A stretch of 64,000 nt of DNA from assembly GCF_004564075.1 (NCBI RefSeq), contig NZ_CP038256.1:2542001-2606000 (forward strand). The letters run 5' to 3'. Source of the DNA: Microbacterium sediminis (GTDB lineage Bacteria; Actinomycetota; Actinomycetes; Actinomycetales; Microbacteriaceae). Positions 1-64,000 of the stretch are shown here, piece by piece. The translations under genes were made by a program, and so were the position numbers. Within the stretch, counting starts at the first letter, position 1; every line of letters begins with the position of its first letter. A model generated the notes under the pieces. That model ran no database searches. It was not told the origin of the DNA and saw nothing but the letters and a program-made list of their open reading frames with translations.

Positions 1-1671
<1,671 letters not shown>

Positions 1672-1941
1672 GTCACTCCTCCGGGCACTAAGCCATATCC
1701 GGCACTTGGCCTTCGGGACGAGGGGTGCACGACACGCACCTCACGCCATGGATCCACCGTAACCACGGATCATCAGGCGGGCGCTCGTGTTCGCCGTGGG
1801 CATATCCAGGCTCGATCCTGCGTTGAGGGTCCACGCAATGTTCCGTCACATGGCGCCGACAGGCCGTGATCGGATCTACCGTTGTCGATCGTGCCCTTGC
1901 GCACGTCCGTGCCTCTGCGCACTTCCCGAACCAGGAGAACC

Positions 1942-3360
1942 ATGAGCACCACCACCACCGCGAGAAAGGCGCGCGCGAAGCGGCCCTTCTACGCGTCCTT
2001 CGGATTCCAGGTCATCGCGGCCCTCGTCGTCGGCATCGCGCTGGGCCTGCTCGCCCGCCAGCTTGGAGCGACGGCGGAGAACCCGAACCCCCTCTTCACG
2101 ACGCTCGACACGATCGGCAGCTCGTACGTCACGATCCTGCGCGCGGCCGTCGTGCCGCTCGTGTTCACGGCGATCGTCGCGAGCATCTCGAACCTGCGTC
2201 GCGTGCAGAACGCCGCCCGCCTGGCCGGCCAGACGCTGCTGTGGTTCGCGATCACCGCGTTCATCTCGGTCGTCATCGGCATCGCGCTGGGCCTCGTGAT
2301 CCGCCCGGGCGAGCGCGCCGGCGGCGACCTCGAGGCCGCCGAGCCGAGCCACGTCGGCACGTGGTGGGACTTCCTCATCGGCCTCGTCCCGCAGAACTTC
2401 CTCGGCCTGGGCGTCTCCGGTGGCGTGGACCCCGAGACCGGGGCCTTCAGTGGCTCGGTGTCGTTCAACATCCTGCAGATCATCGTCGTCTCGGTCGTCG
2501 TCGGCCTGGCCGCGCTGCGCGCGGGCCGCAAGGCCGAGCCGTTCCTCGCCTTCACCGAGTCGCTGCTGCGCGTGATCCTGCGCGTGGTGTGGTGGATCAT
2601 CCGCATCGCCCCGATCGGCACGCTCGGCCTCATCGGCGCCGCCGTCGTGAAGTACGGCTGGGAGCGCCTCACCTCGCTCGCGTGGTTCGCCGGCGCGATC
2701 TACATCGGCCTGGCGCTGGTGTTCTTCGTCGTCTACCCGCTGCTGGTGAAGTTCCACGGCCTGTCGGTCAAGCAGTACTTCTCGGGCGTGTGGCCGGCGA
2801 CGCAGTTCGGCTTCGTGAGCCGCTCGTCGCTCGGCACCCTGCCGCTCACGCAGCGCGTGGCCGAGCGCAACTTCGGTGTGCCGCGCGAGTACGCGTCGTT
2901 CGCCGTGCCGTTCGGCTCGACGACCAAGATGGACGGCTGCGCCGCGATCTACCCGGCGATCGCCGCGATCTTCGTGGCCCAGTTCTTCAACATCGAGCTG
3001 TCGTTCATCCAGTACGTGCTCATCGCGCTCGTCTCGGTCGTCGGCTCGGCGGCCACGGCCGGCACCACCGGCGCGACCGTGATGCTCACGCTCACGCTGT
3101 CGACGCTGGGCCTGCCGCTCGAGGGCGTCGGCCTGCTGCTGGCGATCGACCCGATCCTCGACATGGGCCGCACCGCGGTCAACGTCACGGGTCAGGCGAT
3201 CATCCCCGCGATCGTCGCCAAGCGCGAGGGCATCCTCGACCTCGACCTCTACAACGCTCCGCGGGAGGGCCTGCCCTTCCAGGACGAGGACGAGGACGAG
3301 TCGGAGGCCGTCTCGGACGCCGAGGCGACCGGCACCGCGGAGCCCGTCGCGGCCCGCTGA
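1942..3360 (+). CDS. Dicarboxylate/amino acid:cation symporter (DAACS family)
   Basis: A 472-residue integral membrane protein of the glutamate/C4-dicarboxylate:cation (Na+ or H+) symporter family (GltP/DctA type). The diagnostic C-terminal elements are present: a hairpin-loop region with FGSTTKMDGCAAIYPAIAA, then SAATAGTTGATVML, and a substrate-site helix containing DPILDMGRTAVNVTGQ. The N-terminus is short and basic, and the C-terminus is acidic and low-complexity (EDEDESEAVSD). Start 1942 was chosen over an in-frame ATG at 1882 because AGGAG lies 5-6 nt upstream and the extra 20 residues look unlike the family. A strong hairpin follows the stop. Substrate specificity (glutamate/aspartate versus C4-dicarboxylate) cannot be decided from sequence alone. 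Confidence 0.93.
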   Translation: MSTTTTARKARAKRPFYASFGFQVIAALVVGIALGLLARQLGATAENPNPLFTTLDTIGSSYVTILRAAVVPLVFTAIVASISNLRRVQNAARLAGQTLLWFAITAFISVVIGIALGLVIRPGERAGGDLEAAEPSHVGTWWDFLIGLVPQNFLGLGVSGGVDPETGAFSGSVSFNILQIIVVSVVVGLAALRAGRKAEPFLAFTESLLRVILRVVWWIIRIAPIGTLGLIGAAVVKYGWERLTSLAWFAGAIYIGLALVFFVVYPLLVKFHGLSVKQYFSGVWPATQFGFVSRSSLGTLPLTQRVAERNFGVPREYASFAVPFGSTTKMDGCAAIYPAIAAIFVAQFFNIELSFIQYVLIALVSVVGSAATAGTTGATVMLTLTLSTLGLPLEGVGLLLAIDPILDMGRTAVNVTGQAIIPAIVAKREGILDLDLYNAPREGLPFQDEDEDESEAVSDAEATGTAEPVAAR

Positions 3361-3374
3361 TCCCGCTCACGCCG

Positions 3375-3404
3375 ATGGCCCGTCTCCTCCGGGAGGCGGG
3401 CCAT
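3375..3404 (+). terminator. Intrinsic terminator after the symporter gene
   Basis: A near-perfect hairpin starts 14 nt after the stop codon: arm ATGGCCCGTCTCC pairs with GGAGGCGGGCCAT around a short loop, with one bulge or mismatch. No U-tract follows, as is usual in high-GC actinobacteria. Confidence 0.75.
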
Positions 3405-3498
3405 CCGCGTTCCGGGCGGGGGCCGGAGGGGCGGGTTCGCGATCCCTGCCCGAGAACCGAGATCTCTCTCGATCCGTCGCACGCCGGCACCGATCCGG

Positions 3499-3504
3499 TT
3501 TACT
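3499..3504 (+). promoter_or_regulatory. Putative -10 box of a leaderless GNAT mRNA
   Basis: TTTACT (5/6 to TATACT) ends 6 nt before the ATG at 3511, so transcription would begin at or next to the start codon. No ribosome binding site is visible. No convincing -35 was found. Confidence 0.4.
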
Positions 3505-3510
3505 GGCTCG

Positions 3511-4071
3511 ATGGATCCGTTCGTCATCCGCACGGGGCGCCTCCTCCTCGATCAGCCCGAGGAGTCGGACATCGACGCCATCGCCGAGTATTGCGCCGAC
3601 CCGCTGTTCGAGCGCTACATGGTGACCCCATGGCCCTATTCGCGTGACGATGCGGAGCGCTTCGTCCGCGAGTTCGTCCCCGCCGGGTGGCGCGCCGATG
3701 ACGAGTGGACGTGGGCGGTTCGTCCAGGCCACGGTGCTCCCCTGATGGGGATGATCGGCGTGCGCTTCGCGCTCCCGGACGTCGGCTACTGGCTCGGAGC
3801 GCCGCACCGCGGGCGCGGCGTGATGAGCGAGGCGCTCAGCGCCGTGGTCGACGCGGTCCTCGAGCGAGGATCGGCGGACCGGATCCATTGGGAGACGCGC
3901 ATCGGCAACCACGCCTCCGCGCGCACCGCGGAGAAGGCAGGCTTCGCCTTCACCGGCTCCGGCCCCGGACATGTGCCGGGACGCGACGGCCGTCGCGTCG
4001 ACTCCTGGCACGGCATCTACTCGCGGGGGATGACGCACGAGCCGAAGCCCGGATGGCCGCCGGCCCCGTGA
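3511..4071 (+). CDS. GNAT family N-acetyltransferase (RimJ/RimL-like)
   Basis: A 186-residue cytoplasmic acyl-CoA N-acetyltransferase of the RimJ/RimL/ribosomal-protein-acetyltransferase type. The N-terminal part (TGRLLLDQPEESDIDAIAEY) matches the start of that subfamily. The acetyl-CoA-binding motif A is YWLGAPHRGRGVMSEAL, followed by the beta-strand/helix with ARTAEKAGFAF. The acceptor (protein N-terminus, amino acid or antibiotic) is not identifiable. The gene is monocistronic, lying between a terminator hairpin and a convergent antiporter gene. No Shine-Dalgarno sequence precedes the ATG; a -10-like TTTACT 6 nt upstream suggests a leaderless transcript. Confidence 0.88.
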   Translation: MDPFVIRTGRLLLDQPEESDIDAIAEYCADPLFERYMVTPWPYSRDDAERFVREFVPAGWRADDEWTWAVRPGHGAPLMGMIGVRFALPDVGYWLGAPHRGRGVMSEALSAVVDAVLERGSADRIHWETRIGNHASARTAEKAGFAFTGSGPGHVPGRDGRRVDSWHGIYSRGMTHEPKPGWPPAP

Positions 4072-4139
4072 CCCAACGCCACCGCCGCCTCGCGGAGGAC
4101 CGGGGCGCCTCCGGCGATCTGCTCGTCCGCGCCGACTGA

Positions 4140-5900
4140 TCACTCACCGCGGAGGAAGCTGCGGGTGTCGAGGGCGAGCTCCTCGGCGTCCATAGCGACG
4201 AACAGCTCGCGCATGACCTCCTCGCTGAGGTTGCCCGCGCGGCACTCGTCCAGCAGCACGCGGCGTCGCACGGCGAGCCAACCCTTCGACAGCTCCACGA
4301 GGTCGTCGTAGCCGACGGCGCCGGCCTTCTGCGCCGCCTCGAGGTCGCGATCGGCGTTGTCGGCGCCGCGCTCGACACGCACCATGGCGCGGGCGAAGCG
4401 CTTGAAGCCCTCGACGCTGTCCTCACCATGCCGATCGATCCACTGCTGCTGCTGCTCGCGCAGGTACTCGAGACCGGCGTCGCGCGAGAGCTTGCGCATG
4501 CGGGCGACCTCCGCCTCGTCCGATCGCCGCTCGGCCTCGGCCGTGACGCCGAGCCCGCGGATGAGCGGCGTGAGCGTGAGCCCCTGCAGCAGCAGCGTGC
4601 CGACCGTGACGACGAACGCGACGGCGACGAGAACCTCGACGTGCCCATCGACCATGCGGTGCTCGGTCAGGTCGGGCAGTGCGGCCGCCATCGCGAGCGT
4701 GACCACGCCGCGCATGCCCGCCCACGAGATCACCACGCGCTCGCGCCGCGACAGCACCGGCTCGACCACGCGCCGCCGCAGCGCCTCCCTCGTCGGGGTC
4801 GCGCCGCCGAGCCGCGCGAGCGCCCGCTCCTTCCGGCGGCGGATGGCGCGGGCCCGCGGGCTGTCGGGGTTGGCACGGTACTCCTCGGCGGCGTGCTTGA
4901 AGCGCATGAGCCGCATGCGCTGCCACAGCTGGCCCCAGGCGTACGAGGCGAAGACGAAGATCGGACGCACGACGATCACGACCAGCAGCACGGCGATCGC
5001 GATGAGGATCGTCCGCGATCCGCTGGTGCTGGACAGCTCGGCGATCACCGTGGGCAGCTGCAGGCCGACGTACGCGAAGACGAAACTCTCGAGCAGGAAG
5101 TCGACGGAGTGCCACAGCGGGGTGTCCTGCTGCCGCGTGGTGTAGGCCGTGCGTGGGGCGTGGTAGCCGACGTAGAAGCCCATGGCGACGACCGCGAGCA
5201 CGCCGGATCCGTGCAGGTGCTCCGCGATCGCGTAGGCGCCGAACGGCATGAGCAGGCCGAACGTGCCGGTGACGGTGGCGTCGTCGAAGCGCATGCGCAG
5301 CTGGTGCAGCACGATGCCGAAGACCAGCCCGATCCCGACGCCGAGGCCCACCGCGAGCACGAACTCCCAGATGCCCTGCCACACCGTCACGGTCGCGCCG
5401 GCCACGATCGCGGCGAACACCCGCACCAGCGTGAGCGAGGTGGCGTCGTTGATGAGGCTCTCGCCGCTCATGACGTTCATCACCCGCCGCGGCAGGCCCA
5501 GCTTGCGTCCGATCGACGCGGCCGAGACGGCGTCGGGCGGACCCACGATCGCGCCGAGCAGCAGCGCGCCCGCGAGGCCGAGCTCGGGCATGATCCACCA
5601 CGCCACGAGCCCGACCGCCACGGCGGTGACGAGCACGAGGCCGATGCCCAGGCGGCGGATGTGCGGCAGCGAGTACTTGAAGCTGAGGAACGATGAGTCC
5701 AGCGCGGCCGAGTACAGCAGCGGCGGCAGGGTGAGGTTGAGCAGCAGGTGGCCGTCGATCTCGACCTCGGGCACGAACGGCAGCAGCGAGACGACGAGCG
5801 CCACGGCCGTGACGAGGAGCGGGGCGGGCCAGCCGCGCCATCGGGCGAACGCCGCCACGGCGACCGATCCGACCAGCACGTAGAACAGCTCCACACCCAT
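4140..5900 (-). CDS. Na+/H+ antiporter, CPA1 family
   Basis: A 586-residue membrane protein exchanging monovalent cations for protons. About 12 hydrophobic segments occupy the first ~420 residues. The CPA1 signature regions are visible: LPPLLYSAALDSSF, GPPDAVSAAS and GESLINDATSL, the last holding the ND pair at the ion site. The C-terminal ~170 residues are soluble and charged, as in NhaP/YjcE-type antiporters, and probably regulatory. The gene ends 68 nt from the convergent GNAT gene. The start ATG at 5900 has no Shine-Dalgarno; TAGGGT lies 6 nt before it. Na+ versus K+ selectivity cannot be read from the sequence. Confidence 0.93.
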   Translation of the reverse strand: MGVELFYVLVGSVAVAAFARWRGWPAPLLVTAVALVVSLLPFVPEVEIDGHLLLNLTLPPLLYSAALDSSFLSFKYSLPHIRRLGIGLVLVTAVAVGLVAWWIMPELGLAGALLLGAIVGPPDAVSAASIGRKLGLPRRVMNVMSGESLINDATSLTLVRVFAAIVAGATVTVWQGIWEFVLAVGLGVGIGLVFGIVLHQLRMRFDDATVTGTFGLLMPFGAYAIAEHLHGSGVLAVVAMGFYVGYHAPRTAYTTRQQDTPLWHSVDFLLESFVFAYVGLQLPTVIAELSSTSGSRTILIAIAVLLVVIVVRPIFVFASYAWGQLWQRMRLMRFKHAAEEYRANPDSPRARAIRRRKERALARLGGATPTREALRRRVVEPVLSRRERVVISWAGMRGVVTLAMAAALPDLTEHRMVDGHVEVLVAVAFVVTVGTLLLQGLTLTPLIRGLGVTAEAERRSDEAEVARMRKLSRDAGLEYLREQQQQWIDRHGEDSVEGFKRFARAMVRVERGADNADRDLEAAQKAGAVGYDDLVELSKGWLAVRRRVLLDECRAGNLSEEVMRELFVAMDAEELALDTRSFLRGE

Positions 5901-5906
5901 GGATCG

Positions 5907-5912
5907 ACCCTA
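5907..5912 (-). promoter_or_regulatory. -10 box of a leaderless antiporter mRNA
   Basis: On the reverse strand TAGGGT is followed by 6 nt and then the ATG at 5900. This fits the actinobacterial TANNNT -10 consensus with the transcript starting at the A of the start codon. Confidence 0.6.
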
Positions 5913-5975
5913 TCGGCGCCCTCCTGCGCGCCGCCCTGGGCCGGTCGGTCTCCGCGCCGCGATCGGTCGGCGTTG

Positions 5976-6043
5976 CAGCGCAGATCGGCGATTCGGCGCA
6001 GACGCGGGGGCGATGCGATGCGCCGAATCGCAGATCTGCGCTG
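5976..6043. repeat. Intergenic palindrome, family 2 (copy P1)
   Basis: Two 25-nt arms (5976-6000 and 6019-6043) are reverse complements with one mismatch, around an 18-nt loop. The arm contains CGCAGATCTGCGATTCGGCGC. It sits in the divergent gap between the antiporter and the LLM oxidoreductase. Arm composition is loosely similar to the palindromes at 20406 and 29211. Confidence 0.7.
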
Positions 6044-6107
6044 TTGCGTCGCACACCGCGGCCGGGCCGGGGAATGCACGCGGGGGCGGGGCGGTTGGAT
6101 GATCGTG

Positions 6108-7160
6108 ATGCCTGAGATCGCCGCCCCCGCCCTGTCCGTCCTCGACCTCGTGCCGGTCCGCACGGGGCAGACCAGCGCACAGGCGGTGGCCGCCTCGCTC
6201 GCGCTCGCCCGCCGGGCCGACGAGCTGGGCTTCCGCCGCTACTGGTTCGCCGAGCACCACAACATGCCCTCGGTGGCCTCGACGTCGCCGCCCGTGCTGA
6301 TCGCGGCCGCCGCGGGCGTGACCGAGCGGATCCGCGTGGGCTCGGGCGGCGTGATGCTGCCCAACCACTCGCCCCTCATCGTGGCCGAGCAGTTCGCGGC
6401 GCTGTCCGCGCTGGCCCCGGGACGCATCGACCTCGGCATCGGCCGCGCCCCCGGCAGCGACCCGGTGATCACGCAGCTGCTGCGCCGATCGGGCACCACG
6501 AGCGACGTCGAGCGCTTCCCCGAGCACGTGACCGACATCATCTCGCTCGCCAGCCCCCAGGGCGCCACGGTGCGCTTCGTCTCGGGCGGCGAGTACGCCG
6601 TGCACGCCACGCCGAACGCGACCGACGTGCCCGAGGTGTGGCTGCTGGGCTCGAGCGACTACTCCGCGCAGCTGGCGGCGCAGCTCGGGCTCCCCTACGT
6701 GTTCGCGAACCACTTCGCCGGCGACGGCCTCGAGCGCGCGATGGCGCTGTACCGCAGCGGCTTCCAGGCCACCGAGGAGCGCCCCGCCCCGCGCTCGTTC
6801 ATCACCGCCAACGTGATCGTCGCGCCCACCGCCGAGGAGGCACGCGAGCGCGCGCTGCCCCAGGCGCGGCAGTTCGCGCGGATGCGCACGAACAAGCCCA
6901 TGACGCCGCTGCCGACGGTCGAGGAGGCGATCGCCGAGCCGACCGATGCGCTCGAGCAGTCGATGATCGATCAGACCACGCAGCGCTGGTTCATCGGCAC
7001 CGCCGACGAGGTGGCCACGACGCTGCGCGAGTTCGCGGCGAAGCACGAGGTCGACGAGGTCATGATCTCGCCCGTCGCCGGCTCGTACGAGCGCGAGGGA
7101 CTGGACTCCCCCGCCGGCCGCCTGCAGACGCTCGAGCTGCTCGCCGCCGCCCTGCGGTAG
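6108..7160 (+). CDS. LLM-class flavin-dependent oxidoreductase
   Basis: A 350-residue luciferase-like TIM-barrel monooxygenase or reductase of the MsnO8/YhbW-like subfamily, which begins with a LSVLDLVPVRTGQT segment. Other hallmarks are YWFAEHHNMPSVASTSP, RIRVGSGGVMLPNHSPLIVAEQF and IDLGIGRAPGSDP, followed by FVANH-type barrel strands. The subfamily generally uses FMNH2; the substrate is unknown. The start could be ATG 6108 or ATG 6099 (three residues longer); 6108 was preferred because GGA lies 9 nt upstream and the family starts near this point. No partner reductase lies nearby. Confidence 0.87.
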   Translation: MPEIAAPALSVLDLVPVRTGQTSAQAVAASLALARRADELGFRRYWFAEHHNMPSVASTSPPVLIAAAAGVTERIRVGSGGVMLPNHSPLIVAEQFAALSALAPGRIDLGIGRAPGSDPVITQLLRRSGTTSDVERFPEHVTDIISLASPQGATVRFVSGGEYAVHATPNATDVPEVWLLGSSDYSAQLAAQLGLPYVFANHFAGDGLERAMALYRSGFQATEERPAPRSFITANVIVAPTAEEARERALPQARQFARMRTNKPMTPLPTVEEAIAEPTDALEQSMIDQTTQRWFIGTADEVATTLREFAAKHEVDEVMISPVAGSYEREGLDSPAGRLQTLELLAAALR

Positions 7161-7169
7161 CGCCGCGGC

Positions 7170-8123
7170 TCAGGCGTCGGGCTCGCCCGAGAGCAGGCCG
7201 CGCAGCCAGTCGCGGGCGTCGGCGAACGCCTCGTCGCTGTAGCGGTCGGGGTACTGCACGATCTTCCGATCGGCCCGCGGGTACGAGCCGAGGAAGATGA
7301 CGTTCGGGCTGAAGCGTTTCAGGCCCATGAGGGCGTCGGCCATGCGCTCGTCGGCGATGTGCCCGTCGGCGTCGATGACGAAGCGGTAGCGGCCCATCCG
7401 GTCGCCGATCGGCCGGGACTGGATGAGGCTGAGGTTGATGCCGCGCGTGGCGAACTGCTCGAGCATCTCGAGCAGCGCGCCCGATCGCTCGGCCGGCAGC
7501 TCGGCGATGAGCGACGTCTTGTCGGCACCCGTCGGCTCGGCCGGCGCGACGGTGCGGGTCACGAGCACGAAGCGCGTGACGGCGTGCTCGTTGTCGCCGA
7601 TGTTCTCGGCCAGCACCTCGACGTCGTAGTGGTCGGCCACGCCGGGGGCGGCGATCGCCGCCTGCGCGGGCAGCGAGCCGTCGAGCACCCCGAGGGCGCT
7701 GGCGACGTTGCTCCCCGCGACCACGGATCGGTGCCCCGGCACGTTCCGCCCGAGCCAGGCGAGGCACTGCGCGTAGGCGACGGGGTGCGCGGCGACGTCC
7801 TGCACGTCCTCCAGCCGCGTGCCGCGCGGCGCCACGAGCACGAACGAGACCGGCACGAGGTACTCGCCGATGATCCGCAGGCCCGGCGTCTCGGCCAGCG
7901 CGTCCTGCGCGCTGGAGACCCCGCCCTCGACGGTGTTCTCGATCGCGATCATCGCGGCATCGCTCGTGCCCTCGGCCACGTCGGCGAGCGCCTCGCCCAC
8001 GTTGTGCACGGGCTTCCACACCTGACCGCGCGCCTCGGGCACCTGCGCGAGCGCGCTCTCCGTGAAGGTGCCGGCGGGCCCGAGGTAGCTGTAGGTGCGG
8101 CGTTCGGGTGCATCCGTCGACAT
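7170..8123 (-). CDS. pheA: Prephenate dehydratase
   Basis: A 317-residue cytoplasmic enzyme converting prephenate to phenylpyruvate, the last committed step of phenylalanine synthesis before transamination. The N-terminal part begins YSYLGPAGTFTE and contains AIENTVEGGVSSAQD; TRFVLVTR marks the end of the dehydratase domain, with the usual TRF catalytic Thr. The ACT regulatory domain follows, with NLSLIQSRPIGDRMGRYRFVID carrying the ESRP-like effector-binding motif as QSRP. No chorismate mutase domain is attached, as is normal in actinobacteria. The start at 8123 has no clear Shine-Dalgarno; TACGCT lies 7 nt upstream. It ends 9 nt from the convergent LLM gene. Confidence 0.96.
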   Translation of the reverse strand: MSTDAPERRTYSYLGPAGTFTESALAQVPEARGQVWKPVHNVGEALADVAEGTSDAAMIAIENTVEGGVSSAQDALAETPGLRIIGEYLVPVSFVLVAPRGTRLEDVQDVAAHPVAYAQCLAWLGRNVPGHRSVVAGSNVASALGVLDGSLPAQAAIAAPGVADHYDVEVLAENIGDNEHAVTRFVLVTRTVAPAEPTGADKTSLIAELPAERSGALLEMLEQFATRGINLSLIQSRPIGDRMGRYRFVIDADGHIADERMADALMGLKRFSPNVIFLGSYPRADRKIVQYPDRYSDEAFADARDWLRGLLSGEPDA

Positions 8124-8130
8124 GCACGCA

Positions 8131-8136
8131 AGCGTA
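8131..8136 (-). promoter_or_regulatory. -10 box of a leaderless pheA mRNA
   Basis: Reverse-strand TACGCT stands 7 nt before the pheA ATG (8123), and no Shine-Dalgarno is present. Confidence 0.5.
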
Positions 8137-8160
8137 TCCCGGGCGCCCCGCGGGCGCAGA

Positions 8161-8200
8161 CGACGGCGGCGGACCCGGTTGCCCGAGCCCGCCGCCGTCG
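8161..8200 (-). terminator. Terminator hairpin after the septum-formation-family gene
   Basis: CGACGGCGGCGG (8161-8172) pairs perfectly with CCGCCGCCGTCG (8189-8200). It lies 10 nt beyond the stop of the gene at 8210-8743 and upstream of pheA, separating the two same-strand genes. Confidence 0.7.
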
Positions 8201-8209
8201 GTCGTGAGG

Positions 8210-8743
8210 TCAGCGCGCGGCGCCCGCGAGGGTGCCGGTGACCTGGACGATCTCCTGGCCCTGCTCGTCGGAGGCCTCGTAGATGAGGCACTGCACGAGG
8301 CGGTCGCCGTCGCCCCACGTGCCCTCGGTGGGCGTGAAGTTGTTGTACCAGAGCGTCGCGGAGTCCTGGAACGCGATACCGGCGAAGTTCTCGAACTCCG
8401 CCTCGCAGCCGGCGTTGGCCTGCTCCCACACGGCCTCGTTGCCGGGCCACTCGCCCTCGGGCAGATCGAACTCGTGGAAGAACTCGTAGTCGTGGGGCTC
8501 GTCGCACGGCACGACCGTGACGTCGGAGACCTCCTCGCCGTCGGGCTCGAGCAGGCAGTCGCCCACCGAGATCTCGAAGACCGAGTCGGTGCCCTCCTCG
8601 GTGACCTCGTTGGTCTCCTCGTCACGCTGGGCGCCGCCGGAGTCGAGCAGGTCGGAGACGGCGGAGCAGCCGGCGATCGATGCCGTCGCGAACAGGATCG
8701 CGCCCGTGGTCAGGACGGTGCGCATGAGGGTGGGTCGAGGCAT
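8210..8743 (-). CDS. Septum formation family lipoprotein
   Basis: A 177-residue secreted lipoprotein. The signal peptide MPRPTLMRTVLTTGAILFATASIAGC ends in the lipobox SIAG-C at Cys26. The mature part is acidic and contains SVGDCLLEP, TVVPCDEPHDYEFF and a later WYNNFTPTEGTWGDGDRLVQC segment with four spaced cysteines in all. This matches the actinobacterial septum_form family (PF13845), whose biochemical role is unknown despite the name. The start 8743 is chosen because GGAGAA lies about 9 nt upstream and the signal peptide begins there. It is divergent from pgm. Confidence 0.85.
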   Translation of the reverse strand: MPRPTLMRTVLTTGAILFATASIAGCSAVSDLLDSGGAQRDEETNEVTEEGTDSVFEISVGDCLLEPDGEEVSDVTVVPCDEPHDYEFFHEFDLPEGEWPGNEAVWEQANAGCEAEFENFAGIAFQDSATLWYNNFTPTEGTWGDGDRLVQCLIYEASDEQGQEIVQVTGTLAGAAR

Positions 8744-8881
8744 CAGGTGGTTCTCCGATCGTGCGTGTGATTGCGCGGCCAGGCTATCGATCACGCTGCC
8801 CACGCGATACGGGGAGATCTGCCCGACCCGCACATCGCCCCGGGCACTCCGCGGCACGGGATCCACAGGCAGCCGATAACC

Positions 8882-8895
8882 GTTCGGTAACGAAC
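8882..8895. promoter_or_regulatory. Short palindrome in the pgm promoter region
   Basis: GTTCG-GTAA-CGAAC is a perfect 5+4+5 inverted repeat 17 nt before the pgm start, directly upstream of a -10-like CAGACT (8901-8906). It could be a repressor site; no regulator is identified. Confidence 0.3.
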
Positions 8896-8912
8896 CCTGG
8901 CAGACTGGAGGC

Positions 8913-10556
8913 ATGACGAGCCGCGCAGGACAGCCCGCCGAGGCCAGCGACCTCACCGACATCGACGCACTGATCGGCGCGTACTACGACGTGAAGCCCG
9001 ACCCGACCGTGCCGGCCCAGCGGGTGGTGTTCGGCACGAGCGGCCACCGCGGCTCGAGCCTGAACGGCGGCTTCAACGAGGTGCACATCCTCGCCACGAC
9101 GCAGGCGATCGTGGACTACCGCAACCGCGAGGGCATCGCCGGCCCGCTCTTCCTCGGGCGCGACACCCACGCGCTCTCGCTGCCCGCCGAGCGCAGCGCG
9201 ATCGAGGTGCTCGTCGGCAACGGCGTCGACGTGCGCATCGACTCCCGCGACTCCTGGGTGCCGACCCCGGCGCTCAGCCACGCGATCCTCACCCACAACC
9301 GCGGCCGCGACGCCGCCGATCCGGCCCGCGCCGACGGCATCGTCGTGACGCCCAGCCACAACCCGCCGGCCGATGGCGGCTTCAAGTACAACCCGCCGCA
9401 CGGCGGCCCCGCCGACACCGACGCGACCGACTGGATCGCCGCGCGCGCCAACGAGCTCATCGAGGCGGGCCTGGAGGGCGTGCGCCGCGTGCGCTTCGCC
9501 GACCTCGACGCCGACGCGCTCGACGGCTACGACTTCCGCGACGCCTACGTGCGCGACCTCGCGACGATCATCGACATGGACGCGATCCGCTCGGCGGACG
9601 TCCGCATCGGCGCGGACCCGCTCGGCGGGGCGTCGGTGGAGTACTGGCAGCTGATCGCCGAGATCTACGGGCTCGACCTCACCGTCGTGAACCCCGACGT
9701 CGATCCCACCTGGCGCTTCATGACCCTCGACTGGGACGAGAAGATCCGCATGGATCCGTCGTCGCCGAACGCCATGGCCGCGCTCGTCGCGCGCCGCGAC
9801 GAGTTCGACCTGCTCACCGGCAACGACGCCGACGCCGACCGCCACGGCATCGTCACCCCCGACGCCGGGCTGATGAACCCGAACCACTACCTCGCCGTCG
9901 CGATCGACTACCTCTACGCGCACCGGCCCGGCTGGCGCGCGGACGCCGCCGTGGGCAAGACGCTCGTGTCGTCGATGATGATCGATCGCGTCACCGAGGC
10001 GCTGGGACGACGCCTCGTCGAGGTGCCCGTCGGGTTCAAGTGGTTCGTGCCGGGTCTGCTCGACGGTTCGGTCGCCTTCGGCGGCGAGGAGTCCGCGGGC
10101 GCCTCGTTCCTGCGCCAGGACGGATCGGTGTGGACCACCGACAAGGACGGCATCCTGCTGTGCCTGCTGGCCGCCGAGATCACGGCCGTGACGGGCAAGA
10201 CGCCGTCGCAGCGCTACGCGGAGCTCGAGGCCCAGTTCGGCGCCTCGTCGTACGCCCGCGTGGACGCCCCGGCGAGCGCCGAGCAGAAGGCGATCCTCAA
10301 GAAGCTCTCCCCCGAGTCGGTCACGGCGACCGAGCTCGCCGGCGAGCCCATCACGGCCAAGCTCACGGAGGCGCCGGGCAACGGCGCCGCGATCGGCGGC
10401 CTCAAGGTGCAGACCGAGCACGCGTGGTTCGCCGCGCGCCCGTCGGGCACCGAGGACGTCTACAAGCTCTACGCCGAGTCGCTGCGCGGCCCGGAGCACC
10501 TGGCGCAGGTGCAGGCCGAGGCGCGCGCCGTGATCGACGCGGCCTTCGGCTCCTGA
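8913..10556 (+). CDS. pgm: Phosphoglucomutase (alpha-D-glucose phosphate-specific)
   Basis: A 547-residue cytoplasmic enzyme interconverting glucose 1-phosphate and glucose 6-phosphate, linking glycolysis to glycogen and cell-wall sugar synthesis. All four active-site loops are visible: the phosphoserine loop [19 protein letters not shown], the Mg2+ loop [10 protein letters not shown], the sugar loop [10 protein letters not shown] and the phosphate loop [10 protein letters not shown]. The length matches E. coli Pgm (546). Start ATG 8913 has GGAGG immediately upstream; a CAGACT -10-like hexamer also lies 6 nt before the ATG, so the ribosome site may be cut off in a leaderless transcript. An intergenic palindrome follows the stop. 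Confidence 0.97.
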
Positions 10557-10561
10557 GCCAC

Positions 10562-10627
10562 AAGTCCGCAAGTCTCTGCTGAATCCGGGCGCGATCGCGC
10601 GCAGATTTGACAGAGACTTGCGGATTT
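10562..10627. repeat. Intergenic palindrome, family 2 (copy P2)
   Basis: Arms 10562-10578 and 10611-10627 are reverse complements at 16 of 17 positions (CCGCAAGTCTCTG core), starting 6 nt after the pgm stop. The interior also has partial complementarity (GCGCGATCGCGCGC). It could act as the pgm terminator. Confidence 0.65.
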
Positions 10628-10760
10628 CCCGGGCTCAGCCCGCGGCGGGGACCTCTGCCCGATGGGCAGCACTCCCCCCGTGCCGGCCCGCATCGGATCG
10701 TCCCTCGCTGCTTGAATGAGGCGGCGCGCCCACGCGCGCCCGACGAGCGGAGTTCGAGCC

Positions 10761-12365
10761 ATGTCGCTGCCCCCGAACGGCCCCAGCGCCGTCCTGCCCC
10801 CGACGATGACCGCGGCGGAGCTGACGCAGCTCGCGTCGACGCGCCCCGACCTCGGTGCCGCCGTGGCGTCGCACCCCAACGCGCACCCCGAGCTGGTCGC
10901 GTGGCTCGCGCAGCACGGCGCGCCCGAGGCCCGCGCCGCCGCGGCCCGGCGCCTGGCCGGACCGGCCCCGGCGGCTCCCGGCGCAGCAGGGCGCGGACCG
11001 GCGCCGGCGGCTCCCGGGGCTCCCGACGCGCCGTCGCCCGCCTCTCCCGCCCCGGCACCCGGCACCGCGGCTTCCGCGCCCGGCACCCCGGCTCCCGCCC
11101 CGGCACCCGGCACCCCGGCACCCGGCACCCCGGCTCCTGCCCCGGCACGGAAGCGCCGGCGCGGTCTGCTCATCGGCGCGATCGCCGCCGGCACGGTGAT
11201 CGTCCTGGGCGGTGGCGGGGCGATCGCGTGGAGCCTCTTCGCTCCGCGCGGCGCCGCCACCCCCACCGGCGCCGTGGAGAAGCTCGTCGACGTGGTCACG
11301 GGCGACAACCTGCTCGGCGCGCTGTCGCTGATCGCCCCGAGCGAGGCGGAGGTGTTCTCGGGCATCGCCGAGTCGGCCGCCGGCATCCGCTTTGGCGACA
11401 TCGCGTACGACGACTACCTGGCCGACGCCTACGCCGCCATCTCGATCGACGCCGAGGATCTCGTGTACGACGAGACCACGATCGCCGAGGGCGTGGCGCG
11501 GGTCGGCATCGTCGACGGCTCGCTCACCATCGACGCGGACGTCGAGGCCCTGGCCGACGTCATGGAGGCGTTCGCGCGGGCCCACGCCGAGACGTTCGCC
11601 GAGTACTCCGGCATGGATCCCGACCAGATCGAGGCGGAGCTCGAGCGCGGTCGCGCCGATCTCGTCGCCGGGATCGACGATGCCTTCCCGGTGTCGATCG
11701 ACTTCGCCGACGAGGTGGATGCCGACGGCATCACCCCGGCCCAGGCGATCGTGGTCGACGAGGGCGGCTGGTACCTCAGCCCGCTCCTCACGCTCGCCGA
11801 CGGCGGGCTCACCGGCTTCGCGGGAGCGCAGCGCGACGACGTCATCGGCGACGCCGTGATCGACGCCGTGCCGTCGGCATCGGCGGAGGCGGCGCTGGAC
11901 GACGCGATCGCCGGCTTCAACGCGTGGCAGAGCACGGGCGAGATGGAACCGTTCGTCGAGCGGCTGCCGCTGGCCGAGCGCCGGCTGCTGTCGCTGTACG
12001 GGCGCGGCCTCTCGCTCGATCTGCCGTCGGGGTACGAGGTCACCGATCACCGCGAGACGTGGGTCCCCGGCTCGGGCGACGCGGTGTTCGCGATCGACGC
12101 GGTCTCGCTGGCGCAGCACGGCCTCGACGTGGGCAGCTACGAGGACGGCTGCGTCACCGCGCGCGACGCGCGGCCGTCGTGCCTGGACGAGCTGCCCTTC
12201 GCGGCGGAGCTGGGCCTGGACACCCCGGTCGGCATCGTGTCCGAGGTCGACGGCGGCTGGCAGTTCAGCCCGCTGGCCACGCTCGGACGGGCGATCGAGC
12301 GGGCGCTCGACGGGTTCGCGGCGGCGGCCGAGGACGGCGACCTCAGCGAGCTGATGGAGCCCTGA
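10761..12365 (+). CDS. LRV-domain membrane-anchored protein of unknown function
   Basis: A 534-residue protein. Residues ~16-70 (TAAELTQLASTRPDLGAAVASHP, then PELVAWLAQHG) resemble the variant leucine-rich repeat (LRV-like) domain seen at the N-terminus of many actinobacterial membrane proteins. A long Pro/Ala/Gly/Thr linker (~75-132, built of PGTPAPA-like repeats) leads to a basic stop RKRRR and one membrane helix (~135-157), placing the C-terminal ~375 residues outside. The outer part looks internally duplicated: DEGGWYLSPLLTLADGG and VDGGWQFSPLATLGRA occur in equivalent positions. The start ATG 10761 has GGAG 8 nt upstream. Function unknown; the extracytoplasmic domain may bind a ligand or surface polymer. 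Confidence 0.75.
   Translation: MSLPPNGPSAVLPPTMTAAELTQLASTRPDLGAAVASHPNAHPELVAWLAQHGAPEARAAAARRLAGPAPAAPGAAGRGPAPAAPGAPDAPSPASPAPAPGTAASAPGTPAPAPAPGTPAPGTPAPAPARKRRRGLLIGAIAAGTVIVLGGGGAIAWSLFAPRGAATPTGAVEKLVDVVTGDNLLGALSLIAPSEAEVFSGIAESAAGIRFGDIAYDDYLADAYAAISIDAEDLVYDETTIAEGVARVGIVDGSLTIDADVEALADVMEAFARAHAETFAEYSGMDPDQIEAELERGRADLVAGIDDAFPVSIDFADEVDADGITPAQAIVVDEGGWYLSPLLTLADGGLTGFAGAQRDDVIGDAVIDAVPSASAEAALDDAIAGFNAWQSTGEMEPFVERLPLAERRLLSLYGRGLSLDLPSGYEVTDHRETWVPGSGDAVFAIDAVSLAQHGLDVGSYEDGCVTARDARPSCLDELPFAAELGLDTPVGIVSEVDGGWQFSPLATLGRAIERALDGFAAAAEDGDLSELMEP
11040..11155. repeat. Degenerate minisatellite encoding a Pro-rich linker
   Basis: Repeated units of the type GGCACCCGGCACCCCGGCTCC encode PAPGTPAP-like residues between the cytoplasmic LRV domain and the membrane helix of the gene at 10761. 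Such arrays can change length by slippage. Confidence 0.6.
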
Positions 12366-12378
12366 GCCGCGCGGCTCA
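12363..12378. terminator. 16-bp perfect palindrome shared by two convergent stop codons
   Basis: TGAGCCGCGCGGCTCA is a perfect palindrome whose two ends are the TGA stop codons of the convergent genes at 10761-12365 and 12376-13527. It may end transcription on both strands, though an 8-bp stem without a loop is weak. Confidence 0.45.
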
Positions 12379-13527
12379 GCGCGCGGTGCGCTGCTTGCGG
12401 CGCGCCCAGCGGGCCGGGAGGTCGGGGCCGTCCCAGACCTGCACGATGCCCCACGCGACGGCGGCGATCGGCACGGCGAGCACCGCGCCGAGGATGCCCG
12501 AGAGCACGGTGCCGATCGTCAGCGCGAACAGGATCACGAGGCTGTGCAGCTTGAGGGCGCGGCCCATCAGCACGGGCTGCAGGAAGTTGCCCTCGAGCTG
12601 GTTCACGACCACGACGATCGCCACGATGATCACCGCCGTCCAGATGCCGCCGTCGACGAGCCCGACCAGCGCGGCCAGGATGCCGGCCGCCGTCGCGCCC
12701 ACGATCGGGATGAACGCCAGCAGGAACACCACGAGGGTCAGCGGCAGCGCGAGCGGCACCTGCAGCACGAATAGGCCGATGCCGATGCCGATCGCGTCGA
12801 CGGCCGCCACGGCCGCCGTGCCGCGCACGTACGAGCCCAGGGTGTCGATCGTCTTGCTGCCGATGCGGCGCATCCGCCCGTAGGCCTCGCCCTCGAACGG
12901 GCGCAGCAGGAACGACCAGATCGCCGGCCCGTCCTTGAGGAAGAAGAACAGCACCACGATCATCAGCACGAAGCCGGTGACGAAGTTCGCCACCACGCCC
13001 ACGCCCGCCACCGCGCCCGAGCCCACGCTGCTGCCGAACTGGGCGCTCGTGAGGAACTCCTGCAGCGACGTCATCCACTCGTCGATCTGATCCTGCGAGG
13101 GCGCGAACGGCAGCGTGTTGACCCAGGCGATCACCTGGTCGATGCCCGCCTGCGCGCTGGCGTAGAGGTCGGCCCACTGGCTGCGCACGGCGGCCACCAT
13201 CGCCCAGACTATCCCGCCGATCACCACGACGATCGCCAGCAGCAGGATCACGGTGGCCAGCACCGAGGGGATCCGGGGGCGCAGCCAGGCCATGACCGGC
13301 TCGAACGCGGCCGCGAAGATCAGGGCGAGGATCACAGGGATCACCACGACGGTCAGCGATTGCAGGCCCCAGATGATGCCCGCCGCCAGGAGCACGATCG
13401 CGATGATCTGCACCGAGCGGATGGCGATCAGCCCGAGGCCGTCGGACCACGCGGCGCGGGCGCGGCTGGGCGGCTGCGTCGGCACGACGACCGGGGCCGG
13501 GGCGGAGCGCTTCCTCGTGAACACCAT
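12376..13527 (-). CDS. AI-2E family transporter (PerM-like permease)
   Basis: A 383-residue membrane protein of the AI-2E/PerM family, with two N-terminal helix pairs, a long amphipathic middle region (residues ~85-150) and C-terminal helices holding GNFLQPVLMGRALKLHSLVIL, the conserved NxLxP element of the family. Members export small molecules or ions (E. coli TqsA, Na+(Li+)/H+ exchangers in other bacteria), so the substrate is open. Start 13527 (MVFTRKRS) is chosen over an upstream ATG because the family begins with a short basic tail; CAGGAT lies 6 nt before it and may be the -10 of a leaderless mRNA. Confidence 0.88.
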   Translation of the reverse strand: MVFTRKRSAPAPVVVPTQPPSRARAAWSDGLGLIAIRSVQIIAIVLLAAGIIWGLQSLTVVVIPVILALIFAAAFEPVMAWLRPRIPSVLATVILLLAIVVVIGGIVWAMVAAVRSQWADLYASAQAGIDQVIAWVNTLPFAPSQDQIDEWMTSLQEFLTSAQFGSSVGSGAVAGVGVVANFVTGFVLMIVVLFFFLKDGPAIWSFLLRPFEGEAYGRMRRIGSKTIDTLGSYVRGTAAVAAVDAIGIGIGLFVLQVPLALPLTLVVFLLAFIPIVGATAAGILAALVGLVDGGIWTAVIIVAIVVVVNQLEGNFLQPVLMGRALKLHSLVILFALTIGTVLSGILGAVLAVPIAAVAWGIVQVWDGPDLPARWARRKQRTAR

Positions 13528-13639
13528 GCGCCCATCCTGCCGGTTTCCGGGTCGGGTGTGGGCTGGGGAGGTCGTGCGAATCGCCGAGCCCAACCCTGCC
13601 CGGACACGATCTGGGGAGCGGACACGCGGATCGCGCGGT

Positions 13640-13672
13640 GGTCACCCCTGGTTCACCGTCGGTTCACTCGCC
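13640..13672 (+). promoter_or_regulatory. PHO box (three 11-nt direct repeat units)
   Basis: Three contiguous 11-mers, GGTCACCCCTG, GTTCACCGTCG and GTTCACTCGCC, match the PhoP-binding direct-repeat unit described in Streptomyces (GTTCACC plus 4 nt). The array ends 33 nt before the phosphatase start, with an AT-rich ATAAGAAT 10-11 nt further on that could be the -10. This predicts induction under phosphate starvation. Confidence 0.8.
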
Positions 13673-13713
13673 GGTCCGTCGCGGATAAGAATCCGCGGAT
13701 CACCATGGGCCAC

Positions 13714-15858
13714 ATGAGCCTTCTCCTGGAACCCCCCACGTCCTCACCCGCCGACGACCAGGGCGGCGCCACGCCGCAGCCGGAGCGCCGACCGCTGCTC
13801 AACCTCCTGATGAGCGGCCGCACCCACGGCAAGCGCAGCGCCGTGACCTGTCTGTACAAGTGCGACAACGCCTGCTTCCACCCCGCCCCGAACACGAGCG
13901 AGAACGGCTACTTCCGCGACATCGCGAACGCGGTGCTCAGCCGCCGCGCGGCGCTGACCGGCGGTGCCGCCGCGGCGGCCGCGATCGTCATCGGCGCGAA
14001 CGTGGTCGGCGGCGGCCAGGCGGCCTCGGCCGCGGTGCCGGCCGGCAAGGGCGGGGCCGCGTTCGGCTTCACGCCGATCGCCCCGGTGCCCTACACCGTC
14101 GACGCCTTCACGGTGCCCGAGGGCTTCCGCTGGGACCCGATCATCCGCTGGGGCGACCCGATCTTCGACGCGGCCGACGCATTCGACCCGATGCAGCAGA
14201 CCGCCGAGAAGCAGGCCCGCCAGTTCGGCTACAACTGCGACTACCTCGACATCATCGCCCACCCGAACGGCAAGCGCGCGGTGCTCGTGGCCAACAACGA
14301 GTACACCAACGCGCCGATCATGTTCCCGCCCGCGGCGACCGAGGAGGAGCGCCTCGAGCAGCTGCGCGTGACGATGGCCGCGCACGGCATGTCGATCGTC
14401 GAACTCGAGCGCAAGCACAAGGGCAGCACGTGGCGCTATGTCGTGGGCGCGCCGCGCAACCGCCGCATCACGGCGTCGACGCCGTTCGCCGTCGACGGCC
14501 CCGCGGCGGGCTCGGACCTGCTCAAGACCCAGGACGACCCGGCCGGCACGACGATCCTCGGCACGTTCGGCAACTGCGCCGGCGGCACCACCCCCTGGGG
14601 CACGGTGCTCTCGGGCGAGGAGAACTTCAACGGCTACTTCCGCGCCGAGAACACGGGCGACTCGCTCACCGCGCGCGGCCGCCGCCGCTACGGCCTCACG
14701 CCGAACGCGTCGAGCTACGGCTGGGAGGCCGTGGACGCGCGCTTCGACGCCCGCCAGCCCGGCTACGAGAACGAGCCGCACCGCCACGGCTGGATCATCG
14801 AGGTCGACCCGGAGAACCCCGACGAGCCGCCGGTGAAGCACACCGCGATGGGCCGCATGAAGCACGAGGGCGCGAACGTCACGATCTCGGCCTCGGGCCA
14901 CGCGGTCGCCTACATGGGCGACGACGAGCGGTTCGACTACCTCTACAAGTTCGTCTCGCGCGACACGTTCCGCCCCGGCAAGAGCGCCAAGGCCCGTGCG
15001 CACAACAAGACGCTGCTCTCGAACGGCAGCCTGTACGTCGCCCGCTTCTCGGGCGACTCGCCGGCGTCGGAGATCACCGGCACGGGCGCGCTGCCCGCCG
15101 ACGGCCAGTTCGACGGCACGGGCGAGTGGGTGCCGCTCGTCGTGGACAACGAGAGCGTCGTGCCCGGCGTGACGACGGACGAGGTGCTGGTCTTCACGCG
15201 CCTCGCCGCCGACGCCGTGGGCGCCACGAAGATGGACCGCTGCGAGGATGTCCAGCCCAGCCCGCGCAGCGGCCGCGTGTACGTGGCGTGCACGAACAAC
15301 ACCGCGCGCGGCACCGGCACGAACGAGGGCGCCACCGAGGTGAACCCGCGCAACGTGAACCGCGACGGTCACGTCATCGAGATCACCGAGGCGGGTGAGG
15401 ACGCCGCCGCCACGACGTTCGGCTGGAGCATCCTCATCCTCGCCGGCGACCCGTCGGTGAACGCGCTGACGTACTTCGCGGGCTTCCCCGCCGACCAGGT
15501 GTCGCCGATCTCGTGCCCCGACAACCTCGCGTTCGACTCGGCCGGCAACCTGTGGATCTCGACCGACGGCCAGCCGGGCACGATCGGCTACAACGACGGC
15601 CTGTTCCGCGTGCCGCTCGAGGGCGCCGAGCGCGGCAACGTGCAGCAGTTCCTGGCGGTGCCGCGCGACGCCGAGACGTGCGGCCCGGTCATCCACGACA
15701 CCGACCAGAGCGTGTTCGTCGCCGTGCAGCACCCGGGCGAGGAGGGATCGTGGGAGGCGCAGAACTCCTACTTCCCCGACTACGTCCCCGCCGGCGCACT
15801 CGAGGGCGGCAAGTGGGGCGGCCCCCGTCCCTCGGTCGTGCAGGTGACGCGCGCCTGA
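13714..15858 (+). CDS. phoX: PhoX-type secreted phosphatase (DUF839)
   Basis: A 714-residue Tat-exported phosphatase of the PhoX/DUF839 family, enzymes that use Ca2+ and iron to release phosphate from monoesters outside the cell. The twin-arginine motif SRRAAL (~residue 78) precedes a hydrophobic stretch and an AxA-like site at QAASAA. The unusual ~75-residue leader before the Tat motif is normal for actinobacterial PhoX. Family motifs include FGNCAGGTTPWGTVLSGEEN, HGWIIEVDP, GRMKHEGANV and RCEDVQPSP. Either ATG 13705 or 13714 could be the start; the difference is three residues. A triple PHO box lies upstream and a strong bidirectional terminator downstream, so the gene is a self-contained phosphate-starvation unit. 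Confidence 0.93.
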   Translation: MSLLLEPPTSSPADDQGGATPQPERRPLLNLLMSGRTHGKRSAVTCLYKCDNACFHPAPNTSENGYFRDIANAVLSRRAALTGGAAAAAAIVIGANVVGGGQAASAAVPAGKGGAAFGFTPIAPVPYTVDAFTVPEGFRWDPIIRWGDPIFDAADAFDPMQQTAEKQARQFGYNCDYLDIIAHPNGKRAVLVANNEYTNAPIMFPPAATEEERLEQLRVTMAAHGMSIVELERKHKGSTWRYVVGAPRNRRITASTPFAVDGPAAGSDLLKTQDDPAGTTILGTFGNCAGGTTPWGTVLSGEENFNGYFRAENTGDSLTARGRRRYGLTPNASSYGWEAVDARFDARQPGYENEPHRHGWIIEVDPENPDEPPVKHTAMGRMKHEGANVTISASGHAVAYMGDDERFDYLYKFVSRDTFRPGKSAKARAHNKTLLSNGSLYVARFSGDSPASEITGTGALPADGQFDGTGEWVPLVVDNESVVPGVTTDEVLVFTRLAADAVGATKMDRCEDVQPSPRSGRVYVACTNNTARGTGTNEGATEVNPRNVNRDGHVIEITEAGEDAAATTFGWSILILAGDPSVNALTYFAGFPADQVSPISCPDNLAFDSAGNLWISTDGQPGTIGYNDGLFRVPLEGAERGNVQQFLAVPRDAETCGPVIHDTDQSVFVAVQHPGEEGSWEAQNSYFPDYVPAGALEGGKWGGPRPSVVQVTRA

Positions 15859-15871
15859 CGCGCGCTCGACC

Positions 15872-15905
15872 ACGATGGCCCGGGCCTCACGGCCCGGGCC
15901 ATCGT
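15872..15905. terminator. Bidirectional terminator between phoX and an MFS gene
   Basis: A perfect 15-bp stem, ACGATGGCCCGGGCC paired with GGCCCGGGCCATCGT around loop TCAC, lies between two convergent genes. Confidence 0.85.
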
Positions 15906-15909
15906 CGTG

Positions 15910-17331
15910 TCACGCGGTTGTTCGGCCGTCCTCGGCACCGGCCGGCTCCACCCCGGCGGCCGGGGCGCTCGCCTCGTACTGGCGGGCCAGCAGCCGGTAC
16001 TGCGGCGTGAGGAAGGCCAGCAGCGCCAGCACGGTGCAGATCGCGCCGCCGATGAGGAACAGCAGCGCGATGCCGCGCGACTGGCCCGTGCCGAGCAGCC
16101 ACTCCCACTGGGCCTGACCCGCGTCGGTGCGCATGTACGGGATGATCCAGACCTGCGCGATCGGCGCGATCAGCAGCGCAGTGATCGGGGCGGATGCGGC
16201 CTCGAACGTCATGGCGAAGCCGAACACGCGGCCCTGCTTCTCGTAGGGCACCACGCGCTGGATGACGGTCTGCTCGGCGGCCTCCACGGCGGGCACGAAG
16301 GCGAAGTACACCCAGATGCCCACGATGAACAGCCAGCCCCACTCGCGGATGCCGAACAGCGCCCCGACCACGCCGATGCCGGCGGCGACGATGAGCATCG
16401 TGCGGATGGGCTGCCGGCCGAGGCCGCGGGCGCCGATGATCGAGCCGCCGACGATGAAGCCCGTCGACGCCACCGCGAACCAGATGCCCCACCCCTGCAC
16501 GCCGAACAGGTCGATGCCGTAGGGGTCCATGAGCGCCATGTAGATGCCGCCGACGAAGTTGTTGAGCGTGGTGAACAGCACGAGCGCCAACAGGCCCGGC
16601 GCCGCGAGCACGGCGCGCCAGCCGCCGCGGATGTCGACCCACTTGGTCACCTGCTCCACGTGCACGATCTCGCGCTCGGGGATCCGCAGCGTCAGCAGGT
16701 GCAGCATCGTCAGGGCGAGCGCCGTGACGCCGATCACCAGGGTCCACCCCATGCCGAGGAACCCGACCGACAGGCCGCTGAAGACGCTCGTGACGAGCAT
16801 GGCGAGGCCCTGCACGGTGCCGACGAGGCCGTTGGCGTTGGCGTGCTTGTCGTCGGGCACGAGCAGCGTGACCGTCGTGGACAGCGCGATGTTGCGCAGC
16901 TGCTCGACCACCGCGCCGGCGAGCATCACGACGGCGAAGATCCAGAAGGCGGGGCCGGTGAGATCGGTGATCGCGCCCTCGCCGACCCAGAAGAAGTAGG
17001 CCGAGTCGAGGATGAACACGATGAGCGCGATGAACGTGGCCCACACCATGACCGGCTTCTTCCGGAAGCGGTCGACGAGCGTGCCGAAGAACATGCTGAA
17101 CACCGACACGAACAGCATGTAGGCGCCGCCGATCACGCCGGTCGCGATGACGTTGCGGGTCTCGGCGTAGATCCAGAAGGTGAGCGCGAACCACAGGAAG
17201 CTCGTCGTGATGTTCGCGACGGCGGTGTTCACCAGCACATGCAGGAACATGCGGAACCCGTTCTCGGGAACCGCAACGTGGGCGGCGGGCGGGGCCGGCT
17301 CGCCCTGGCCGGGGTGGATGGGGTCGGACAC
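15910..17331 (-). CDS. MFS transporter
   Basis: A 473-residue major facilitator with about 12 membrane helices. The loop 2-3 motif FGTLVDRFRKKPVMVW is the MFS motif A region, and the loop 8-9 equivalent appears near GARGLGRQPIRTML. The protein resembles the DHA3/macrolide-efflux type of exporters (PF05977/PF07690), but the substrate is not predictable. The start is GTG 17331 with GGAG about 9 nt upstream. It is monocistronic: a bidirectional hairpin lies beyond its stop. Confidence 0.88.
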   Translation of the reverse strand: MSDPIHPGQGEPAPPAAHVAVPENGFRMFLHVLVNTAVANITTSFLWFALTFWIYAETRNVIATGVIGGAYMLFVSVFSMFFGTLVDRFRKKPVMVWATFIALIVFILDSAYFFWVGEGAITDLTGPAFWIFAVVMLAGAVVEQLRNIALSTTVTLLVPDDKHANANGLVGTVQGLAMLVTSVFSGLSVGFLGMGWTLVIGVTALALTMLHLLTLRIPEREIVHVEQVTKWVDIRGGWRAVLAAPGLLALVLFTTLNNFVGGIYMALMDPYGIDLFGVQGWGIWFAVASTGFIVGGSIIGARGLGRQPIRTMLIVAAGIGVVGALFGIREWGWLFIVGIWVYFAFVPAVEAAEQTVIQRVVPYEKQGRVFGFAMTFEAASAPITALLIAPIAQVWIIPYMRTDAGQAQWEWLLGTGQSRGIALLFLIGGAICTVLALLAFLTPQYRLLARQYEASAPAAGVEPAGAEDGRTTA

Positions 17332-17402
17332 GGCGCGTCACTCCGTTTCGTGCGAGGGTCGTCTGCCGCCACAGTAGGGCCCACGACCGACATTCGAAAC
17401 GG

Positions 17403-17437
17403 CGAGGACCCCGAGCGCCGCGCGCCCGGGGTCCTCG
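17403..17437 (-). terminator. Terminator hairpin after the F420-type LLM gene
   Basis: CGAGGACCCC (17403-17412) pairs with GGGGTCCTCG (17428-17437), 11 nt beyond the stop of the LLM gene at 17448. Confidence 0.75.
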
Positions 17438-17447
17438 ACAGCAAGCC

Positions 17448-18434
17448 TCAGCCGAGCGCCGGGATCACCTTCTGCTCGAACAGCTCCATGCCGGAGGGGT
17501 CGTAGGCCGCCTCGGGGAAGTACGTGATCGCGTAGGCGAGGCCCGCCTCGCCCACCGCGGCGAGCTTCTCGGTCACCTGCTCGACGGTGCCGACGAGCGC
17601 CCCCGGGGCGCGGTAGCCGGCCATCACGCCCTCGAGCTTGTCGCCCAGGTGCGGGGCGAGCCGCGCCTCGATCGCGGCGAGGCGCTCCTCGACCTCGGCC
17701 TCGGTCTCGCCGATCACCGTGTTGTAGTTGGCCGAGCGCGTGATCTCGGAGAAGTCACGGCCGATCCGGTCGGTGTGGCCGCGCAGGATCGCGCTCTTGG
17801 CCTGGAAGCCCTCGAGGTCGCCCGAGAAGTTGGTGTACGAGGCGTACTGCGCCGCGATCCGCAGCGTGACCTTCTCGCCACCACCCGCGATCCAGAACGG
17901 GATGCCGCCGTCCTGGAGCGGCAGGGGCTGCACGATCGCACCGTCGACCTGGTAGAACTCGCCGTCGAGCGTGGCCTTGCCGGTGAGCCACGCCTGCTGC
18001 ATGATGTCGACGCCCTCGCGCAGCATGCGCAGGCGCTCGGGGGCCTCGGGGAAGCCGTAGCCGTAGGCGCGCCACTCGTGCTCGTACCAGCCGGCGCCGA
18101 TGCCCATCTCGACGCGACCGCCCGAGACGTGATCGACGGTGGCGGCCACCTTGGCGAGGTAGGCCGGGTTGCGGTAGCCCATGCACGTGCACATCTGGCC
18201 GAGGCGGACGCGGCTCGTCGACGCGGCGAAGGCCGACATCAGGGTCCAGGCCTCGTGCGTGGCCTCCGCGCTCGGAACGGGCGTGGTGTGGAAGTGGTCG
18301 TACACCCAGATCGACTCCCACGGACCGGCGTCGGCGCGCTGCGCCAGGCCGTTCATCGTGCGCCAGTGCTCGGCGGGATCGATCCCCACCAGATCGAAGC
18401 GCCAGCCCTGGGGGATGAAGATTCCGAAACGCAT
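17448..18434 (-). CDS. LLM-class F420-dependent oxidoreductase (TIGR03560-like)
   Basis: A 328-residue luciferase-like TIM barrel. The features MRFGIFIPQGWRFDL, ESIWVYDHFHT, RVRLGQMCTCMGYRNPAYLAK and VEMGIGAGWYEHEW match the actinobacterial subfamily predicted to use coenzyme F420. The presence of cofE in the same window supports F420 in this organism. The substrate is unknown. The start ATG 18434 has GGAAGGA 6-7 nt upstream. It lies 35 nt downstream of the DNA methyltransferase stop on the same strand, and may be read through from it; a terminator hairpin closes the unit. Confidence 0.88.
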   Translation of the reverse strand: MRFGIFIPQGWRFDLVGIDPAEHWRTMNGLAQRADAGPWESIWVYDHFHTTPVPSAEATHEAWTLMSAFAASTSRVRLGQMCTCMGYRNPAYLAKVAATVDHVSGGRVEMGIGAGWYEHEWRAYGYGFPEAPERLRMLREGVDIMQQAWLTGKATLDGEFYQVDGAIVQPLPLQDGGIPFWIAGGGEKVTLRIAAQYASYTNFSGDLEGFQAKSAILRGHTDRIGRDFSEITRSANYNTVIGETEAEVEERLAAIEARLAPHLGDKLEGVMAGYRAPGALVGTVEQVTEKLAAVGEAGLAYAITYFPEAAYDPSGMELFEQKVIPALG

Positions 18435-18469
18435 GCGAGTCCTTCCGTCGCGTGATCTGGGGGTCGGGA

Positions 18470-19354
18470 TCAGACTATGCCCGCCGCGTCGGCCCGGCGC
18501 GGCATCACGAGCGTGCCGAGGTGGGCGTGGGGGATCCGCTCGCGCATGACGCGGATCGCCTCCGGGTTGTCGTCGACGAGCGTCGCGTGGCGGCCGAGCG
18601 CGCTGGCCACCGCGCCCGTCGTGCCGCTGCCGGCGAAGAGGTCGAGCACGTGATCGCCCGGCCGCGAGGAGGCCTGCACGATGCGGCGCAGGATGCCCTC
18701 GGGCTTCTGCGTGGGGTAGCCGGTGCGCTCGCGCCCGGTGGTCGGCACGATCGTGTGCCACCACACGTCGGTGGGCAGCTTGCCGCGGGCGGCCTTGTCG
18801 GGCGTGACCAGGCCCGGCGCCATGTAGGGCTCGCGATCGACGGCGTCGGAATCGAACCAGTAGCGCTCGGGATCCTTGACGTACACGAGGATCGTGTCGT
18901 GCTTCGTGGGCCAGCGGCGGCGGGTCTTGGCGCCGTAGTCGTAGGCCCAGATCAGCTCGTTGAGGAACCGGTCGCGGCCGAAGACGGCATCGAGCAGCAC
19001 CTTCGCGTAGTGCGCCTCGCGGTAGTCCAGGTGCACGTACAGGGTGCCGTCGGCGGCAAGCAGCCGCCACGCCTCGGTGAGCCGCGGCTCGAGGAACGAC
19101 CAGTAGTCGTCGAACCGATCGTCGTACTCCCGCAGGGCTCCCCGCACGCGGGCGTACTCGCGCCCGCGGAAGCCCGCGTGGACGGGCTCGGCAGCGCCCG
19201 ACGGCGCGGGGGCCTGCGGGCGGTGGGAGCGCGAGCGCCCCGTGTTGAACGGCGGGTCGAGGTAGATGAGCGTGAACGCGCCATCGGGGAGCGCGCGGGC
19301 GACGTCGAGGTTGTCGGCCTGGTGGATCGTGACGCGGCCGGGTTCAGGGGACAC
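18470..19354 (-). CDS. Orphan DNA methyltransferase, beta class (N6-adenine or N4-cytosine)
   Basis: A 294-residue site-specific DNA methyltransferase. The catalytic motif IV DPPFNTG (residues 33-39) precedes the SAM-binding motif I FAGSGTTG (240-247), the order of the beta class. KLPTDVWWHTIVPTTGRERTGYPTQKPEGI is the typical region before motif I. No restriction endonuclease or specificity subunit lies nearby, so it is an orphan that may have a regulatory or housekeeping role. The GTG start at 19354 overlaps the end of the lipoate ligase gene by 11 nt, which indicates translational coupling. The central segment is short, so its target-recognition region is compact. Target sequence unknown. 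Confidence 0.87.
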   Translation of the reverse strand: MSPEPGRVTIHQADNLDVARALPDGAFTLIYLDPPFNTGRSRSHRPQAPAPSGAAEPVHAGFRGREYARVRGALREYDDRFDDYWSFLEPRLTEAWRLLAADGTLYVHLDYREAHYAKVLLDAVFGRDRFLNELIWAYDYGAKTRRRWPTKHDTILVYVKDPERYWFDSDAVDREPYMAPGLVTPDKAARGKLPTDVWWHTIVPTTGRERTGYPTQKPEGILRRIVQASSRPGDHVLDLFAGSGTTGAVASALGRHATLVDDNPEAIRVMRERIPHAHLGTLVMPRRADAAGIV

Positions 19355-20393
19355 GGTGGAGCCACGCGTCGGTCGAGAACTTCGTGCGCACCAGCTCCTC
19401 GGCGGCCGCATACTCCTCCGGCGTGATCGTGCCGCGGGTCGCGCCCGCGTAGCTCGCGAACGTCTCCATGAAGCGATCGATGATCGCCCGGCGGGGCAGT
19501 CCGGTCTGGCTGCGCAGCGGGTCCACGCGCTTGGCGGCCGAGACGGTGCCCTTGTCGCTGAGCTTCTCGCGCCCGATCCGCAGCACCTCGTTCAGGACCT
19601 GGCCGTCGATGTCGTAGCTCAGCGTGGCGTGATGCAGCACGCCGCCGTTGGCGAGCCGCTTCTGCGCGGCGCCGCCGATCTTGCCGCTGGGGCTCGTGAT
19701 GTCGTTGAGCGGCTGATACGTGGCGTCGATGCCGAGCGATCGCAGCGCCTGCAGCACCCAGTCGTCGAGGAACGCGTAGGAGTCGGCGAACGTCAGCCCC
19801 GCGACGAGCGAGGCCGGCACATAGAGCGAGTACGTGACGATCTGCTCGGCACCCATGAGCATCGCCCCGCCGCCCGAGATCCGGCGCACCACCTGGAAGC
19901 CGTGCTTGGCGGCCCCCTCGGGATCGACCTCGTTGCGGTACGACTGGAACGATCCGATCACCACGGCCGACTCGTCCCACTCCCAGATGCGCAGGGTCGG
20001 CTTGCGCCGCCCGTCGCCCACGCGCTCGGTGAGCACCTCGTCGAGGGCGAGGTTCATCATCGGAGAGACGGCGGGGTCGTCGACGATCTCCCACGCGAAG
20101 TCGTGCCAGTCGGCGGCGGTCACGAGCGCGCGGCGCACCGCGGTGCCGACCGACTCCGGCGTGAAGCCCAGCAGCTGCGCCCCGTCGGGCAGCGCGCCGC
20201 GCACCGCGGCGGCGATCTGCGCGACGTCGGCGGTGTCGGGCAGCCCGTTCACGGCGGCGTTGATGTCGAGCAGCGCGTCGTCGGGCTCGAGGAAGAAGTC
20301 GCCCGCGAGGTGGAAGTCGCTGATCCGCCCGTCGGCGACCTCGAGGTCGACGACGACGAGCTTTCCCCCCGGGACCTTGAACTCACCGTGCAT
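19344..20393 (-). CDS. Lipoate--protein ligase family protein with N-terminal accessory domain
   Basis: A 349-residue enzyme predicted to attach lipoate (or octanoate) to the lipoyl domains of 2-oxoacid dehydrogenases or GcvH. Residues ~1-90 (MHGEFKVPGGKLVVVDLEV, then HLAGDFFLEPD) look like the LplA C-terminal accessory domain, here placed at the N-terminus. The catalytic BPL/LplA domain follows: NLALDEVL, VVRRISGGGAML and DITSPSGKIGGAAQKR with the catalytic Lys. E. coli LplA has the opposite domain order. The start ATG 20393 is preceded by TAGGCT 6 nt upstream (leaderless). It overlaps the downstream methyltransferase start. Confidence 0.88.
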   Translation of the reverse strand: MHGEFKVPGGKLVVVDLEVADGRISDFHLAGDFFLEPDDALLDINAAVNGLPDTADVAQIAAAVRGALPDGAQLLGFTPESVGTAVRRALVTAADWHDFAWEIVDDPAVSPMMNLALDEVLTERVGDGRRKPTLRIWEWDESAVVIGSFQSYRNEVDPEGAAKHGFQVVRRISGGGAMLMGAEQIVTYSLYVPASLVAGLTFADSYAFLDDWVLQALRSLGIDATYQPLNDITSPSGKIGGAAQKRLANGGVLHHATLSYDIDGQVLNEVLRIGREKLSDKGTVSAAKRVDPLRSQTGLPRRAIIDRFMETFASYAGATRGTITPEEYAAAEELVRTKFSTDAWLHRVP

Positions 20394-20399
20394 GGTCCC

Positions 20400-20405
20400 A
20401 GCCTA
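20400..20405 (-). promoter_or_regulatory. -10 box of the leaderless lipoate ligase mRNA
   Basis: Reverse-strand TAGGCT, a 6-nt spacer, then the ATG at 20393; no Shine-Dalgarno. Confidence 0.6.
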
Positions 20406-20484
20406 GAACCGCGAAACTGCACCGCGGCGCCGAGACGGCGGGCGGTGTCAGCAGTCTCGGCGCGGGCGTGCAGTCTCGCGGTTC
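20406..20484. repeat. Intergenic palindrome, family 2 (copy P3)
   Basis: Arms 20406-20436 and 20454-20484 are reverse complements at 27 of 31 positions. The arm (CCGCGAGACTGCA, five variable bases, CGCCGAGAC) is clearly homologous to the element at 29211. It lies between two same-strand genes and could end transcription of the lipase gene's neighbour. Confidence 0.75.
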
Positions 20485-20528
20485 CCGGGCCGGACGGATG
20501 CGCCTCAACGGGGCCGGGTCGCGGCGCC

Positions 20529-21386
20529 TCAGGGGGGCGGGAAGCGGGCGTCGAGCCAGGCGAGCAGGTCGGCGCGGGCCTGCGGCCAGCTGACGTCGTT
20601 GAAGATCTCGTGCCGCGCGCCCGGGTAGACCAGCGTGGTCACATCGTCGAGGCCGGAGCGGGTGCGGTAGGCGTGCGCGAGCCGGTGCACCGCGCGCGGT
20701 CCGCCGACGCTGTCGTCGCGGCCGACCATCAGCAGCACGGGGATGTCGTGGCCGGCCGCCTCGCGCAGCCCGCGCCGCGGCCGGCCGAACAGTCGCGCGG
20801 CATTGAGCGGCCCGAACAGCCGCAGCAGCGGGGTGGAGGTGGTGAGCGGGTCGGCGTGGAAGGCGCTCGCGACCGCGGGGTCGGTCGACAGCCACTCCAG
20901 GCCGTTGGCCTCGGGGCCGGCCCACCGCCGGTTCAGGTCGCCGGCGTTGAGCGATCCGGGCCACCGCAGCGACGAGCCGCTGAGCGCGACACCCGCGAAG
21001 TCGGCGGGGTCGAGGTCGAGCAGGATCTGCGCGAGGAACGATCCCCACGAGTGGCCCAGCAGGACGAGGGGCAGCTCCGGGTGAGCATCGCGGATGATGC
21101 CGCTGAGCTGCCGCACCGCGGCGACGGCGGCCACGTGCCCGCCCACCCCGAGCCGGCCCAGGCGCCGCGCATCGCCGTGCTGCTTCAGGCCGGTGCGACC
21201 GTGACCGCGATGATCGTCGGCATAGACGACGAAGCCGGCGCCGGTGAGCGCCTCGACGACGTGCGCATACCGGCCCGCGTGCTCGCCGACCCCGTGCAGG
21301 AGCTGGACCACGCCGCGCGGGGCGCCCGCGGGCTCGTGGATGTCGTAGACGATCGCGACGCCGTGCGCATCGATGAACTCGGGCAT
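20529..21386 (-). CDS. Alpha/beta hydrolase, monoacylglycerol lipase type
   Basis: A 285-residue serine hydrolase of the Hydrolase_4 (monoglyceride lipase) type. The oxyanion region is VVQLLHGVGEHAGRY, followed by DDHRGHGRTG; the nucleophile elbow is LLGHSWGSFLA (catalytic Ser in GHSWG). The acid and base are probably Asp in MVGRDDSV and His in YPGARHEIFND. No signal peptide, so cytoplasmic. The likely substrate class is monoacylglycerols or lysophospholipids, but this is family inference. The start ATG 21386 has no Shine-Dalgarno; TAGGGT lies 6 nt upstream. Confidence 0.9.
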   Translation of the reverse strand: MPEFIDAHGVAIVYDIHEPAGAPRGVVQLLHGVGEHAGRYAHVVEALTGAGFVVYADDHRGHGRTGLKQHGDARRLGRLGVGGHVAAVAAVRQLSGIIRDAHPELPLVLLGHSWGSFLAQILLDLDPADFAGVALSGSSLRWPGSLNAGDLNRRWAGPEANGLEWLSTDPAVASAFHADPLTTSTPLLRLFGPLNAARLFGRPRRGLREAAGHDIPVLLMVGRDDSVGGPRAVHRLAHAYRTRSGLDDVTTLVYPGARHEIFNDVSWPQARADLLAWLDARFPPP

Positions 21387-21392
21387 GTGAGG

Positions 21393-21398
21393 ACCCTA
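21393..21398 (-). promoter_or_regulatory. -10 box of the leaderless lipase mRNA
   Basis: Reverse-strand TAGGGT, 6 nt, then the ATG at 21386. Confidence 0.6.
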
Positions 21399-21459
21399 GC
21401 CGCAGCGGATGACGCGCGTCGTCACGGCGCGTAACCGATATCGGCGATCGCGATTTCCT

Positions 21460-21472
21460 TTAGCAAAGCTAA
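21460..21472. promoter_or_regulatory. Probable MarR operator
   Basis: TTAGC-AAA-GCTAA is a perfect palindrome in a locally AT-rich stretch upstream of the MarR gene, next to a -10-like TAGACT (21478-21483). Such operators typically mediate autorepression of MarR-transporter operons. Confidence 0.65.
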
Positions 21473-21493
21473 TGAGCTAGACTAATGATTCGC

Positions 21494-21961
21494 ATGACTA
21501 ACGAATCTCTCCCCTCCGACGCCTCCGAGATCCGTGCCGCCGTCTTCCGCCTGTCGCGGCGTATGCGCCAGCAGCGGGCGGTCGCCGAGATGACCGACGG
21601 CCAGTTCGCGGTCCTCGCCCACCTCAACTCGCTCGGGCCGCACACGCTCTCCGCGCTCGCCGACCGCGAGGGCATCACGGCGCCGTCGATGAACCGCACC
21701 GTCAACGGCCTCGAGGAGCTCGGCTTCCTCACGCGCACCGAGGATCCCGACGACCGTCGCCGCGTGAGCATCGCGATCACCGACGCGGGGCGCGAGGTCG
21801 TGACCGAGACGACGCGGCGCCGCGACGAGTGGCTCGCCCGCGTGCTCGCGGGCCTCAACGCCGACGACCGAGCGGCCCTGCGCCGCGCCGCCGAGGTGAT
21901 CCTCCGCGAGGTCGAGCGCGACCCCCGACTCACCGCCGAGCAGAAGGAGGCCCAGAAGTGA
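21494..21961 (+). CDS. MarR family transcriptional regulator
   Basis: A winged-helix repressor of about 155 residues. The DNA-binding region reads TMSALADREGITAPSMNRTV-like (here HTLSALADREGITAPSMNRT) with wing DPDDRRRVSIAITDAG. The start may be ATG 21494 (MTNESLP) or ATG 21485, three residues longer; the later ATG is preferred because the earlier one lies within the promoter. The stop overlaps the GTG start of the MFS gene by 4 nt (GTGA), so the two form an operon, and the MarR probably controls the exporter through the palindrome upstream. Confidence 0.92.
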   Translation: MTNESLPSDASEIRAAVFRLSRRMRQQRAVAEMTDGQFAVLAHLNSLGPHTLSALADREGITAPSMNRTVNGLEELGFLTRTEDPDDRRRVSIAITDAGREVVTETTRRRDEWLARVLAGLNADDRAALRRAAEVILREVERDPRLTAEQKEAQK

Positions 21962-23316
21962 ACGCGATGTTCCGATCCTTCGCCTCGTTCAACTACCGCG
22001 TCTGGTTCCTCGGCGCGCTCGTCTCGAACATCGGCTCGTGGATGCAGTCGACGGCCCAGAGCTGGGTCGTGCTCACCTACCTCACCCACAACGATGCCGG
22101 CGCGATGGGCCTGACGATGGCGCTGCAGTTCGCGCCGCCGCTGCTGCTCGTGGGCGTGACGGGCTGGGTGGTCGATCGCTTCGACCGGCGCAAGCTGCTC
22201 ATCCTCACGCAGGTGCTCATGGGCATCGTCTCGGTCGTGATCGGCACGCTGCTGCTGACCGGCGTCATGACGCTCGGCCTGATGTACGTGTTCGCCTTCC
22301 TCACCGGGCTGATCGTGGCCTTCGACAACCCCGCGCGTCAGACCTTCGTCACCGACATCGTCGACCGCGAGCTCGCCTCCAACGCCGTGGCGCTCAACGC
22401 GGCGTCGTTCAACAGCGCGCGCATGATCGGCCCCGCCGCGGCCGGCGTGCTGATCGTCGTGATCGGCTCGGGGTGGGTGTTCCTCATGAACGCGATCACC
22501 TTCGCCGGCATGATCATCGCGCTCTCGCTCGTGCGCGTGCACGAGCTGCAGCCCCGCGCCGTCTCGTCGGGCCGCTCGCGCCTGAGCGAGGGCTTCCGCT
22601 ACGTGCGCACCCGGCCCGACCTCATCGTCATCTTCGTCATGGTGTTCCTCATGGGCGCGCTGGCGATGAACTTCCCGATCTACGCCTCGACCATGGCGCT
22701 CGAGTTCGGCCGCGAGGCCGACGGGTTCGGCCTGCTCAGCTCGATCATCGCGATCGGCTCGCTCGCCGGAGCGCTCATGGCCGCGCGGCGCGATCGCGCC
22801 CGGCTGCGCGTCGTCGTCGCCGCGGCGGGCGCGTTCGCCGTCGTGGCGTTCCTGTCGTCGCTCATGCCGACCTACACGCTGTACGCGATCGTCATCGTCG
22901 GCATCGGCTTCGCCACGGTCACCCTGCTGACCACCGCGAACGGGTATGTGCAGACGAGCACGCCGCCCGACGTGCGCGGCCGGGTCATGGCGATCTACAT
23001 GGCGATCCTCATGGGCGGCACCCCGGTGGGCGCGCCGATCGTGGGCTGGGTGGCGGCCGAGTGGGGCCCGCGCGCGGCCATCAACGTGGGAGCGGTGGGC
23101 GGCCTCGTGGCCTGCCTCATCGGCCTGACGTGGATGCTCGCCTCCGGCCGCGTGCACCGGCGCAAGCTGTCGTTCTCGATCGACGAGACCGTGTCGATCC
23201 CCGTCGTGAAGCCCGGGCCCGAGCAGTTCAGCGACGAGATCGCCAACACCACGCCCATCCCGATCGTGCCCGACCCCGAGCAGGACGCCGACGGCCCCGC
23301 CGCTCCGCGGCGCTGA
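21958..23316 (+). CDS. MFS exporter (DHA3 / enterobactin-exporter type)
   Basis: A 452-residue major facilitator with N-terminus NAMFRSFASFNYRVWF and about 10-12 helices, of the MFS_3 (PF05977) type. The motif GWVVDRFDRRKLLI is MFS motif A. It starts at GTG 21958, chosen because a perfect AAGGAGG (21944-21950) sits 7 nt upstream and the codon overlaps the marR stop. The C-terminal tail is polar and cytoplasmic. Together with the MarR gene it forms a two-gene efflux operon of the kind often induced by toxic small molecules; the substrate is unknown. Confidence 0.9.
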   Translation: MNAMFRSFASFNYRVWFLGALVSNIGSWMQSTAQSWVVLTYLTHNDAGAMGLTMALQFAPPLLLVGVTGWVVDRFDRRKLLILTQVLMGIVSVVIGTLLLTGVMTLGLMYVFAFLTGLIVAFDNPARQTFVTDIVDRELASNAVALNAASFNSARMIGPAAAGVLIVVIGSGWVFLMNAITFAGMIIALSLVRVHELQPRAVSSGRSRLSEGFRYVRTRPDLIVIFVMVFLMGALAMNFPIYASTMALEFGREADGFGLLSSIIAIGSLAGALMAARRDRARLRVVVAAAGAFAVVAFLSSLMPTYTLYAIVIVGIGFATVTLLTTANGYVQTSTPPDVRGRVMAIYMAILMGGTPVGAPIVGWVAAEWGPRAAINVGAVGGLVACLIGLTWMLASGRVHRRKLSFSIDETVSIPVVKPGPEQFSDEIANTTPIPIVPDPEQDADGPAAPRR

Positions 23317-23362
23317 CGGGGGTTCCGGTAGGGTTTTCGCGCCCGCTCCGGAGAGGATCCCC

Positions 23363-24346
23363 ATGGCCCAGTTCGACCTGCCGCTCGATGAGCTGCGCGC
23401 CTACCGTGCCACGCACGAGGCCCCGGCCGACTTCGACGACTTCTGGCTGACGACGCTCGCCGCGGCGCGCGAGAAGGGCTGGGAGACGCGCGTGGAGCCC
23501 GTCGACAACGGGCTCGCGATCGTCGCCTCGAGCGACGTGACGTTCGCCGGCTTCGCGGGCGATCCGATCCGGGCCTGGTGGCACCGGCCGGCCGATCGCG
23601 AGCCGATCGGCGTGGTCGTGGAGTTTCTCGGCTACAGCGGCGGGCGCGGCCTGCCGCACCAGCAGGGCACCTGGCCGCTGGCGGGGTACGCGCACCTGCT
23701 CGTCGACTCGCGCGGGCAGGGCTACGGCCAGCAGTGGCCGGGCGCCACCGCCGATCCCCACGGCAGCGGCGGCTCGGCGGCGCCGGGCCAGATGACCCGC
23801 GGCATCGAGGACCCCGAGACGTACTACTACCGGCGCCTGTACACCGACGCCGCGCTCGCCCTCGACGTCGCCCGCGGCCTCGCCGGCACGGGTGTGCCGC
23901 TGTTCGTCGCGGGCATCAGCCAGGGCGGCGGGCTGACGATCGCCGCCGCCGCGCTCGACGCCCTGGCCGGTCGCGGCGCGATCGCGGGCGCCCTGCCCGA
24001 CGTGCCGTTCCTGTGCGACTTCCCGCGCGCCACGACGCTCGTGGCCATCCACCCCTACGGCGAGATCGTGACGTATCTGGCGGCGTTCCGCGATCGCGTC
24101 GACCAGACCTTCCGCACGCTGTCGTACTTCGACGGCGTGCACCTGGCCGCCCGCGCCCAGGCGCCGGCGCTGTTCTCGGCCGCCCTCATGGACGAGGTCT
24201 GCCCGCCGTCGACCGTGTTCGGCGCCTACAACGCGTGGCCATCGGACGACAAGGCGATCGAGGTCTACCCGTTCAACGGCCACGAGGGCGGCGGCGTCTA
24301 CCACCGCGCCGCGCAGCTGGAGTGGCTGCGCGCCCGGGTGGGCTGA
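23363..24346 (+). CDS. Acetylxylan esterase / cephalosporin-C deacetylase (CE7)
   Basis: A 327-residue CE7 carbohydrate esterase (AXE1 family) removing acetyl groups from xylo-oligosaccharides and similar small esters. Family motifs are in order: RGQG (in LLVDSRGQGYGQQW), the nucleophile GISQGGG, and HEGGG near the C-terminus supplying the catalytic His; the Asp is in LMDEVCPPSTVF. No signal peptide, so cytoplasmic, as in other CE7 members that act on imported oligosaccharides. The start ATG 23363 has GGAGAGGA about 8 nt upstream. No glycoside hydrolase genes adjoin it. Confidence 0.92.
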   Translation: MAQFDLPLDELRAYRATHEAPADFDDFWLTTLAAAREKGWETRVEPVDNGLAIVASSDVTFAGFAGDPIRAWWHRPADREPIGVVVEFLGYSGGRGLPHQQGTWPLAGYAHLLVDSRGQGYGQQWPGATADPHGSGGSAAPGQMTRGIEDPETYYYRRLYTDAALALDVARGLAGTGVPLFVAGISQGGGLTIAAAALDALAGRGAIAGALPDVPFLCDFPRATTLVAIHPYGEIVTYLAAFRDRVDQTFRTLSYFDGVHLAARAQAPALFSAALMDEVCPPSTVFGAYNAWPSDDKAIEVYPFNGHEGGGVYHRAAQLEWLRARVG

Positions 24347-24360
24347 GCCGGGCGGCCCCG

Positions 24361-24504
24361 GGCTCGTCGACCGAAGCGCGAAGCGCGGAGCGGAGACGGG
24401 TCGAGCGCAGCCGCGCAGCGGCGGAGCCGAGACCAGGGCCCGCGATCTCGACTCCGCTGCGCTCCGCTCGATCCGTCTCCATTCGCTTCGCTCAGTCGAC
24501 GAGC
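24361..24504. repeat. Long intergenic palindrome, family 1 (copy at 24361)
   Basis: Left arm 24361-24433 and right arm 24444-24504 are imperfect reverse complements built of GGCTCGTCGA, GAGACGG, TCGAGCGCAGC and GCCGAGA blocks. It is a diverged copy of the hairpins at 58463, 58954 and 59155. It fills the first half of the 337-bp gap between the esterase and the PfkB gene. The rest of the gap (24505-24683) shows no gene or motif I recognise. Confidence 0.8.
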
Positions 24505-24683
24505 GGTGAGTGGTCAGGCTCGCCGGCCGGAAGCGCGCGCCGGCGGACAGCCCGCGCACAGCGCAGGAGATCCACGCCACGGCGGCGAGATCACCCGGAT
24601 CCCGCCCGCCCGTGCGCGAATCCCCTCCCCAGGGCGCAATCCATCCGCCCCACCGCGCCCGCACGGCGCAGAGCGCGCGGGCG

Positions 24684-25541
24684 CTACGGCAGCTGCAGGA
24701 GGGCGCCCTCGGCGCGGCAGGTGGCCGCGGCGATGAGGAGCGCGCGGTCGAGCAGGGCCGGCCAGTCGGGCGACGGATCGGCGGCCAGCGCGGCGACGAC
24801 CGTCGCGAACATCGCGTCGCCGGCGCCCATCGTGTCGACGATCGGCCCCGGCAGCTCCGCGACGGGGCGGGTGATCTGGCCGCCCGCCGTGAGGATCGTC
24901 GCCCCGGCGGCTCCGCGCGTGGCCAGCACGGCGGGGACCGCGTCGGCGCGGAGCCCGGCGGCGAGCTCGTCGACCGTGCCGAGATGCAGCAGCGCGGCGT
25001 CGTCCTCGCCGATCTTCACGAGCGCCGCGCGCTCGGACAGGCGCGAGAAGCCGTCGACGAACCGCGCGCGGTCGTGCATCATGCCCGCCCGCGGATTGGG
25101 GTCGAGCGCGAACCGCACGCCCGCGAGCGCGCGGTCGAGCTCGGCGAGCTGAGCGGGCGCATCGAGGGCCACGCAGCTGACCGCCACGAGCGGCGCGGCG
25201 GCGACGGCCGCGAGCGCCTCGTCGCCGAACGCGATGTGCCGGCGCCACGCCGCCTCATTGAACACGTACTGCGGCTCGCCATCGACGCGCGTGCTGACGG
25301 CGCGGGCGGTGCCGTGCGGCGCCGGGGTCGCGATGAGCTCGACGCCGTGCTCGGCCAGGAAGGCGCGGATCCGCTCGCCCGGCTCGTCGTCGCCGACCAT
25401 CGCCACGAGCGTCGTCGGCGCGCCCAGCCGCGCCGATCCCACCGCGACGTTGAGCGCGGCACCGCCGACGAACTCGCGCGCGCCGTCCTCGTCGCGGATC
25501 TCGTCGATGAGCGCGTCGCCGACCACCACGATCCGGTTCAT
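24684..25541 (-). CDS. PfkB family carbohydrate kinase
   Basis: A 285-residue ribokinase-fold sugar kinase. The N-terminal signature is in GGAALNVAVGSARLGA; the C-terminal PfkB signature with the catalytic Asp and anion hole is DTMGAGDAMFA. The fructokinase/ribokinase side is likely, but the sugar is not assignable. ATP is bound near ATRGAAGATI. The start ATG 25541 is preceded by TACGAT 7 nt upstream, without a clear Shine-Dalgarno, so the mRNA is probably leaderless. No sugar transporter lies next to it. Confidence 0.9.
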   Translation of the reverse strand: MNRIVVVGDALIDEIRDEDGAREFVGGAALNVAVGSARLGAPTTLVAMVGDDEPGERIRAFLAEHGVELIATPAPHGTARAVSTRVDGEPQYVFNEAAWRRHIAFGDEALAAVAAAPLVAVSCVALDAPAQLAELDRALAGVRFALDPNPRAGMMHDRARFVDGFSRLSERAALVKIGEDDAALLHLGTVDELAAGLRADAVPAVLATRGAAGATILTAGGQITRPVAELPGPIVDTMGAGDAMFATVVAALAADPSPDWPALLDRALLIAAATCRAEGALLQLP

Positions 25542-25548
25542 GCCCCCG

Positions 25549-25554
25549 ATCGTA
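25549..25554 (-). promoter_or_regulatory. -10 box of the leaderless PfkB mRNA
   Basis: Reverse-strand TACGAT, 7 nt, then the ATG at 25541. Confidence 0.55.
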
Positions 25555-25586
25555 TGCGCTCCGGCGTCGGAGCCCTGCGGTGGCCG

Positions 25587-25674
25587 CCGCGCCGGCGTCG
25601 GAGGGCATCCCCCTGCGGGCCCGGAAAGCCCCCGATCCGCCCGTGCGGACGCGGCGGATCCGACGCCGGCGCGG
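25587..25674. repeat. Intergenic inverted repeat
   Basis: CCGCGCCGGCGTCGGA (25587-25602) and its exact complement (25659-25674) enclose 56 nt. Further partial copies of GACGCCGGCG lie at 25561 and about 25694. It fills most of the 185-bp gap between the transglutaminase and PfkB genes and may stop transcription from the former. Confidence 0.55.
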
Positions 25675-25726
25675 GGCCACGCGCAACGAGTTCGACGCCG
25701 GCGCGTGGCCAGCAGCCGGCGGAGCG

Positions 25727-26578
25727 TCAGGCCTCGCGGGTGATCGTGACGGTGACGTGCAGCTCGCTCTTCGGCGACCCGGAGTACACCCCGCGCAGCG
25801 GCGGCACGTCCTCGTAGTCGCGGCCGCGGGCGACGAGCACGTGGCGATCGCCGATGTCGATGCCGTTGGTGGCGTCGAAGGCCTGCCACGTGCCGCCGGC
25901 GAACCACTCCACCCACGCGTGCGACTCGCCGGCGACCGTCTCGCCGATCACCGGATCGACCTGCGGGTGCAGGTAGCCCGAGACGTACCGCGCCGGGATG
26001 CCCGCCGCGCGCAGCGCGCCCAGAGCCACGTGCGTGATGTCCTGGCACACCCCGGTGCGCGCCGTCCAGGCCTCGGCGGCGGTGGTCTGCACGGTCGTCA
26101 CCCCGAACACGTACTCCATGGCCTCCCCCACCGTCGTCGCGATCTCGAGCGCCGCATGGTCGGGGTTCTCGTGTCGCGCCGCGATCTCGTGCGCGAGCGC
26201 GGCCACCTCGGGATGGGGGCGGGTGCGATCGGTCTGCTGCAGCATCTCGACGACGTCGACCGCCGACTGGGCATCCGTCCGCAGCGCCTCCCACGTCGTG
26301 TCGATCTCGGTGCGCCCGCGCGCCCGCACCTCGACGAGGCTGCGGGCGACGATCGTGAGGTCGTCGTGGCTGGTGAGCACGTCGAAGGCCGACACCTGTG
26401 TGCCGAAGTAGTCGACGTACGTGCTCACCGCGGTGTGCGGGGAGATGTCGAGGGCGGCCATCAGCACGAACTGTCCCTCGCACGTGACCGGGAGCATGCG
26501 CGCCTCGTTGTACGACGCCGTGACCTCGCCGCCCATGTAGCGGAATCCGGTCTGGTGCTCGATGCGCAGCCGCTTCAT
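25727..26578 (-). CDS. Transglutaminase-like protein of the ATP-grasp/alpha-E cluster
   Basis: A 283-residue protein with an N-terminal beta domain (RIEHQTGFRYMGGEVTASYNEARM) and a transglutaminase-like cysteine protease core. The catalytic triad is visible: Cys in TGVCQDITH, His in GESHAWVEW and Asp in AFDATNG. Members of this subfamily are encoded with circularly permuted ATP-grasp and alpha-E proteins across many bacteria and are thought to cleave or ligate amide bonds in an uncharacterised peptide pathway. Its ATG overlaps the upstream alpha-E stop by 4 nt. It is the last gene of the three-gene operon. Confidence 0.92.
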   Translation of the reverse strand: MKRLRIEHQTGFRYMGGEVTASYNEARMLPVTCEGQFVLMAALDISPHTAVSTYVDYFGTQVSAFDVLTSHDDLTIVARSLVEVRARGRTEIDTTWEALRTDAQSAVDVVEMLQQTDRTRPHPEVAALAHEIAARHENPDHAALEIATTVGEAMEYVFGVTTVQTTAAEAWTARTGVCQDITHVALGALRAAGIPARYVSGYLHPQVDPVIGETVAGESHAWVEWFAGGTWQAFDATNGIDIGDRHVLVARGRDYEDVPPLRGVYSGSPKSELHVTVTITREA

Positions 26579-27501
26579 CCGATCTCCCCGATCCAGCTCG
26601 GTTCGGCCTGGGTGGGGAAGAAGCGCTGGCGGATCGCCTCGCTCGCCTCACGGGCCACGGCCTGCACGTGCTCCATGCGCGCCGGCAGATCGTCGACGAT
26701 CTCCGCGATCTGGGTGTACTCGAGTTCGTTCCGAATGCGCCCGAGCGCACGCAGGATCGCACTGGTGTACCCGGTGCGCTCGGTGCCGGGATCGATCGCA
26801 CGCATGCAGCTCTCGGCCTCGGCGATCGAGTAAATGATCGAGCGCGGGAACAGGCGATCGAGCAGCAGGAACTCCGCGGCGGCGAGTGGGCGCGGCGCGC
26901 CCTGGTAGGTGCGCAGGTAGGGCTCGTAGGCGCCGCACGAGCGCAGGATGGTCGTCCACGAGGGACCCGAGTCGCTCGTCAGCGACCGCGTCGCGAGCAG
27001 GCGCGCCGTCATGTCGGTGCGCTCGATCGCACGGCCGAGCGCGAGGAACTGCCATGCCTCGTCCCGCGCGGCGGTCGATTCGAGCACCCCGTACGCGAGG
27101 GCGCAGCGCTCGCGCACCCACGTGAACGTCTGGTGCGTGTTCGCCCCGTGCAGCCGGCGGGGCATGCGGCGGCTCGTCGTGTTGAGCACCTCCCACAGCT
27201 CGCTCGAGACGATCTCGCGCGCCCGCCGCGCATTCTCGCGCGCCGCACGGATCGAGAACGCCAGGCTCGAGGGATGCTCCACCTCGGTGGCGAGCATGCC
27301 GACGATGTCCTCGCGGTTCGTCGCGCGGTCGGGAGCGGGCGCGCCCATGACGGCGAGCAGCGAGCGGCAGGCGACGTCCTCATCGATCCACGGGTCCTCC
27401 AGCAGCAGCTGCAGGTGGACGTCGAGGATCCGCGCGGTGCCGTCGGCGCGCTCGAGGTAGCGTCCGATCCAGAACAGCGATTCGGCGATCCGGCTCAGCA
27501 T
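26575..27501 (-). CDS. Alpha-E domain protein (DUF403)
   Basis: A 308-residue, almost entirely helical protein of the alpha-E family, beginning MLSRIAESLFWIGRYLERADGTAR, a family hallmark. It has no known catalytic motif and is always found with ATP-grasp and transglutaminase partners; it may scaffold them. The start overlaps the upstream ATP-grasp stop by 7 nt and its own stop overlaps the transglutaminase start by 4 nt, so the three proteins are probably made in fixed proportion. Confidence 0.92.
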   Translation of the reverse strand: MLSRIAESLFWIGRYLERADGTARILDVHLQLLLEDPWIDEDVACRSLLAVMGAPAPDRATNREDIVGMLATEVEHPSSLAFSIRAARENARRAREIVSSELWEVLNTTSRRMPRRLHGANTHQTFTWVRERCALAYGVLESTAARDEAWQFLALGRAIERTDMTARLLATRSLTSDSGPSWTTILRSCGAYEPYLRTYQGAPRPLAAAEFLLLDRLFPRSIIYSIAEAESCMRAIDPGTERTGYTSAILRALGRIRNELEYTQIAEIVDDLPARMEHVQAVAREASEAIRQRFFPTQAEPSWIGEIG

Positions 27502-29162
27502 GCCATCCCGCCGCTCTGCTGCTGTTGCTGCTGTTGTTGCTGCTGCCCCTCCACCGGGTCGTCCTGCGGCGAGTGCATGACCGCCGGCTGCTCGTCGTAC
27601 AGCAGCACGGGAGCCGCCTCCGCCGTCGCGCTCTGATCGTCCACGAGCTGGGCCACCCCGCGCGCGTGCCCGTACTCGCCGTGGACCGCGGCGGGCCCAC
27701 CGAGGATCCAGGTGTCCTTCGTGCCGCCGCCCTGACTCGAGTTGACCACGAGCTCGCCCTCCGGCAGCGCCACTCGGGTGAGCCCGCCGGGTTGCACCCA
27801 GACCTCGTGGCCGCTGTTAACGGCGAAGGGGCGCAGGTCCACGTGCCGCGGGCGCAGTCCGGCGTCGGTGACGGTCGGGATGGTCGAGAGCATGATGAGA
27901 GGCTGAGCGATCCAGCCGCGCGGATCCGCGATGAGCTTCGCCCGCAGCTCGTCGAGCGCCTTCCTCGAGGCATCCGGGCCGACCACGAGGCCCTTGCCAC
28001 CGGATCCGTCCACCGGCTTCACGACCAGCTCGTCGAGCCGATCCAGCACCTCCTCGAGGGCCCCGGGATCCTCCAGCCGCCAGGTGTCGACGTTCTTGAG
28101 GATCGGCTCCTCGCCGAGGTAGTACCGGATGAGATCCGGCACATAGGTGTAGGTGAGCTTGTCGTCGGCGACGCCGTTGCCGACGCCGTTCGCGATCGTG
28201 ACGTTGCCCAGGCGGGCCGCGAGCATCAGTCCGGGCGCCCCCAGCACCGAGTCGGCCCGGAATTGCACGGGGTCGAGGTAGTCGTCGTCGACGCGCCGGT
28301 AGATCACGTCCACCCGGCGCGGACCGCGCGTGGTGTGCATGTAGACCTTGCCGCCCATGCACACGAGGTCGCGTCCCTCCACGAGCTCCACCCCCATGAG
28401 CCGGGCGAGGAGGGTGTGCTCGAAGTAGGCGGAGTTGTAGACGCCGGGAGTGAGCACGACGATGTTCGGGTCGTCGACACCGGCGGGCGCCGCGGCACGC
28501 AGCGCGGCCAGCAGCCGGTCCGGATACTCGCCGACCGGGCGGACCGCCAGCTTCTCGAACATCTCCGGGAAGGTCTGCGCCATGACCCGGCGGTTGGAGA
28601 TCACATACGACACCCCCGAGGGCACGCGCGCGTTGTCCTCGAGCACCCGCAGCTCGCCGCGCTCGTCGCGGATCAGATCGATCCCGGCCACGTGCACGCG
28701 CACGCCGTTGGCGTAGCGGATCCCGGCCGCCTGCCGCGAGAAGTAGCGGCTCGAGGCGATCAGTCGTGCCGGGATCACCCCATCGCGCACGGCGGCACGG
28801 GCTCCGTACACGTCATCGAGGAATGCCTCGAGGGCGCGCACCCGCTGGACGACGCCGGCCTCGGCGTGCATCCACTCGCGGTAGTGGATGATCCGCGGCA
28901 CCGGATCGAGCGGCATCGCCCGCTCCTCGCCCGCGAAGTCGAACGTGACGCCCTGCGCCAGGTACGAGTTCGCGAGGGCGTCGACGCGGCCGCGCAGGTC
29001 GTCCTGGGCGGTCAGCGAGAGCCACTCGTACAGCTCGCGATAGACCTCGCGGACCTCGGCGCCGCCTTCGACGTGATGGAACATCTCGTCGAAGGGCGGC
29101 TCACCCGCAGCCGTCCTGCGGGGCGCGAGCGTGGCGCCATATCCGTCGAACAGGTGCGGCAT
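27495..29162 (-). CDS. Circularly permuted ATP-grasp type 2 protein with polyglutamine tail
   Basis: A 555-residue ATP-grasp enzyme (DUF404/DUF407) predicted to form amide or peptide bonds using ATP. Features include YREWMHAEAGVVQRVRAL, RVLEDNARVPSGVSYVI, VVVLTPGVYNSAYFEH-like strand (IVVLTPGVYNSAYFEH) and the Gly-rich VVKPVDGSGGKGLVVGP phosphate-binding loop. The far C-terminus carries ten consecutive Gln followed by SGGMAC, which is not typical of the family. The start ATG 29162 lacks a Shine-Dalgarno; TACGCT lies 6 nt upstream, suggesting a leaderless operon mRNA. First gene of the ATP-grasp/alpha-E/transglutaminase operon. Confidence 0.93.
   Translation of the reverse strand: MPHLFDGYGATLAPRRTAAGEPPFDEMFHHVEGGAEVREVYRELYEWLSLTAQDDLRGRVDALANSYLAQGVTFDFAGEERAMPLDPVPRIIHYREWMHAEAGVVQRVRALEAFLDDVYGARAAVRDGVIPARLIASSRYFSRQAAGIRYANGVRVHVAGIDLIRDERGELRVLEDNARVPSGVSYVISNRRVMAQTFPEMFEKLAVRPVGEYPDRLLAALRAAAPAGVDDPNIVVLTPGVYNSAYFEHTLLARLMGVELVEGRDLVCMGGKVYMHTTRGPRRVDVIYRRVDDDYLDPVQFRADSVLGAPGLMLAARLGNVTIANGVGNGVADDKLTYTYVPDLIRYYLGEEPILKNVDTWRLEDPGALEEVLDRLDELVVKPVDGSGGKGLVVGPDASRKALDELRAKLIADPRGWIAQPLIMLSTIPTVTDAGLRPRHVDLRPFAVNSGHEVWVQPGGLTRVALPEGELVVNSSQGGGTKDTWILGGPAAVHGEYGHARGVAQLVDDQSATAEAAPVLLYDEQPAVMHSPQDDPVEGQQQQQQQQQQSGGMAC
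27516..27545. repeat. Trinucleotide repeat encoding ten glutamines
   Basis: Ten units read CTG or TTG on the given strand (CAG/CAA on the coding strand) near the 3' end of the ATP-grasp gene. Seven are CTG and three TTG, so it is interrupted. Confidence 0.9.
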
Positions 29163-29168
29163 GCGATG

Positions 29169-29174
29169 AGCGTA
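29169..29174 (-). promoter_or_regulatory. -10 box of the leaderless ATP-grasp operon
   Basis: Reverse-strand TACGCT, 6 nt, then the ATG at 29162; no Shine-Dalgarno. Confidence 0.6.
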
Positions 29175-29210
29175 GCCCTCGGCCTGTTGCCGACATGTTT
29201 CCGCCGATCG

Positions 29211-29310
29211 CCCCGCGAGAGCGCCTGTTCACGCCGAAACCGCATGTTTGCGCCGAGACCGGGAGCGCGCGCCACGGTCTCGGCGCAAACATGCAGTCTC
29301 GCGGGACCCC
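29211..29310. repeat. Intergenic palindrome, family 2 (copy P4)
   Basis: Core arms 29242-29261 and 29275-29294 are perfect 20-bp complements (GCATGTTTGCGCCGAGACCG). Outer segments CCCCGCGAGA and TCTCGCGGG also pair. The arm shares CGCGAGACTGCA and GCGCCGAGAC with the copy at 20406. It occupies the gap between the ATP-grasp operon and rocD. Confidence 0.8.
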
Positions 29311-29336
29311 AGGCCGAGGCCCGGGCGCGACCCGGG

Positions 29337-30515
29337 TCAGCGCCCGAGGACCACCTGCAGCTGCTCGACGGCCCAGTCGATCTCGGTGGCGCGGATGACC
29401 AGCGGCGGGGCGATGCGGATCGTCTGGCCGTGCGTGTCCTTCACGAGCACGCCGCGCGCCAGCAGGGCCTCGGCGATCTCGCGGCCCGTGCCGACGGCGG
29501 GGTCGATGTCGACGCCGGCCCACAGGCCCGCGCGGCGGTAGCCGGTGACGCCGTGGCCGGTCAGCGCGTCGAGGCGCCCGCCCAGGTGCTCGCCGAGGGC
29601 GGTGGCGCGCTCCTGGAAGCGGCCGTCGCGCAGCAGCTCCACGACGCGCAGGCCCACGGCCGCCGCGAGCGGGTTGCCGCCGAACGTGGAGCCGTGCTCA
29701 CCCGGGCGGATCACGCCCAGCACGTCCTCGTCGGCCACGACCGCCGAGACGGGGAGGATGCCGCCGCCGAGCGCCTTGCCGAGCAGGTACACGTCGGGCA
29801 CGACGCCCTCGCGGTCGCACGCGAAGGTCGTGCCGGTCCGGCCCAGGCCCGACTGGATCTCGTCGGCGATGAACAGCACGTTGCGCTCGCGGGTGAGCTC
29901 GCGCACGGCGGTGAGGTAGCCCTCGGGCGGGATGATCACGCCGCCCTCGCCCTGGATCGGCTCGATCAGCACCGCGACGGTGTCGTCGTCGATCGCCGCG
30001 GCGATCGCGTCGGCGTCGCCATACGGCACGGCGGTGAAGCCGGGCGCGTACGGCCCGAAGTCATCGCGCGCGTCCGGGTCGTCGCTGAAGCCGACGATCG
30101 TCGTGGTGCGGCCGTGGAAGTTGCCGTGCGCCACGATGATCTTCGCGCGGTCCGCGGCCACGCCCTTGACCCGGTAACCCCACGCGCGCGCGACCTTGAT
30201 GCCGGTCTCGACGGCCTCGGCGCCGGTGTTCATCGGCAGCACGAGGTCCTTGCCGCACAGCTCGGCCAGCGCGGCCGCGAACGGCTCGAGCCGGTCGGAG
30301 CGGAACGCGCGGCTGGTCAGCGTGATCCGGTCGAGCTGACCCCGCGCGGCCTGCAGGAGCTCGGGGTGCCCGTGACCGAAGTTCAGCGCCGAGTAGCCCG
30401 CGAGCAGGTCGAGGTAGCGCTTGCCGTCGACGTCCGTGACCCAGGCGCCCTCGCCGGAGGCGATGGTGACGGGCAGCGGGTGGTAGTTGTGGGCGACGTG
30501 GGGCTCGGCGCTCAT
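29337..30515 (-). CDS. rocD: Ornithine--oxo-acid transaminase
   Basis: A 392-residue PLP-dependent class III aminotransferase that converts ornithine and 2-oxoglutarate to glutamate semialdehyde and glutamate. Features: YHPLPVTIASGEGAWVTDVDGKRYLD, NTGAEAVETGIKVARAWGY, HGNFHGRT, IEPIQGEGGV, IADEIQSGLGRTG and LLGKALGGGI with the PLP Lys, GSTFGGNPLAAAV. Start 30515 (MSAEPHVAHN) is chosen because its ATG overlaps the upstream gene's stop as ATGA. It is coupled with the guanidino enzyme, so ornithine from arginine would be passed directly; its product is a substrate of the PutA encoded at 53391. Confidence 0.96.
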   Translation of the reverse strand: MSAEPHVAHNYHPLPVTIASGEGAWVTDVDGKRYLDLLAGYSALNFGHGHPELLQAARGQLDRITLTSRAFRSDRLEPFAAALAELCGKDLVLPMNTGAEAVETGIKVARAWGYRVKGVAADRAKIIVAHGNFHGRTTTIVGFSDDPDARDDFGPYAPGFTAVPYGDADAIAAAIDDDTVAVLIEPIQGEGGVIIPPEGYLTAVRELTRERNVLFIADEIQSGLGRTGTTFACDREGVVPDVYLLGKALGGGILPVSAVVADEDVLGVIRPGEHGSTFGGNPLAAAVGLRVVELLRDGRFQERATALGEHLGGRLDALTGHGVTGYRRAGLWAGVDIDPAVGTGREIAEALLARGVLVKDTHGQTIRIAPPLVIRATEIDWAVEQLQVVLGR

Positions 30516-31381
30516 CGCGCACCGCCGCGCAGCTCGAGCGTGCAGCACTTGATGCCGCCGCCGCCGAGCAGCAGCTCCGACAGGTCGACGAGCACGGGGT
30601 TGTAGCCCCGCTCGCGCAGCTGCGCCTCGAAGCCGGTCGCGCGCGGCGAGATGAACACGTTGCGGCCATCGCTGGCGGAGTTCAGGCCGAACACGGCGCC
30701 GTCGGCGTCGGCCACGAGGATCGCGTCGGGGAAGCGGCGCTCAAGCTCGGCGCGGCTGGCCTCGTCGAAGGCGCCCGGGAGGTAGGCGATCGTCGGGGTC
30801 TGGCCGGGCTCCACCACGGGGTCGAGCACGCTCAGCGCGGTGTCGAGGTGGTAGAAGCGCGGGTCGACGAGCGTGAGCGAGACGACCTCGCGATCGAAGA
30901 TGCGCGCGATCTCGCGGTGGCTGTCATCGGTCGAGCGGAAGCCGCGGCCGGCGAGGATCACGTCGCCGGCGAGCAGGAAGTCGCCCTCGCCCTCGTTGGT
31001 GAACTCGGGCTCGACGACCTCGAAGCCGTTCTCGCGCGCCCAGGCGATGAACGCGGGCTCCTCGCCCTGGCGCTCCTCGAAGCGGAAGCGCGGCGCGTAG
31101 AAGACGCCGTCGATCACGAAGCCGCCGTTGGCGGTGTAGACCATGTCGGGCAGGCCGGGGAGCGGATCGATCAGCTCGACCTCGTGGCCCAGCTCGAGGT
31201 AGGTGTCGTACAGCTTCTGCCACTGCCGCACCGCCAGCGCGGTGTCGGTGGGGTTGGCCGGCTCCATCCAGGGGTTGATGGAATACGACACCGTGAAATG
31301 CTCAGGCCGGCACATCAGGTAGCGGCGCTTGTGCTGAACGCGCTCGGCCGCCGAGATCGGTGCAACGGACATCTGGGACAT
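30512..31381 (-). CDS. Guanidino-group-modifying enzyme, probable arginine dihydrolase (DDAH/ArgZ-like)
   Basis: A 289-residue amidinotransferase-fold enzyme. The N-terminal motif RYLMCRPEHFTVSYSINPWM, with Asn36, resembles cyanobacterial ArgZ/AgrE arginine dihydrolases (as I recall MCPP-H--V-Y-INPWM). Other active-site elements are EGEGDFLLAGD, the His in FYHLDT and Cys279/Cys280 in GGGIKCCTLEL near the end. Automatic annotation would usually say dimethylargininase. A dihydrolase yields ornithine, the substrate of RocD encoded next with an ATGA overlap, whereas DDAH yields citrulline; the context therefore favours dihydrolase. Start 31381 is set by GAGGAG 6 nt upstream. Confidence 0.8.
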   Translation of the reverse strand: MSQMSVAPISAAERVQHKRRYLMCRPEHFTVSYSINPWMEPANPTDTALAVRQWQKLYDTYLELGHEVELIDPLPGLPDMVYTANGGFVIDGVFYAPRFRFEERQGEEPAFIAWARENGFEVVEPEFTNEGEGDFLLAGDVILAGRGFRSTDDSHREIARIFDREVVSLTLVDPRFYHLDTALSVLDPVVEPGQTPTIAYLPGAFDEASRAELERRFPDAILVADADGAVFGLNSASDGRNVFISPRATGFEAQLRERGYNPVLVDLSELLLGGGGIKCCTLELRGGAR

Positions 31382-31521
31382 GGATCGCTCCTCGCCGTGA
31401 AACGGGTGGCGGACGCTGTCCTCGGGCATTGCGGAGTGACTCAACACCTACGCGAATGCACGCCTGGGACATTCTGCCACGCGCCGGCGATCGACCCTGA
31501 GCGGACGCGCAGAGCGCCGCC

Positions 31522-34500
31522 TCAGACGGTCGGCGGCGAGTACGCCAGCTGCAGCACGACGTTGCCGCGGTCGCGCGAGATGAACTGCGCGCGGCCCGGC
31601 ACCGCCGGGCGCGGCCTGGCGTTGCCGATCAGCTGCCCCTCCTCCGCCGGGCCCGAGAGCAGGATGCCCGGCGCGGCGAGGTCGCGCAGCGTCTGCGTGA
31701 CGGGCTCGTAGAGGCTGCGCGAGGCGCCGCCGATGCGCCGCGTGAAGATGAGGTGCAGCCCCACGTCGGACGCCTGCGCGAGCAGCGGCTGCAGCGACGC
31801 GAGCGGGTTGCCGCTGGCGGTGGCCACGAGGTCGTAGTCGTCGACGAGCACGAACGCCTCGGCCCCGCTCCACCACGACCGGTCACGCAGCTGCTGCGGC
31901 GTGACGTCCGGGCCGGGCATGCGCGTCTTCAGATACTCCGCGAGGCCGGCCAGCTCGCTCGTGGCCTGGTCGGCGGTGGTGAAGTACCCGGCGAGGTACT
32001 CCTCCGGCACCTCGGCGAGGAGGGCGCGCCGGTAGTCGACGATGAAGATCTGCGCCTGCTTCGGCGTGTAGATCCGCCGCACCTCGCTGGCGATGCCGCG
32101 CAGGAACGAGGTCTTGCCCGAGCCGGAGTCGCCGAACAGGTACAGGTGCGAGTCGGCCCGCGGATCGAACCCGACCGGCGCGAGACCGGCCTCGTCGATG
32201 CCGAGCAGCAGCGACGACTGCAGGCGGGCATCGGTCGCCCGCGCGCGCAGCTCGTCGAGGCCGAGCATCTCGGGCAGCAGCCGCAGCTTGGGCCCCGGCC
32301 GCCCCTTCCACGCCGCTCCGACCCGGGCGATGAGGTGCTCCACGCCCTCGGACAGCGAGGCGTCGTCGGCCACGCCGTCGATGCGGGGCAGCGCGCCGAT
32401 CATGTGGTGTGCCGACATCGTCAGGCCGCGGCCGGGGCGCTCGGCCGGCACGTTCTTGGCCACCTGGCGGTTGATCTCGGAGTCGGTCGGGTCGCCCAGG
32501 CGCAGCTCGAGCTTGCTGCCGAAGGTGTCGCGGATCTGGGTGCGGAAGTCCATCCAGCGCGACGTGGTCGCGATGATGTGCAGACCGAATGTGAGTCCTC
32601 GCGCGGCGAGCGCCTGGATCTGGAACTCCATCTCGTCGAACTCGGCGCGCAGCGTGGGCCAGCCGTCGACGACGAGGAAGATGTCGCCGTAGCCGTCGTC
32701 GACGCGCCCCTCCGCGCGCCAGCGCCGGTAGGTCTCGATCGAGTCGATGCGGTTGGCGGTGAAGTACTGCTCGCGGGCGTTGATGATCCCCAGCACCTCG
32801 GAGTACATCCGCCGCAGCACGTCCGGCTCGTTGCGGCCGGCCACGCCCGCAACGTGCGCGAGGCGCGACAGGGGCGTGAACGTGCCGCCGCCGAAGTCCA
32901 TGATGTAGAACTGCACCTCGGCCGGCGTGTGGGTGAGGGCCAGGCCGGTCACGATCGATCGGGCCAAGGTGGACTTGCCGCTGCGGCCACCGCCGACGAT
33001 GCCCACGTGACCGCCGGCGCCGGACAGATCCATCTCGAGCACCTCGCGGCGCTGCTCGAGCGGGCGATCCACGAGCGCCAGCGGGAAGCGCAGCGGCCCG
33101 CGCGCCCGCCACGACGGCGAGATCAGCCCGAGGTTCGGGTCCTCGCGCAGGTCGCCGAAGAGCTGGTCGAACGTCGGCGGCGTCTCCAGCGGCGGCAGCC
33201 ACACCTGGTGCGCGGGCGGGCCCTGCCCCTTCATGCGCTGCACCGCGATGTCGAACGTGACGCGGGTCTCGGCCGGCTCGCTCGGATCGACGTCGGGCTC
33301 GGGATCGTCGGCCGCCTGCGTGGGGGCGATCACGGGGGCGGCGGTGAACTGGCGCACCGAGATGTCGCGGATGGTCTCGTCGGCGCCGCGCGTCGCGCGA
33401 CGGCGGGCCTTCGGCGGGGCCGAGACGTAGGCCGCGCGGAACTGGGTAAGCGTGGTCGCGTCGGACTTGAGGATGCCGTGACCGCCGCCGCCCGGCAGCT
33501 CGAACGCGTCGGGCACGCCGATGACGGCGCGCGAGTCGGCCGCCGAGAACGTCTTCAGGCCGATCCGGTACGACAGGTGCGAGTCGAGGCCGCGCAGCTT
33601 GCCCTCCTCGAGGCGCTGCGTCGACAGCAGCAGGTGCATCTGCAGCGAGCGGCCGAGGCGTCCGATCGCGACGAAGAGCTCGGTGAAGTCGGGCTTGGCC
33701 GCGAGCAGCTCCGAGAACTCGTCGGCGACGATGAACAGCGCGGGAAGGGGCGCGAGATCGGTGCGGCCGCCCTTGCGCGCCTTCTCGTAGTCGGCCACGT
33801 TGGCGAAGTTGCCGGCGTCGCGCAGCAGCTCCTGCCGCCGCACCATCTCGCCGGTGATCGCGTCCTGCATGCGGTCGACGAGCGTCAGGTCGTCGCCGAG
33901 GTTGGTGATCACGGCCGCCACGTGCGGCATGTCGGCCATGCCGGCGAACGTCGCGCCGCCCTTGAAGTCGACGAGCACGAAGTTGAGGGCCTCGGACGAG
34001 TGCGTCATGGCGAGGGCCAGCACGAGCGTGCGCAGCACCTCGGACTTGCCCGAACCGGTGGCGCCGATGAGCATGCCGTGTGGGCCCATACCCTGCTGCG
34101 CCGATTCCTTGATGTCGAGGATCATCGGCTGGCCCGACGCGGTCAGGCCGATCGGCACCCGCAGGCGGTCGCGCGCGTTGCGGGGCCGCCACGCGATCTC
34201 CGGGTCGAAGTCGCGCACGTCGGGCAGGCCGAGCAGGTCGGTCAGCTCGGCCGAGACGGCCTTCTTGGGGCCGGTGCCCTCCTCCTCCTGCACCTCGAGC
34301 AGCGGGGTGAGGCGGCGGGCGGTGGCCTCGGCCACGCTCACGCTGATCCGGTCGGGGATCGCCAGGTGCGGCGACGCGCCACGGCGCGCGATGTGCATGA
34401 TCTCCTGCCCCCGCACGTCCGACAGCAGGAACCGCAGCGTGTAGGGGTCGGACAGCTCGTCCCACTCCTGGGGCAGGTCCAGCACGGTCACGCCCTGCAG

Positions 34501-35496
34501 GCCGTCCTCCGACATGAGCGGGTGGTCCGCGGGGACGTGCCCGCCGTCGATCACGAGCAGCAGGTGGCGCTCGGTGGTGGCCGTGCCGGGCGAGAAGCGC
34601 GGGCGCTCGGCGATCCCCGCGTCGACGAGGCCCTCGATGTCGGCCCACGTCTCGCCGACGAGCCGGGCCTGTCCCACGGCGTCGCGCTCGCGCGACGAGT
34701 GGGCGTGCGGCAGCCACTTCATCCACTCCCAGTACGGGAGCGCGTCGGGGTCGGCGAGCACCGCGATCTGCAGCTGCTCGGGGTGCACGAACGTGGCCAG
34801 GTGCGCGATCATGGCGCGGGCCAGGCCGCGGGCGCGGGCCTCGGGCCCGGCGATCTCCATGCGGCAGGTCGAGAGCATGTCGACCGCGTGCGGCAGATCG
34901 GGCTGCACCTCGTGCGTCAGCACGAACCGGTGGGCCGCCGATGCGCTGACGGGATCGAGCTGCGCGAGCGCCGGGACGGGCGCCTCCTCGAGGTCGAGCG
35001 AGAGCGGCTGCGCGGAGCGGCCGATCCGCACGACGTAGCGATCGATCTGGTCGGCATGGCGCTCCCAGACGCGGGAGCCCTCCTCGACGATGAAGGGCAG
35101 GGCCGCGGGATCGGGCAGCACGTACTCGGAGAACTCGCGCTGACGGCGGGCCGTCTCGCGGACGGTCTCGCGCGTCTCGGCCAGGTAGGCGAGGTACTCG
35201 CGGCGCACGTTGAGCACGTTCTCGGAGTGCGTCGCCTTCTGGCGCCAGATGTTGCCGCCGACCATCGCCAGCGCCATGAACAGGAACATGCCGCCCATGA
35301 GGTACGTGCGCGTCGGGTCGCCGCCCTGGTTGAACGACATCAGCGCGATCGCGCCCATGCTGCCGACCATCGGCAACGCCATCATGAGCGTGTTCGACAT
35401 GCCCTCGGGCTTGGGGAGCTCGGGCGGCGGCTGCAGCACCAGCTGACCGCCGGGAGGTGCCTGCGGCGGACGCTTCGTCGGCGCCGTCATGCTCAC
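31522..35496 (-). CDS. eccC: Type VII secretion protein EccC (three FtsK/SpoIIIE ATPase domains)
   Basis: A 1324-residue single-chain EccC, the motor ATPase of the T7SS membrane complex. Two membrane helices lie at residues ~37-53 and ~66-80, followed by a stalk (DUF domain) and three ATPase domains with Walker A motifs GATGSGKS (~479), GGGRSGKS (~833) and GDSGSGKT (~1120). The first domain has a canonical Walker B with acidic pair (IVADEFSELL); domains 2 and 3 have VVDGW and LVDDYD, as in other EccCs, where they are regulatory and bind substrate. It is fused (not split as EccCa/EccCb). The GTG start 35496 has AGGAGG 8 nt upstream, better than ATG 35490. It is divergent from an EccD-like gene. 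Confidence 0.96.
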   Translation of the reverse strand: MSMTAPTKRPPQAPPGGQLVLQPPPELPKPEGMSNTLMMALPMVGSMGAIALMSFNQGGDPTRTYLMGGMFLFMALAMVGGNIWRQKATHSENVLNVRREYLAYLAETRETVRETARRQREFSEYVLPDPAALPFIVEEGSRVWERHADQIDRYVVRIGRSAQPLSLDLEEAPVPALAQLDPVSASAAHRFVLTHEVQPDLPHAVDMLSTCRMEIAGPEARARGLARAMIAHLATFVHPEQLQIAVLADPDALPYWEWMKWLPHAHSSRERDAVGQARLVGETWADIEGLVDAGIAERPRFSPGTATTERHLLLVIDGGHVPADHPLMSEDGLQGVTVLDLPQEWDELSDPYTLRFLLSDVRGQEIMHIARRGASPHLAIPDRISVSVAEATARRLTPLLEVQEEEGTGPKKAVSAELTDLLGLPDVRDFDPEIAWRPRNARDRLRVPIGLTASGQPMILDIKESAQQGMGPHGMLIGATGSGKSEVLRTLVLALAMTHSSEALNFVLVDFKGGATFAGMADMPHVAAVITNLGDDLTLVDRMQDAITGEMVRRQELLRDAGNFANVADYEKARKGGRTDLAPLPALFIVADEFSELLAAKPDFTELFVAIGRLGRSLQMHLLLSTQRLEEGKLRGLDSHLSYRIGLKTFSAADSRAVIGVPDAFELPGGGGHGILKSDATTLTQFRAAYVSAPPKARRRATRGADETIRDISVRQFTAAPVIAPTQAADDPEPDVDPSEPAETRVTFDIAVQRMKGQGPPAHQVWLPPLETPPTFDQLFGDLREDPNLGLISPSWRARGPLRFPLALVDRPLEQRREVLEMDLSGAGGHVGIVGGGRSGKSTLARSIVTGLALTHTPAEVQFYIMDFGGGTFTPLSRLAHVAGVAGRNEPDVLRRMYSEVLGIINAREQYFTANRIDSIETYRRWRAEGRVDDGYGDIFLVVDGWPTLRAEFDEMEFQIQALAARGLTFGLHIIATTSRWMDFRTQIRDTFGSKLELRLGDPTDSEINRQVAKNVPAERPGRGLTMSAHHMIGALPRIDGVADDASLSEGVEHLIARVGAAWKGRPGPKLRLLPEMLGLDELRARATDARLQSSLLLGIDEAGLAPVGFDPRADSHLYLFGDSGSGKTSFLRGIASEVRRIYTPKQAQIFIVDYRRALLAEVPEEYLAGYFTTADQATSELAGLAEYLKTRMPGPDVTPQQLRDRSWWSGAEAFVLVDDYDLVATASGNPLASLQPLLAQASDVGLHLIFTRRIGGASRSLYEPVTQTLRDLAAPGILLSGPAEEGQLIGNARPRPAVPGRAQFISRDRGNVVLQLAYSPPTV

Positions 35497-35529
35497 TAGG
35501 GTTCCCTCCTGCCCGTGGACGACCCTGCC

Positions 35530-35536
35530 ATAGTAT
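35530..35536. promoter_or_regulatory. Overlapping divergent -10 boxes between eccC and the EccD-like gene
   Basis: TAGTAT (35531-35536) on the + strand and TACTAT (35535-35530) on the - strand both fit TANNNT within a 91-bp divergent gap. No clear -35 was found on either strand, so simultaneous use is uncertain. Confidence 0.4.
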
Positions 35537-35587
35537 TGCGAGGGGCGGGGCGCGTCGGCACGCGCCAACGAGGATCGGATCGGAAGC

Positions 35588-36925
35588 GTGGCGAGAGCGA
35601 GCGTGAATCTCGTGCTCGCTGGGGCGGGCAGAAGGCGTGATCTCGCCGTGCCCGCCGACGTCACGGTCCGCGAGCTGCTGCACGCTTCGGGACTCGACTC
35701 CTCGCGCGTGGGCGTGATCGGTCCGGCGGGCGACCCGCTGCCGCTCGACACGGCGGTGGGCGATCAGGCACCCGACGGCTCGCTGCTGTGGGTGTTCGAC
35801 ACCGCGGCGGCCGTGTCCGCCTCTCGTGCCGCCGACGAGGCGCAGCGCCGCCGCCGCGCCCGCACCGACGTGCCCGCGGCCGTGCGGATCGCCCTGGTCG
35901 CCGCCATCGCGACCGCCCTGACCGTCTCGGCCCTGCTGCAGCCGCACTCCTCGTGGATCGCCCTGGCCGTCGGCCTGCTCGCGCTCGGCGCGGCCGCGCT
36001 CGTGTTCCACCCGGCGGCCGCGTCGTCGGAGGTGCTCGCCATGCTCGCGCCGGCGGTCGCGTTCGCTGCCGGCGCCGTCGCGTTGTCGGGCAGCCGCTCG
36101 CCGCAGGCCATCCTGTCGGTCGGCGCGATCGGCGCCGCGACCGTCGCCTGCCTGCGCCACGGGTACGCGCGGCTGCGCGCGCAGCCGGTGGCGACGATCA
36201 CCGGCGGCGGGGCGTTCATCTGGGCCGCGATCGCCGTGGTGCTCACCACCTGCTTCCTCGCGGGCATGCCGGCCCACGCGCCGGCCTCCCTGCTGCTGGC
36301 CGCCTCCCCGCTGGCCTTCCGGGCGCTCACGCCCGCGTCGGTGCCGATCGAGGAGGAGGACCTGCTCGACATGCCCTTCCTCGTGCGCGACGCCCCCGGC
36401 GTGCGCGGGGGCCTGCCGCGGCCGCCCCGCCGCGTCGACCGCCGCGAGGTGTCCACTACGATCGTCGAGGCCGGGCGCAAGCGCGACTCCGCGGCGGTCC
36501 TGCTCGCGATCACGACGGCCGCCTCGGCGTGGGGTCTGCTCGCCGCCGTGCCGGCCGGAACCGTGTCGGAGTGGTGCGCGATCGGCGGCACGGCGGGCGT
36601 CGCGGCGTTCCTGGCGCTGTGGTCGCGCACCGCGCACCAGGGCGTGACGAAGGTGGCCTCCGGCCTCGCCGCGATCGCCGCGGCGGCCGCCGTCGTGGTC
36701 ACGGTCGCGCCGATGTGGTCGTTCCTGCCCGCCGCGCTGGCGCTCGGGCTGTTCGTGTGCGGCGCGATCGCCACGCTGCTCATCCGGGCGGTGCAGAAGG
36801 GCTGGCGATCGCTGGGCTGGTCGCGCGCCGGCGACCTGCTCGAGGGCGCCCTGGTGGCGCTCACCCCGGCGGTCCTGCTCTACGCATCCGGGATCATCGA
36901 CGAGATCGGCAGGAGGATCGCATGA
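35588..36925 (+). CDS. EccD-like ubiquitin-fold membrane protein (second EccD paralogue)
   Basis: A 445-residue protein with an N-terminal ubiquitin-like (YukD) domain at ~5-72 (VNLVLAGAGRRRDLAVPADVTVRELL) followed by about 10-11 hydrophobic helices, with a cytoplasmic loop around residues 255-300. This is the architecture of EccD, the channel-lining subunit of T7SS. It differs clearly from the EccD at 49388 (no obvious block identity beyond the fold), so the locus encodes two paralogues. The start is GTG 35588 with a weak GGA upstream. Its stop overlaps the ATG of the RDD-FHA gene (ATGA). EccD forms dimers in known ESX complexes, so a hetero-pair is conceivable. Confidence 0.82.
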   Translation: MARASVNLVLAGAGRRRDLAVPADVTVRELLHASGLDSSRVGVIGPAGDPLPLDTAVGDQAPDGSLLWVFDTAAAVSASRAADEAQRRRRARTDVPAAVRIALVAAIATALTVSALLQPHSSWIALAVGLLALGAAALVFHPAAASSEVLAMLAPAVAFAAGAVALSGSRSPQAILSVGAIGAATVACLRHGYARLRAQPVATITGGGAFIWAAIAVVLTTCFLAGMPAHAPASLLLAASPLAFRALTPASVPIEEEDLLDMPFLVRDAPGVRGGLPRPPRRVDRREVSTTIVEAGRKRDSAAVLLAITTAASAWGLLAAVPAGTVSEWCAIGGTAGVAAFLALWSRTAHQGVTKVASGLAAIAAAAAVVVTVAPMWSFLPAALALGLFVCGAIATLLIRAVQKGWRSLGWSRAGDLLEGALVALTPAVLLYASGIIDEIGRRIA

Positions 36926-37947
36926 CGATCGACCCCCACACCGTCGCCCCGAGGCGCTTCCCGCTGCGCCCGCCCGCGCGTGCGCGGCAGCCGCGGCAGG
37001 AGCTCGCCCCCGCCGGCGTGGGCTCGCGCCTGCTGGCCTGGCTGATCGACCTCGTCGCCGTCGCGGCGGCCGCGGCGGTGGCCTGGCTGCTGACGTCGTC
37101 GCCCCTGGTCGCGGCGATCGTCGCCCTGGAGCTCCTCATCGGTTTCGTCGTGTGGGAGGGCCACACCGGCTGCACCCCCGGTCAGCTGGCGCTCGGGCTG
37201 CGCACGGTCCGCGTGGGAACGCCGGTCTCGGCCGGCGCCGCGGCGGTCATCCCGCGCGCCCTGATCTTCGGCGCCGCGCACCTGCTCGCCGTCGTCGGTG
37301 CCCCGCTCCTCATCCTCACCGCCCTCGCCGATCCCCGCCGGCGCGGCCAGGCCTGGCACGACAAGGTCGGCGGCCTCCAGGTGGTCGATGTGCGCCGCAG
37401 CGTGCGCGGGGCCACGCTGCCGCACCTGCCGCCCGCCTACCCGACGGGCGTCCCGGGCTTCACGCCGTCGATGCCGCAGCCCGTGCCGGTGCGCGCCGAC
37501 GGCCCCGCACCCGAGTCGCCCCTGCTGCCCCGCGACGCCGTGACGCGCATCGAGAACCCCGAGCGGCCGCCGGTGCCGCCGACGCCCGCTCCGGCGCCGG
37601 CGCCCGCGCGACCCGCGTTCGCGTTCCGCCTCGACGACGGCACCGTCGTGCCCGTCGACCGCGGCGGCTACCTCGGCCGCCGCCCGTCCGCGCCCGAGGG
37701 CCAGGCCGGCGCCCTGCTCGTGGCGGTTCCCGACCCGGAGCGCTCGATGTCGCGCACACACGCCCGCTTCGGCGTGACCAACGGTCAGCTCTGGTACGAG
37801 GACCTCGGATCCGGCAACGGCACCATCGTGCAGATCCCCGACGGCCGCAGCGTCGATCTCACGCCGCACTCCCGCGTCGCCCTGCAGCCCGGCGCGACCC
37901 TGCTGCTCGGGACCCGCAGCGTGCAGGTCATCCCCTACGAGGGCTGA
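36922..37947 (+). CDS. RDD-FHA domain membrane protein
   Basis: A 341-residue protein. Residues ~30-155 form an RDD membrane domain (GVGSRLLAWLIDLVAV, then WHDKVGGLQVVD). A Pro-rich linker (~165-235) connects to a C-terminal FHA domain (~240-335) with all canonical phosphothreonine-binding elements: GGYLGRR, SMSRTHARF and DLGSGNGT. The protein therefore probably recruits a Thr-phosphorylated partner at the inner membrane. The ATG at 36922 overlaps the EccD-like stop by 4 nt with AGGAGG upstream, so the two are translationally coupled. In Firmicutes the T7SS ATPase EssC carries FHA domains itself; here FHA is on a separate T7SS-linked protein. Confidence 0.9.
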   Translation: MTIDPHTVAPRRFPLRPPARARQPRQELAPAGVGSRLLAWLIDLVAVAAAAAVAWLLTSSPLVAAIVALELLIGFVVWEGHTGCTPGQLALGLRTVRVGTPVSAGAAAVIPRALIFGAAHLLAVVGAPLLILTALADPRRRGQAWHDKVGGLQVVDVRRSVRGATLPHLPPAYPTGVPGFTPSMPQPVPVRADGPAPESPLLPRDAVTRIENPERPPVPPTPAPAPAPARPAFAFRLDDGTVVPVDRGGYLGRRPSAPEGQAGALLVAVPDPERSMSRTHARFGVTNGQLWYEDLGSGNGTIVQIPDGRSVDLTPHSRVALQPGATLLLGTRSVQVIPYEG

Positions 37948-37959
37948 TCGGCGGGGCCG

Positions 37960-38535
37960 TCACTTCCCGGCCGTGATGCCCTGTGGCACGGCCGGCACGT
38001 CGCCCGGCCAATCGCCCAACCGCTCGCGGTGGGACGCGCCCGTCGTCGTGCTCACATCGATGTTCGCGGTGCCGAGCTTGTCGGGAGTCGCGATCGACGA
38101 GGCCCCGGGCTCCATCCATCCGGCCTCCGCGGCCGCGGCGGCGATGTCGACCTGTGACGACGGGTCGGCCGTCGTCAGGTAGATCGTCACGAGGGCGTTG
38201 GGCTGCCATCCTTCTCGCACCGACCACGCGGACTCCACGAGGAACGTCACCAGGGCGGGACCGTCGACGAGCGTGTGGCCCGCCTCGAGCTCAACCGTGA
38301 TGACGTAGCCGGTGTTGCCCTTGACGTTGGGCCTGCCGCCACCCTCAGCCGTGATCTCGAGGCCCGGGATCCGCTGCAGGGACTCCTGCATCTCCGCGAA
38401 CGTCTGCCCACCGCTGTCGGCATCGTGCGGGACGTCGTCGTCGAACGTCTGCGGCCCGGCCGAGCATCCCGCCACCGTCGCGGCGAGGAGCCCGATGATC
38501 GCCGCGGCGACCCCGCGTCTGCGGCCCATTCGCAT
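37960..38535 (-). CDS. Lipoprotein of unknown function in the T7SS locus
   Basis: A 191-residue secreted lipoprotein. The basic start MRMGRRRG, a hydrophobic stretch and the lipobox TVAG-C give a mature N-terminus at about Cys24. The mature part has a beta-rich pattern (NTGYVITVELEAGHTLVD, NALVTIYLTT) without a family I recognise. The start at 38535 is chosen for GGAGGG 4-5 nt upstream; ATG 38529 is two codons later. It lies downstream of a terminator on the same strand as the Gly-rich gene and converges with the RDD-FHA gene, leaving a 12-bp gap. It might be an accessory of the secretion system. Confidence 0.7.
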   Translation of the reverse strand: MRMGRRRGVAAAIIGLLAATVAGCSAGPQTFDDDVPHDADSGGQTFAEMQESLQRIPGLEITAEGGGRPNVKGNTGYVITVELEAGHTLVDGPALVTFLVESAWSVREGWQPNALVTIYLTTADPSSQVDIAAAAAEAGWMEPGASSIATPDKLGTANIDVSTTTGASHRERLGDWPGDVPAVPQGITAGK

Positions 38536-38550
38536 GTTCCCTCCACACGC

Positions 38551-38586
38551 CGATGCCCCGAGGATCGTCAGATCCCCGGGGCATCG
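38551..38586 (-). terminator. Terminator after the Pro/Gly-rich T7SS protein gene
   Basis: CGATGCCCCGAGGATC (38551-38566) pairs with GATCCCCGGGGCATCG (38571-38586) around GTCA, one mismatch, 9 nt beyond the stop at 38595. Confidence 0.85.
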
Positions 38587-38594
38587 GTCTCGCG

Positions 38595-40310
38595 TCACCA
38601 GCCGAGCTCGTCGGCGATGTCGTTGTCTCCGCGACCGCCGGCCCGGCCCAGCTTGCCGAGGTCGACGGTGATCTCCTCGTCCTCGAGCTGCATGGCGATC
38701 AGGTCGAGTCCCTTGCGCTGGCGCTTCTTGTCGTCGCGCCCCCCGGCTCCCGGTGCGCCGCCGACGACGCCGCCCATGCCGCGCGCGCCGACGCCGCGGC
38801 CCGCCGCGCCGGCGCCCCGGCCGGCCGCGCCCTTGCCCGAGCCCGCGGCACCCGTACCGCCACCGGCGACCACGCCGCCCGCGCCGGTGCCGGCCACGCC
38901 GGCGCGACCGCCGACACCCCGTGCCGCCGCCCCGGCACCGCGTGCCGCCGTGCCGGCGCCTCGGCCCGTCGCGCCCTTGCCGTTCTGGGCACCGGCCGCA
39001 CCGGGCGCGACCATGCCACCGAGGCCGCCTCGCGCTCCCGCGGCACCGCGCAGGCCCGCACCGCGGCCGTTCGCGCCGGAGCGGCTTCCCGCACCCGCCG
39101 CGCCGTTGGCCGCCGGCACACCGACCGCGCCGCCGAGGCCGCGCGCCCCGGCGCCGCCACGGAGCCCGGCTCCGCCCTTGCCCGCCGCACCCTTTCCGGC
39201 GGCGCCAGGCGCATTGCCGCCGGGCGCGAAGATGCCGCCCAGGCCGCCGCCGAGGCGTCCCCCGCCGAGCCGGCTCGCGACGCCGGCGCCGATCGCACCG
39301 CCGCCCAGGGCCGCACCGATGTTCGGGGCACCCGAGCCGCCGGGCGTGTAGCCCGAGCCGCCACCGATGGTGCCGCCCCCGATGCCGCCCGGCGTGTAGG
39401 TTCCGGGCGTGATGTCGCCGTCCACCGAGATGTCGTTGTCACCGATCGGCGGGTAGTCGTACACCGGCGGCTCGTACACCGGGTAGTCGCCGTTGCCGCT
39501 CGGCGGCGGCGTGTAGGTGGGCGGGGTGTACGTGGGCGAGTCGTCGTCGGGGCTGGGCAGATCCGGCACCGGCAGCTGCGGAGTCTCGTTGTCGGGCGTC
39601 GGCAGATCCGGCGTCGGGATCGTCGGCGTCGGCTGCTGCGGGCCGTTCGGCAGCGTGGGAACGCCGCCACTGCCGCCGCCCGGCAGGCCGCCGCCGCCCG
39701 GCGTGCTCCAATCGAGTTCCGGGGCCGGCGTCGAGTCCGGGACATCGTTCGGATTCGGGAAGTCGTCGATAGCCGCTTGCGGAAGCTGCCGCGCCGCGTT
39801 GTTCATCGACTGGCTGAACGCCTGGAGCGCCGCGCGTGCGGCATCCTCGCGCCGCTGGCGGTTGTTTCCGAGGAACCAGTCGGCGATCTTGTCGGCGGCG
39901 AGGAAGCCGACCGGACCGCCGACCACGAGGCCCCCTGCCTCGATTCCTCGTTCGACCCACCACTCCTGAGTCGGGTCGAGATCGGCGCCCGGCAGGCTCT
40001 CGAGCGCCCGCTTGGCGTCGGCGAGCGCGCCCGTCGCGGAGGACCAGCCCGGCGCCATCTGGCCGATACGCGTCTCGAGGTTGTTGAGATGGGTCACGAG
40101 CGCGCCCAGCCGCTCGTCCGCTGCCGTCGCGATGTCGCCCGTGAGCCCGCCGTTGCCGCGCACCTTCTGGATCGCGTCGACGACGTCGCTGAGCGTGGCC
40201 TTGGTGTCGTAGACCCTGCCATCGAGCGCCTCGCGCGCGTCGTGATTGTCGTAGGTCGCCGCGACCGCCTGCAGCCGCTCCTCCCACGTCTGCGCCGTGC
40301 ACACGTCCAT
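38595..40310 (-). CDS. Large WXG-like protein with Pro-rich and Gly-rich C-terminus (candidate T7SS substrate)
   Basis: A 571-residue protein without signal peptide. Residues ~1-190 are helical (LSDVVDAIQKVRG, ETRIGQMAPGWSSATGAL) and include a W-S-S turn like the WXG turn of T7SS substrates, plus one hydrophobic segment near GGLVVGGPVGFLAADKI. Residues ~195-300 are Pro/Tyr/Asp-rich (PTYTPPPSG, YEPPVYDYPP). Residues ~320-530 are almost only Gly, Ala and Arg/Ser. The C-terminus is charged (DDKKRQRKGL and LEDEEITVDLGKLG). The family is not recognised; an LXG/PPE-like substrate that reaches the cell surface is the best guess. It starts 1 nt after the stop of its 115-residue neighbour, so they are co-translated. 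Confidence 0.72.
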   Translation of the reverse strand: MDVCTAQTWEERLQAVAATYDNHDAREALDGRVYDTKATLSDVVDAIQKVRGNGGLTGDIATAADERLGALVTHLNNLETRIGQMAPGWSSATGALADAKRALESLPGADLDPTQEWWVERGIEAGGLVVGGPVGFLAADKIADWFLGNNRQRREDAARAALQAFSQSMNNAARQLPQAAIDDFPNPNDVPDSTPAPELDWSTPGGGGLPGGGSGGVPTLPNGPQQPTPTIPTPDLPTPDNETPQLPVPDLPSPDDDSPTYTPPTYTPPPSGNGDYPVYEPPVYDYPPIGDNDISVDGDITPGTYTPGGIGGGTIGGGSGYTPGGSGAPNIGAALGGGAIGAGVASRLGGGRLGGGLGGIFAPGGNAPGAAGKGAAGKGGAGLRGGAGARGLGGAVGVPAANGAAGAGSRSGANGRGAGLRGAAGARGGLGGMVAPGAAGAQNGKGATGRGAGTAARGAGAAARGVGGRAGVAGTGAGGVVAGGGTGAAGSGKGAAGRGAGAAGRGVGARGMGGVVGGAPGAGGRDDKKRQRKGLDLIAMQLEDEEITVDLGKLGRAGGRGDNDIADELGW

Positions 40311-40311
40311 C

Positions 40312-40659
40312 TCAGACCCCCAGGTTCTTGATCGCCGCGTTCAGCGCGTTGCGCAGCTGCTGCGCCTGAGCCGCGTCCGTCTCGTCGATGTCGTCGACCG
40401 CGGCGAGCAGCTGCCGGGCCATGTAGTCCGCCTCGACCTTCGCGGCCGTGAGGATGCTCTTTCCGCTGGCGATGTTGTTGCTGAATGCCTGACGGAACTC
40501 CGCCGCTGCGGGGTCGCTCGTCCAGACCGCACCGATCTGGCCCTCGTCGGCGCCGCTGAGACGCTCATGCGCGGTCTCGAGGACGCCGACCAGTTCCTCG
40601 AGACGCTTCACCTGGCCCGAGATCACCTCGGCGCGATCGGAGCTGAACTCCCCTGCCAT
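40312..40659 (-). CDS. Small helical WXG-like protein (115 aa)
   Basis: A 115-residue helical protein with a central W-T-S-D turn (IGAVWTSDPAAAEFRQAF), resembling WXG100 proteins though the Gly is replaced. The ATG at 40659 has a strong GGGGGAGA site, and the stop TGA is one nt from the ATG of the 571-residue protein, an arrangement that matches co-secreted heterodimer pairs in T7SS loci (small partner first). No YxxxD signal is seen at its C-terminus. A 33-nt sequence shared with the mycosin promoter region lies upstream (40725-40757). Confidence 0.75.
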   Translation of the reverse strand: MAGEFSSDRAEVISGQVKRLEELVGVLETAHERLSGADEGQIGAVWTSDPAAAEFRQAFSNNIASGKSILTAAKVEADYMARQLLAAVDDIDETDAAQAQQLRNALNAAIKNLGV

Positions 40660-40724
40660 ATCTCCCCCTGTAGATCAGTCGACGCGGCCCATGTTATGTG
40701 CGCCGCGCGATCCGCGACATGGAG

Positions 40725-40757
40725 AGAACTCCCCACGTGGCTACCGGCGGCGGGTGG
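40725..40757. repeat. 33-nt direct repeat, copy 1 (flanks the mycosin gene)
   Basis: Identical at 32 of 33 positions to 42079-42111 (shared block CCCACGTGGCTACCGGCGG). It contains the stop codon of the mycosin gene at 40741-42036 and lies 66 nt upstream of the next start (40659). Confidence 0.9.
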
Positions 40758-42036
40758 CGAGCACGATGATCAGCACCACCACGCCGATCACGACGATCGC
40801 CGCGAGCACGAGCAGCACGACCAGGAGGATCGGCACCCCGTCCCCCATCGGCGCAGGGGTCGGCGCTCCCTCCGGGTCGTCCGAGGCACCGTCGTCCGGC
40901 GTCACCGGCTCCAGCGGGTAGGGACCGAACTCGTCGGAGAACACGCCTTCGTCGTACATCGCCGGCGTCGGGATGCCGTCCTCGCGAATCAGCGGATTCT
41001 CGTCCGGGAACTGAGACGGATCGGTCGCCATCAGGCGCGGGACGTCGATGCGTCCCCACCCCTCCTCATCCGTGTGCACCGGATCGGGCTGCGCATGCGA
41101 GGCCGTGTGCACCAGAGACTGCAGCACCTGATTCGGCGTCGCCTCCGGATACGCCTCCATCACCAACGCCAACACCCCCGCCACAAACGGCGTCGCAAGC
41201 GAGTTGGACGCCCCCAGGATGACCGGCTCCGACCAGGACAGATCCTCGCCCGGCTCGTATGAGAGGAACTTGTCGCCCGGGGCGACGATCGACAACCATG
41301 GACCGACCACCGGGTCATCACGCTCACCCTCGGGACCGAAGTTCTCCACCGACACCACACCGTTGAACTGCTCGACCCCGGGGGCGTTCGGACTCACCGG
41401 GTCTGCCATGGCAGAGTCATTCGGGTTGCCGGCGACGACGATCACTCCGGCCTTGATGGCCTGCAGCAGAGCCGTTGCAGACACCGTGTCGAAGATCTGG
41501 AGGGACGTGAACACCAGCATGTCGGCGCCGTTCGCCACCGCGTCCTGCACGACGGTCGCCAGATATCCCGACGGGTCATCGGGGCACGGAGTGGTCAACC
41601 AAGATTCCCCGCTGTCGACCTCATCCGTGCCCAGGGAATACACGAGCACCTCCGCCCCCGGGGCAACGCCCTGGATCCCAGGGTTCCCGCCCACCGGCTG
41701 ACCATTCCCGACGATCACCGCGGAGACTCCCGTGCCGTGCCGGCTGCCCGGGTCGTCAGAGATCACCGGGACCGGGGTGCCGTCGGGGCAGGAGTCGACG
41801 CCGCCCGGACGGATGTTCGCGCCCACCAGCGTGTGAGCCTCGGTGTTCACCGAGCTGTCGATGACGGCGATCGTGACGCCCTCGCCGGTCGCCGTGGCCT
41901 GCGCCTCGCGCACGCCCGTATCCTCGAACCACCAGTTGCCCGCCGCGTAGTCCGTCGCCGCCGCGGCCGGCAGCGCCGACCCCACCAGCAGCGCACCCGC
42001 AACGACCGCAGCCGTCCTCCGAAGTCCCCGCTTCAT
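40741..42036 (-). CDS. Mycosin-like S8 serine protease (first copy)
   Basis: A 431-residue membrane-anchored subtilisin. Signal peptide MKRGLRRTAAVVAGALLVGS ends near PAAAA. The catalytic residues are Asp60 (VIDSSV), His100 (SRHGTGVS), oxyanion Asn204 (VVAGN) and Ser279 (NSLATPFVAG). A C-terminal Pro/Asp-rich spacer leads to a membrane helix (VPILLVVLLVLAAIVVIGVV) and RRR tail, as in mycosins MycP, which process or stabilise T7SS complexes. It differs from the second mycosin at 52136. The start 42036 is preceded by GGGGGT only. Its flanks carry 33-nt direct repeats. Confidence 0.88.
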   Translation of the reverse strand: MKRGLRRTAAVVAGALLVGSALPAAAATDYAAGNWWFEDTGVREAQATATGEGVTIAVIDSSVNTEAHTLVGANIRPGGVDSCPDGTPVPVISDDPGSRHGTGVSAVIVGNGQPVGGNPGIQGVAPGAEVLVYSLGTDEVDSGESWLTTPCPDDPSGYLATVVQDAVANGADMLVFTSLQIFDTVSATALLQAIKAGVIVVAGNPNDSAMADPVSPNAPGVEQFNGVVSVENFGPEGERDDPVVGPWLSIVAPGDKFLSYEPGEDLSWSEPVILGASNSLATPFVAGVLALVMEAYPEATPNQVLQSLVHTASHAQPDPVHTDEEGWGRIDVPRLMATDPSQFPDENPLIREDGIPTPAMYDEGVFSDEFGPYPLEPVTPDDGASDDPEGAPTPAPMGDGVPILLVVLLVLAAIVVIGVVVLIIVLATRRR

Positions 42037-42072
42037 ACCCCCGACGCTACCCGAGCGGCGATTCCTCCGCCC

Positions 42073-42090
42073 GTGGGCAGAACTGCCCAC
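42073..42090. promoter_or_regulatory. 18-bp palindrome in the mycosin/operon divergent promoter
   Basis: GTGGGCAG-AA-CTGCCCAC has perfect 8-bp arms, 37 nt upstream of the mycosin start and 51 nt before the divergent gene at 42141. It could be an operator acting on both directions. Confidence 0.45.
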
Positions 42091-42111
42091 GTGGCTACCG
42101 GCGGCGGGTGG
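42079..42111. repeat. 33-nt direct repeat, copy 2
   Basis: Partner of 40725-40757 (one mismatch, at 42085). Lies upstream of the mycosin start and overlaps the palindrome at 42073-42090. Confidence 0.9.
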
Positions 42112-42128
42112 GATCCCACGCCAGCCCA

Positions 42129-42134
42129 TATGAT
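42129..42134 (+). promoter_or_regulatory. -10 box of a leaderless operon in the T7SS locus
   Basis: TATGAT (near-consensus) ends 6 nt before the ATG at 42141. No Shine-Dalgarno precedes that ATG, so the operon 42141-44880 is probably leaderless. Confidence 0.7.
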
Positions 42135-42140
42135 CCGATC

Positions 42141-42839
42141 ATGGCGGAGGGGGCACCGACCGGGCGCGCGGCAAGCGCGGCGCCCGCACAGGGCGGCGAC
42201 CCGTCCGCGCCCGCGCGCCGTTCGGCACGCGTTCTCGCACGCGCGGCCGCGAGCAAGCTGCCCACGAGATACCTCACCGCGATCCTCACCGGCCTGTTCC
42301 TCGCCGCCACCGCCGCCTTCGGGGGACTGAACGACGCTCCGCCCGAGGCGGCCCCCGAGCCGGTCGTGATCGCGACGGATGAGGCGCACAGCACCGGCCG
42401 CTACACGATCACCTTCCGCGGCGCCTACCTGGCGGACTTCTGGGAGGACTCGGGCGTGTACCCCGAGGAGGGGCAGCGATCGATCGTCCTCCTCGCCGAG
42501 GTGGTGTGCGATGGGCCGACCTCGATGACCACGAGCGACTTCATCGCGTCCCTTTCGGGCGACGCGCTGCCCGTCGACGAGTACTTCGGCGGAGCGGACA
42601 CCACCATCGTCCGCGCCGACGATCACCTCGTCTCGCCGACGATGCCGCCGCACGTGACGGTGCCGCTCGTGTTCGGCTGGGAGGTCCCCGCCGACGCGTA
42701 CACCGCGGGCGACACGATCGAGCTCACGCTGCGGGGCGAGCGGCGCGAGGAGACCTCGTTCCTGGGCCACGCGACGTTCTGGAACGAGACGGGAGAGGAC
42801 GCCACCGTGCGCCTCGTGCTCGAGGACGTGGACGCATGA
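42141..42839 (+). CDS. Membrane-anchored protein with extracytoplasmic beta domain (unknown)
   Basis: A 232-residue protein. A basic Ala/Pro-rich cytoplasmic tail (~1-50) is followed by one membrane helix (YLTAILTGLFLAATAAFGG) and an outer domain of ~165 residues with alternating beta strands (GRYTITFRGAYLAD, SIVLLAEVVCD, HVTVPLVFGWEVP), similar in plan to DUF4352-type immunoglobulin-like domains. Not assigned to a family. It begins a three-gene operon in which each stop overlaps the next start (ATGA). The neighbour at 42836 has the same design. Position inside the T7SS locus suggests an envelope accessory role, which is inference. Confidence 0.72.
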   Translation: MAEGAPTGRAASAAPAQGGDPSAPARRSARVLARAAASKLPTRYLTAILTGLFLAATAAFGGLNDAPPEAAPEPVVIATDEAHSTGRYTITFRGAYLADFWEDSGVYPEEGQRSIVLLAEVVCDGPTSMTTSDFIASLSGDALPVDEYFGGADTTIVRADDHLVSPTMPPHVTVPLVFGWEVPADAYTAGDTIELTLRGERREETSFLGHATFWNETGEDATVRLVLEDVDA

Positions 42840-43471
42840 CGGGCCGCGCCCGCGCGGCGACGGCCTGGCTCGCGGCCGCCGCGCTGATCGCGGCGGGATG
42901 GATCGTGCTGCAGGTCGCACCCGGTCCCGAGGTGTACTGGGAGACCTTCTACCGCAGCGCTTCGATCGGCGAGACCGCCGCGACCGCGAAGTCGCGGGTG
43001 ACCGTGCTCGAGGTGCGGGCGGCCGAGGCCGTGTCAGACTCGACGGGCTGGCGAAGCGACGTCGCAGGGAGCGCAGGCAACGACAGCGTCTGGATCCTCG
43101 TCGACCTCGAGGTCGAGGGCCGGTACCGCGAGCCGGACCCCGACCCGGGCCTCGACGAGGGGCTGTACGACATCGCCCCGTTCGGCATGAGGGACATCGA
43201 GGCCGGGGGCGAGAGCTACCGGGCGAGCGAGCGGCCGCAGCAGAGCCTGGGCTCGTTCGGGAACTCCTATCCCTTCGATACGGTCACGACGGGCACGCTC
43301 GCGTTCGAGGTGCCCGCCGACGTGCTCGACCTGCACGACGCCCGCGTCGTGCTCGCCCACACCGGCGTCCCGTCGATGGAGGAGGCGATCATCGTGCCGC
43401 TGTGGCCGAGCGAGCTGGACGTCGCCGCCCACGCCGCGGTGCACGACACGATCACGGAGCCGGCCTCATGA
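42836..43471 (+). CDS. Second membrane-anchored beta-domain protein (unknown)
   Basis: A 211-residue protein with an N-terminal signal anchor (ATAWLAAAALIAAGWIVLQV) and an outer beta-rich domain (RVTVLEVRAAEAV, DSVWILVDLEVEGRY, GTLAFEVPADVL). The pattern V-V-L-V-x-L-E-V in the middle resembles DUF4352-like domains and its upstream neighbour, so the two may be paralogues. The ATG lies in an ATGA overlap with the upstream stop and its own stop overlaps the next ATG. No catalytic residues are seen. Confidence 0.7.
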   Translation: MTGRARAATAWLAAAALIAAGWIVLQVAPGPEVYWETFYRSASIGETAATAKSRVTVLEVRAAEAVSDSTGWRSDVAGSAGNDSVWILVDLEVEGRYREPDPDPGLDEGLYDIAPFGMRDIEAGGESYRASERPQQSLGSFGNSYPFDTVTTGTLAFEVPADVLDLHDARVVLAHTGVPSMEEAIIVPLWPSELDVAAHAAVHDTITEPAS

Positions 43472-44880
43472 TCGCCCCCGCGCTCGACATGCTCCGCACG
43501 GCGGGGCTGATCCTGTTGCGTCGCGGCTGGCTCATGGCGCTGATCTACGCCGTCGGCGCGGCGGCCCAGTTCGGACTGCTGCAGGTGGTGGGCCGCATCG
43601 GCGCCTATGACGCCGTCGCCGGCATGCTGCTGCTGCCGCTGCCCATCCTCGCCCGCCTCACGGCGCTGGTTGGCATGCTGCTCGTGGTGCGCGGCGAGCT
43701 GGAGTACCTGGGACGGCTCGCGCCGCTGCCGACCGATCGGCGCGAGCGCCGGGCGGCGCTCGGACGGGCACTGCTGGGCGGCATCGTCCCGTTCATGGCG
43801 TTCTACCTCACGTGGGGATACCTGGCCGGCGATGTCGCCGACTACGCGAACATCGCCCTGCTGGAGCGCGAGCGCGTGGACTTCGAGGCGTTCGCCGAGC
43901 ACATGAACAGCGGCAGCACCGAGGAGTTCGCTCCGCGCGATTGGGGCTTCATCGCCGGCGATCTGCCCCTCGGACCCGTCGCGATCGGCATCCTCGTCGT
44001 CGCGTTCTCGCTGCGGTGGGCGCTGGGACGCTGGGGCCAGCGTTTCGGCGCGTGGGGCACCATCGCGAAGATCTACCTCGAGGCGCTGTGGGTGCTGATC
44101 ACCGCGCTGACCGTCGCCGACCTCGTCGAGCTGCTCACCGCGTGGGTCGATGGGCGCCTCGGCATGGTCTGGCTGCGCGACGTCACCGGCTGGATCGCGG
44201 AGTTCCTCGCGCCGGTCGCGTGGGCATGGGAATCGCTGCTGTGGCTCATCGAGCAGATCGGTCTGGTGCTGCTGGAGCCCGCCGCGTGGTTGGCGATCGC
44301 CGGAACGATCTACGGGCAGGCGGTCAAGGCGCAGGCGCCCGAGCTCTCGGGCCGCTACGTCGACCGGTGGAAGCGGCTCGACGGCACGATCAAGCGCTGG
44401 CTGAGCGAGGTGTGGAACCAGGTGGCCGGGCGCTTCACCCCGATCTGGAACGCCGTCGTCCTCGCCTGGCGCGCGGGCCCGGTGCTGATCGCCGCGTACG
44501 CGTTCCTCAACACCCTGACGGCGCCCCTGGAGCCGTACCTCTCGCGGTTCGCGATCGGCCTCGTCGGGCCGCACGACGAGGCCTTCTGGCGCGTGTGGGC
44601 GCCCCTGCTGAGCGCCGTGCCGTCGATGGTCGTGCAGACGGTGCTGATCACGCTCGCCGCGGCCGCCTACGACTCCGCGCTCGAGGCTCGGGCCCTGCGC
44701 GACGCGGCGGCCGCCGGGCCCGCCCTGCCAGAGAACGCGCCGATGCCCGCGAACACGCCGCCGCGCCCGAGGCTGCCCGGCGCGACGGAACCGCTGCTGC
44801 TGCCGGCCGGCGCGCCGTTGCCGCCCGGCGTCCCCGTGCCACCGAGCAACCCCGACGGCATCGGGCAGCCGCACGGTTGA
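43468..44880 (+). CDS. Multi-spanning membrane protein (unknown) in the T7SS locus
   Basis: A 470-residue integral membrane protein with about 8-9 hydrophobic segments, among them AGLILLRRGWLMALIYAVGA, MLLLPLPILARLTALVG and GPVAIGILVVAFSLRWAL. A long C-terminal Pro-rich tail (PENAPMPANTPPRPRLPG) follows. I do not recognise a family; it is not EccE (which has two helices and a cytosolic domain). It is the third gene of the overlapping operon begun at 42141, so the two beta-domain proteins may sit on it as periplasmic partners. Confidence 0.72.
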   Translation: MIAPALDMLRTAGLILLRRGWLMALIYAVGAAAQFGLLQVVGRIGAYDAVAGMLLLPLPILARLTALVGMLLVVRGELEYLGRLAPLPTDRRERRAALGRALLGGIVPFMAFYLTWGYLAGDVADYANIALLERERVDFEAFAEHMNSGSTEEFAPRDWGFIAGDLPLGPVAIGILVVAFSLRWALGRWGQRFGAWGTIAKIYLEALWVLITALTVADLVELLTAWVDGRLGMVWLRDVTGWIAEFLAPVAWAWESLLWLIEQIGLVLLEPAAWLAIAGTIYGQAVKAQAPELSGRYVDRWKRLDGTIKRWLSEVWNQVAGRFTPIWNAVVLAWRAGPVLIAAYAFLNTLTAPLEPYLSRFAIGLVGPHDEAFWRVWAPLLSAVPSMVVQTVLITLAAAAYDSALEARALRDAAAAGPALPENAPMPANTPPRPRLPGATEPLLLPAGAPLPPGVPVPPSNPDGIGQPHG

Positions 44881-44921
44881 CCGACCGACCAACGAAGACC
44901 TCGATCGAGAGAGAGACCTCC

Positions 44922-45794
44922 ATGAGCACGGGACAGACCCCTCCCCCGGCCGGCTGGTACCCGAGCGAGCGCGCCGGCGTCTTGCGCTACTGGGACGGCA
45001 TGCGCTGGACCGATCACTATCACCCGCAGGTGCCCCCCGCGGCCACCGGCGCCACGGACGCAACGGCCTGGGCGCCGCAGGGCGCGGCGGCGGGTGAGCC
45101 GATGCCATCGGCGCAGCACGGCACGTGGACGACGCAGGCCTCGGCAGCCCCCGCCCCGCGTCGTCGGCGCCTGGGCGCCGGGGCCACGATCGCGATCATC
45201 GCCGGCGCGCTCGTGCTGGTCGCCGCGGCCGGCCTCGGGATCGCCGCGGCGCTGGGCGCATTCGGCGGCGAGCGCCCGGGCGAGGCCACCGGCGAGCGCC
45301 CGAGCGCGGCGCCGGTCACGACGCCCGAGCCCGGCACGCCCGAGCCGGGCACGCCCGCCCCCGGCACGCCGGCGCCCAGCGCGCCGTCGACGGACGCATC
45401 GGCCGAGGAGCAGTGCACGACCGGCGCGGCGCAGCAGGAGGCCCTGATCTCGCTGATCAGCGGTCTCTCCACGAACGCATACACGGAGAACCCGATGGAC
45501 GTGCAGTTCGGCTATGTCTACGCCGACGAGATTTGCTTCGTCTCGGTGATCGCCACGCCCGCGACGGCCGATCAGTTCAACAGCAACGACATGCTGGGAC
45601 TGCTCACGCTCGTCAGCGAGAACGCCTCGGTCCTGCCCGAGAACGTCACGTACGTCCTCATGCGCGGCATGGACGGGAGCACAGGCGAGTACTTCTCGCT
45701 CGCGCCGGCCTACGCCGAGCTCGGCGCGCCCACCGAGGGCATCACCGCCGAGTCGGGCATCAAGTGGCCCATCGCCGCCATCGCGGCCGAGTGA
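44922..45794 (+). CDS. DUF2510 membrane protein with extracytoplasmic domain
   Basis: A 290-residue protein. The DUF2510 module at ~8-33 (PPPAGWYPSERAGVLRYWDG, then RWTDH) is cytoplasmic; a basic stop RRRR and one membrane helix (~85-108) follow, then a TPEPGTPEPGT-type linker and an outer domain of ~150 residues with two cysteines (EEQCTTGA, ADEICFVSV). DUF2510 is common in actinobacterial envelope proteins and of unknown role. Start 44922 follows GAGAGAG; it is 41 nt after the previous stop and probably in the same operon. Confidence 0.8.
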   Translation: MSTGQTPPPAGWYPSERAGVLRYWDGMRWTDHYHPQVPPAATGATDATAWAPQGAAAGEPMPSAQHGTWTTQASAAPAPRRRRLGAGATIAIIAGALVLVAAAGLGIAAALGAFGGERPGEATGERPSAAPVTTPEPGTPEPGTPAPGTPAPSAPSTDASAEEQCTTGAAQQEALISLISGLSTNAYTENPMDVQFGYVYADEICFVSVIATPATADQFNSNDMLGLLTLVSENASVLPENVTYVLMRGMDGSTGEYFSLAPAYAELGAPTEGITAESGIKWPIAAIAAE

Positions 45795-45807
45795 CCGCGC
45801 GCGGGGT

Positions 45808-46245
45808 TCAGCGCGCGATCCGCCCCGCCCTCATGGCGCGCGCGAGGCAGATGAGAGCGACGACCATGAGAGCATCCACCCCGAGCGCGCTCATCCAGAC
45901 GGCGGGCACGATCGAGACCCCCTGCACGGTGCCGGAGATCAGCACCCCGAGGTGCCCCAACATCACCAGCGCGACCGCCGACGTCAGCACCACGGCGAAA
46001 CCCGACATGGTGCCGCGGGCTCCGAGAGCCGCGACAACGATCACCGCGACCGCCGCGATCAGCATCACGACGGCATGCACCTGCGTGGTCGCGACGACGA
46101 GCGGGCCGGCCGCCTCGTCGCGCGCGATGCCGGCAAGCGACCCGATCATCACGAGCTGGAACGCGGTCATGACCGCGGCAGCCACCGCCACCACGATCGA
46201 GACGATGCGCAGCGCGCCGGCGCGACCTGTCGAGTTCGAACTCAT
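45808..46245 (-). CDS. Small four-helix membrane protein (unknown)
   Basis: A 145-residue hydrophobic protein with four predicted helices (IVSIVVAVAAAVMTAFQLVMIG, VVMLIAAVAVIVVAAL and two more). No family recognised. It follows another small membrane protein gene (46297-46716) on the same strand and converges with the DUF2510 gene. It is probably the last gene of the operon that begins at 48503. Confidence 0.65.
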   Translation of the reverse strand: MSSNSTGRAGALRIVSIVVAVAAAVMTAFQLVMIGSLAGIARDEAAGPLVVATTQVHAVVMLIAAVAVIVVAALGARGTMSGFAVVLTSAVALVMLGHLGVLISGTVQGVSIVPAVWMSALGVDALMVVALICLARAMRAGRIAR

Positions 46246-46272
46246 CGCGTGCCGTCTCTCGCGTCCGCGATC

Positions 46273-46317
46273 GCGCGCCTCGTTGCGGCGGCCATGTCAG
46301 CGCGCCTCGTTGCGGCG
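46273..46317. repeat. 18-nt tandem duplication at a gene end
   Basis: GCGCGCCTCGTTGCGGCG occurs at 46273-46290 and 46300-46317, 27 nt apart. The second copy covers the last codons (RRNEAR) of the gene at 46297, the first is intergenic. Confidence 0.75.
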
Positions 46318-46716
46318 ATCGCTGATGGCGCGGCGCAGCTGGAAGCTCGTCAGCAGCAGGATCACCAGCTGCAGCGCCGGCATGAACCACACGCCCAGCT
46401 GCGACTGCGCGGCGGGGACGACCAGTCCCTCGACGACGAGCACGAGGAGATCGATCAGGCCGATGACGACCCCGATGATCGTCAGGAGCATCACGGCCCC
46501 GCTGCTGGACGGCCGCGCACCGGCGGCGGCAATGAGCACGAGCATCAGCGACACCGCGAGGAGCACACCGGCGCCGATGGAGCTCGCCGGCAGCGCATAG
46601 GAACCGGTGATCACGTCGCCCAGCGCCGTGAGGGCAAGTCGCACCCCGGCGAGAGCCGCCCCGAGCAGGCCGGCCGCGATGGCGGCGGCCCGCCGAGAGA
46701 TGGCTGCTCGGCTCAT
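46297..46716 (-). CDS. Small membrane protein (unknown)
   Basis: A 139-residue hydrophobic protein with about four helices (AAIAAGLLGAALAGVRLAL, GVLLAVSLMLVLIAAA, LLTIIGVVIGLIDLLVLVV). Resembles its downstream neighbour in size and layout. Start 46716 (MSRAAISRR) lies 4 nt after the stop of the WXG-membrane protein gene, so it belongs to that operon. An 18-nt duplication spans its 3' end. Confidence 0.65.
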   Translation of the reverse strand: MSRAAISRRAAAIAAGLLGAALAGVRLALTALGDVITGSYALPASSIGAGVLLAVSLMLVLIAAAGARPSSSGAVMLLTIIGVVIGLIDLLVLVVEGLVVPAAQSQLGVWFMPALQLVILLLTSFQLRRAISDRRNEAR

Positions 46717-46720
46717 CGGG

Positions 46721-47425
46721 TCAGGCAACGAACTGGGGCCACGACACGACCTTCGTGTCGGTGATCGTGGCAAGCATCGTCGTCTGGCCGGTGTTCACGG
46801 CACCCTGGAAATCGAAGTACCCCTTGCCGATCGCCACGATCGCCACGACGACGGCACCGATGATGATCGCCACTCCCGGCGGCAGCCCGAGGATCGTCGC
46901 GCTGGACCCCAGGCCGCTGATGATGCCGGTGGCGAGGGCCGCGAGCGCGCCCGCCAGCATCCAGTACAGCGTGATGACGGCGCCCTTGAGCGTGACGAGC
47001 GACGACGACATCGTCGTCGCGATCTTGTCGTTGATCGCCGCGATCGTCGCCTGCTGATCCCCCACGCGGCCGCGATAGGCCATCGCGGTCGAACCGGACC
47101 AGATGCCGGGGTCCTCGGCGTACAGCTGCCCGCCCGTGACCGTGGTCGCCGCCGTCGACGCGGCCACGCCCAGGTCGTGCCACGAGTCGGCGGCGGCCTG
47201 GATGGCGCCGGGATCGCCGACGAAGGAGAAGAACTCACCGAGCTTGTCCCACAGCTCGCCGATCTTCTTCATCAGCTCGTCCCACGCGGACGTCACCTTG
47301 TCGACGACCCACTGCAGGAAGTCGGGCACCTGACCGAGCACCGCGTTGATGATGTCGGCCAGCCGCTGGATCGCGTTCTGGATTCGCGTGATGAGATCTT
47401 GGATCTTCTGAATGATGGGATGCAT
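46721..47425 (-). CDS. WXG-domain protein with C-terminal membrane helices (EspA-like candidate)
   Basis: A 234-residue protein. Residues 1-145 are amphipathic helices, with a WXG turn at Trp109-Ser-Gly111 (PGIWSGSTAMAYRGRV). Two hydrophobic segments follow (~150-171 and ~180-200). A WXG helical hairpin joined to hydrophobic segments recalls EspA/PPE-like pore or scaffold substrates rather than plain EsxA. The preceding gene encodes a 105-residue EspC-like protein, the usual partner type. The start ATG 47425 has AGGGAG 5 nt upstream. The homology to EspA is by layout only. Confidence 0.72.
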   Translation of the reverse strand: MHPIIQKIQDLITRIQNAIQRLADIINAVLGQVPDFLQWVVDKVTSAWDELMKKIGELWDKLGEFFSFVGDPGAIQAAADSWHDLGVAASTAATTVTGGQLYAEDPGIWSGSTAMAYRGRVGDQQATIAAINDKIATTMSSSLVTLKGAVITLYWMLAGALAALATGIISGLGSSATILGLPPGVAIIIGAVVVAIVAIGKGYFDFQGAVNTGQTTMLATITDTKVVSWPQFVA

Positions 47426-47453
47426 CACATCTCCCTGTCTCGTGGACGCCGGC

Positions 47454-47771
47454 TCAGCCGGAGAACGTCCACTCCGTCGCGTAGCGCCGCCGGGCGGCCT
47501 CGTCGTCGTCCTTGTAGGCGTTGTAGATGTCCATGAGCGTGCTGCCCGCGGCTCGAGCCTCCTCGGCGCCGGCGGTGAGCAGCGCTTCGGTGTGCGCTCG
47601 AACCGTCTCATGCGCCTCCGCCGCGGCGCGGCCGAGGAAGGTGAAGGCGTTCATGTCGAGCGTCAGGCCCGCGACCGTCGCCGCCATGGCCGCGAGGTCG
47701 TCGCCGACGCCCGTCCACGCGCTCGCGTCGTCGTCGAGGAGGTCGAGATTGACCTCGAATTCGTTGCCCAT
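47454..47771 (-). CDS. EspC-like small T7SS substrate/partner (105 aa)
   Basis: A 105-residue helical protein with Trp19-Thr-Gly21 near the N-terminus and a C-terminal Tyr86-x3-Asp90 (YKDDD), the general YxxxD/E T7SS export signal. Length and charge fit ESX secretion-associated EspC-type proteins, which pair with a longer WXG/EspA-like partner encoded next to them, as here. The start ATG 47771 has AAAGGA 7 nt upstream and lies 3 nt after the stop of the YbaB-like gene. Confidence 0.78.
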   Translation of the reverse strand: MGNEFEVNLDLLDDDASAWTGVGDDLAAMAATVAGLTLDMNAFTFLGRAAAEAHETVRAHTEALLTAGAEEARAAGSTLMDIYNAYKDDDEAARRRYATEWTFSG

Positions 47772-47774
47772 CGC

Positions 47775-48503
47775 TCAGTCCTTTCTCGGTTCGAACAGCT
47801 CCGCGGTGCGCTGCGGGTCCTGCATGCGCGCGACGAACTCCGTCAGCTCGGTCAGCGCGTCGCGTGACGGATTCGCCGCGGCGTCGATCGCTCCGCGGAT
47901 GGCGGTGGTGAGCGACTGTCCGAGCGTCGTGCCGGTGCTGCGCTCGGCGAACTCGGGGTCGATGTCGAGCGACACCAGGTTGCCCGACGAGTCGCAGGTC
48001 GCCTCGATGCGGCCGTGACGGTCCTGAGCGGACGCGCGCTGGCTCGCGACCGACTGCACCTCGGTCGTGGCGCGGTCGATGAGCACCTCGAGGTGCTCGA
48101 GGTCCGCGAGCATCGCGTTCAGGCCGGCGTCACTGATGTCGACGTGCTCGAGGCTCAGCACCTCGTTCAGGCGGCCCGACGGTGTGTTCGCCGTGTCCGC
48201 CGGCCGGGTCATCGGCCGGGGCGCCTCCTCGGCGGCGCTGATCCAGTTGCCGAGCCGAAGCGACGCGGCCATCGTGTAGGCGGTCATCACGACGCCGGCG
48301 ATCTCCTCCGGCTCGTAGTACGTGAGCCAGTCGTCGGTGACGCGGACGTCACGGAACGAGCCGTCGCCTTCGAGCGTGACGGTCACGACGCCGTCCTCGT
48401 CGAAACCGGAGACCGGCTCCAGGCTCCGCTCCGCCTGCTCGTACCTCTGCGCCATGCGATCCATCTCGTCGCGCAGGTCATAGAGGTCGTCCAGATCCCC
48501 CAC
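47775..48503 (-). CDS. Tandem YbaB/EbfC-like protein (EspL-like, possible T7SS chaperone)
   Basis: A 242-residue protein with two YbaB-type modules: one at ~5-80 (RYEQAERSLEPVSGFDEDG, then VVTVTLEGDGSFRDVRV) and one at ~130-225 (RIEATCDSSGNLVSLDID). Each has the pattern of a helix, three strands with the V-x-V-x-x-x-G-x-x-x-x-V signature, and a C-terminal helix. YbaB folds are known as nucleoid proteins and, in mycobacterial ESX loci, as EspL-type factors needed for stability or secretion of Esp substrates. A single chain with two modules would mimic the usual dimer. GTG start at 48503. It leads the operon with the EspC-like and WXG-membrane genes. Confidence 0.75.
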   Translation of the reverse strand: MGDLDDLYDLRDEMDRMAQRYEQAERSLEPVSGFDEDGVVTVTLEGDGSFRDVRVTDDWLTYYEPEEIAGVVMTAYTMAASLRLGNWISAAEEAPRPMTRPADTANTPSGRLNEVLSLEHVDISDAGLNAMLADLEHLEVLIDRATTEVQSVASQRASAQDRHGRIEATCDSSGNLVSLDIDPEFAERSTGTTLGQSLTTAIRGAIDAAANPSRDALTELTEFVARMQDPQRTAELFEPRKD

Positions 48504-48537
48504 CGTCGGTTCCCTCTCTCATCGTCAGGCCGAACGC

Positions 48538-48575
48538 ATCGGGCGGCACCCGCGAACCCGCGAATGCCGCCCGAT
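48538..48575 (-). terminator. Terminator after the WXG100 pair
   Basis: ATCGGGCGGCA (48538-48548) and TGCCGCCCGAT (48565-48575) form a perfect 11-bp stem, 10 nt beyond the stop of the second WXG100 gene. Confidence 0.85.
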
Positions 48576-48584
48576 CAGCGTCGG

Positions 48585-48866
48585 TCAGACGAAGCGCTTC
48601 TCGTTCGCGTGCTCGGTGTTGCCGAACTGCTCGTTGTCGCGGCCGACCTGCGTGCCGATCTGCGCGAGGAGCACCTTCATGTCGGCGATCGCCTGGTTCC
48701 AGTTGCGCTGGCTGATCTGGTACGCCTCCGAGGCGGCACCCGACCAGTCAGAGCGCAGCGGAGCGAGCGCCTTGTCCATGTCGGCGAGGTGCTGCTCGAT
48801 GATGTTGGCACCGTTGGTGATGTCGAGGCCGGCGGTTCCGACCTGCTCGAAATTGACCTTGAACAT
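48585..48866 (-). CDS. WXG100 family protein (EsxA-like)
   Basis: A 93-residue two-helix hairpin protein with Trp41-Ser-Gly43 (SDWSGAASEAY) at the turn, the size of EsxA/ESAT-6. No YxxxD signal at its C-terminus, consistent with its being the passive member of a dimer whose partner carries the signal. It is preceded at 18 nt by the other WXG100 gene, with GGGAGAAG before the ATG, and followed by a terminator. Exported as a heterodimer by the T7SS, by family knowledge. Confidence 0.93.
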   Translation of the reverse strand: MFKVNFEQVGTAGLDITNGANIIEQHLADMDKALAPLRSDWSGAASEAYQISQRNWNQAIADMKVLLAQIGTQVGRDNEQFGNTEHANEKRFV

Positions 48867-48884
48867 GTCTTCTCCCTATGCCTT

Positions 48885-49199
48885 TCAGGCGCCCATGCGG
48901 CCCTGGAGGGCCTGCAGTGCGGCCTTGGCCGCGTCGTCGTCGCTGGTGTAGCTGGTCTGCGAAGCCTTCAGGTTCTGCTCGAAGACGTCGAGGTTGTCCG
49001 TGATCTTCTTCGCCTGTGCGCGCCACGCGGTCATCAGGTTGGTGAACGCGGTGGCCGACTGGCCCTGCCACGAAGCGCCGATGCCCGCGAGCTTGCCCTC
49101 GAGGGCCGAGATGTCCGAGTTGAGCGTGTTCTTCGCTTCGGCGACGATCTTCGCCCCGCGATCGATGGCACCGTCTGCGGCGGAAACCTCAGTAGCCAT
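48885..49199 (-). CDS. WXG100 family protein (EsxB-like)
   Basis: A 104-residue helical hairpin with Trp44-Gln-Gly46 (GASWQGQSATAF) and a C-terminal export signal Tyr84-x3-Asp88 (YTSDD). This matches EsxB/CFP-10, the signal-bearing half of the secreted pair. The start ATG 49199 has GGAGG 5 nt upstream. It is driven by a well-formed promoter at 49295-49323, divergent from eccD. With the gene at 48585 it makes a two-gene transcript closed by a hairpin, which allows high expression of the pair independent of the machinery genes. Confidence 0.94.
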   Translation of the reverse strand: MATEVSAADGAIDRGAKIVAEAKNTLNSDISALEGKLAGIGASWQGQSATAFTNLMTAWRAQAKKITDNLDVFEQNLKASQTSYTSDDDAAKAALQALQGRMGA

Positions 49200-49294
49200 G
49201 TGCACCTCCAAGTGTCGTGGGCGACGATTGCCACCCGGTTCTGAATCCCTTGGACCCCCCGCGGGATCCATCACCGATTTCCGGCGACGTGTTC

Positions 49295-49323
49295 ACCATA
49301 CGAACAGCCCGAGGCGGATCCAA
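49295..49323 (-). promoter_or_regulatory. Promoter of the WXG100 pair
   Basis: Reverse-strand -35 TTGGAT (49323-49318), a 17-nt spacer and -10 TATGGT (49300-49295). The predicted leader to the ATG at 49199 is about 90 nt. Confidence 0.65.
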
Positions 49324-49352
49324 TGGGTACCAGTCCCCATCGGGGTCGTCTT

Positions 49353-49358
49353 TATACT
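49353..49358 (+). promoter_or_regulatory. -10 box of the eccD-eccB-mycP operon
   Basis: TATACT on the + strand, 29 nt before the eccD ATG. No good -35 at 16-18 nt upstream. Confidence 0.5.
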
Positions 49359-49387
49359 GAGTGCGGCGTCGGCACACGGGGGAGCGC

Positions 49388-50746
49388 ATGAACGAACGCA
49401 CGGGGGGCACCGCGACCGCGACGGCGCAACTGCTGAAGCTCACGGTGCAGTCCGGCGACCGTCGCGTCGATGTCGCTCTGCCCGGCAGCGTCCCCGTTGC
49501 GGAGATCGTGCCGTCGGTGGCCCGACGGCTGGGCGTGCTCGACGCCGTCGAGGCCCACGCCGGCTACTGGTTCGTGCGTCCCGACGGCGATCGGCTCGAT
49601 CCCGATCGGTCGCTGGTGGCGCAGGGCATGCTCGACGGCGACGTCGTCGCGCTCGAGATCGGCGCCGACGCCCCGCCCGCCAAGACCTACGACGACATCG
49701 TCGAGGCGGTCGCCGACGCGGTGGAGGAGCGCGCGAAGCCGTGGACGCCGGGCGACACGGTGACGACCACGACGGTCGTCGCCTCGGTGCTGCTGACCCT
49801 GGCGCTGCTGCCGGTGCTCGTGTCCGAGACCGTCGCGCACAGCATCATCGTGCCGGTCGGGACGGGGCTGTCCGGGCTGCTTCTGCTCATCTGCGCCGCC
49901 GTGCTGGCCCGCATCGGCACGCCGCCGCAGGCGCCCGTCGCGCTCGTGCAGGTGGCCGCGGCGCACGCCGCCGTCGCCGGCTTCACCGCGACGGGGCTGC
50001 CCTGGAGCTGGGGCGTTCCGACGGCGCTGGCCGGCGCCGGCGCCGCCCTCGTCGGCGGCATCGCGATGCTGCTCGTCACCAAGCCCCGCGAGTACTCGCT
50101 CGTGCCGCTGGTCATCGGCGTCGTGCTGGGCCTCTCCGGCCTCATGATCACCCTGACGGGCGCGGAGCCCGCGGCGATCCTGGCGATCGCCCTGGCCCTG
50201 TCGGGCATCGCCGGGCTCGGGATCCCGTGGCTCGCGCTCGCGTCGACCTCGCTGCGCGTGGTGTCGGCGCGCGGCGACTCCGAGATCTACGCCGCGCCCG
50301 AGAGCATCTCGCGCGCGGAGGTGGCGGAGCGGTTCGCGACCGGCCACCGCTTCCAGGTCGCCCTGCGCATCGCGGTGAGCGCGATCGCGCTCCTGGCCAC
50401 CGCGCCGGTCGTCGCCTCGGGCGCCTTCGGCCTCGCGCTCGCGGTGCTCACCTACCTGGGCCTCATCCTCGGCGTGCGGCAGGTGTTCGCGCGCACCGAC
50501 ATCGTCATCGTCACGGCCACGTCGATGGTGGGATCGGTGCTCATGATCGTCGTCGCCGTGGCGGCGTTCCCCGACTGGAGCACCTGGATCATCGTGGCCC
50601 TGGCGATCGTCGCCGCCGCGGTGATCGGGCTCGGGCTGCTCGCACCGAAGCACCGGCTGTGGATCGAGCGGGTGATGGATCCCGCGGAGCTCGTCGTGAT
50701 CGCCCTGCTCCCGCCGCTGGCGATCCTCGTGGGCGGATGGTTCTGA
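49388..50746 (+). CDS. eccD: Type VII secretion integral membrane protein EccD
   Basis: A 452-residue protein with a ubiquitin-like N-terminal domain (~14-92: KLTVQSGDRRVDVALPGSV, then LVAQGMLDGDVVALE) followed by 10-11 membrane helices. The cytoplasmic loop after the sixth helix carries SLRVVSARGDSEIYAAPESI. This is the standard EccD architecture; EccD dimers form the barrel of the T7SS inner-membrane complex. The ATG at 49388 has GGGGGAG upstream. eccB starts 4 nt after its stop. It is distinct from the EccD-like gene at 35588. Confidence 0.93.
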   Translation: MNERTGGTATATAQLLKLTVQSGDRRVDVALPGSVPVAEIVPSVARRLGVLDAVEAHAGYWFVRPDGDRLDPDRSLVAQGMLDGDVVALEIGADAPPAKTYDDIVEAVADAVEERAKPWTPGDTVTTTTVVASVLLTLALLPVLVSETVAHSIIVPVGTGLSGLLLLICAAVLARIGTPPQAPVALVQVAAAHAAVAGFTATGLPWSWGVPTALAGAGAALVGGIAMLLVTKPREYSLVPLVIGVVLGLSGLMITLTGAEPAAILAIALALSGIAGLGIPWLALASTSLRVVSARGDSEIYAAPESISRAEVAERFATGHRFQVALRIAVSAIALLATAPVVASGAFGLALAVLTYLGLILGVRQVFARTDIVIVTATSMVGSVLMIVVAVAAFPDWSTWIIVALAIVAAAVIGLGLLAPKHRLWIERVMDPAELVVIALLPPLAILVGGWF

Positions 50747-50750
50747 GCGG

Positions 50751-52136
50751 ATGGCGTCCAAGCAGGAACTGATCCAGGCCCAGCGGTTCAGCCGCCAGCG
50801 CCTGCTCACGGCGTTCACGAGCGGGGCGCCCGGCGGGCGGGAGCTCGCCCCGGCCAAGCCGCTGCGCGGCGTCGTCGTGGGCGTCGCGCTGGCCGTGATC
50901 ACCGCGGTCGGCACGCTCCTCATCGGCTCGTTCACGGGCACGCTGCCGACCGGGTGGCAGAACTCCTCGGTCGTCTTCGTCAAGGGCGAGGGCACCCGCT
51001 ACGTCGCGATCAACGGGACGCTGTACCCGTTCCTCAACCTCTCCAGCGCCCGCCTGGCGACCGGCTCCACCGAGATCCTCGAGGTCACCCCCGATCAGCT
51101 CGCCGGCATGCCGCGCGAGTCGACGCCGGTGGGCATCGAGGGCGCGCCGGACGCCCTGCCCGAGGCGGCGCGCCTCATCGACGCCGCCTGGACGTCGTGC
51201 GTGTCCGACGACATCAGCGCCGCGCTGGCGGGCGAGACCGTCTTCGACGACGAGGGCAAGCCGGTGCCGCCGCTGCCCTCCACACGGATCGCGAGCACGG
51301 GCGTGCCGGGCACCGCCCCCGTGTCGGACATCGTCGTCGACCAGGAGGGCACCGCCTATCTCGTGACGGGGTCGATGCGCTACGAGATCCCGACGCAGGT
51401 CGAGGCGATGGGGCTCGCGCTGCAGATCACCCACACGCCCCGCACGGTCAACGCCAACTGGCTGAACCTGCTCGGCCAGGGCACCCCGCTCACGCCGATC
51501 GCCTTCGAGCGCCTGGGCCGCCCCGCGCCAGGCATGGACCTGCGGATCGGGCAGATGGTGCAGACCCAGGACGCCGAGGGCGCGGTGACGGGAGACTACG
51601 TCGTCACCCCCGACGCGCGCCTCGTGCGCCTGAACGCGTTCGCCCGCGAGATCGTCGCGATGTCGGTGGGCGACGACCCCACGCTGCAGGAGCCCGTCAC
51701 GATGAGCGTGACCGAGGCGGGGCCCCTCATCGACGACGAGTCGACGATGATCCCCGACGACTGGCCGACCTACCTCGCCGAGCCCGCCGACGACGCCACG
51801 TGCGTGCGGGTCGCGCCGACGCCGGCCGCCGAGGAGGAGGGCCCGCGCCCGGAGGTCACGGTCAGCGAGGCGCCCGCCGAGCTGACGCCCGGCCCGGTCG
51901 TCGAGCCCGGCGGCGGCGCCCTCATCGACGCCGTCTCGTCGGGTGGCGGTCACGCGTACGCCTACATCTCCGAGAACGGCGTGTACTTCCCGATCGCCAC
52001 GCTCGCCGACGTCGAGCGGCTCGGCTACACCGCCGAGGACATCGTGCAGGTGCCCGGCGCCTGGGCCCGCCTGTTCCCCACCGGTCCCGAGCTGAGCCAG
52101 AGCGCCACGGGAGTGGTGGCCCCGGAGAGCCCGTGA
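50751..52136 (+). CDS. eccB: Type VII secretion protein EccB
   Basis: A 461-residue protein with a short cytoplasmic N-terminus (MASKQELIQAQRFSRQRLLT), one membrane helix (~39-62) and a large periplasmic part. The outer part shows repeated EccB-type modules (TRYVAINGTLYPFLNLSSARL, AYLVTGSMRYEIPTQVEAM, YAYISENGVYFPIATLADVE). EccB connects T7SS protomers in the periplasm and contacts mycosin. It overlaps the mycP start by 1 nt (TGATG). Length is close to other EccBs (about 470-540). Confidence 0.95.
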   Translation: MASKQELIQAQRFSRQRLLTAFTSGAPGGRELAPAKPLRGVVVGVALAVITAVGTLLIGSFTGTLPTGWQNSSVVFVKGEGTRYVAINGTLYPFLNLSSARLATGSTEILEVTPDQLAGMPRESTPVGIEGAPDALPEAARLIDAAWTSCVSDDISAALAGETVFDDEGKPVPPLPSTRIASTGVPGTAPVSDIVVDQEGTAYLVTGSMRYEIPTQVEAMGLALQITHTPRTVNANWLNLLGQGTPLTPIAFERLGRPAPGMDLRIGQMVQTQDAEGAVTGDYVVTPDARLVRLNAFAREIVAMSVGDDPTLQEPVTMSVTEAGPLIDDESTMIPDDWPTYLAEPADDATCVRVAPTPAAEEEGPRPEVTVSEAPAELTPGPVVEPGGGALIDAVSSGGGHAYAYISENGVYFPIATLADVERLGYTAEDIVQVPGAWARLFPTGPELSQSATGVVAPESP

Positions 52137-53383
52137 TGCGCCGCCTGCGGGCCGCCGCGGCCGTCGTGGCGATCGCCGGCGCGCTGCTGGCGGCGCCCGG
52201 CACCCCGGCGCAGGCGCAGGCGCAGACGGACGAACCGTGCCTGCAGATCCAGCCGCTCATCGACGGGGCGGGCAACGCGCTCATCGAGCGCCTCGGCCTC
52301 GAGCAGGCCTGGCAGCACACGCGCGGCGCCGGCGCGACCGTGGCCGTCATCGACAGCGGCGTGGACGGCGACAACGTGCACCTGCAGGGCGCGATCGCGG
52401 GCGCGCAGACGATGTTCCGCCCCACGGCCGAGCAGGCGCAGTCGTCCGATCCCCGCGAGGACCTGCTCGGGCACGGCACGGCGGCGGCCGGCATCATCGC
52501 CGCGCGTCCCGTCGAGGGCTCCGACGTGGTGGGCATCGCGCCGGAGGCCGACATCCTCGCGATCCGCGCGTTCCAGACGAACGACGCCGACTCCGATCGC
52601 GCGGTGGGCCCGACCACGCGGGCGGTCGCCGATGCCATCCGGCTCGCCGCCGATCGCGGCGCCGACGTGATCAACCTCTCGCTCTCGCAGCCGCAGCCCG
52701 ACCCGGCGATGCAGAGCGCGATCGCCTACGCGCAGGCCCGCGGCGCGCTGATCGTCGCGAGCGCCGGCAACCGCGGCACGAGCGAGGACGACCCGGCCCA
52801 GCCGCGGTATCCGGCCGCGTACGACGGCGTGCTCGGGGTCAGCGGCGTCACGGCGGAGGGCGAGTGGGACGCCGCGTCGTCGTTCCTGGGCGCCTCCGTC
52901 GACGTCGTGGCCCCCGGGCAGGGGCTGCTCGCGCCGTGGTGCGGCGGCGGCGACACCGTGCTCGGCGAGCAGGTGTCGTCGAGCTGGGCGACCGCGGTGG
53001 TCTCGGGCATCGCCGCGCTCGTCGCCGCCGAGCACCCCGACGAGAGCCCGCAGGAGTGGGCGTACCGGATCATGGCCACCGCGCTGCGCACCACCCCGGG
53101 CGAGCGCAAGGACACCGTGGGATGGGGCGAGGCCCGCCCGTACGAGGCGCTCGTGTTCCTCGACGACGGATCGGCGCCCGGCCCGGAGTCGCCGACGCAC
53201 GACCGCCCCACCGATCTCGTGGTCGACGACGAGGCGGTGCGGATCGAGGCGCCGCGCGATCCGCTGGCCGGCACCCGCGCCGCCGTGGCGTGGACGCTGC
53301 TCGGCGGGGTGACCGTCTCGCTCACCGCCCTCGTGATCGGCAACCTCCGCACCCGCCGCCCGGCGCGCCGCGGATCGCGCTGA
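52136..53383 (+). CDS. mycP: Type VII secretion-associated serine protease mycosin
   Basis: A 415-residue membrane-anchored subtilisin-like protease. Signal peptide, then Asp73 (VIDSGVD), His113 (LLGHGTAAAG), oxyanion Asn212 (SAGN) and Ser283 (SSSWATAVVSG). The usual Pro four residues after the catalytic Ser (SxAxP) is replaced by Ala here, a small oddity. A C-terminal helix (AVAWTLLGGVTVSLTALVIG) and basic tail anchor it. It is coupled to eccB. In ESX systems mycosin is required for complex stability, and its proteolysis can be dispensable. The convergent putA gene ends 7 nt away. Confidence 0.95.
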   Translation: MRRLRAAAAVVAIAGALLAAPGTPAQAQAQTDEPCLQIQPLIDGAGNALIERLGLEQAWQHTRGAGATVAVIDSGVDGDNVHLQGAIAGAQTMFRPTAEQAQSSDPREDLLGHGTAAAGIIAARPVEGSDVVGIAPEADILAIRAFQTNDADSDRAVGPTTRAVADAIRLAADRGADVINLSLSQPQPDPAMQSAIAYAQARGALIVASAGNRGTSEDDPAQPRYPAAYDGVLGVSGVTAEGEWDAASSFLGASVDVVAPGQGLLAPWCGGGDTVLGEQVSSSWATAVVSGIAALVAAEHPDESPQEWAYRIMATALRTTPGERKDTVGWGEARPYEALVFLDDGSAPGPESPTHDRPTDLVVDDEAVRIEAPRDPLAGTRAAVAWTLLGGVTVSLTALVIGNLRTRRPARRGSR

Positions 53384-53390
53384 CGGCCGC

Positions 53391-56300
53391 TCAGATGACG
53401 TCGCGGAAGGTGGCGTCGGGGGTGCCGAAGCGGTGCGCGGTGATCGAGATCGACTGCTCGCGCAGGAACGGCAACAGCTCGATCCGCCCGGCCGTCGTGA
53501 CCTCGCCGGCGTAGATCGCGAGATCGGGGTCGCCCTCGACCGCCCGCGCCAGGGCGAGGTGCAGCTCGCGCACCGCGGCTCGCGGCCCCACGAGGCGCAC
53601 GCGCGGCGCCCGGGCGATCACGGCGGGGTCCACGAGGTCGACGATCTCCGCCTCGGCGTCGGCCGGCTCGCCGTCGCCCGCTCCCGGCGCGGCCGCCGCC
53701 CCGGGCTCGACCGCCGTCTCGGCCTCGGCGGGCGCCGACATGCGCTGGATCCACTCGTCGTCGCTCTCGACCGACACGGGGATCCGCAGGTCGCCGAGCA
53801 CGCGCCGCACGGCGGCCGGCAGCCCCACGGGCGTCGACAGGGTGAATCGGCCGCCCGTGCGCAGGCCGGCGATGATCACGCGCAGCACCTCCTGCCACGC
53901 CGCGTCGGCCGTCGCGCGCACCGCGACGGGCACGGGCCGGTAGCGGAACAGGTTGCGCTCCACGCCCAGCCCCGAGACGTCCTTGACGCGCCCGAACTCG
54001 CGATCCCATGCCACGGCGTCCGAGAGCGCCGCGCGCCGCAGCCAGTCGAACTCCGCGTACGTCAGCGACGGCTGTGCCGCCTCGATGACGGCCGCCAGCC
54101 GGGTGTCGAGGCCGCGCAGGTGCACATTGCGCCCGCCGCCGGCGCCCGCGGTGGCCCGCCACTCGCCGAGCCCGATGAGGTGGTTCGGCCCGCCGGCCTT
54201 CGCGCCCGTGCCCACCGAGGATCGCTTCCATCCGCCGAACGGCTGGCGCTGCACGATCGCGCCCGTGATGCCGCGGTTGACGTAGAGGTTGCCGGCCTCG
54301 ACCCGCGCGAGCCACAGGGCGAGCTCGTCGGGGTCCTGCGTGTACAGGCCGGCCGTGAGGCCGTAGTCGACGGCGTTCTGCAGGCGGATCGCGTCGTCGA
54401 GCGTCGGCGCGTACATGACCCCGAGCACCGGCCCGAAGAACTCCTCGGTGTGGAACCGGGAGCCGGGCTTGACGCCCACGCGGATGCCCGGCGTCCACAG
54501 CCGGCCGTCGTCGCCGGGCAGCTGCCGCGGCTTCACGAGCCACTCCTCGCCCGCGTCGAGCGTGGTCAGCGCCCACTCGAGCTTGCCCTGCGGCCTCTCG
54601 ATCACCGGGCCGACCTCGCTGAGCGGGTCGGCGGGCCAGCCCACCCGCAGCGAGCGCGTGGCGTCGACGAGCTGACGGGCGAAGCGCTTCGAGCGGCCGA
54701 CCGGCCCCACGAGGATCGCGAGCGACGCGGCCGAGCACTTCTGCCCCGCATGCCCGAAGGCGCTGCGCACGAGATCGGCCACGGCGAGGTCGAGGTCGGC
54801 CGAGGGCGTGATGATCATCGCGTTCTTGCCGCTGGTCTCCGCCTGCAGCGGCAGGTCGGGCCGCCAGCTGCGGAACAGCGCCGCGGTCTCCCACGAGCCC
54901 GTGAGGATCACGCGGTCGACGGCGGGGTGGGTGATCAGCTCGCGCCCGAGCATGGCCTCGTCGAGGTCGACGAGCGCGAGCAGCTCGCGCGGCACCCCGG
55001 CGTCCCACAGGGCCTCGGCCACCACGGCCGCGCTGCGGCGCGCCTGCGGGGCGGGCTTGAACACGACGCCCGAGCCGGCGGCGAGCGCCGCGAGCACCCC
55101 GCCGGCCGGGATCGCGAGCGGGAAGTTCCACGGCGGGGCGACGACGGTCACGCGCGACGGCTCGAACCGCGCCCCGGGGATCGCGTCGAGCTCGGCCGCG
55201 TTCGCGGCGTAGTAGCCCGCGAAGTCGACCGCCTCGCTCACCTCGACATCGGCCTCGGCGAACACCTTGCCGGTCTCGGCCGCCGCGACCTCGATGAGCT
55301 CGGCTCGGCGCGCCTCGAGCGAGCGGGCGGCGCGGCGCAGCACGTCGGCGCGATCCGCCGCGGGCATGCGTCCCCACGCCTCGGCCGCCGCGCGGACCGC
55401 CTGCACCGTGCGGTCGAGCGCGTCGGCGTCGGTCACCCGCGCCGCCTCGATCGTGGCCGATCCGGCCTGGGAGCGCGGGATGCGCGCGAGCACCTGCCGC
55501 GCCCACTCGCGGCTGGCGGGCAGCGACGGATCGGTGTCGGCGGCGTTCACGAATCCGGGCGCCCCCGCGGCCTCGCCGGTCTCGACCGTCTGGAACACGG
55601 CGGTCTCGACCCAGGTGTCCTGCGCGAACCGCTGCGCGGACTCGTCGTGGCCCCGCGCGATCCCCACGACCGCCTCGGTGAGCGCATCGGCCTGCTCCTC
55701 GATCGGGATCGGCGCTCCGGGCTCGAGACGACGCCCGCGGCGGCGGGGCCCGGTGGGAAGCGTCGGATCCACCGAGCGACGCACCGACGCGACGAAGCGC
55801 TCCCGCTCGCGCTCGAAGAGGGCGTCGTCGTGGGCCATCTCGAACGCGGCCGAGAGGAAGTTCTCGCTCGATCCGTTCTCCTCCAGCCGGCGCACGAGAT
55901 AGCTGATGGCGACGTCGAACTCGGCGGGGGCGACGACCGGCACGTACAGCAGCACCGGTCCGACCGTGTTCGACACGGCCTTGACCTGGCCCTGCGCCAT
56001 GCCGAGCAGCATCTCGAACTCGACGGCGTCGGCCAGCCCGCGGCGGGTGGCCAGCAGCCACGCGTAGGCGATGTCGAACAGGTTGTGCCCGGCCACGCCC
56101 AGCTGCACGGCGGCGACCCGCTCCGGGCGCAGCGCCTCGTCGAGGCACCGCAGGTAGTTCGCGTCGGTGTCGAGCTTGGTGTCGTAGGTGGCCAGCGGCC
56201 AGCCGTGCATGGTCGCGTCCACGCGCTCCATCGCGAGGTTGGCGCCCTTGACCAGGCGCACCTTGATCGGCGCACCGCCGCCCGCCACGCGCTGCTGCGC

Positions 56301-57110
56301 CCACGCCGTGAGCTCGTTCAGCGCCGGCAGCGCGTCGGGCAGGTAGGCCTGCAGCACGATGCCGGCCCGCAGCCCGCGCAGCTCCGGTTTGTCGAGCAGC
56401 CGCGTGAACACCGCGATCGTCAGGTCGAGATCGCGGTACTCCTCCATGTCGAGGTTGAGGAACGTGCCGTTGCGCGCGGCCGTGAGGTAGAGCGGGGTGA
56501 GACGCTCGACCACGCGATCGACGATCTCGTCGAACGCCCACATCGACAGGTGCGAGGCGATCGCCGAGACCTTGACCGACACGTAGTCGACGTCGTCGCG
56601 CTCGACCAGCTCGGCGATGCCGGCGAGCCGGTGCTGCGCCTCCTTCTCGCCGAGCACGGCCTCGCCGAGCAGGTTGAGGTTCAGCCGCGCGCCGCCGGCC
56701 CGCAGGCGCTCGATCGTGGGGCCGAGCTTCTCGGGGCGCGCGTCGACGATGAGGTGGCCGACCATGGCCCGCAGCACGCGCCGCGCGATCGGCACCACGG
56801 CGGCCGGGGCGACCTGCCCCACGACCCCGCCGGCGCGCACGGCCGCCCGCAGCGGCAGCGGCAGGAACCCCGGGGCGAGCGGGGCGATGCGGGCCAGATT
56901 GCGCGCCGCGGCCGTGAGGCTCTCGGGGCGCATCACGCCGTCGACGAAGCCGACCGTGAACGCCATCCCGTTGTCGTCCTTCAGCACCCCGGCCAGCCGG
57001 CGCGCGGCCGGATCGTCCTCGACCTCGGCGGCCTGCATCACCCACGTGCGGGCGAGCGCGATGGCGTCGTCGACGAGGTCGCCGTGCGGCAGAGGAAGGT
57101 CGGCGGACAT
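53391..57110 (-). CDS. putA: Bifunctional proline dehydrogenase / L-glutamate-gamma-semialdehyde dehydrogenase
   Basis: A 1239-residue PutA. The FAD-dependent proline dehydrogenase barrel covers ~120-450 (VSVKVSAIASHLSMWAFDEI, FLNLDMEEYRDLDLT, YLVRRLEENGSSENFL). The NAD-dependent aldehyde dehydrogenase follows (~500-990) with AETSGKNAMII, the nucleophile in GHAGQKCSA and EFFGPVLGVM. A ~200-residue C-terminal extension is of unknown role. It oxidises proline to glutamate; the second active site also takes up glutamate semialdehyde made by RocD (29337). The N-terminus lacks a DNA-binding domain, so it does not autorepress. The ATG 57110 has TAGGCT 7 nt upstream. Confidence 0.96.
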   Translation of the reverse strand: MSADLPLPHGDLVDDAIALARTWVMQAAEVEDDPAARRLAGVLKDDNGMAFTVGFVDGVMRPESLTAAARNLARIAPLAPGFLPLPLRAAVRAGGVVGQVAPAAVVPIARRVLRAMVGHLIVDARPEKLGPTIERLRAGGARLNLNLLGEAVLGEKEAQHRLAGIAELVERDDVDYVSVKVSAIASHLSMWAFDEIVDRVVERLTPLYLTAARNGTFLNLDMEEYRDLDLTIAVFTRLLDKPELRGLRAGIVLQAYLPDALPALNELTAWAQQRVAGGGAPIKVRLVKGANLAMERVDATMHGWPLATYDTKLDTDANYLRCLDEALRPERVAAVQLGVAGHNLFDIAYAWLLATRRGLADAVEFEMLLGMAQGQVKAVSNTVGPVLLYVPVVAPAEFDVAISYLVRRLEENGSSENFLSAAFEMAHDDALFERERERFVASVRRSVDPTLPTGPRRRGRRLEPGAPIPIEEQADALTEAVVGIARGHDESAQRFAQDTWVETAVFQTVETGEAAGAPGFVNAADTDPSLPASREWARQVLARIPRSQAGSATIEAARVTDADALDRTVQAVRAAAEAWGRMPAADRADVLRRAARSLEARRAELIEVAAAETGKVFAEADVEVSEAVDFAGYYAANAAELDAIPGARFEPSRVTVVAPPWNFPLAIPAGGVLAALAAGSGVVFKPAPQARRSAAVVAEALWDAGVPRELLALVDLDEAMLGRELITHPAVDRVILTGSWETAALFRSWRPDLPLQAETSGKNAMIITPSADLDLAVADLVRSAFGHAGQKCSAASLAILVGPVGRSKRFARQLVDATRSLRVGWPADPLSEVGPVIERPQGKLEWALTTLDAGEEWLVKPRQLPGDDGRLWTPGIRVGVKPGSRFHTEEFFGPVLGVMYAPTLDDAIRLQNAVDYGLTAGLYTQDPDELALWLARVEAGNLYVNRGITGAIVQRQPFGGWKRSSVGTGAKAGGPNHLIGLGEWRATAGAGGGRNVHLRGLDTRLAAVIEAAQPSLTYAEFDWLRRAALSDAVAWDREFGRVKDVSGLGVERNLFRYRPVPVAVRATADAAWQEVLRVIIAGLRTGGRFTLSTPVGLPAAVRRVLGDLRIPVSVESDDEWIQRMSAPAEAETAVEPGAAAAPGAGDGEPADAEAEIVDLVDPAVIARAPRVRLVGPRAAVRELHLALARAVEGDPDLAIYAGEVTTAGRIELLPFLREQSISITAHRFGTPDATFRDVI

Positions 57111-57117
57111 GTCGTCC

Positions 57118-57123
57118 AGCCTA
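57118..57123 (-). promoter_or_regulatory. -10 box of the leaderless putA mRNA
   Basis: Reverse-strand TAGGCT, 7 nt, then the ATG at 57110. Confidence 0.55.
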
Positions 57124-57173
57124 CGGATGACGGCGAGCTACGGCCCGATTTCCCTCCGTTCCCGGTCTGGGGT

Positions 57174-57179
57174 TAGTGT
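57174..57179 (+). promoter_or_regulatory. -10 box of the leaderless GNAT-cofE operon
   Basis: TAGTGT, 6 nt, then the ATG at 57186; no Shine-Dalgarno. Confidence 0.6.
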
Positions 57180-57185
57180 CTGGCC

Positions 57186-57686
57186 ATGGAAGCCACCGAC
57201 GTGCTGATCCGCCCCATCCGAGACGTCGACGCCGAGGCGATGGGCCGTGTCCACGCCCAGGTGTGGCACGAGACCTACGACGGCATGGTGTCGCGCGCGG
57301 CCCTCGAAGCCGTCTCGCCCAGGCGACTGGCCGATCTGTGGACCCACTACGCGCAGCGGGGACCCGAGCACCGTCACGCGGCGGCCCTCGTGAACGGCGA
57401 GATCGTGGGCTTCGCCGCGTCGGGACCGGCCCGCGACGCCGACGCCCCCGCCGAGCGCGAGCTGTACTTCGTGTACCTGCTGGACTCGTGGCACCGCAAG
57501 GGCATCGGCCGACGGCTGTTCGACGCCGTGGTCGACGACGGCGAGCCGCTGTACGGCTGGATCGCCAAGGGCTACCCCGGCGGCACCGGCTTCTACGAGA
57601 AGCGCGGATTCGTGCTCGACGGCGCAGAGCGCGACGAGACGTTCCTGGGCGAGACGCTCACCGAGGTCCGCTTCTCCCGTGGCTGA
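57186..57686 (+). CDS. GNAT family N-acetyltransferase
   Basis: A 166-residue acyltransferase with the acetyl-CoA motif [20 protein letters not shown] and the following strand-helix [21 protein letters not shown]-terminal [26 protein letters not shown] is typical of the general GNAT (PF00583) group. The substrate is unknown. Its stop overlaps the cofE GTG start by 8 nt, so the two are co-translated; a link to F420 synthesis is possible but unproven. Leaderless start suggested by TAGTGT 6 nt upstream. Confidence 0.9.
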
Positions 57687-58446
57687 GGCCCTTCAGGTCT
57701 GGGCCCTCGAGGGGATCGGTGAGATCCGGTCGGGCGACGACCTCGTGGCGATCATCGCCGATGCCGCCGGCGACACCCTGCGCGACGGCGACGTCCTCGT
57801 GGTGACGAGCAAGATCGTCTCCAAGGCCGAGGGGCGCTTCGTCGAGGCCGACGACCGCGAGGACGCCATCACGGCCGAGACCGTGCGGGTCGTGGCGGAG
57901 CGGACGTGGCCGAACGGCTCGCGCACGCGCATCGTCGAGAGCCGCCTCGGGATCATCGCCGCCGCCGCCGGCGTGGACGCCTCCAACACCCCGGACGGCA
58001 CGGTGCTGCTGCTGCCGGTCGACCCCGACGCCTCGGCGCGGGCCCTGGCCACCGGCCTGCGGCAGCGCACGGGCGCCGAGGTGGGCGTGATCGTCTCGGA
58101 CACCCTGGGCCGGGCCTGGCGCGACGGCCAGACCGACTGCGCGATCGGCGCCGGCGGCGTGCACGTGTTCGAGGATCTGCGCGGTCAGGTCGACGCGCAG
58201 GGCCGACCGCTCGTGGTCACCCAGCCGTGCGTGGCCGACGAGCTGGCCGCGGCCGCCGATCTCGTCAAGCGCAAGACCACCGGACGCCCGGTCGCCGTGG
58301 TGCGCGGGCGGGCCGATCTGGTCGGTCCCCTGGACCTGCCCGGCGCGCGCTCGATCCTGCGCCCCGGCGAGCGCGACATGTTCCACACGGGCGCCGAGGA
58401 GTCCTACGCGGCCGGCTACGCCGCCGGCCGCGCCTCCCGCCCCTGA
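57679..58446 (+). CDS. cofE: Coenzyme F420-0:L-glutamate ligase
   Basis: A 255-residue GTP-dependent ligase adding L-glutamate residues to F420-0, the tail-building step of coenzyme F420. Features: [50 protein letters not shown] and [18 protein letters not shown]. It is a stand-alone CofE, without the C-terminal nitroreductase-like domain of mycobacterial FbiB. Its GTG start lies within the GNAT gene end. No other F420 gene is in the window, but the LLM enzyme at 17448 is a likely user. A long palindromic repeat begins 17 nt after its stop. Confidence 0.93.
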
Positions 58447-58462
58447 CCGGGCCACAAGCCTC

Positions 58463-58611
58463 GATCTCGACTCCGCGGCTGCGCCGCTCCGCTCGATCCG
58501 TCTCCGCTCGCTTCGCTCGGTCGACGAGCCGTGACCCTTACGGCTCGTCGAGCAGAGTGAGCGCAGCGAACGACGCCGAGACGGATCGAGCGAGCGCAGC
58601 GAGCCGAGATC
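58463..58611. repeat. Long palindrome, family 1 (copy A), overlapping the GIY-YIG stop codon
   Basis: Left arm 58463-58530 and right arm 58542-58611 are imperfect complements around about 11 nt. The 70-nt right arm (starts GGCTCGTCGAGCAGAGTGAG) is identical to 59063-59132. Its last two bases are the first two of the GIY-YIG stop triplet (58610-58612). Confidence 0.92.
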
Positions 58612-58897
58612 AGCGCGCCTGCCGCCGTGCCCGGCTCAGCGCGCGCACGGCCTCGAACCCGCCCTCGATGAACGCCTGCCGCTTCGCGTGGCTCCAGGTC
58701 TGGATCCGCTTCTCGAGGTCGTAGGCGTCCTCGATCCGGTCGAACTCACCGCACCACGCGAGCTGCACCGGCAGCCGACGCTTCGTGTAGTCGGCACCCT
58801 CGCCGTTCTGGTGCTGCCAAAGGCGCGCCTCGAGGTTGATCGTGCTGCCGACGTAGAAGGTTCCATCGACGCAGCGAAGAATGTAGGTGTGCGGCAT
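58610..58897 (-). CDS. Small GIY-YIG nuclease family protein
   Basis: A 95-residue protein of the UPF0213/YhbQ-like GIY-YIG group. The GIY and YIG strands appear as TYILRCVDG and FYVGSTINL, followed by Arg in LEARLWQHQNGEG, YTKRRLPVQLAW and the conserved Glu in AYDLEKRIQTW. So the catalytic set (Tyr, Tyr, Arg, Glu) seems intact. Such stand-alone proteins are DNA-nicking enzymes or of unknown role. It is embedded in family 1 palindromes: copy A overlaps its stop and copies B and C begin 57 and 258 nt upstream of its start. TACCGT stands 6 nt before the ATG at 58897 (leaderless). Confidence 0.88.
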   Translation of the reverse strand: MPHTYILRCVDGTFYVGSTINLEARLWQHQNGEGADYTKRRLPVQLAWCGEFDRIEDAYDLEKRIQTWSHAKRQAFIEGGFEAVRALSRARRQAR

Positions 58898-58903
58898 GCG
58901 CCG

Positions 58904-58909
58904 ACGGTA
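58904..58909 (-). promoter_or_regulatory. -10 box of the leaderless GIY-YIG mRNA
   Basis: Reverse-strand TACCGT, 6 nt, then the ATG at 58897. Confidence 0.55.
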
Positions 58910-58953
58910 GAGGATCCACGGCGCGGGCGGCGCCTGTTCTCCACAGGCCCCGG

Positions 58954-59132
58954 GATCTCGACTGCGCGGCTGCGCCGCGGAGACCTGCACTGAGCAAGCG
59001 AAGCGCGTCGAAGTATCGATCCGTCTCCGCTCGCTTCTCGGTCGACGAGCCGGGCCCCCTACGGCTCGTCGAGCAGAGTGAGCGCAGCGAACGACGCCGA
59101 GACGGATCGAGCGAGCGCAGCGAGCCGAGATC
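58954..59132. repeat. Long palindrome, family 1 (copy B)
   Basis: Starts GATCTCGACTGCGCGG and ends with the 70-nt arm 59063-59132, identical to that of copy A. The left arm has a divergent insert (58983-59010). It lies in the 525-bp gene-free gap 58898-59422, which is nearly filled by copies B and C; I see no gene in that gap. Confidence 0.92.
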
Positions 59133-59154
59133 TCCACAGGACCACAGGCCCCGA

Positions 59155-59334
59155 GATCTCGACTGCGCGGCTTCGCCGCTTCGCTCGATCCGTCTCCGCT
59201 CCGCGCTTCGCGCTCCGGTCGACGAGCCGTGAAGCTACAGCCCGCCGAGCAGCAACACCCCACGAGCTCGTCGAGCAGAGTGAGCGCAGCGAACGACGCC
59301 GAGACGGATCGAGCGAGCGCAGCGAGCCGAGATC
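59155..59334. repeat. Long palindrome, family 1 (copy C)
   Basis: Left arm from 59155, right arm 59265-59334, the latter identical to copies A and B except one base. The loop region is longer (59230-59264). Copies B and C are in tandem, 22 nt apart. Confidence 0.92.
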
Positions 59335-59410
59335 CCCACCGCCGAGGAACGAGCCGCGGACCTACAGCCCGAGGGGCGGAGCGGCCCTTCCGTGGGGCGG
59401 GGTGCGCTGA

Positions 59411-59416
59411 CATAGT
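59411..59416 (+). promoter_or_regulatory. Putative -10 box of a leaderless ldh mRNA
   Basis: CATAGT (5/6 of TANNNT-type boxes) ends 6 nt before the ATG at 59423. Confidence 0.45.
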
Positions 59417-59422
59417 GGCGGC

Positions 59423-60376
59423 ATGGGTGCGATCGAGAACGCCAAAGTCACCGTCGTCGGAGCCGGAGCGGTCGGCTCGAGCACCGCGTACGCCATGCTC
59501 ATCCGCAAGGCCGCGCGGCACGTGGTGCTGTACGACATCGCGCGGCCGAAGGTCGAGGCCGAGGTGCTCGACCTGGCCCACGGCACGAACTTCACGGGGT
59601 CGAGCACCATCACGGGCGGCGCCGACATCGCGGTGACCGCGGGGTCGCACGTCGTCGTGATCACGGCCGGCGCGAAGCAGGATCCGGGTCAGACCCGCAT
59701 GGATCTGGCCGCCACGAACGCGAAGATCATCGCGGGCATGATGCCGCAGCTGCTCGAGGTCTCGCCCGACGCGATCTTCGTGATCGTCACCAACCCGTGC
59801 GACGTCCTCGCGGTGGTCGCGCAGCAGGTGACGGGGCTGCCCGCCGAACGCGTGCTCGCCTCGGGCACGGTGCTCGACACCTCGCGACTGCGCGTGCGCC
59901 TGGCCGAGGAGGCCAAGGTCGCCACCCGATCCGTGCACGCGCACATCGTCGGGGAGCACGGCGACACGGAGTTCCCGCTGTGGTCGAGCGCCACGATCGG
60001 TCCCGTGCCGCTGCTGGACTGGCGCGCGAAGGATTTCGAGGGCTTCCGCCAGGAGCAGCTCGACGCGATCGCCGTGGAGGTGCGCGATGCCGCGTACAAG
60101 GTGATCCAGGGCAAGGGCGCCACGAACTACGGCATCGGACTGTCGGTCACGCGCATCGTCGAGGCCATCCTCAACGACGAGCACGCGGTGCTGCCGGTCT
60201 CGACGGTGCTGAGCGAGTTCCACGGGATCGACGGGGTCGCCCTCTCGGTGCCGTCGATCGTGAACGCCACGGGCGCGTACCCGATCCGGGAGACCCACTT
60301 CGACGAGCGCGAGCTCGAGCTGCTGCGCACCTCCGCCGGGGCGATCTCGCTCACGGCGCAGAGCGTGATGCGCTGA
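59423..60376 (+). CDS. ldh: L-lactate dehydrogenase
   Basis: A 317-residue NAD-dependent enzyme reducing pyruvate to L-lactate. Features in order: Rossmann GAGAVGSSTAYAML, ITAGAKQDPGQTRMDL with the substrate loop Gln/Arg, IVTNPCDVLA, GSGTVLDT-like ASGTVLDTSRLR, and the active-site His in VGEHGDTEFPLW. The Gln (not Arg) in AGAKQ separates it from malate dehydrogenase. The start ATG 59423 is preceded by a -10-like CATAGT rather than a Shine-Dalgarno. It stands alone; palindromic repeats lie upstream. Confidence 0.95.
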   Translation: MGAIENAKVTVVGAGAVGSSTAYAMLIRKAARHVVLYDIARPKVEAEVLDLAHGTNFTGSSTITGGADIAVTAGSHVVVITAGAKQDPGQTRMDLAATNAKIIAGMMPQLLEVSPDAIFVIVTNPCDVLAVVAQQVTGLPAERVLASGTVLDTSRLRVRLAEEAKVATRSVHAHIVGEHGDTEFPLWSSATIGPVPLLDWRAKDFEGFRQEQLDAIAVEVRDAAYKVIQGKGATNYGIGLSVTRIVEAILNDEHAVLPVSTVLSEFHGIDGVALSVPSIVNATGAYPIRETHFDERELELLRTSAGAISLTAQSVMR

Positions 60377-60420
60377 CGCCACGCGACGGCACGCTGCAGG
60401 GCGACTGCACGCCACCGAAT

Positions 60421-60442
60421 GTTCATCCGCCGGCTACCTGCG
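60421..60442 (+). promoter_or_regulatory. Possible PHO box upstream of the 5'-nucleotidase gene
   Basis: GTTCATCCGCC fits 10 of 11 positions of the Streptomyces PHO unit; the adjoining GGCTACCTGCG fits 9 of 11. The pair ends 60 nt before the ATG at 60503, with TAGAAC (60448-60453) as a possible -10. Confidence 0.5.
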
Positions 60443-60502
60443 CTGAATAGAACGGTGGGGCCGGACGTCCCGATCCGGATCCCCCCAGCAGCGAGGACCA
60501 CG

Positions 60503-64000
<3,498 letters not shown>

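Follow-up and report, generated by a model that had tools for sequence, protein, structure and literature searches.

To our knowledge, the maker or keeper of whole classes of the short palindromes that fill many bacterial genomes is not known, and the locus described here raises the question of whether a small nuclease gene and the long hairpin repeats around it form one system. The window, i.e. the complete stretch of 64,000 nucleotides that was analysed (C1:2542001-2606000), is part of a genome of 2.92 Mb. A preliminary description of the sequence had reported three hairpins around a 95-codon GIY-YIG gene, with copy A lying over its stop codon, and the arrangement was found as reported. The features referred to below are as follows, numbered from the first nucleotide of the window.

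57679-58446: cofE (F420 ligase), neighbour of the nuclease gene
58463-58611: hairpin copy A, 3' of the nuclease gene, overlapping its stop codon by 2 nt
58463-58498, plus strand: unit GATC-TCG…CTC-GATC, left arm of copy A
58546-58583, minus strand: unit CGTC-TCG…CTC-GACG, right arm of copy A
58584-58611, minus strand: unit GATC-TCG…CTC-GATC, end of the right arm of copy A
58610-58897, minus strand: standalone GIY-YIG nuclease gene, 95 aa, ATG at 58897, TGA at 58610-58612, PF01541 match
58954-59132: hairpin copy B, 5' of the nuclease gene, with units at 59067-59104 and 59105-59132, both on the minus strand
59155-59334: hairpin copy C, 5' of the nuclease gene, with units at 59155-59190 (plus strand) and at 59269-59306 and 59307-59334 (minus strand)
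59423-60376: lactate/malate dehydrogenase (ldh), neighbour of the nuclease gene on the other side from cofE
24361-24505: diverged, solitary copy of the genome-wide repeat, core motif at C1:2566392-2566406

The predicted protein matched PF01541 in a Pfam profile search (E 6e-16, 59 bits, cut-off 22.6). Residues Y4, Y14, G16, R25, H29, E64, W70 and K74 were invariant in an alignment of 20 sequences (numbering of the first sequence), and by the tyrosines of GIY…YIG together with the arginine and the glutamate the protein is a member of the GIY-YIG superfamily PF01541, the subject of a 2006 survey (PMC1564403). PF01541 was the sole Pfam match, with no tyrosine (HUH, Y1) transposase found in the protein; the NCBIfam search gave only a sub-threshold match to a group I intron endonuclease and the PADLOC search gave no match. 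Two PF01541 matches above the cut-off are present in the genome, the window gene and one at C1:1273760, which is taken to be uvrC. Additionally, a fragment of a related GIY-YIG gene, with 49 % identity over residues 46-94, was seen at C1:2021608-2021754 (L112). It looks like the relic of a second GIY-YIG gene, and no class-specific repeat was found within 700 bp of it.

The stop codon is overlapped by the terminal GATC of copy A (58608-58611). The near-identical right arms of about 70 nt that had been described are present, the last 69 nt being the same in copies A, B and C and 73 nt in A and B, and they belong to a direct-repeat family of three stretches of about 96 nt at 58516, 59037 and 59239 (identity with the first: 97 % for the second, 80 % for the third). 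The fourth, diverged copy was also confirmed as standing alone at 24361. When folded as single-stranded DNA the whole of copy A gave -62.6 kcal/mol (z -6.57, with none of 200 shuffles reaching this value), making it the only one of four stretches to stand out; the isolated left unit, the isolated right arm and an array of class D units (see below) folded no better than their shuffles, so the evidence for the 4-bp unit described below comes from covariation, not from folding energy. A search of Rfam returned three microRNA-family names at 30-32 bits, compared with gathering scores of 140-268, which were taken as chance matches to long hairpins.

The repeat is not limited to the window. Its core, GGAGACGGNTCGAGC, had 192 matches in the genome with at most one mismatch (97+95), compared with 4 (2+2) for the reversed-pattern control. 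The genome-wide count of arms that the preliminary description had proposed gave 18 matches for a 27-nt piece of the right arm (at most three mismatches) and none for the control, but exact arms also occurred away from the nuclease gene. Four near-identical arms form a second cluster at C1:2466538-2467659 (L003:4500-5800), about 133 kb from the window nuclease, and no GIY-YIG gene was found there, so the repeat is more than a component of the nuclease locus. The gene amid this second cluster is, by eye, GNAT acetyltransferase-like. The pattern GACGGN…TCGAGANC matched 119 sites in the genome; among the 100 listed, the two free positions could pair in 99 (48 C-G, 43 G-C and 8 A-T), compared with a mean of 43 and a maximum of 60 in shuffles, and 48 of 49 distinct sequences paired. 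The unit of this genome thus has a variable interior and a stem that compensates.

A relative of the window protein was present in 62 of 149 Microbacterium genomes, as obtained with two different queries. For the genus set, 73 loci were read with flanks of up to 10 kb on either side of the gene, and a 16-mer was counted as repeated when it recurred at least three times in the locus. Coverage by repeated 16-mers was 27.1 % in the nearest 250 bp and dropped with distance from the gene to 14.0 % (250-500 bp), 5.5 % (500-1000 bp), 1.2 % (1-2 kb) and 0.4-0.7 % in each bin beyond 2 kb. Such 16-mers occurred within 1 kb on both sides in 60 of the 73 loci and on at least one side in 65. Repeats lying equally near all genes, which had been named beforehand as evidence against a link, were thus not seen (27 % near, about 0.5 % far), and the short distances between the genes and the repeats downstream of them in the genus loci agree with the statement in the preliminary description that genes of this type often have their ends within such repeats. 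A strict search for perfect-stem hairpins near the nuclease genes missed most units because the interiors of class A units are not perfect stems, and units were found instead by repeated-word coverage together with a scan of triplet pairs.

A 4-bp stem around TCG…CTC was first suggested by reading the genus loci and then scanned for. When every one of the 4096 triplet pairs was scored inside a 4-bp stem, TCG/CTC and its reverse complement came out on top, with 459 units near the nuclease genes compared with 67 expected from the far flanks. At least one unit occurred within 500 bp in 70/73 loci, although the loose motif is common by chance in this GC-rich genus and was found at 48 % of mock positions more than 2 kb away; the mean number of units per locus was 6.1, compared with 0.78 at mock positions, so the excess in the genus is one of unit number more than of presence. 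At the uvrC-like locus of the same genome (L002), used as a control, five matches to the loose motif were scattered over 3.2 kb and by eye none resembled the repeat of the genome. Pairing at stem positions 1-4 ranged from 0.59 to 0.94. For these positions it was higher than in any of 500 shuffles in 10 of 16 class-by-position cells, and the remaining cells were near-invariant or within the shuffles; at positions 5-6 this was so in none of 8 cells. The element recognised is probably the shorter unit, a 4-bp stem enclosing TCG…CTC that is present twice in each right arm, rather than the 70-nt arm. Units 5' of the gene were mostly on the opposite strand (154 of 201, with 47 on the same strand) and those 3' of it mostly on the same strand (127 of 194, with 67 opposite), so that the inverted arrangement of units around the gene is a clear tendency and not a fixed rule.

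The units differ in stem and interior between loci, and five classes were distinguished:

class A: CGTT-TCGTCTC…GCTC-AACG
class B: CCCT-TCGTCTC…GCTC-AGGG
class C: GATC, GGTC or GGTT-TCGATAC…ACTC-
class D: CCCT or CGCT-TCGACARGCTC-AGGG or AGCG
the window's own class: GATC-TCGRCTC…GCTC-GATC

By pattern, exactly one class was present in 70 of the 73 genus loci, with classes A-D having been defined after inspection of the very loci on which they were tested; L098 was assigned to D by eye, and L111 and L112 had no class. On a tree of 67 proteins, which was built from few columns and had 32 of its 64 inner branches open, the five repeat classes required 4 changes, the minimum possible, without exceptions, compared with a mean of 34 after shuffling. 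In the 11 genomes that hold two classed loci, the class always differed between the two; one gene of the 22, from G074, is degraded. The second locus of the window's own genome is the relic mentioned above and has no class.

The motif, fixed beforehand, was also searched in a second set of loci, obtained in a scan with 12 D-type proteins that returned the best 80 loci, of which 70 were tested. All but one of these (69/70) bore a label other than Microbacterium, the exception being Microbacterium sp. 70-16, and they ranged over Bacteroidota, Chloroflexota, cyanobacteria, Ignavibacteria, Neomarinimicrobiota, Spirochaetes, Fibrobacter, Gammaproteobacteria and other actinobacteria. TCG…CTC occurred within 500 bp of the gene in 70/70 loci, compared with 16 % of mock positions, with 380 matches against 20.1 expected and TCG/CTC again ranking first of all triplet pairs. 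The mean number of units per locus was 5.3, compared with 0.26 at mock positions, and the exact D loop was present near the gene in 27 of the 70 loci (1.06 per kb near, 0.019 per kb far).

A different hairpin was found around relatives encoded on plasmids and chromids (52 records, loci of 14 analysed). Hairpins tagged CGTC flanked the gene in five of the 14, in Novosphingobium, Sphingobium (where the downstream copy was tagged TGTC), Shinella, Rhizobium CIAT894 and N. gonorrhoeae, and similar hairpins tagged CTC did so in two more, Sinorhizobium and Rhizobium K1/93, although for the latter the copies seen were all downstream. Four of the remaining loci had TCG/CTC units and three had neither type. 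Over the 14 loci, 35 hairpin matches lay within 500 bp of the gene and one beyond 1 kb, with some hairpins counted on both strands. The hairpins around the N. gonorrhoeae relative are presumably dRS3. The N. gonorrhoeae record (NZ_CP119140.1, L228) is described as a plasmid yet is chromosome-sized at 2.17 Mb. On a tree of 94 rows the seven proteins flanked by CGTC/CTC hairpins formed one side of a branch (support 89, not starred; few columns), and the rows labelled TCG/CTC, including the window protein, lay outside this seven-row clade that holds the Neisseria row; some of the TCG/CTC labels could be due to chance, since the motif occurs at 16 % of mock positions. According to Di Nocera (2013; PMC3733652), CGTC REPs occur in five phyla, CGTC-1 in Neisseria corresponds to dRS3, and CGTC REPs are apparently without a dedicated transposase. 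The GIY-YIG proteins may be considered candidates for this missing enzyme role.

Copy number in the genome followed the presence of the enzyme, although not strictly. Where a D-type gene was present, in 18 genomes, the class D pattern TTCGACARGCTCAG was found 12-565 times (median 101); the median was one in the 131 genomes without such a gene, of which 26 nevertheless held at least 12 copies (AUC 0.96, p 4e-11, shared ancestry ignored). The preliminary description had regarded repeats in genomes lacking the enzyme as evidence against the link; the medians spoke for a link, but these 26 genomes did not fit a strict one. Genomes G070, G058, G064 and G130, among others, had 69-161 class D copies and no D-type nuclease, and may either have lost the enzyme or have obtained the repeat from another source. 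For class A the median was 50.5 copies in 30 genomes with the gene and 0 in 119 without (AUC 0.93, shared ancestry ignored), with at least 10 copies in 21 of the 119. With a strict pattern, class C reached two or more copies in 10 of the 13 genomes that have a C-type gene and in 1 of the 132 that lack it, and two genomes with a C-type gene had no match to this pattern. The many repeats in some genomes without the enzyme of their class indicate that repeats persist in its absence.

Joint presence of gene and hairpins could be followed at one site, between rsmG and parA, for which the best 30 of 141 rsmG loci were read over 1.5 kb. All six loci with a C-type gene at this site (one of them broken) had C-class hairpins, whereas they were absent from all 22 loci in which no gene lay in reach (1.5 kb), two of these matching half of the C motif. 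Of the others, G109 had a gene remnant with a few degenerate units and G074 a broken gene out of reach. No comparable site was found for the window locus. The nuclease gene was present at none of 29 other cofE loci, two of which (L222 and L224) held units of other classes, and these provide no clean empty site because ldh does not lie beside cofE in them; synteny around cofE was not conserved and no unoccupied allele was found. Neither a new repeat copy nor movement of the gene was caught in the genomes compared.

The gene and its hairpins thus probably form one system, in which the target of a standalone GIY-YIG nuclease would be the hairpin repeat, as folded single-stranded DNA or as a cruciform, with the 4-bp stem around TCG…CTC. 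The support computed for this consists of the tight and mostly two-sided association, the match between protein subclade and repeat class, the compensating stem, the mostly inverted layout, the joint presence and the correlation with copy number. The short covarying stem speaks for a target that is recognised in folded single-stranded or cruciform form, the match of classes for specificity, and the mostly inverted flanks together with joint presence for a cassette. The protein would bind and cut the hairpin when it is exposed as a single strand, and breaks at dispersed copies would be repaired from other copies. Over time such repair could copy, tandem-amplify and relocate the repeats, and occasionally the gene cassette as well, in a process that would be homing-like and not transposition by strand transfer.

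Some of the same observations would also be expected if the gene merely tended to land in repeat-rich intergenic DNA, as the second cluster of arms without a nuclease in the window's own genome might suggest, but class matching on the protein tree, the different classes in 11 of 11 genomes with two classed loci and the 70 of 70 loci of the second set (16 % of mock positions) make such an origin extremely improbable. An effect at the level of RNA, with the hairpins serving as transcribed terminators or mRNA stabilisers and the enzyme processing them or its own message, would agree with the overlap of copy A with the stop codon and with the position of all three copies between cofE and ldh. Stem covariation fits DNA or RNA equally, but the units lie on both strands and on both sides of the gene, and GIY-YIG enzymes are known as DNA nucleases, so that this explanation appears unlikely. 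The high copy number, the mostly inverted flanks, the usual presence of a single gene and the tandem runs are what would be expected of true RAYT-like transposition, in which the protein would excise hairpin units and reinsert them in trans. Such a run, made up of 11 class D units spaced 24 bp apart, lies directly upstream of the nuclease gene of G148 (C1:560237-560490); class D is often tandem, and runs of 3-6 units occur elsewhere in that genome. The protein matches GIY-YIG only, with no tyrosine transposase, and no clean empty site was found; transposition of this kind appears very unlikely. GIY-YIG enzymes hydrolyse DNA, whereas tyrosine transposases join ends, so joining of ends is not expected here and the term RAYT-like fits the layout better than the reaction. 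Of the REP/RAYT-like system that had been proposed, the pairing of an enzyme with a repeat stood, its subtypes matching across many genomes, but the tyrosine transposase was missing.

The repeats might also be no more than cutting marks in incoming or replicating single-stranded DNA, by which the enzyme would tune uptake or recombination, with their spread brought about by other means. The site-specific single-stranded nuclease Ssn of N. meningitidis, also a GIY-YIG protein, reportedly cuts single-stranded DNA at dRS3-like repeats and modulates transformation; the Neisseria relative sits among dRS3-like hairpins, and the persistence of repeats in genomes without the enzyme would be in agreement with such a role. 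On its own, however, it accounts neither for the nesting of the gene between mostly inverted copies nor for the way in which gene and hairpins accompany each other at the rsmG-parA site, and as a full account we consider it possible but rather doubtful. For the preferred reading, a nuclease and its hairpin target forming one system, the strand of the repeats in G148 gave no sign of a lagging-strand preference, since no bias by half-chromosome was found in this one genome (13/16 and 11/14 strand-collapsed clusters, p = 1, origin assumed at the contig start).

If the reports on Ssn are correct, the window system would be of the same kind, with another hairpin grammar and in another clade on the present tree. 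Both would consist of a small standalone GIY-YIG protein and a multicopy partner repeat, and the gonococcal relative is flanked by dRS3-like hairpins as the Microbacterium protein is by its own. They differ in that the Microbacterium protein lies outside the clade of the Neisseria protein (the branch with support 89, not starred) and in that its hairpin has TCG…CTC in a variable 4-bp stem, whereas the Neisseria hairpin has a CGTC tag, an 8-bp stem and a 4-nt loop. The catalytic domain, and the position of the gene within copies of its presumed target, are shared with GIY-YIG homing endonucleases such as I-TevI, but the window protein of 95 aa is little more than the domain and its presumed targets are multicopy hairpins. 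The gene of a homing endonuclease interrupts and thereby destroys its own target; here, intact units flank the gene. As in REP/RAYT systems, one gene is flanked by inverted copies of a dispersed palindrome, and the base of the hairpin carries a short fixed motif; here, with a GIY-YIG nuclease as the enzyme, the reaction must be a different one, and the fixed motif is TCG/CTC, not the GTAG given for RAYT-associated REPs in PMC3733652. The CGTC-tagged REPs are likewise hairpins with a fixed tag flanking GIY-YIG genes at the plasmid and chromid loci, but their organisation, given in the same source as the CGTC tag, a stem, a loop of 4-5 nt and a tail such as CCA, is unlike the N4-TCG…CTC-N4' of the window units with their variable interior. 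In the open-licence literature, no title or abstract opening among the matches listed describes a pairing of GIY-YIG proteins with hairpin repeats.

Taken more widely, it is conceivable, and we propose it tentatively, that a second pan-bacterial world of REPs exists in parallel to RAYT and GTAG and independent of them, with GIY-YIG nucleases as its dedicated enzymes. Each subclade would read its own hairpin (TCG…CTC in many phyla; CGTC in Proteobacteria, including Neisseria dRS3), and cutting would drive copying, tandem growth and relocation of the cassette. If this is true, the enzyme reported as missing for CGTC REPs would be among these nucleases. A rule linking nuclease subclade to hairpin class makes the question testable with a protein of 95 residues and a short oligonucleotide, and predicts targets for the numerous genes whose sole annotation is GIY-YIG nuclease family protein. 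Such nucleases could also serve as sequence- and shape-specific cutters of single-stranded DNA.

Relatives of the nuclease were also seen in 23 phage records. By rough clustering, the 73 genus loci occupied 40 syntenic positions, and in a cluster of 21 members A- and C-type cassettes of many species had the same neighbours. In those read from this cluster (L089, L051 and L082) the neighbours were rsmG and parA, beside several TGTTTCACGTGAAACA sites, which we take to be parS-like and near the origin. The orientation of the cassette relative to the same neighbours was reversed between species (L044 and L055; L056 compared with L066 and L069; L078), and the swapped neighbours are consistent with the cassette having flipped, as if between its inverted repeats.
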